DNA of 21,388 nucleotides from Verrucomicrobiota bacterium (GTDB lineage Bacteria; Verrucomicrobiota; Verrucomicrobiia; Limisphaerales; UBA1100), in the NCBI GenBank assembly GCA_015660155.1, contig DQLO01000218.1:1-21388 (forward strand), given 5' to 3'. Shown piece by piece: positions 1 to 21,388 of this stretch. The notes below the pieces were generated by a model. It made no database searches. It was not told the origin of the DNA and saw only the letters and a program-made list of their open reading frames with translations. How positions within the stretch are numbered: the first letter of the stretch is position 1; each line of letters starts with the position of its first letter. The position numbers and the translations under genes were made by a program.

Positions 1-2283
1 AAGCCTTTGGTTACGAGCCTGATTAGCGCGACCGATAGCTACCTTTATTTCCAATCGCCCATCTGGCCCTAGGACAAAGGATTGTCCGATCGGTTCTACA
101 GATATATTCCCCGCAGCAGCCACACTGATAAGTTGATTGTTTCGCGCATTGGAGGTGTAACTGATGGTATGTCTAGTTCCATCAAAGTCCTTCAGCTCAC
201 CCACCAGCATTACCTGCAATCGACTGGTCCGGCCAACTTCCACCCGAGCTGGAAAATTATAGGGATACTTAAATTCATTCGCGCCCTCTGGCACTTCGAT
301 CACCCGATCCTTGACTCCCTGCAAATGACGGATTTGTTTGTCCGCCAAACGAACCGTCAACGGGCCTTTGAACTCGCCTCGATCCAGCGCATAAGCACGA
401 TTGAAAGTGCTGCCACCCGGCATTGCCGTAATAATCCGGTACACCCCCTCATGCTTAAACGGGACCACCGGTACTATTCCCAGTAAAAGATGGTCCATTC
501 CTTCAGGTGCGCCAGCCGTGCGGATAATTTTTTGATCCCCCACTTGGGCCACGCCTTCGATTGTAAGCCGGTGCACTGCAATTGCCGTGTTGGCCGGCGC
601 AATAAATTCCAGGTTTGCTTCGTTGGCACCAGCAGCAATGGTTGACCTGCTGACACTCACACTCTTAGGTAGGCCGGTCACCGTAAGCTCCACTTCGCCT
701 TTAAAATCACCCAAACGCTTCAACTTCACCTTCAATTTGGGTCTTCGCTTAGTATCCTCGGCTTTTAGCGTGTTGATCGTCTTGGATACAACCCGTTTTT
801 CAGCCATCAATTCTTCAATACGGGCAGCTGCCTTGGGATCGGTTTTCTGCATGGGCTTGGCCTTCTTCACTGCCTCCTCTATCTCTACTATCCGCTTGCC
901 CAATCTCGCCAGCTCGACACTATTATTGGGCAATCCTCCTTTTGGATCCCGAAATAGATTGTAATATGACGAGTCGACCATCAATTCAAACTCAGGCTGA
1001 AGTTTCTTCCTCACAACGGTGAGGCGGTAAGCGTAGGCGACTCCTCCGCGGGAATTGAAACGATCGCGTACATTAAGCGTATAGATACCTGCCTTTTTGG
1101 TAGTAAATTCAAGTTTCGGGTCGGACTGATCCTTGGCCCGATCATCATTCTTAGCCAAGGATTTGCCCTGAGAGTCATGGATACTCAAAACCGCATCCAG
1201 CGGGCTACCCAGTTGCGAAGCAGCCAAATCCAGCACAACCGTTTCTTTTTCCCCCAGTTGTAATTGCCATTGGTCGGTTTCATTAGGTTGAAGAATACGA
1301 CCATTCAAGACGACCGGGAACTGCACAGGTCCTTTAGAGGGTTCGCGTAACTCCGGATAATCCCCCACAACAAAGCTCACGTCCCCCAGTTTCTTGACTG
1401 CAAACAAGTAAGATTCAGTAGCCTTGGCCGGGATATTGAAGGTAGCAGTATGTCGCTTTAATCCCGGCCCAGAGAACTCCGCCTTAACTGTAGTGCCTCG
1501 CCGTGCACCCAAAGGGTAATGATAAAGAATGTGTGCCCCACGTTTAATAGTGAGTCGGTAGATATGATTTTGCAGACCCCAGAATTTTGCGTCACGCAGA
1601 CGCACTTCATGCCTCCCTGCAACCGCTGTGGTAAACCAATGAATAGGGTCACCCTTATGAACGATCTTTTGTGTCGGAACCAGTCCCCCATCCGGACCGT
1701 ACACGCCAAGCACAAGATTCAACGGCGACCCAAAGCGTTTAGCAGCCGCATCGCATATAATAGTTTCACCCACTTTAGTATCGAAAGTCCATATATCGAT
1801 ATCCTCCCGGGGAAAGATGCGACCATTGATAGTAACTGGCAAAGTCACCACCCGTGGCAAAGGTTGACCATCTATTTCTTCCTCCATCACTTCAGGCAGA
1901 TCCCCGATTACAAACTTTAATGACTTGGTCGCACCCTGTGAGGTCCAACAACGCCATAACCGGTGTCCAAGTGCTGCGTTTGGGGCAATGGTCAGTTCAT
2001 TAGCATGATCTTTTGGGTAGTTTTCCCCCTGCTGGGAAAGTGGCTGAAAAATAAGAGGCCCCTCAAACCACACTGTCTCTATATGTTTGATCTGTGGCTT
2101 GAATTTGATTCCGGCCCCGAGCATCTCAAAATTTGCCTGACCGTGGAAATAATACCCCCCCACCCGTACTGGAACCGTGGTGCCCCGCTGACCTCCCGCT
2201 GGGAAAATATATTCAATATCCGGAGGTTCGGCCTGCACCAGCCCAGTCCCTGCCGTGAACAACATGGCACACCAATGCTTCAT
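1..2283 (-). CDS. Large secreted PPC/Ig-like surface protein (C-terminus beyond window)
   Basis: The minus-strand frame opens with ATG at 2283, two bases after the TAG of the DUF1501 gene, and stays open to position 1, so at least 761 residues are seen and the end is missing. Residues 1-18 look like a short Sec signal ending VQA. An N-terminal Ig/IPT-like beta region (about 20-110) is followed by two segments resembling bacterial pre-peptidase C-terminal (PPC) domains, around residues 140-265 and 330-430. Both show the pattern D-x-W-x-F/L...GSPLx..L...G and end in a Y-R-L-T-V/I strand. A charged helical linker (about 465-510) precedes further beta-rich sequence. PPC-like proteins of this kind usually sit beside DUF1501 and PSCyt/DUF1553 genes in Planctomycetota and Verrucomicrobiota; a surface or substrate-binding role is inferred. 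No catalytic motif was seen. It is the last visible gene of the 5782-to-1 operon. Confidence 0.8.
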   Translation of the reverse strand, partial: MKHWCAMLFTAGTGLVQAEPPDIEYIFPAGGQRGTTVPVRVGGYYFHGQANFEMLGAGIKFKPQIKHIETVWFEGPLIFQPLSQQGENYPKDHANELTIAPNAALGHRLWRCWTSQGATKSLKFVIGDLPEVMEEEIDGQPLPRVVTLPVTINGRIFPREDIDIWTFDTKVGETIICDAAAKRFGSPLNLVLGVYGPDGGLVPTQKIVHKGDPIHWFTTAVAGRHEVRLRDAKFWGLQNHIYRLTIKRGAHILYHYPLGARRGTTVKAEFSGPGLKRHTATFNIPAKATESYLFAVKKLGDVSFVVGDYPELREPSKGPVQFPVVLNGRILQPNETDQWQLQLGEKETVVLDLAASQLGSPLDAVLSIHDSQGKSLAKNDDRAKDQSDPKLEFTTKKAGIYTLNVRDRFNSRGGVAYAYRLTVVRKKLQPEFELMVDSSYYNLFRDPKGGLPNNSVELARLGKRIVEIEEAVKKAKPMQKTDPKAAARIEELMAEKRVVSKTINTLKAEDTKRRPKLKVKLKRLGDFKGEVELTVTGLPKSVSVSRSTIAAGANEANLEFIAPANTAIAVHRLTIEGVAQVGDQKIIRTAGAPEGMDHLLLGIVPVVPFKHEGVYRIITAMPGGSTFNRAYALDRGEFKGPLTVRLADKQIRHLQGVKDRVIEVPEGANEFKYPYNFPARVEVGRTSRLQVMLVGELKDFDGTRHTISYTSNARNNQLISVAAAGNISVEPIGQSFVLGPDGRLEIKVAIGRANQARNQRL

Positions 2284-2284
2284 C

Positions 2285-3601
2285 CTAGAGAAGTTCTTTA
2301 ATTATACGACCACTATTGGTAAGCATGATAGGCCGACCTTCGGGGGTATGCATTTCACTGCGTGGATTAATCCCCAAGCGGTCATAAACTGTAGCGCAAA
2401 GGTCTTCTGGCCCATAGGGGTTTTCCGCCGGATCCATTGCCCACTTATCACTCTTACCAACCACACGACCTCCCTTGAGACCTCCGCCGCCGAGTAATAC
2501 TGTAAAGCAACGACTCCAGTGGTCACGTCCGGCATCCTTATTAATCGTTGGTGTACGACCGAATTCGCCAGTCACTACCACCAGTGTTTTCTCGAGCAAC
2601 CCGCGATCGTGTAAATCGTTAAACAAAGTAGGAATGGCCAAATCAAACTTCGGCAACAAATCCTCCTCCAACACTCGAAAGTTATGGTAGTGCGTGTCCC
2701 AGTTAGAATGATCGACTGTCACACAACGCACACCGGCTTCAATCAGGCGGCGGGCCATCAGGCAGCTTTGGCCAAGCGTAGTTCGCCCATAAGCATCCCG
2801 CAGTTTATCCTTCTCCTGATGAATATCGAAAGCCTTTTTTGCCAATGGGGAAGTCATCAAATCCATCGCACGCTGGGCGAATACTCCAAAATCTTTTGCC
2901 CCCTGATTGGCTTTTTGTTCCGCACTGGCCTGAAAGCGATCAACATCACGCAGAAGCGATTGCCGGTCATTCACCCGAGCTGCATCCAACTGCAGTGGCG
3001 GTTGTAAATCAGGCACCTTAAAACCTGGGGAAGCCGGATCAGCCTCAATGGTAAAAGGAACTGCTCCCGGACCAAGATAAGCGGAACTGCCACTATTATG
3101 CATATTCGGCAAACAGACGTAGGGCGGAATGGCTCCACGCGCTCCCAGCTTATGGGCAATCACTGAACCCACGGAAGGATGTTGGTTATTCGGTTTTAGT
3201 CCTCCATTGAAGCCACTGGTAGGATGGTACCCGGTAAACATATAATGATCAGCCGGACCGTGACCCGCGTTGCGATGGGAAAAAGACTGCACTTGGGAGA
3301 AATGGTGCATGACCTTAGCGGTTTTGGGAATATGTTCACCCACACGAACGCCGGGAAGATTAGTGGGGATGCTGCCAAAAGGTCCGCGCACATTCTCCGG
3401 GGCATTGGGTTTCAGATCAAAAGTGTCAATTGTACTCAGCCCCCCTTTAAGAAACACGAAAATGAAATTGGTATCGTTGCCCGCCAACTTGGGCTCAGTT
3501 GCCAACAGCTGGGCCAAGGGCAGGCTCACTCCCAGCGCCCCAGCTGTCCCGACTCTCAAAAAATCGCGCCGCACCATTCCATCACAATACGCTCTTTTCA
3601 T
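2285..3601 (-). CDS. DUF1501 family Tat-exported protein
   Basis: A 438-residue protein with a Tat signal: the twin arginine in RRDFLRVG lies at residues 11-14, followed by a hydrophobic stretch ending LAQLLA. DUF1501 features are clear: FVFLKGGLSTIDTFDLKP near the N-terminus, a long middle region with GHGPADHYMFTGYHP, then GEFGRTP, GRDHW and GGGGLKGG toward the C-terminus. The family has the alkaline-phosphatase/sulfatase-like fold, but its substrate is not established. It lies 33 bases downstream of the DUF1549/DUF1553 gene and two bases upstream of the PPC-like gene, so the three are probably one transcript. A GAGAAAG stretch upstream of the ATG may be a weak ribosome-binding site. Length is normal for the family. 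It is paralogous to the DUF1501 gene at 9519, but only in broad motifs. Confidence 0.93.
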   Translation of the reverse strand: MKRAYCDGMVRRDFLRVGTAGALGVSLPLAQLLATEPKLAGNDTNFIFVFLKGGLSTIDTFDLKPNAPENVRGPFGSIPTNLPGVRVGEHIPKTAKVMHHFSQVQSFSHRNAGHGPADHYMFTGYHPTSGFNGGLKPNNQHPSVGSVIAHKLGARGAIPPYVCLPNMHNSGSSAYLGPGAVPFTIEADPASPGFKVPDLQPPLQLDAARVNDRQSLLRDVDRFQASAEQKANQGAKDFGVFAQRAMDLMTSPLAKKAFDIHQEKDKLRDAYGRTTLGQSCLMARRLIEAGVRCVTVDHSNWDTHYHNFRVLEEDLLPKFDLAIPTLFNDLHDRGLLEKTLVVVTGEFGRTPTINKDAGRDHWSRCFTVLLGGGGLKGGRVVGKSDKWAMDPAENPYGPEDLCATVYDRLGINPRSEMHTPEGRPIMLTNSGRIIKELL

Positions 3602-3634
3602 ATCTTATTCTTTCTCAAGTCATTTAATTTGACG

Positions 3635-5782
3635 CTAATGGTTAAAGATAAATTCCACCGAATTCATCATTGCCCAAACCAAATCCTCAGCCGCTTTTTG
3701 CCGCTGGAAACGGCGGCTACCCAAATATTGCTCCGCCCGTTCCTGCTCAGTATCACTAGGCAAGCGGCTGAACACCGTAAGGTAAAGTTCGCGCACCAAT
3801 GACGCATCGTTTTTTTGGCGGCCGGTCATTCGCGCAATCTGTCCTCCCGCATGATTGAGCTTGGATTCCAGCTGGGGTGAATTCATCAGGTGCAACGCCT
3901 GTGCCATGCTGGCTCCCACGGCCCGCTCACATTCACAGGCCGACACTCTCGCTGGCCGGCCAAAGAGTTTTAGAAAATAATGCTGCACCTGACTGTCCCA
4001 CAACTGGATGGCCCGTGAACCCGCCGGCACTCCATGAAACTTTTCCTTAATGCCGGTCACCTGACTGACTGCATCGAGCAAGACCTCTGCCGGCAAGCGA
4101 CGCAATAGCGCGCGGGAATGGTTGCGCTCATCGACCATATTGGTTTCGTTCGGCTCCACTGAAAGCTGATAAGTACGAGAGGCGGCAATGAGTTTAATCA
4201 TTGCGCGAAGATCGTACTTTGACTTCACCAGCTCCTTCGCCAATGCGTCTAATAATTCAGGATTACTCGGCGGATTAGTCACGCGCATATCATCCACCGG
4301 CTCCACCAGACCGCGCCCCATAAAATGTGCCCACAACCGATTAACGAGATTACGCGCGAACCAAGGATTATCCGCACGGGTCATCCATCGAGCCAGGGTT
4401 CGGCGACGGTCACCTTCCGGCGCACTCTCAGGCATAGAAGTCCCGAGAGCATAAGGAAAGATAGGCGCACCGGTCCGTGGATGTTTGCCGGCGGGATTGC
4501 CTTCAGCCAATAGTGATTCAGTAGTGCCCAGTTTCTTGTATTTAATCTGGTCAAAAAAACCGCGCATGCCGTAGTAATCCTGCTGGGTCCATTGATCATA
4601 AGGATGCTGGTGACATTCAGCGCAGGTGATACGAACCCCGAGAAAAATCTGGGAGGTCATCGCTGCCATTTCACCCGGTTTAGCCGCGACCTTATAAAAG
4701 AAGCCTGCCGGCTGATCTTGCAACGGTCCTTCGGCCGAAAGTAATTCACGAGCCCATTGATCTAATGGCTTATTCTTCCGCATGGCCTCTCGAATCCACC
4801 CGTAATAGGCAAATGCATTCTCATGCCCAAGTGCAAGTCGATCTACCCGTAATATATCACTCCACTTCAAGGCCCAGAAATCAGCGAACTCTGGGCGATC
4901 CATGAGCCTCTGGACAAGTTTAGCACGTTTATCCGGAGCTTGGTCTTTTAGAAAAGCCTCAGTTTCATTACCGGTAGGCAGGGTGCCAATCAGATCAAGA
5001 AATATCCGACGCAGATAAGTCGCATCATCTGCCACCCCAGAGGGGTGAACATTAAGCCGGGCTAGGTGCTGATCTACCAACCGATCAATAAAATTAAACA
5101 CAGGTCGCGCCGGTAAATTCACCTTGGGCCCAGTTCGCGGCACAATCGCCTGAAACACGGAGACCTTTCCTAGAAAACGAGCCATCACCGAGGTTTGCCC
5201 GATACTATCGCCAATGGTGAGCGAGCCGGTCTCATTCACTTTTGCCATCGCCGGATCATTGGAATGAAATACCGCCTGCCAAGTTACATCCGCCTCTGTT
5301 CCATCCGTGTAACGCGCTATAACCTTGAGTGACTGTTTGGCTCGCAGCAGTAATACCTTTCGCGACGGTTCCATGCGCAAGCCTATGATCGCCGGCCGGC
5401 CCTTCGATTCGTACACCAGACCCGCACGGATCCAATCGCGCAAAACATTGTAGGCGCGTGAACCTATCTGGATTCGTACACCGCCCCCGTGCCCGACCTC
5501 GCCGGTCGCTTTGCGTAACAAGAGACTATCTTCTGGAGCCGATAGCGTAATCCTTCGTCCTCGGCCTTCCTTGATGATCGATTCATAATCAGCCTTGGGA
5601 TCGTTACCGAAAACGGAAAGCTTAAAGCCATTCTGTCCCTCGGCCTTTCCGTGACAGGAAGCTCCATTGCAACCTAGCCGACTTAAGAGTGGCTTCACGT
5701 CCTGAGCAAAATCCACCACCGCACTCGCCTCATTCACCGAAAGGAGAATCAAGCAAAGAATCTGGCATCCGCGAAAGCTCAT
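3635..5782 (-). CDS. PSCyt1 / Big_2 / DUF1549 / DUF1553 cytochrome-like secreted protein
   Basis: A 715-residue protein with an N-terminal signal (about 1-21, ending NEASA). A PSCyt1-like region follows with CNGASCH at 38-44; this heme-type motif has four residues between the cysteines instead of two. Residues about 138-215 look like a bacterial Ig-like (Big_2) domain, with ARYTDGTEADVTW and SNDPAMAKVN. DUF1549 covers about 228-410 and carries a canonical CAECH at 387-391. DUF1553 covers about 460-700, with RRTLARWM, NRLWAHFMGRGLVEP and a C-terminal SRLPSDTE. Covalent heme binding in the periplasm is the family expectation; no enzyme activity is established. It is first in the minus-strand operon, followed by DUF1501 and the PPC-like protein. 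The start is the first ATG before the signal peptide; no good Shine-Dalgarno sequence is visible. Confidence 0.93.
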   Translation of the reverse strand: MSFRGCQILCLILLSVNEASAVVDFAQDVKPLLSRLGCNGASCHGKAEGQNGFKLSVFGNDPKADYESIIKEGRGRRITLSAPEDSLLLRKATGEVGHGGGVRIQIGSRAYNVLRDWIRAGLVYESKGRPAIIGLRMEPSRKVLLLRAKQSLKVIARYTDGTEADVTWQAVFHSNDPAMAKVNETGSLTIGDSIGQTSVMARFLGKVSVFQAIVPRTGPKVNLPARPVFNFIDRLVDQHLARLNVHPSGVADDATYLRRIFLDLIGTLPTGNETEAFLKDQAPDKRAKLVQRLMDRPEFADFWALKWSDILRVDRLALGHENAFAYYGWIREAMRKNKPLDQWARELLSAEGPLQDQPAGFFYKVAAKPGEMAAMTSQIFLGVRITCAECHQHPYDQWTQQDYYGMRGFFDQIKYKKLGTTESLLAEGNPAGKHPRTGAPIFPYALGTSMPESAPEGDRRRTLARWMTRADNPWFARNLVNRLWAHFMGRGLVEPVDDMRVTNPPSNPELLDALAKELVKSKYDLRAMIKLIAASRTYQLSVEPNETNMVDERNHSRALLRRLPAEVLLDAVSQVTGIKEKFHGVPAGSRAIQLWDSQVQHYFLKLFGRPARVSACECERAVGASMAQALHLMNSPQLESKLNHAGGQIARMTGRQKNDASLVRELYLTVFSRLPSDTEQERAEQYLGSRRFQRQKAAEDLVWAMMNSVEFIFNH

Positions 5783-5833
5783 TGGGGAAATAATTACTTA
5801 TTCTGACGCCCTTTTCACTCTTTTTCGTTCAAA

Positions 5834-5945
5834 CTAATTCCCTGGCACATGAGTATCAATGAAAAGCACTTCCAAACCTTGTTCGAAACCCAAATAACCG
5901 ACACGGAAGTTGCGGGAGTACAAAATCTCCAGCAACGCCACCAAG
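5834..5945 (-). pseudogene. Possible 3'-terminal remnant of an unidentified gene
   Basis: Read on the minus strand, this stretch gives about 36 residues of protein-like sequence ending in TAG at 5836-5834, including LLEILYSRNFRVGYLGFEQG and a tail FIDTHVPGN. Its alternating hydrophobic pattern is more protein-like than expected for intergenic DNA. Upstream, the same frame runs into the repeat and stops looking like protein. I do not recognise the family. It may be a gene tail left behind when the repeat-headed operon arrived, or chance. Confidence 0.22.
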
Positions 5946-5965
5946 CGACCCCTTCCGCCTCTTTT

Positions 5966-6018
5966 CCCCCAACAGCATTTACACCAGAGCCGGTGAGGCG
6001 TAGGGTGGCGGGCATGAA
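5966..6018 (+). repeat. Leader repeat, copy 1 (contains start of the 6014 gene)
   Basis: The copy begins with CCCCC, then AACAGCATTTACACCAG (5971-5987), AGCCGGTGAGGCG and TAGGGTGGCGGGC, ending at ATGAA (6014-6018). It is nearly identical to copies at 11397, 16076 and 18452, and its 3' half matches 15029. The start codon of the oxidoreductase is the ATG inside the repeat. Confidence 0.93.
5978..6006 (+). promoter_or_regulatory. Candidate promoter inside repeat copy 1
   Basis: TTTACA (5978-5983, five of six matches to the sigma-70 -35 box) is followed by exactly 17 bases and then TAGGGT (6001-6006, matching TANNNT). Seven bases separate this from the ATG at 6014, so transcription would begin at or next to the start codon, giving a leaderless mRNA. 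The alternative reading is that AGGGTGG acts as a Shine-Dalgarno sequence. Neither can be decided from sequence. Confidence 0.35.
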
Positions 6019-7192
6019 CCGCCGCACATTTCTCGCCGCTTCCACCACCACCCTTTCGTTTCCGTCCTTTGCAAAGAGCTTAGTTAAAAAACTGCGCGTC
6101 GCCGTCATTGGCCACACCGGCCGCGGCAACTTCGGGCATGGGCTGGATACGGTTTGGATGGGCCTGCCGGAAACGGACATCGTCGCCGTGGTCGACGCCA
6201 ACGCGGCGGGATTGGCCAATGCGCAGAAAAAGCTGAAAGTGAAAGATGGGTTTGCCGATTACCGGAAAATGCTGGCGGCGACAAAGCCCGACATCGTGGC
6301 CGTGTGCCCGCGCCATGCGGACCAGCATCACGACATTGCGCTCGCCGCCATCGAGGCCGGGGCCGCGGGTGTTTACATCGAGAAACCATTTGTGCGCACG
6401 CCGGCCGAGGCGGATTCGCTAATTGCCGCCTGCAAAAAACACGGCGCCAAAATTGCCGTGGCGCATCGGAATCGCTATCATCCCATGCTCAAGGTCATCG
6501 ATAAATTCATTGCCGACGGCAAGCTCGGCAAGCTTCTGGAAATTCGCGGGCGCGGCAAAGGCGACCGACGCGGCGGCGCGGAGGATTTGTGGGTGCTCGG
6601 CTCGCACGTGCTGAATCTCATCCATTATTTTGGCGGCGCACCGCGCAACTGCTCCGCGCGGTTGTTTCAAAACGGCAAGCCCGTGACCGCCGCCGATGTG
6701 AAGCCCGGCAACGAGGGCCTCGGCCCCTTGGCCGGCAATGAACTGCACGCCCGCTACGAAATGTCGCGCGGCGTGGTGGCGTATTTTGATTCCATCGCCA
6801 ATGACGGCACGAAAAATTTCGGCTTCGGCCTGCACCTCATCGGCAGCAAAGGCATCCTGGCCCTCCGCAACGACCGCCATCCGCTGGCGCATTGGTTGCC
6901 GGGCAATCCCTTTGCCCCCACGCTTGAACCGCGCCCGTGGATTCCCTTCACCGCCGCCGGTTTGAACCAGAAGCTGCCCAATATGCAAACGATTGACGAC
7001 CTCGTGCATCACGTCACCGCCGCGCGCGACTTGGTGAGCGCCATCCGCGACAACCGCGAGCCGCTCTGCAACGTGCACGAAGGCGCGATGACGGTGGAAA
7101 TGATTTGCGGCGTGTTTGAGTCGCACCGCCAAGGCGGCCGCGCGGTGGCCATCCCACTCAAGGAACGCGGCAACGCGCTGGCGAAACTTTAA
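6014..7192 (+). CDS. Gfo/Idh/MocA family oxidoreductase, Tat-type
   Basis: A 392-residue NAD(P)-dependent dehydrogenase-like protein. It starts MNRRTFLAAS, a Tat signal with arginines at 3-4. The Rossmann region follows from about 27, with LRVAVIGHTGRGNFG in place of the plain GxGxxG and the strand-end acidic D61 in VAVVDAN. The family hallmark EKPF is at 123-126. The C-terminal half is the usual beta-sheet substrate domain, with WVLGSHVLNLIHYFGG. Such enzymes act on sugars, inositols and related polyols; the substrate is not predictable here. The frame is open back to 5849, but those 55 residues are translated repeat, so the ATG at 6014 beside the Tat signal is chosen. Its stop (7190-7192) abuts the ATG of the next gene (TAAATG), indicating an operon with the PSCyt1/DUF1553 and DUF1501 genes. 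Confidence 0.92.
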   Translation: MNRRTFLAASTTTLSFPSFAKSLVKKLRVAVIGHTGRGNFGHGLDTVWMGLPETDIVAVVDANAAGLANAQKKLKVKDGFADYRKMLAATKPDIVAVCPRHADQHHDIALAAIEAGAAGVYIEKPFVRTPAEADSLIAACKKHGAKIAVAHRNRYHPMLKVIDKFIADGKLGKLLEIRGRGKGDRRGGAEDLWVLGSHVLNLIHYFGGAPRNCSARLFQNGKPVTAADVKPGNEGLGPLAGNELHARYEMSRGVVAYFDSIANDGTKNFGFGLHLIGSKGILALRNDRHPLAHWLPGNPFAPTLEPRPWIPFTAAGLNQKLPNMQTIDDLVHHVTAARDLVSAIRDNREPLCNVHEGAMTVEMICGVFESHRQGGRAVAIPLKERGNALAKL

Positions 7193-9517
7193 ATGAACAT
7201 CCTCCTGAGTTTCATCCGGGCAGTTTGTTTTTTGGGGCTGGGCGTTTTTACGCTTTCGGCTGCGCCGGTGGATTATGCGCGCGAAATTCGGCCGTTGTTG
7301 AAAAACAAATGCTCTTCCTGCCACGGCGCGCTGAAGCAGAAAGCCAAGCTCCGGCTGGACGCGGGCAAGCTCATCCACCAAGGCGGCAAGGAGGGCGAGG
7401 TCATCGTGCCCGGCAACGCGAAGGCCAGCGAACTCATCGCCCGCGTGACGTCCAAGGACGAGGACGAACGCATGCCGCCGGAGGGCGAGCCGTTGTCCGC
7501 GCAACAAATCGCGCTGCTGGCCAAGTGGATTAACGCGGGCGCAAAATTTCCGGCGAACGAAACTATCGCCGCGCGGCCGGAGGAGCATTGGTCATTTCAG
7601 CCAGTGAAACGCCCAGCGGTACCCATGGTGAAAAACGCCCAGTGGCTGCTCAACCCCATCGACCATTTCATCCTCGCCAAGCTCAAGGCCAAAGGCTGGC
7701 AGCCGAATGACTCCGCCACGCCGATGCAACTCCTCCGCCGCGCCCACCTCGACCTCATCGGCCTCCCGCCAACTCTCGCCGAACAGGACGGCTTCAAAAA
7801 TTCCGCACTCCGCAATCCGAATTCCGCATTGGAAAACCTCATCGACAATCTGCTCGCGCGCAAGGGCTACGGCGAACGCTACGCCCGCCACTGGCTCGAC
7901 GTCGTTCGTTACGCCGACTCCAACGGCTACGAGCGCGATGGCGCCAAGCCTGAGGTTTGGCGGTTCCGCGATTACGTCATCCGCGCGCTGAACGCTGACA
8001 AGCCGTTCGACCGTTTCCTCATCGAGCAGCTCGCGGGCGATGAGGTGGACGGCGCGAACACGGAGACCATCCTCGCCACCGGCTTCAACCGCCTCGGCCC
8101 GTGGGACGATGAGCCGGCGGACTTCGCCGTGGACCGCTTCGACCAGCTCGACGACATCGTCAACACCACCAGCCAAGCCTTCCTCGGCCTCACAATGGGC
8201 TGCGCGCGCTGCCACGACCATAAGTTCGACCCGCTGCTCCACACGGATTACTATTCAATGGTCGCCATTTTCAATCCACTCCAACGGCCGCAAACCGGTC
8301 GGACAGAACTGACGCGCTACGCTATCCCGCCGACACAGGCGAAGCCGTTCGAGGAGCGAGACACAAAAATCGCCACCGCCCGGGATGCCATCAAGAAACT
8401 CGATGAACAGTTGAAAAAGAAGCCGGAGGATGCGGCCTTGAAAAAACAAAAGGCCGTGCAGAACGCGCTCATTGCGAAGCTGGAAAAAGAACTCCCTTCG
8501 CCCGCCCGCGGCTATTTTCTTTACGAACCCTCGCCCGCGGTGCCGGTCACGCATCTGCTCAAGCGCGGCAACCCCAAGACGCCCGGCGACATTGTGCCCG
8601 CCGCCGTGCCAGTTGTGTTTGGGAAAAAGCCACTGAAATTCCTGGCGCCCACCGCGCACACCTCGCGCCGCCGCCTCACACTGGCGCGGTGGATTGGCAG
8701 CTCCGACAACCCGCTCACGGCGCGCGTCATCGTCAACCGCGCGTGGCAGTGGCACTTCGGCCACGGGCTGGTGCGAACGCCCAACGACTTCGGCCTGCTT
8801 GGCGAGCCGCCCACACATCCCGAGCTGCTCGACTGGCTGGCGTACTGGTTTGTGCACGACGCCAAGTGGTCTCTGAAAAAACTGCATCGCCTCATCATGC
8901 CCAGCCGCGCGTGGCAAATGAGCCGCGAACCCCGTGCCGCACAAATCACCGCCGACCCCGACAACCGCCTCCTATGGCGCATGCCCTATCGCCGCCTCGA
9001 GGTCGAGGCCATTCGCGACTCGATGCTTTTTGTCAGCGGCCGGCTCGACCGAAAAATGTTTGGCCCCGCGATGCACCCCTTCGTCCCGCGCGACGCCCTG
9101 CTCAACCACGCCGACAAGGAAAAAATCTGGCCCAAGTTCAACGAGGCCGCCTCCAGCCGCCGCACCATCTACGCCTACGTCAAGCGCTCCCTGCTCATCC
9201 CGCTGCTCGAGGTGCTCGACCTCTGCGACACCACCCAGACTTCCCCGCAACGCAAGGTCACCACCGTCCCCACGCAAGCGCTCACTCTATACAACGGCAA
9301 CTTCGCAATGCGCCAAGCCAACCACTTTGCCGCACGTCTCCAACGCGAGGCCGGCGGTGATTTGGACAAACAAATTCGACGCGCATGGCGGCTTGCCCTA
9401 TCCCGTCCACCCACCAAAATCGAGCACGCGAAAGCAAAAAAATTCGTGCAGGAAGAAAGCCTCGCACAACTGTGTCGCGTGATTTTCAATCTAAATGAAT
9501 TCGTGTACCCCGATTGA
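7193..9517 (+). CDS. PSCyt1 / DUF1549 / DUF1553 cytochrome-like secreted protein
   Basis: A 774-residue protein with a Sec signal (about 1-23, ending LSAA) and a planctomycete-type cytochrome domain: CSSCH at 40-44, then MPPEGEPLSAQQ and KWINAG near 94-116. DUF1549 (about 150-355) includes LDLIGLPPT, YGERYARHWLDVVRYADSNG and a second heme-type motif, CARCH, at 337-341. A charged lysine-rich helix (about 380-425) is probably a coiled coil. DUF1553 follows (about 490-750), with RRRLTLARWIGSSDNPLTAR and NRAWQWHFGHGLV. Periplasmic heme attachment is expected; the reaction is unknown. Unlike the paralogue at 3635, it has no Big_2 insertion and its first motif is canonical CxxCH. A heptamer tandem repeat lies inside the gene at 7800. 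The start touches the previous stop, suggesting translational coupling. Confidence 0.95.
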   Translation: MNILLSFIRAVCFLGLGVFTLSAAPVDYAREIRPLLKNKCSSCHGALKQKAKLRLDAGKLIHQGGKEGEVIVPGNAKASELIARVTSKDEDERMPPEGEPLSAQQIALLAKWINAGAKFPANETIAARPEEHWSFQPVKRPAVPMVKNAQWLLNPIDHFILAKLKAKGWQPNDSATPMQLLRRAHLDLIGLPPTLAEQDGFKNSALRNPNSALENLIDNLLARKGYGERYARHWLDVVRYADSNGYERDGAKPEVWRFRDYVIRALNADKPFDRFLIEQLAGDEVDGANTETILATGFNRLGPWDDEPADFAVDRFDQLDDIVNTTSQAFLGLTMGCARCHDHKFDPLLHTDYYSMVAIFNPLQRPQTGRTELTRYAIPPTQAKPFEERDTKIATARDAIKKLDEQLKKKPEDAALKKQKAVQNALIAKLEKELPSPARGYFLYEPSPAVPVTHLLKRGNPKTPGDIVPAAVPVVFGKKPLKFLAPTAHTSRRRLTLARWIGSSDNPLTARVIVNRAWQWHFGHGLVRTPNDFGLLGEPPTHPELLDWLAYWFVHDAKWSLKKLHRLIMPSRAWQMSREPRAAQITADPDNRLLWRMPYRRLEVEAIRDSMLFVSGRLDRKMFGPAMHPFVPRDALLNHADKEKIWPKFNEAASSRRTIYAYVKRSLLIPLLEVLDLCDTTQTSPQRKVTTVPTQALTLYNGNFAMRQANHFAARLQREAGGDLDKQIRRAWRLALSRPPTKIEHAKAKKFVQEESLAQLCRVIFNLNEFVYPD
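7800..7830 (+). repeat. In-frame heptamer tandem repeat inside the DUF1549 region
   Basis: Four consecutive 7-bp units, ATTCCGC, ACTCCGC, AATCCGA and ATTCCGC (7800-7827), followed by ATT. They encode the run NSALRNPNSAL (residues 203-213), which falls in a variable loop between LPPT and YGERYARHWLD. The units are low-complexity and unlike surrounding codon use. This resembles the short tandemly repeated heptamers known from some bacterial genomes and is tolerated without a frameshift. Confidence 0.75.
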
Positions 9518-9518
9518 C

Positions 9519-10976
9519 ATGAGTGCCTTCACGCGATTCGTCCCAAACCACACCCCGTGCGGCAACACGCGGCGGGAGTTTTTGTGGCAAGCCGGCGCGG
9601 GCTTTGCGGGGCTGGGCCTCATCGACGCCCTCACGCGCGACAACGCCTTCGCTGGCGAAATGGCCGCGAAGCCACAGCATTTTCCGGCCAAGGCGAAGCA
9701 CGTGGTTTTCCTTTTCATGAACGGCGGCCCAAGCCACGTGGACACCTTTGACCCCAAGCCGGCGCTCACAAAATGGAACGGCAAAAAGTACGCCGGCGAA
9801 TACATGGTGGGCTCCAACGGCCGCCCCGTCGGCTACCTCACGCAAACGACCTTTGGTTTCAAACGGTACGGCCAGAGCGGCTTGCCCATCAGCAGCATTT
9901 ACCCGCACCTCAGCGCGCACGCGGACGAGCTTTGCGTCATCCGCTCGATGCATTCGGACACGCCGTCGCACGCGTCGGGCTGCATCCAGATGAACACCGG
10001 CAGCGTCATCATCGGCAAGCCGTGCCTCGGCTCGTGGCTCAGCTACGGCCTCGGCACCGAGAACGAAAACCTGCCGAGCTTCGTGGTGATGACCGACCCG
10101 CGCGGTGGCCCCATCGGCAGCGGCTCGAACTGGTCCAGCGGCTTCATGCCCGCGGCGTATCAAGGGACAACGTTCCGCAGCACCGGCTCGCCGCTGCTGA
10201 ACCTCGCCACCCCCAAGGGCACCACCGAAAAGACGCAGCGCCGCGGGCTGGACTTGTTAAAGGAACTGAACGGCGAGCATGTCAAAAAGCGCCAGACGAA
10301 GGGGCCGATTGACAGCGAACTACTGGCGCGCATCGAGAGCTACGAACTGGCCTATCGCATGCAGACCTCCGCCGCCGAGGCGGTCGACTTGAATCGCGAG
10401 GACAAAAAGACGCGCGAAATGTACGGGCTCGACCAGAAGCTCACCGCTGACTTTGGCCGGAAATGTTTAATCACGCGCCGCCTCATCGAGAAGGGCGTGC
10501 GGTTCATCCAGCTTTACAGCGGCGGTGGCCACATCGAGGACACGTGGGACGGCCACACCGACTGCATCAGCAACCACAAACTGCACGCCGGCGAGACCGA
10601 CCAACCCATCGCAGCACTCATCGCCGACCTCAAGCGCAGCGGTTTGTGGGACGAAACGCTGCTAGTTTGGGGCGGCGAGTTCGGCCGCACGCCCACCAGC
10701 GAAGGCGTCGGCAAACCCGGCCGCGACCACAACTGGCACGGCTTCACCATGTGGCTCGCCGGAGCTGGCGTAAAAGGCGGCCAAGCCATTGGCGCGACCG
10801 ACGAATTCGGTTTTGGCGCCGTGGAAAATCCCGTGCACGTCAGTGACCTGCACTCCACCATCCTCCACTTAATGGGCCTTGACCACGACAAGCTCACCTA
10901 CTTCCACCAAGGCCTCGACCAAAAACTAACCGGCGTCGACCGCCAGGCGAAGGTGGTGAAGAAGGCGCTGGCGTAA
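9519..10976 (+). CDS. DUF1501 family Tat-exported protein
   Basis: A 485-residue DUF1501 protein starting MSAFTRFVPN. The Tat-like signal has arginines at 18-19 (TRREFLWQAGAGFAGLGL). Typical motifs follow: VVFLFMNGGPSHVDTFDPKP, SDTPSHASGCIQMNTG, RFIQLYSGGGHIEDTWDGH, GGEFGRTPTSEG, GRDHNWHGF and a C-terminal LMGLDHDKLTY. The fold is sulfatase/phosphatase-like but the substrate is unknown. The ATG at 9519 lies one base past the TGA of the previous gene; an in-frame ATG at 9495 would overlap that gene by 23 bases and is the alternative start. Neither has a clear Shine-Dalgarno sequence, so coupled translation is likely. It is the last gene of the operon beginning at 6014 and is longer than the paralogue at 2285. 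Confidence 0.94.
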   Translation: MSAFTRFVPNHTPCGNTRREFLWQAGAGFAGLGLIDALTRDNAFAGEMAAKPQHFPAKAKHVVFLFMNGGPSHVDTFDPKPALTKWNGKKYAGEYMVGSNGRPVGYLTQTTFGFKRYGQSGLPISSIYPHLSAHADELCVIRSMHSDTPSHASGCIQMNTGSVIIGKPCLGSWLSYGLGTENENLPSFVVMTDPRGGPIGSGSNWSSGFMPAAYQGTTFRSTGSPLLNLATPKGTTEKTQRRGLDLLKELNGEHVKKRQTKGPIDSELLARIESYELAYRMQTSAAEAVDLNREDKKTREMYGLDQKLTADFGRKCLITRRLIEKGVRFIQLYSGGGHIEDTWDGHTDCISNHKLHAGETDQPIAALIADLKRSGLWDETLLVWGGEFGRTPTSEGVGKPGRDHNWHGFTMWLAGAGVKGGQAIGATDEFGFGAVENPVHVSDLHSTILHLMGLDHDKLTYFHQGLDQKLTGVDRQAKVVKKALA

Positions 10977-11171
10977 ACACTCGCCGCACTCTGGCGGCAG
11001 GTTGTCCAGCATCAGTTTCACCTTTGCAAAAATACAAAGCGGGGGCATCCTTGGGCCGCTGTGAGGTTTCTGCCGGTTCCGAATTGATTCAGACCGTGAA
11101 ACCAGACCAAAACCAGACTCGCGGCGGCCCAGTGATACTGAGTTTGATAATTTACCCCATAAAACAGGGTT

Positions 11172-11214
11172 GCCGGTGTGGTGGAATTGGTAGACACAGG
11201 GGACTTAAAATTCC
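11172..11214 (+). tRNA. 5' half of tRNA-Leu(UAA), broken just after the anticodon loop
   Basis: The sequence fits tRNA-Leu positions 1 to about 42. The acceptor strand is GCCGGTG (11172-11178), followed by TG and the D-arm GTGGAATTGGTAGACAC with its G18-G19. The anticodon stem strand is GGGGA (11199-11203) and the loop is CTTAAAA (11204-11210) with anticodon TAA. The 3' side of the anticodon stem degrades after TTCC. No class II variable arm, T-arm or matching CACCGGC-ACCA strand follows in the next 300 bases, so this cannot make a functional tRNA. Confidence 0.85.
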
Positions 11215-11396
11215 ATTTATATGTTCTACCTTGTTCAATATAGTACTGTTTTTATGGGTTAATCCGTTTCACCCTCTACCTGCTTACCGATACAAAAGTG
11301 GCACAAAAACTGACAACCGGGGGCGGGGGGTGGCCCACCGATTCATGCGGGCAAAGCGTGGACGCGTTGACGCGGACAGATTGTTTTCGCAATAGG

Positions 11397-11442
11397 CCCA
11401 ACAGCATTTACACCAGAGCCGGTGTGGCGTAAGGTGGCGGGC
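11397..11442 (+). repeat. Leader repeat, copy 2 (start codon lost)
   Basis: CCC then AACAGCATTTACACCAG (11400-11416), AGCCGGTGTGGCG and TAAGGTGGCGGGC (to 11442). Compared with copy 1 there are two substitutions (GAGG to GTGG, TAGGGT to TAAGGT) and the ATG has become GCT. TTTACA (11407-11412), the 17-base gap and TAAGGT (11430-11435) remain. The next gene starts 85 bases further on, so this copy no longer sets a start codon. Confidence 0.9.
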
Positions 11443-11465
11443 GCTTACGTAAACTCCATCTTGTG

Positions 11466-11494
11466 TTGAAAAAGGTTAAACGATAAGCTGACAT
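11466..11494 (+). promoter_or_regulatory. Weak candidate promoter for the 11527 operon
   Basis: TTGAAA (11466-11471), 17 bases, then TGACAT (11489-11494), 32 bases before the ATG at 11527. The -35 is good but the -10 matches only three of six positions. It is offered because repeat copy 2 has lost its start codon and some promoter is needed here. Confidence 0.2.
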
Positions 11495-11526
11495 TTAACG
11501 TTGATGCCTCAGCACTCGACTACACC

Positions 11527-13464
11527 ATGACCAAGCCGATCCATGCATGGGAAACCCTGAAAGGTGCCCGGAGCTACCAGGTCTTGGGCTTAGCTATAAT
11601 TTGGTGTTCGGTGTCAGTCAGTTGGGCGGAGATCGGCGATAAAGGTACCGACGAAGCGACGCTCCGAGCTGATGCCCAGAAGGTCTTCAAGGAAAAGGTC
11701 GGCCCCTTCGTAAACAAATACTGCACGCGCTGCCACGGCAGCCGGGCCAAGGCGGGTATCAACCTGCAATCAGCGCTCAAGAACCCCGGTGGCGAGTCCG
11801 CGTCACTGCATTGGAAAAAGGCGGTGGCCAACGTCAAGGTGCATGAAATGCCGCCGGAAGATGCCTCCAAGAAACCGACCGATGAAGAGCGCCGGCAGTT
11901 CGCCGAGTGGGTCGGCAAGATCAAGTACCTGGCGCCGCGTGATCCCGGCTGGTTTGTTATCCGCCGGCTCACCAAGACCGAATACGCCAACACCCTGCGC
12001 GATCTGTATGGGGTCGATCCCTCCATCGCCGATACCCTGCCCGCGGAGGTGGAAGGCGAAGGTTTTCTCAACTCGATTTCCCCGCTGCAATCGGAACTGT
12101 TCCTCGGCATCGCCAACAAGGTGATTGATCAGATAATCGCGCCGGAAGGCCAAGCGCCCACCGCCGTTCAAAAACGCCTCTTCGGTGAGACGCCCAAAGG
12201 CACTGACCTCCGCAAGGCAGCCCGCGGAGTCGCGCGTACGCTGGCCCGGGACGCCTACCGCCGGCCGCCGACCGATGCGGAACTGGATGTCCTCGTCGAT
12301 GTCTACGATCTCGCCCGCAACAATGATCTCAATCACATGGCGGCACTGGGCCTAATGCTCAAGGCCGTGCTCGTCTCGCCGCAGTTCCTGTTTATCACGC
12401 CCGCCGGCGAACCGGAATCGAAGGACGCAATCGTCCTGCTGGACGACTTCCAGTTGGCCTCGCGTTTGTCGTACCTGCTGTGGTCGGCACCGCCCGACGC
12501 GGAACTGGCCGCCTTGGCCGACAAGGGCGACCTGCACAAGCCCGAGGTACTGCGCACACAAGTGGAACGACTGTTAAAGGATGCCCGGTCGCGGGCGTTG
12601 TTCGACGGGTTCGGCGCGCAATGGCTGCGGGTCAACGAATTGGACGGACAAGTGTTCGATCCAAAAACATTCCCCCAAATGACGCCGGCCTTACGCACGG
12701 CGATGATGGACGAAGCCCGCCTTTTTTTCGAAAGCATCGTGAGCGAGAACCAAAGCGTGGTGCGGTTCGTGAGTAGCGACTACACGTTTGTCAATGAACC
12801 ACTTGCCAAGGTGTACGGGCTCGAGCAATCCGTGCGCGGGCTGAAGATGCGTCGGGTGAAGCTGACGAACCCCAACCGCGGCGGCATCCTCAGCATGCCG
12901 GCCACGCTAGCAACGACCTCATTTCCCAACCGAACCAGCCCCGTGCTCCGTGGAGTATGGGTGCTGGAGCGGATTTTGGGTGAACGCGTCCCGCCGCCGC
13001 CAGCCGACATTCCCGAACTCGAGGAACAAGACCACAAGAAAATCGAGGGACTAACATTGCGCCAACGCACCGAGCTGCACCAATCCGAAGCCACCTGCCG
13101 CAATTGCCACAAGATCCTCGACCCGATTGGTTTCGGGTTAGAGAATTTCGATGCCATCGGTCGATGGCGTGAAAAGAACGACCAAGGCCTCGCCATCGAC
13201 TCGGCAGGCAAACTGCCCGATGGGAAAGAGTTTTCCACTCCCGCGGAATTGAAGCGCCTGTTGGCCAAGCGGGAGGCAGACTTGGCCCGTAACCTCACCG
13301 AACGACTCATGGCCTACGCGCTGGGCCGGAAGTTGGAGGGCTACGACGATGTTGTCATCGATCAATTAATGGTTAAGATTGCCGCAGACAATTATCGCGT
13401 GCGCACCATCATCACCGAGGTCATCACCAGCTACTTATTTACCCACCGCAGAATCAAAGGATGA
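11527..13464 (+). CDS. DUF1587/DUF1595/DUF1592/DUF1588/DUF1585 cytochrome-like protein
   Basis: A 645-residue secreted protein with a signal peptide (about 1-34, ending VSWA). CTRCH at 66-70 is a c-type heme motif of the PSCyt1-like domain, with MPPEDA at 108-113. Domains follow in the usual order: DUF1587 (about 146-205, [19 protein letters not shown]), DUF1595 (about 235-295, [13 protein letters not shown]), DUF1592 (about 305-430, [19 protein letters not shown] and GFGAQWL), DUF1588 (about 445-545, [21 protein letters not shown] and a second heme-type CRNCH at 524-528 before [12 protein letters not shown]), and DUF1585 (about 560-640). Function is unproven; heme-linked periplasmic redox chemistry is the inference. 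It is the upstream partner of the DUF1552 gene, which overlaps it by four bases (ATGA), a very common pairing in this group. Confidence 0.95.
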
Positions 13465-14837
13465 AAATGAACAACCCTTCACACATTGGCCGCCGCACCT
13501 TTCTGAAAGGCGCGGGTGTTTCCCTCGCGCTGCCGTTTATGGATTCCCTCAGCTGGGCCGCCGGCACCAAGGCCGCCAAACCGCCGGTGCGCCTCGCGTT
13601 CATGTATATGCCGCACGGGGTCATCATGGATCAGTTCTGGCCGAAGAGCCAGGAGGCCTTTCTCAACTCCCCGCCGCCCATCATCCAGTCCCTGCAACCG
13701 ATCATGGACCAGTGCCTGATGATGAAAGGCATCTCCGGAGTGCCGATCGCCCCCTTCAACGGTGCGCCGCACGCGCTGGAGCTTTCGACCTGGCTCACCG
13801 CGCGCTTGCCGGATGCCAGCACCCGCGGTCGCATCAACATCGCCATCTCGGCCGACCAGATCATGGCCAACTACGTCGGGGCCCACACCTTGCTGCCTTC
13901 GCTAGAGCTGGCGACGATGCCCCAGACATGGAAGGAAAATCAGGCGGGCCTGCACGAAGGGTACTACTCGTATTGCAGCTACCGCTCGCCCACGCAACCC
14001 GTTCCCGCCGAGATCGATCCCCGAAATGTCCTGAACCGGCTTTTCGGTAAGCGCGGCAAGGAGGGCCGCGTCACCCAGACTAACCCATTGGACCGGCAAA
14101 TGCTCGACCGCGTTCTTGGTGGCGCCCGGGACCTGCGCCGGACACTGGCCAAGCCCGACCGGCAGAAGCTCGATGAGTACCTCGACAGCGTGCGCGCGGT
14201 AGAGCGGCGCATCGCCGCGATCGAGTCCCGTCAGCAAGAGGCCGCCCTGGAGAAGGGGGGCGTTCGGTCGTCCAAACGGCACGCCACCGACTCGCCGCCA
14301 ATCGAGGTCAAGATTCCCGTAGGCGACAAGCGCAGTGAGTACATGCAGGTCATGTGCGACCTAACTGTTCTGGCTTTCCAGACCGACACCACGCGCGTCA
14401 GCACCTACATCGGGTCCAGACCAAACGGAGCGTCCTACCCCGAACTGGGCTTCACCAACCAGCACCACTCGCAGACGCACTACGGCAAGGATCAGGAAAA
14501 GATTCGTAAGGTGGCGGCAATCAACGAATTCAACGTCGCGCAGTTCGCCTACATGGTCAAGAAGATGAACGCCCTGAAGGAGGGCGAAGGCACACTGCTC
14601 GACAACTGCATCATGATGTGGGGCTCGGGCTTGGAAGACGGCAACAAGCACCAACGGAAAAACCTCCCATTCATTCTTGCCGGCAAAGGCGGTGGCGCAC
14701 TCAAGACCGGCCGCTTCCTGCCCAACATCAAGGGCAACCAGGGCGACCTGCTCACCACTCTACTCTCCTGCGCCGGCGTACCTCTCGACCGCCCAATCGG
14801 CATCGCGACCAAGCAGATCAACGAAATAAAGGCCTGA
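13461..14837 (+). CDS. DUF1552 family Tat-exported protein
   Basis: A 458-residue protein starting [19 protein letters not shown], with twin arginines at 11-12 and a hydrophobic segment ending SLSWA. DUF1552 motifs include [17 protein letters not shown], a long central acidic/basic helix with [18 protein letters not shown] (likely coiled coil), [19 protein letters not shown], and [24 protein letters not shown] near the C-terminus. The protein is related in organisation to DUF1501 and is likely exported folded, but its chemistry is unknown. The ATG at 13461 overlaps the previous stop as ATGA; a second in-frame ATG at 13467 is equally possible. No terminator is evident after it. Confidence 0.95.
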
Positions 14838-14936
14838 CCAATATTTCGACGGCAGCCGACACTATCGTATTGGAGTTTCATGCGCCGTTCCACTACGACG
14901 CGAAGTGCACAATCATCAGCGACTTCGATTAATATC

Positions 14937-15011
14937 TTACTCCTCCCCATCAAACTCCTTCAGCGCCTTGGCGATCTTGATGCACATCTCTGAACAGCGT
15001 GACATCAGTCC
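14937..15011 (-). pseudogene. Possible C-terminal gene remnant
   Basis: On the minus strand a short frame ends QGLMSRCSEMCIKIAKALK and then EFDGEE before a TAA at 14939-14937. It looks like an amphipathic C-terminal helix. Upstream (higher coordinates) the frame immediately enters repeat copy 3 and the esterase gene, so any original N-terminal part has been replaced. The family is not recognised; chance is possible. Confidence 0.2.
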
Positions 15012-15028
15012 TTGAGCAGGCGTGGCGG

Positions 15029-15067
15029 GAGGCGTAGGGTAGCGGGCATGAAGCAGATTCTCTTGAT
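15029..15067 (+). repeat. Leader repeat, copy 3 (3' half only, extended into the coding start)
   Basis: GAGGCGTAGGGT (15029-15040), then AGCGGGC and ATG at 15048, then AAGCAGATTCTCTTGAT to 15067. It lacks the AACAGCATTTACACC half. The match with copy 4 continues 17 bases past the ATG, so the two genes share the codons for MKQILL. One base differs in the non-coding part (GTGG to GTAG). TTGAGC (15012-15017) sits exactly 17 bases upstream of TAGGGT and could stand in for the missing -35 box. Confidence 0.9.
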
Positions 15068-15983
15068 ACATCCCATGCCACGATTGATTCTCCTGATCCT
15101 GCTGCCGTTGTCCTGCCTTGATGCCAAGCAGGTCAACAGTGCAGACGCTCCCGTGGGCAAAGTGCACATCTACAAACAGGAGGGCGACACCGCTCGCGAG
15201 ATAGAAATCTTTTTTCCGAAGGATCATGACCCGGCAACGAAGGCTGTTCCAGGCATCATTATGTTTCATGGAGGCGGCTGGGGCGGAGGACATCGGAAAC
15301 AGTTCCGTTATCTTTGCCATTACTTTTCCACAAGGGGACTCGTCGCCGCCACTGTAACATACAAGCTCGCCCCAAAGGCCCGCACCGAAGAAGCTAAAAG
15401 CACGGAATCTCGGAAGCGCGTCTGCATAACCGACGCAAAGAGTGCCATTCGCTGGTACAAGCAGAATGCGGAAGAACTTGGCATAGATCCGCGGAAAATT
15501 GTCGCAGGCGGGGGCTCGGCCGGGGGGCATATTAGCTTACTGGCAACTACTAATCCCAGGTTGAACGATCCCGGAGACCCCAAGAAATACGATACAACTG
15601 TTGCGGCTTATCTCTTATTCAATCCGGCTCTAGGTGCAGGAGATGCCAAGGATCCGCAAGTCGACTTCTTGCAACACCTCAAAGATGACTTACCGCCTGC
15701 TATTGTATTTTTTGGAAGCGAGGACACGTGGTTGAAAAAAGGGTGGAAAGCTGCGAGCGCGAAGATATCCTCACTCAACATTGCTGACTCCGTAGACGTT
15801 CGGATCGCCGATGGTCAGAGGCATGGCTTCTTTAACAGGCAACCTTGGACCGATGTCACTCTCATCGAAGCGGACAGATTCTTAAAGGCTCTCGGTTATC
15901 TCGAGGGTGATCCCACCCTGATAATGCCCAAAACGGGAGAGAAACTTGAGGATGCGAATAAGACGGTGGACTCAACGCGCTGA
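15048..15983 (+). CDS. Secreted alpha/beta-hydrolase (acetyl-esterase-like)
   Basis: A 311-residue alpha/beta-hydrolase. The oxyanion-hole motif HGGGW is at 74-78, the nucleophile elbow GGSAGG at 155-160 (Ser157), a likely acid Asp226 in FFGSEDTW and the catalytic His259 in GQRHGFF. These place it with the esterase/lipase and feruloyl/acetyl-esterase-like hydrolases of the HSL/BD-FAE type, which remove acyl groups from sugars or small esters. The N-terminus MKQILLIHP is repeat-derived; a second Met at residue 10 (15075) begins a self-sufficient signal sequence (MPRLILLILLPLSCLDA), so the ancestral start may have been there. The frame is also open back to a TTG at 15012, rejected because it is repeat DNA. 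It is less G+C-rich than the genes upstream. Confidence 0.88.
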   Translation: MKQILLIHPMPRLILLILLPLSCLDAKQVNSADAPVGKVHIYKQEGDTAREIEIFFPKDHDPATKAVPGIIMFHGGGWGGGHRKQFRYLCHYFSTRGLVAATVTYKLAPKARTEEAKSTESRKRVCITDAKSAIRWYKQNAEELGIDPRKIVAGGGSAGGHISLLATTNPRLNDPGDPKKYDTTVAAYLLFNPALGAGDAKDPQVDFLQHLKDDLPPAIVFFGSEDTWLKKGWKAASAKISSLNIADSVDVRIADGQRHGFFNRQPWTDVTLIEADRFLKALGYLEGDPTLIMPKTGEKLEDANKTVDSTR

Positions 15984-16075
15984 CGCGAGTGAGTTACCTC
16001 AAACGTTATCCAATGTGCATTGCCCAAGTGCAGAATCAGCAGCAACCCAACGAAGTAACCCACTCACCCCTGCCG

Positions 16076-16143
16076 CCCCCAACAGCATTTACACCAGTGC
16101 CAGTGAGGCGTAGGGTGGCGGGCATGAAGCAGATTCTCTTGAT
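16076..16143 (+). repeat. Leader repeat, copy 4 (contains start of the 16124 gene)
   Basis: CCCCC, AACAGCATTTACACCAG (16081-16097), TGCCAGTGAGGCG, TAGGGTGGCGGGC, then ATG at 16124 and AAGCAGATTCTCTTGAT to 16143. It differs from copy 1 by two substitutions in the non-coding part (AGAGCCGG to AGTGCCAG) and shares the extended coding start with copy 3. The DNA before it (from about 16060) is also C-rich, as before copy 1. Confidence 0.93.
16088..16116 (+). promoter_or_regulatory. Candidate promoter inside repeat copy 4
   Basis: TTTACA (16088-16093), 17 bases, TAGGGT (16111-16116), seven bases, then ATG at 16124: the same arrangement as copy 1. The substitutions between copies fall in the spacer and leave both hexamers unchanged. 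Confidence 0.35.
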
Positions 16144-18178
16144 GATTGCGGTGGTGCTGTTGATCTCATTCTCGTTCACCGTACAAGCGGCGGTTCCAAT
16201 TCGTATCCTGGATTCAAAAGTTTATCACCTGGGCACACCCGGGTTTCCTGAGTGGGAGGAGTTTGAAAAAAGCAAGCCACACGGACGGCGCCTGGACGTG
16301 AAATTCAACGCGAAAGCGAATAAGGCCGCGCAGACTCTTCTGATCTGCCAGCGACAGGTGAAGTTTCGCTGGTCAGTGCTCCTGAATAACCAGCGGATTG
16401 GCAACCTGCTGAGCATTGACTCCAAACTGGTGCACAAGATCACTGTGCCACCGAACAAATTGCGTGACGGTGAAAACACGCTCTCAATCGTCGCGCCCAA
16501 GGCAACTGATGATATCGAGGTGGGGCCAATTCGGCTGTCGTCGGTGTCTCCGGAACGCTTGTTTTCAAAGTTTCTGACCGTGGGAATCAAGGACGCCGAC
16601 AACGACAAACCCCTGCCTTGCCGCATCACCATTGTCGATGGGAACGGAGCATTGGCCGCGCTGCGCCCCGCACCAGGACAACGATTGGCTCATCGTCCGG
16701 GAGTAATTTATGTGAGCAACGGCCAGGCACGCATCGGGCTACTGCCGGGCAGCTACACTGTCTTTGCCTCGCGAGGTTTTGAGTACAGCGTAGCAAAAAA
16801 GGCGGTTGAGATCACACTGGACAAGCCCGCCGAGCTTCAGCTTGAACTCCGGCGGGAAGTCCCCACGCCCGGCCTTATCGCGACCGACACCCACATCCAC
16901 ACGCTGACCCGCAGCGGCCATGGCGATTCCACCGAAAAGGAGCGCATGCACACGATCGCTGGCGAAGGCATTGAATTGGCCGTAGCCACCGATCACAACC
17001 ACCACGCCGACTATAGACCCGTGCAAAAGGCCACCGGCACATCGGCGTTTTTCACCAGCGTGATCGGCAATGAAGTGACAACAAAGACGGGCCACTTCAA
17101 TGCCTTCCCCATCGCGCCCAATAGCCCCGTGCCGGACTATAAGCTGGGCGACTGGACAAAACTGATGGCCTCGATACGCAGCACGCCAGGCGTGCGCGTG
17201 GTGGTGTTAAATCATCCACGCAATATCCACAGCGGTTTTAGTCCGATGGCGGCGGAAAATTTCAACCCCGTAACCGGACGCAATCTCTATGGGTCTCCAT
17301 ACAGTTTTGATGCAATGGAGGTGGTAACCTCTGCCGCGATGCAGTCGGACATTATGGCTCCTTACCGTGACTGGTTCGCAATGCTCAACTGGGGCCACAA
17401 CATCACGGGGGTCGGATCGAGCGACACGCATGATGTTAGTCGCTTTATCCTTGGGCAGGCTCGTACCTATGTGGAATGCCCCGACAATACCCCCGGCAAG
17501 ATCGACTTAGCCAAGGCGTGCGAGAGCTTCCGTGAAATGCGCGCATACATCAGCATGGGACTGCTAGTCAAGATGAAGGTGGATGACAGATTTCGGGTGG
17601 GCGACCTGGCCACCGGAAAGAATGAGAAAATCAAGGTGACCGTGCGGGTGCTTGGCCCTTCCTGGGCACGCGCTGACCGGGTGAACCTTTTCGCCAACGG
17701 CCACCTGATCCGCACTCAAGCCATTAGGCCCAGCACGGCTATCGAGAAAGCGAACCGTACGTGGGACATTCAGCGGCCGGCCCATGACGTACACCTGATC
17801 GCCATGGCAACCGGCCCGGGTATTACCGCGCCGTTTTGGGAGAGCCCAAGATCCTACCAACCCACCTCCAAGAAACATGATCCCCGTTTGCAGGGCGCAA
17901 CCAACCCCATTTTCATTGATGGCGATGGCGATGGAAAATACACCCCACCGCGCATGCAGGCCGAGCGGCTGTTCTCAAGGCACAAGCGCGAGATCGGCGC
18001 CCTGTTGGAAGCCCTGCACCCCCTTGACCGGGCAGTCGCCACTCAACTGGCCACGCTGATGCACGATGCCGGGCACGATTTGCGCGGGCCGGACATTCAA
18101 AAGCGCATCGCCAACATCGCGGCGGCCAAGTCCGGCTTTTCTGATTTCATTGCCACCTTGCCTCAAAAAAATCCATAG
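16124..18178 (+). CDS. Secreted PHP-domain metallohydrolase, CehA/McbA-like
   Basis: A 684-residue protein with a clear Sec signal (MKQILLMIAVVLLISFSFTV, cleavage likely after QA at 22). The N-terminal half (about 25-245) is beta-rich and includes a segment resembling a carboxypeptidase-regulatory fold (IKDADNDKPLPCRITIVDGNG to LPGSYTVFASRG). From about 250 comes a PHP-type metal site: DTHIHT (His257, His259), ATDHNHHADY (Asp290, His291), NEVTT (Glu317), GHFNAFP (His324), LNHPRN (His364) and SSDTHD (Asp434, His436). This matches the CehA/McbA metallohydrolase group, which contains carbaryl- and McbA-type hydrolases; the native substrate here is unknown. The C-terminal region (about 440-684) is less conserved. 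The frame runs back to 15989, but the first 45 residues are translated repeat and C-rich spacer, so 16124 is chosen. Confidence 0.88.
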   Translation: MKQILLMIAVVLLISFSFTVQAAVPIRILDSKVYHLGTPGFPEWEEFEKSKPHGRRLDVKFNAKANKAAQTLLICQRQVKFRWSVLLNNQRIGNLLSIDSKLVHKITVPPNKLRDGENTLSIVAPKATDDIEVGPIRLSSVSPERLFSKFLTVGIKDADNDKPLPCRITIVDGNGALAALRPAPGQRLAHRPGVIYVSNGQARIGLLPGSYTVFASRGFEYSVAKKAVEITLDKPAELQLELRREVPTPGLIATDTHIHTLTRSGHGDSTEKERMHTIAGEGIELAVATDHNHHADYRPVQKATGTSAFFTSVIGNEVTTKTGHFNAFPIAPNSPVPDYKLGDWTKLMASIRSTPGVRVVVLNHPRNIHSGFSPMAAENFNPVTGRNLYGSPYSFDAMEVVTSAAMQSDIMAPYRDWFAMLNWGHNITGVGSSDTHDVSRFILGQARTYVECPDNTPGKIDLAKACESFREMRAYISMGLLVKMKVDDRFRVGDLATGKNEKIKVTVRVLGPSWARADRVNLFANGHLIRTQAIRPSTAIEKANRTWDIQRPAHDVHLIAMATGPGITAPFWESPRSYQPTSKKHDPRLQGATNPIFIDGDGDGKYTPPRMQAERLFSRHKREIGALLEALHPLDRAVATQLATLMHDAGHDLRGPDIQKRIANIAAAKSGFSDFIATLPQKNP

Positions 18179-18387
18179 TCGACTCGGGTTACACAAATAT
18201 TAACGACTAATACTCTGAATAAGGCTGTTAAAATGTCACTTATCTTCAAATGGTTTCAGCATCGCACGCCGAAGGCTGACAACCCATATCGTGTCCCGCA
18301 TTTGTCCCAGTTCATAGGTGTTCTGTACTGTTGATAACTGTGCAGCAGTTTAGAAAACCCATTAAAACAACCGAAAAAACGCTCATA

Positions 18388-18439
18388 AATTCTCATTCGC
18401 AACGCGAAGGTCTGGAGTTCGATTCTCCATGGCTCCACC
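18388..18439 (+). tRNA. 3' half of a tRNA (Ala(CGC)-like), starting around the anticodon arm
   Basis: From the 3' end: CCA, discriminator A, acceptor strand TGGCTCC, T-arm TGGAG-TTCGATT-CTCCA with a seven-base loop, and variable bases AGGTC. Before these come a stem strand CGCGA and a loop TTCGCAA that would give anticodon CGC. U70 in the acceptor strand fits the alanine G3-U70 pair. The 5' anticodon strand (TCTCA) pairs poorly, and no GGGGCCA or GGAGCCA strand or D-arm lies upstream, so only the 3' half is present. A tmRNA 3' end also has U70 and the same tail; the variable AGGTC and U33 favour tRNA. Confidence 0.7.
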
Positions 18440-18451
18440 ATCCATTTCATT

Positions 18452-18504
18452 CCCCCAACAGCATTTACACCAGAGCCGGTGAGGCGTAGGGTGGCGGCGA
18501 TGAA
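18452..18504 (+). repeat. Leader repeat, copy 5 (orphan)
   Basis: CCCCC (18452-18456), AACAGCATTTACACCAG, AGCCGGTGAGGCG, TAGGGTGGCGGCG and ATG at 18500. It is identical to copy 1 up to the last two bases before the ATG, which are CG instead of GC. TTTACA (18464-18469) and TAGGGT (18487-18492) keep the 17-base gap. It begins 12 bases after the CCA end of the half-tRNA and has no full-length gene behind it. Confidence 0.92.
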
Positions 18505-18586
18505 ACCTCCCCTTTTGATATTAGCGGCTATGGGGTTTATCTGCGCACAGGCGAGGGTGGCGGGAGTACGGGTGGTGCGTTATTAG
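18500..18586 (+). pseudogene. 28-codon micro-ORF, probably a stranded signal peptide
   Basis: The ATG of repeat copy 5 opens a frame reading MKPPLLILAAMGFICAQARV and then eight residues to TAG at 18584-18586. The first 17 residues look like a Sec signal (positive n-region, hydrophobic core, AQA cleavage-type site). Nothing like a mature protein follows. The likeliest explanation is a secreted gene that lost its body after the signal peptide; a functional small peptide is possible but unsupported. Confidence 0.4.
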
Positions 18587-18609
18587 CGGGGGGTGGTTCC
18601 CGGTGCTTG

Positions 18610-21243
18610 CTATTTCGCCTCGTCGCGCTTCTTTCGGATGGTTCCTCGGAGTGCCTCGGTCTCTTCGAGTTCGTTTGTTCGCATGCTGATATAACCGGCT
18701 TTTTGGTTCACCGCCAGGTAGACTTCCTCGGCGTCGGCAAAGGCGGCCTTGAGGTCGCCCACCGCCAGATAGACCTTGGCCCGGCTGCGCAAGTGCGGGA
18801 TGGAGATCTTCTGTGCGGGCTTCTTTTTCTCGCCCTCAGGCGTGGGCTTTTCGATCGGCGCGTACGCGAAAGCCAGCCGCTTGGCCTCCTTGAGATCGCC
18901 ACGGGCCAACGCTTCGTCAACCATCTTCTCGTCGTGTAACTCGATCACGTTCTGGATCACGTTGTCCTTCTGATAGCTCATCGTCAGGCCGGACAACGCT
19001 GCCGCGATGCTTCCATCAGGACGAAGGAGTACTAGATTGGGCCTTGTATCTTCCGCGAGGATGCCGAGCTTTTGTACGATCGGGTTCTGCATCCCGCCGG
19101 GCACGAGCAGCGTCGGGAAGGTGTCGGGCTTCTGCTTCTCTTCGAGTAACTTACGTGCCGCATCGGCATTATCATCCAAGACCGCGGCGATCAGGTGGAT
19201 ATCCTCAAAGGGCCGACCCGCAACGGGGGTGGCATAACGCTGCAGATATCCATTGCCCGCGGCGCTGGCGACAAACGAGATCACGGTCCACTTTCCGTCG
19301 GACGACTCGGGGATTTTGACCATGCCGCCTTCGAGCGTTTTCAGCTCGAGTTGCAGGGTGCGCTTCGCATCTTCCGGTTCACCAATCGCAAGGAAATGCC
19401 CCTGGCGTCGGCCGTAGGTCCAGCCTGCGACGAACGGCGGATGATACATCCAGTAACGGTGGTAGCGGTCAAGGAAGAACGCGGTCGCCGTCCACATCGG
19501 GGGGTGTTCTGAATATTCGTCCAGATAAGCCCGGCGGTAATCTTCGTGAAGCTTTCGATCGGCGACGTCTAGTGCGAGCAGCGCCGCGGCCGCGAGCACC
19601 GGCCCGGATGCCTTCTTCCCGCCTGACTCCGCAAAGCTGCGGATCACGGATTCAGCATCGATGTCCGCGTTGCGAAGCGACTCCCTTGCCAAACAGAAGC
19701 GCGCGATCACGTCTGTGCCGGGCGGATGATCAGCGGCGACAGCGGCCTTGGCTTCCTCGACGGCGGCAGCAAAATACTGATACTCACCTTTGAGTTTCCA
19801 CAAGCCAAGCAGTGCGACGATACGGCGGTTTCGCACCACCCAGAGGTCGGGGGCCGAAGGATGAGATGCAATCGCTGCCCGGCATAGAGCATCGGCTTTT
19901 TCGTAGTTCGCACGCATCTGGGCAAACGGTGTGCGATACCGAGCAGGCGGATCGATGAAGCATGCCTGGATCGCTCGCAGCTTGTCCTCGGGGACGGAAT
20001 CTGGAGTGCGTGGCAGTTTGTCAGCCTTCACGGAATCCCCCGCGACGAGAGCCTTCCATTCCGGCGGCGCGGTTGGGTCAAATATGCCTTGGGGGTCCAT
20101 GACCAGAAACTCGCCCGCGAACATGGACTGCAGTTGACTGTTGTAGTCCGGCCTGGTCCATTGACGCGCAAGCCAGGATTGCAGGTTGCGCTCATACCCC
20201 CTGCTGCGGCGGCCACTGGTCATGAAAATCGCGGCGTAGCCAGTCGGGCTGACGGTTACGATTCTAGGATCATGACGGCAATAAGTCTTATAGATCGGGT
20301 GGTCGCGCCCGCCTTTAAAGCGCAGCACGGGCCAATCGAGCTCATGTTCACGAAGGATGCTCTCGCCCGCATCGGGAAGATCGTCCAGGTTAATGCTGAC
20401 GAAACGGAAACGGCCCGGAGCAGCGATTTTGGGATCTGCGACCGCCTTCTTCCATGCCTCAGCCAATTCCTTGAGGTCTTCGAGTCCCCCATTGTCTTTC
20501 GACCAGAAATAGACTGCGGTGGTCGTCCCCATGTAGTCCATCGGGAACCGCACCGTCTTGCCATTGCCCTGTTTAAAGGTGCCGATGAACGGCGCGCCAA
20601 ACACCTGGCCCGCCAGCTTCTCTCGTTGGAATTTGATCAGGTCCAAGTCGCCCGGAAGACGCTGGGCGATGACCTTTCGCAGGTCATTGACCAGTCTGTT
20701 ATTACCAAACTCCAGTGCCATGATCATGGCGATCCGGATCACCTTCGCCTCGACGTCGGTGCCCCGGTAGCGCTCGACCAATGGACGAAGTGCATCGGAG
20801 CGGGCGTGGGAGTCCCCGCCTTGTCGCGCCGCCTCGGCCTGCGTGAGCAAGAGGTCGGCGTCGAGGCGTATCGCCGCGTATTCATCCGGCGCGGCGGCGA
20901 GCTTTTTACAGGTCGCTAGAAAGGCTTTCCGATTCATCGCCGAGTTGTCCAGGCTGACCAACACCTGCTGGCTGCGGAAGAGGATGCTCAGGACTTCGTA
21001 GCGGTTGGGCGCGGATGGATGTTTTTTCAGCAGCGCTTCGCCCTCACGGATCACACGCCGAATCGCGAGTTTCTTCCTGGCTGCAGACACGGCCTCACCG
21101 GCCTCGGCCCGCTTGGCGTTAAGTGCGACGATTTTGTCGCCGGAGATTGAGCCCGCCTGGTTCTGCCCCATCACCGGCAACGGCCATACACCTGCGCTGG
21201 CCAGGACAAGCAAGGCGACAACAATCCGAGAAAGTCTGTTCAT
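18610..21243 (-). CDS. Secreted protein with two cysteine-less thioredoxin-like folds and helical repeats
   Basis: An 877-residue protein with a signal peptide (MNRLSRIVVALLVLASAGVW..., cleavage near 25). Residues about 35-215 are alpha-helical and TPR-like. A TlpA/AhpC-like fold follows (about 215-345): the strand TTAVYFWSKDNGGLEDLKEL occupies the place of the usual FW-x-x-WCxxC, RFRFVSINLDD precedes WPVLRF, and IVTVSPTGYAAI resembles the cis-Pro and following strand. A helical middle (about 400-590) is followed by a second thioredoxin-like segment (about 635-770: GKWTVISFVASAAGNG to LVLLRPDGSIA). Neither has a CxxC pair, so a redox role is unlikely; a binding or scaffold role is inferred. 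The ATG at 21243 is preferred because GAAAGAG lies ahead of it; an in-frame GTG at 21267 would add eight residues. It lies 37 bases downstream of the partial gene at 21281. Confidence 0.85.
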   Translation of the reverse strand: MNRLSRIVVALLVLASAGVWPLPVMGQNQAGSISGDKIVALNAKRAEAGEAVSAARKKLAIRRVIREGEALLKKHPSAPNRYEVLSILFRSQQVLVSLDNSAMNRKAFLATCKKLAAAPDEYAAIRLDADLLLTQAEAARQGGDSHARSDALRPLVERYRGTDVEAKVIRIAMIMALEFGNNRLVNDLRKVIAQRLPGDLDLIKFQREKLAGQVFGAPFIGTFKQGNGKTVRFPMDYMGTTTAVYFWSKDNGGLEDLKELAEAWKKAVADPKIAAPGRFRFVSINLDDLPDAGESILREHELDWPVLRFKGGRDHPIYKTYCRHDPRIVTVSPTGYAAIFMTSGRRSRGYERNLQSWLARQWTRPDYNSQLQSMFAGEFLVMDPQGIFDPTAPPEWKALVAGDSVKADKLPRTPDSVPEDKLRAIQACFIDPPARYRTPFAQMRANYEKADALCRAAIASHPSAPDLWVVRNRRIVALLGLWKLKGEYQYFAAAVEEAKAAVAADHPPGTDVIARFCLARESLRNADIDAESVIRSFAESGGKKASGPVLAAAALLALDVADRKLHEDYRRAYLDEYSEHPPMWTATAFFLDRYHRYWMYHPPFVAGWTYGRRQGHFLAIGEPEDAKRTLQLELKTLEGGMVKIPESSDGKWTVISFVASAAGNGYLQRYATPVAGRPFEDIHLIAAVLDDNADAARKLLEEKQKPDTFPTLLVPGGMQNPIVQKLGILAEDTRPNLVLLRPDGSIAAALSGLTMSYQKDNVIQNVIELHDEKMVDEALARGDLKEAKRLAFAYAPIEKPTPEGEKKKPAQKISIPHLRSRAKVYLAVGDLKAAFADAEEVYLAVNQKAGYISMRTNELEETEALRGTIRKKRDEAK

Positions 21244-21280
21244 GGGAGCAAGCTCTTTCAATGTCACGTCAAGTCGTTGT

Positions 21281-21388
21281 TTATTTCACCGGTTTGAGCT
21301 GGAATTCCTTGATGCTCACGCCGCGGTTCGGCGCTCGGCATGTAAACTGAAGCGTGTTCCTTCCTTCGCGCAACTCGATGATTTCTGG
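21281..21388 (-). CDS. C-terminal 35 residues of an unidentified protein (partial)
   Basis: On the minus strand, an open frame enters from the right edge and ends with TAA at 21283-21281. The visible residues begin PEIIELREGRNTLQFTCRAP and end FQLKPVK. A beta-rich tail with L-REG-NTL-F followed by SIKEFQLKP is common at the end of carbohydrate-binding-like beta-sandwich domains, but this is too short to assign a family. The spacing of 37 bases to the next start suggests one operon with the thioredoxin-fold gene. Confidence 0.7.
   Translation of the reverse strand, partial: PEIIELREGRNTLQFTCRAPNRGVSIKEFQLKPVK

Follow-up and report, generated by a model that had tools for sequence, protein, structure and literature searches.

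Putative mobile promoters, as reportedly described by Matus-Garcia, Nijveen and van Passel in 2012, are near-identical promoters that stand before non-homologous genes in one genome and its relatives. The repeat described here is like them in placing near-identical promoter sequences ahead of non-homologous genes, and unlike them in that its module reaches the start codon, appears to be leaderless and often comes with a signal peptide; its orthologous loci, furthermore, show a different native promoter in its place. By this analogy, and as far as sequence can tell, the repeat would work like mobile promoters to which a start codon and an export signal have been added. Integron cassette arrays likewise carry repeats at gene-size spacing and in one orientation within clusters, two properties shared by the clustered copies of the present repeat; unlike integron repeats, it lies 5' of the genes and carries a promoter, with neither an integrase over the cut-off nor a hairpin. 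In horizontal regulatory transfer, or intergenic-region switching, the upstream region of an orthologous gene is exchanged for a non-homologous one, according to the excerpts relied on here (PMC5890482, PMC9944727); in contrast to what these excerpts describe, one repeated sequence is reused in the present case, and the exchange may reach into the coding sequence. Published leaderless promoters share with the repeat a -10-like box directly ahead of the start codon and, in the sections cited, belong to single genes, whereas here the unit is a dispersed repeat (PMC12340547, PMC3160421); the word Verrucomicrobia is absent from the main text of PMC3160421. A gene family of Schistosoma japonicum, as presented in the cited part of its description, likewise combines a core promoter and a signal sequence that recur, in similar form, across the genome; in that case the organism is a eukaryote, and repetitive elements and alternative splicing are invoked (PMC3434034). 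Among the matches listed in the open-licence literature, there was no earlier account of this repeat.

The window, that is, the whole stretch of 21,388 nucleotides analysed here, comes from the draft genome of a Verrucomicrobiota bacterium (2.15 Mb in 423 contigs, estimated to be 73.6% complete). A repeat of five copies had been claimed for it in an earlier note, and a 48-nt consensus recovers them as four full copies of about 48 bp and one half copy; a direct-repeat search places their starts near 5968, 11397, 16078 and 18454 (full) and at 15029 (half). A 41-base pattern with at most three mismatches matches six places in this draft genome, four of the six inside the window, and its reversed control matches none. 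The copies, their genes and the neighbouring tails of leucine-rich-repeat (LRR) lipoprotein genes are as follows.

5909 to 5951, plus strand: degenerate 3' tail from a gene for an LRR lipoprotein, ending shortly before copy 1 (nhmmer E=0.0019; outside the set from which the profile was built).
5966 to 6013, plus strand: copy 1, identical to the 48-nt consensus; -35 TTTACA at 5978-5983, 17-bp spacer, -10 TAGGGT at 6001-6006, then 7 nt to the ATG at 6014.
6014 to 7192, plus strand: copy-1 gene, a GFO_IDH_MocA oxidoreductase (Pfam PF01408); the protein begins MNRRTFLAAS, which we take to be a twin-arginine-like start.
11395 to 11442, plus strand: copy 2, with TTTACA and TAAGGT retained and no start codon; the next triplet is GCT, and an ORF begins 84 bp downstream at 11527.
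11527 to 13464 and 13461 to 14837, plus strand: two-ORF operon behind copy 2.
14901 to 14928, plus strand: possible, weak LRR-gene tail downstream of the copy-2 operon (nhmmer E=0.064).
15012 to 15047, plus strand: copy 3, the 3' half of the repeat (about 15029-15047) joined to a different upstream half, in which TTGAGC (15012-15017) lies 17 bp from TAGGGT (15035-15040); ATG at 15048.
15048 to 15983, plus strand: copy-3 gene, an esterase (Pfam BD-FAE / Abhydrolase_3), with MKQILLIHP fused in frame ahead of the start MPRLIL of its relatives.
16010 to 16061, plus strand: LRR-lipoprotein gene tail (LPKCRISSNPTK, then stop) between the copy-3 gene and copy 4, found by regular expression and one of the eight profile-building sequences.
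16076 to 16123, plus strand: copy 4; -35 at 16088-16093, -10 at 16111-16116, ATG at 16124.
16124 to 18178, plus strand: copy-4 gene, a 684-aa protein without a Pfam family, possibly PHP-like, that begins with 11 codons of the repeat's signal peptide.
18452 to 18499, plus strand: copy 5, promoter elements intact, heading only a 28-codon ORF at the ATG of 18500.

The single orientation stated in the earlier note holds within the window, where all copies are on the plus strand, and fails beyond it, as contig C5 of genome G006 has copies on both strands. An ATG directly abuts copies 1, 3, 4 and 5 and not copy 2, which lies upstream of its operon without an ATG, as had been stated. Copy 5 stands, also as stated, at a micro-ORF, and the two together are likely to be a relic. 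The further statement that the repeat ends exactly at the ATG is too narrow for many gene-heading copies, in which the repeat runs on past the ATG as ATGAAGCAGATTCTCTTGATGATTGCGGTGGTGGCGTTGGTGGGGTGTGG, translated MKQILLMIAVVALVGCG, a conserved stretch that appears to be a lipoprotein-type signal peptide with a lipobox by our own reading. Eleven codons of this peptide are kept behind copy 4, about six behind copy 3 and none behind copy 1; of these three, described earlier as heads of secreted-protein genes, only copies 3 and 4 show the repeat's own signal peptide, the copy-1 protein having instead what we read as a twin-arginine-like start.

Other sequences border the copies. A module of about 227 bp (11171-11397) ends at the left edge of copy 2 and recurs at locus L064 (2956-3180, 88%) and L070 (68%), with parts in L066 and L088; read by eye, it starts as an apparent 5' half of a tRNA-Leu broken off after the anticodon stem. 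After the copy-4 gene, in the window (18400-18443) as in G003 (L269, 14907-14979), there is an apparent tRNA 3' half with a terminal CCA. ARAGORN found no whole tRNA in the window, and no Rfam family matched it at the gathering score; a structured RNA was set aside as an identity for the repeat on the absence of Rfam matches in the window.

Beyond the window, the repeat is nearly limited to one genus. Searched as 27 nt with at most three mismatches, it occurs in 8 of 98 related genomes, namely all seven of the genus (7, 4, 3, 14, 1, 4 and 25 matches in G000 to G006) and G083, which belongs to another family. The same eight (7/7 of the genus and G083) are returned from the 320 genomes of the order with 43 nt and at most three mismatches, a pattern that matches none of the 13 genomes from other genera of the family. 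The sole copy found beyond the genus (L103, 5549-5575, in G083) heads a Trypsin_2 protein with MKHILLMIALV; it may represent either a transfer or a mis-binned contig. One exact degenerate pattern gave no match in viral_contigs. At least five places of the repeat are no more than 100 bp from where a contig stops (G000 C191; G002 C215, C300 and C455; G003 C2), as expected of repeats in draft assemblies; since such repeats can break assemblies, they may account for contigs that end in repeat sequences.

To assess placement, 69 hits with at most seven mismatches were collected from stretches fetched from the genus and the outlier genome G083. Removal of one chance match (L074, minus strand) and of copies cut by contig ends left 66, exclusion of those with more than five core mismatches left 63, and merging of copies identical over the 48 nt and the following 30 nt brought the set to 58. 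This merging also removed copies that head different genes, for example that of the G005 sulfatase; the half copy 3 stands outside the count. A start codon follows immediately after 47 of the 58 distinct copies (44 ATG, 3 GTG): 34 open a reading frame of 60 aa or more and 13 a shorter one, and the remaining 11 copies lack a start codon. Sites drawn at random from these loci carry a start codon in 5.3% of cases, and one that opens 60 codons or more in 1.8%. Neither outcome that the earlier note named as a refutation was seen, since in the fetched stretches placement is not random with respect to start codons and the repeat is not confined to this locus. The mobile expression leader envisaged in that note is well supported by these 47 copies at the starts of unrelated genes and by five gene families with orthologues both with and without the repeat. 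Two copies, L064 9592 (G006) and L097 2620 (G002), head 12-codon ORFs (MNAEYTSRALKK, MYTKHTSRALKK) that are perhaps relics of a gene whose middle was deleted.

The layout of the repeat is TTTACA, 17 bp, TAGGGT, 7 nt, ATG, and its putative promoter positions are the most conserved. Among the 34 ORF-heading copies, changed cells amount to 3/204 in the -35 hexamer, 0/102 in the TA...T frame of the -10 box, 9/102 in its middle three bases, 39/578 in the spacer, 18/238 in the last 7 nt and 25/238 in the 7 nt left of the -35. For the -35 and TA...T together this gives 3/306 against 91/1156 elsewhere (p=6e-7), compared with 1/117 against 23/442 in the 13 short-ORF copies (p=0.04) and 7/99 against 40/374 in the 11 start-less copies (p=0.35), all three p values being optimistic as the copies share ancestry. 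TA...T is unaltered in 141 of 141 cells of the start-bearing copies. Substitutions 5' of the ATG are distributed evenly over the codon positions (23, 24, 22), so that this part does not look coding; a coding sequence was rejected, the frame being open (PPTAFTPEPVRRRVAG-M) while third positions are not favoured and the copy-1 orthologues start at the ATG.

These features suggest a promoter of the sigma-70 type with its -10 box 7 nt ahead of the start codon, the mRNA starting at or near the A of the ATG and thus being leaderless. The box is of the TANNNT type, and TAGGGT ends 7 nt from the ATG; in the parts of the literature cited, the TANNNT of leaderless promoters lies about 6-7 bp ahead of the ORF (PMC12340547), or about 12 bp as counted from the first T of the box (PMC3160421). 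Against the promoter reading, TAGGGT agrees with TATAAT at only three of six positions. Starts of a leaderless type are seen more widely in the genus. In 780 kb of G006, with repeat genes left out and every gene read from its first ATG, a choice that makes the signal less sharp, the picture is this: among 377 genes with an upstream gap of at least 50 bp, TAnnnT starts at -12 in 20, over a background of 3.6 per position, and at each of -17 to -13 in 7 to 10. The repeat's own box begins at -13 (8/377), off the genome-wide peak, which counts against the reading; the combined -35/-10 pattern is most frequent at 6 nt from the ATG (five cases), with one case at 7 nt. SD-like pentamers are enriched too, at -14 to -12 (9 each versus 1.9). 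No clear TAnnnT peak appears in the 176 genes whose upstream gap is shorter. Taken together, it seems quite probable that transcription starts at the repeat and that the mRNA is leaderless.

The genes headed by the repeat are diverse. A Pfam scan covered 30 headed proteins: 27 from the set of 34 ORF-heading copies, a further two from L097 and the product of the copy-3 gene. Ten are LRR proteins, 16 fall in 14 other families or are weak hits to these, one is a weak TPR hit, and three, the copy-4 protein included, have no family. Above the cut-off, besides LRR, are GFO_IDH_MocA, BD-FAE esterase, Sel1, SNase, S9 hydrolase, PDZ, sulfatase (2, that of L091 among them), PQQ_2, NHL, CBM9, Thioredoxin_7, DUF2726, GH16 and Trypsin_2; a second PQQ_2 and the TPR hit fall below it, and two of the 14 non-LRR families are alpha/beta hydrolases. 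One promoter sequence thus stands before non-homologous genes, LRR genes and those of 14 other families. Read by eye, the proteins of L091, L095, L080, L092 and L345 apparently carry two tandem signal peptides, the leader's being fused in frame before the native one.

Five gene families have repeat-bearing and repeat-free orthologues. For the copy-1 gene, nine genomes hold orthologues of 61-92% identity with a full 5' end (a tenth, in G013, begins at a contig end and was left out along with weaker homologues), and the repeat is present in none of the nine. All nine instead have TTGACA-N16-CAnnnT-N5/6-ATG, with TTGACA 27 or 28 nt ahead of the same ATG, a pattern that would be the native promoter. 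In the window, TTGACA is absent from 5600-6013; homology to G001 (90% in DNA) starts at 6012, 2 nt before the ATG, and blastn finds no similarity between the two upstream of it. For the copy-4 gene, the promoter and 11 peptide codons in the window come from the repeat, whereas the orthologue in G003 (87%) combines the repeat promoter with a different signal peptide; in nine other orthologues (62-72%, one partly masked) the repeat is absent from the stretch compared. Relatives of the copy-3 gene in G019, G015, G006 and G003 (80-86%; a G003 homologue at 72% was left out) are free of the repeat. The sulfatase has promoter and peptide in G006 and G005 and another peptide without the repeat in four genomes of genus g5 (86-88%), with G002 and G003 left out of the comparison as their contigs begin inside the gene. 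The NHL-repeat protein has the promoter in G003, G001 and G000 (cut by a contig end in G000), a second kind of signal peptide being fused ahead of the native start in these repeat-bearing genomes, and there is no repeat in G004, G005 or seven genomes of other genera.

At three joints, six to eight bases are common to the repeat and the native sequence (GCATGAA at copy 1, TGATTGCG at copy 4, GGGTTG at the sulfatase), sequences that were read by eye, partly against distant orthologues, and are suggestive only; the copy-3 joint has no clear shared sequence. Joining at short shared sequences, followed by selection for spacing and frame, is offered tentatively, at somewhat below an even chance.

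The architecture of the repeat, the constraint on its promoter positions, its exact placement at start codons, the variety of its genes and the orthologues with and without it are all read from the sequence, and the account that we find probable on this basis sees the repeat as a leaderless promoter module, in many cases extended by a signal peptide, that spreads and recombines onto unrelated genes within one genus. In its longer form, promoter, start codon and lipoprotein-type signal peptide would make up one DNA module, which recombination would put in place of the original 5' end of genes that are unrelated and mostly encode exported proteins. The captured genes would likely be brought under one promoter, the long form adding a common export signal. 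As the source of the module we propose a family of LRR-lipoprotein genes. At E<0.1, a profile of LRR-gene 3' tails finds a match immediately ahead of 14 of 57 copies, the other 43 having no recognisable tail; the profile was built from eight regular-expression finds (8/57), which leaves six independent finds, three of them at E<0.01. In 780 kb of G006, the one profile match at E<0.1 lies directly behind a repeat copy. As eight of the 14 matches had themselves built the profile, we lowered our estimate of an LRR-gene origin slightly, and place it a little above even.

The repeat is also a place of rearrangement. Of 129 homologous blocks (at least 400 bp, at least 80% identity) between loci picked for interest, either their own or as orthologues of repeat-headed genes, and hence not genome-wide, 13 begin or stop where a repeat has its left edge, nine of them on both sides. 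The pairs include window 11398/L094, window 16073/L269, L068/L088, L075/L089, L080/L092 and L071/L079 and hold window 11398 with G001, window 16073 with G003, the sulfatase, the NHL gene and a small ORF (L071/L079); the first corresponds to 96.7% identity over 3.4 kb (11398-14839), G001 having the same operon likewise behind a start-less copy. Upstream DNA is unlike in the block pairs compared (L095 is cut at a contig end), and it is from these block starts with differing upstream DNA that the rearrangement is concluded. From the repeat's left edge, L068 (4914 onward, G006) and L088 (5477-1, G005) are 99.7% identical over at least 5.48 kb, to the end of the fetched stretch; this block may be a recent transfer, since the other G005/G006 blocks listed have about 81-96% identity.

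Such block starts are what a gene-capture array would produce, in which LRR-lipoprotein genes serve as landing sites and foreign genes enter behind a promoter and signal peptide already in place, much as in an integron, while the leader itself stays where it is. The nine pairs starting at the left edge on both sides, with differing upstream DNA wherever sequence exists, agree with it, as do the gene-size spacing of clustered copies, the copy-3 esterase lying between a repeat with signal-peptide start and an LRR tail, and the L071/L079 block, which starts at one repeat and reaches into the left portion of another. (At about 6166-6200 of L071 the repeat is shortened within the spacer; L079 has there a full copy heading a PQQ protein.) On the other hand, at the three right block ends inspected, the block stops with the gene and no repeat is present, the others running off contigs or fetched stretches; the signal-peptide difference at the copy-4 gene, in a gene already headed by the repeat, is a 5'-end exchange and no gene insertion; and the integron integrase profile TIGR02249 stays below its 265-bit cut-off in all seven genomes, which are incomplete (best 85.8 bits), while DNA folding of either strand is no better than that of shuffles (z=0.89 and 0.48). 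The row of repeat-headed cassettes suggested earlier thus finds support at its left edges and in one second repeat, and none at the three right ends or in an integrase; we regard gene capture as rather unlikely. An integron proper was rejected for want of an integrase over the cut-off (0/7 genomes) and of attC-like folding.

A recombination device for variable surface lipoproteins is less probable still. Recombination of this kind occurs in the surface-protein families of mycoplasmas, and here the shared promoter and signal-peptide stretches would keep LRR-lipoprotein genes recombining, other captures being a by-product. The share of LRR proteins (10 of the 30 scanned) fits, and so does the same downstream gene with different upstream DNA, or the reverse; yet 14 other families are headed as well, and there is no single expression site, as the start-bearing copies keep their promoter elements intact. 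Plain descent of one gene family, with the headed genes as paralogues sharing an inherited 5' region, suits the LRR genes and paralogous pairs in G006 such as L072 and L073, and as a general account it is very improbable, being contradicted by unrelated Pfam families, five with leader-free orthologues. Equally improbable is an ordinary dispersed intergenic repeat (MITE/REP-like) lying before genes by chance, which would be short, multi-copy and nearly genus-limited as observed, with 11 of 58 copies heading nothing, but which is contradicted by the 47 that end exactly at start codons, by the absence of a hairpin and by the lack of any native TTGACA left upstream at copy 1. A MITE or REP element was rejected for lacking terminal inverted repeats, palindrome and hairpin, none of the best 25 of 45 inverted-repeat pairs in the window forming arms that flank a copy.

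In a leaderless promoter, the start codon is joined to the promoter in one compact unit that moves as a whole; a single recombination event could therefore supply transcription and translation and, in the present case, export as well. Comparison across related species, from native promoter to borrowed promoter to promoter with borrowed signal peptide, makes the birth of new bacterial gene starts visible. A bolder version, to which we assign a low probability, holds that the LRR-lipoprotein gene arrays are expression and export sites where a single step equips foreign genes with promoter, start codon and signal peptide, much as in exon shuffling and possibly with a recombination machinery of their own; if true, such arrays would build a genus-specific set of co-expressed exported proteins.
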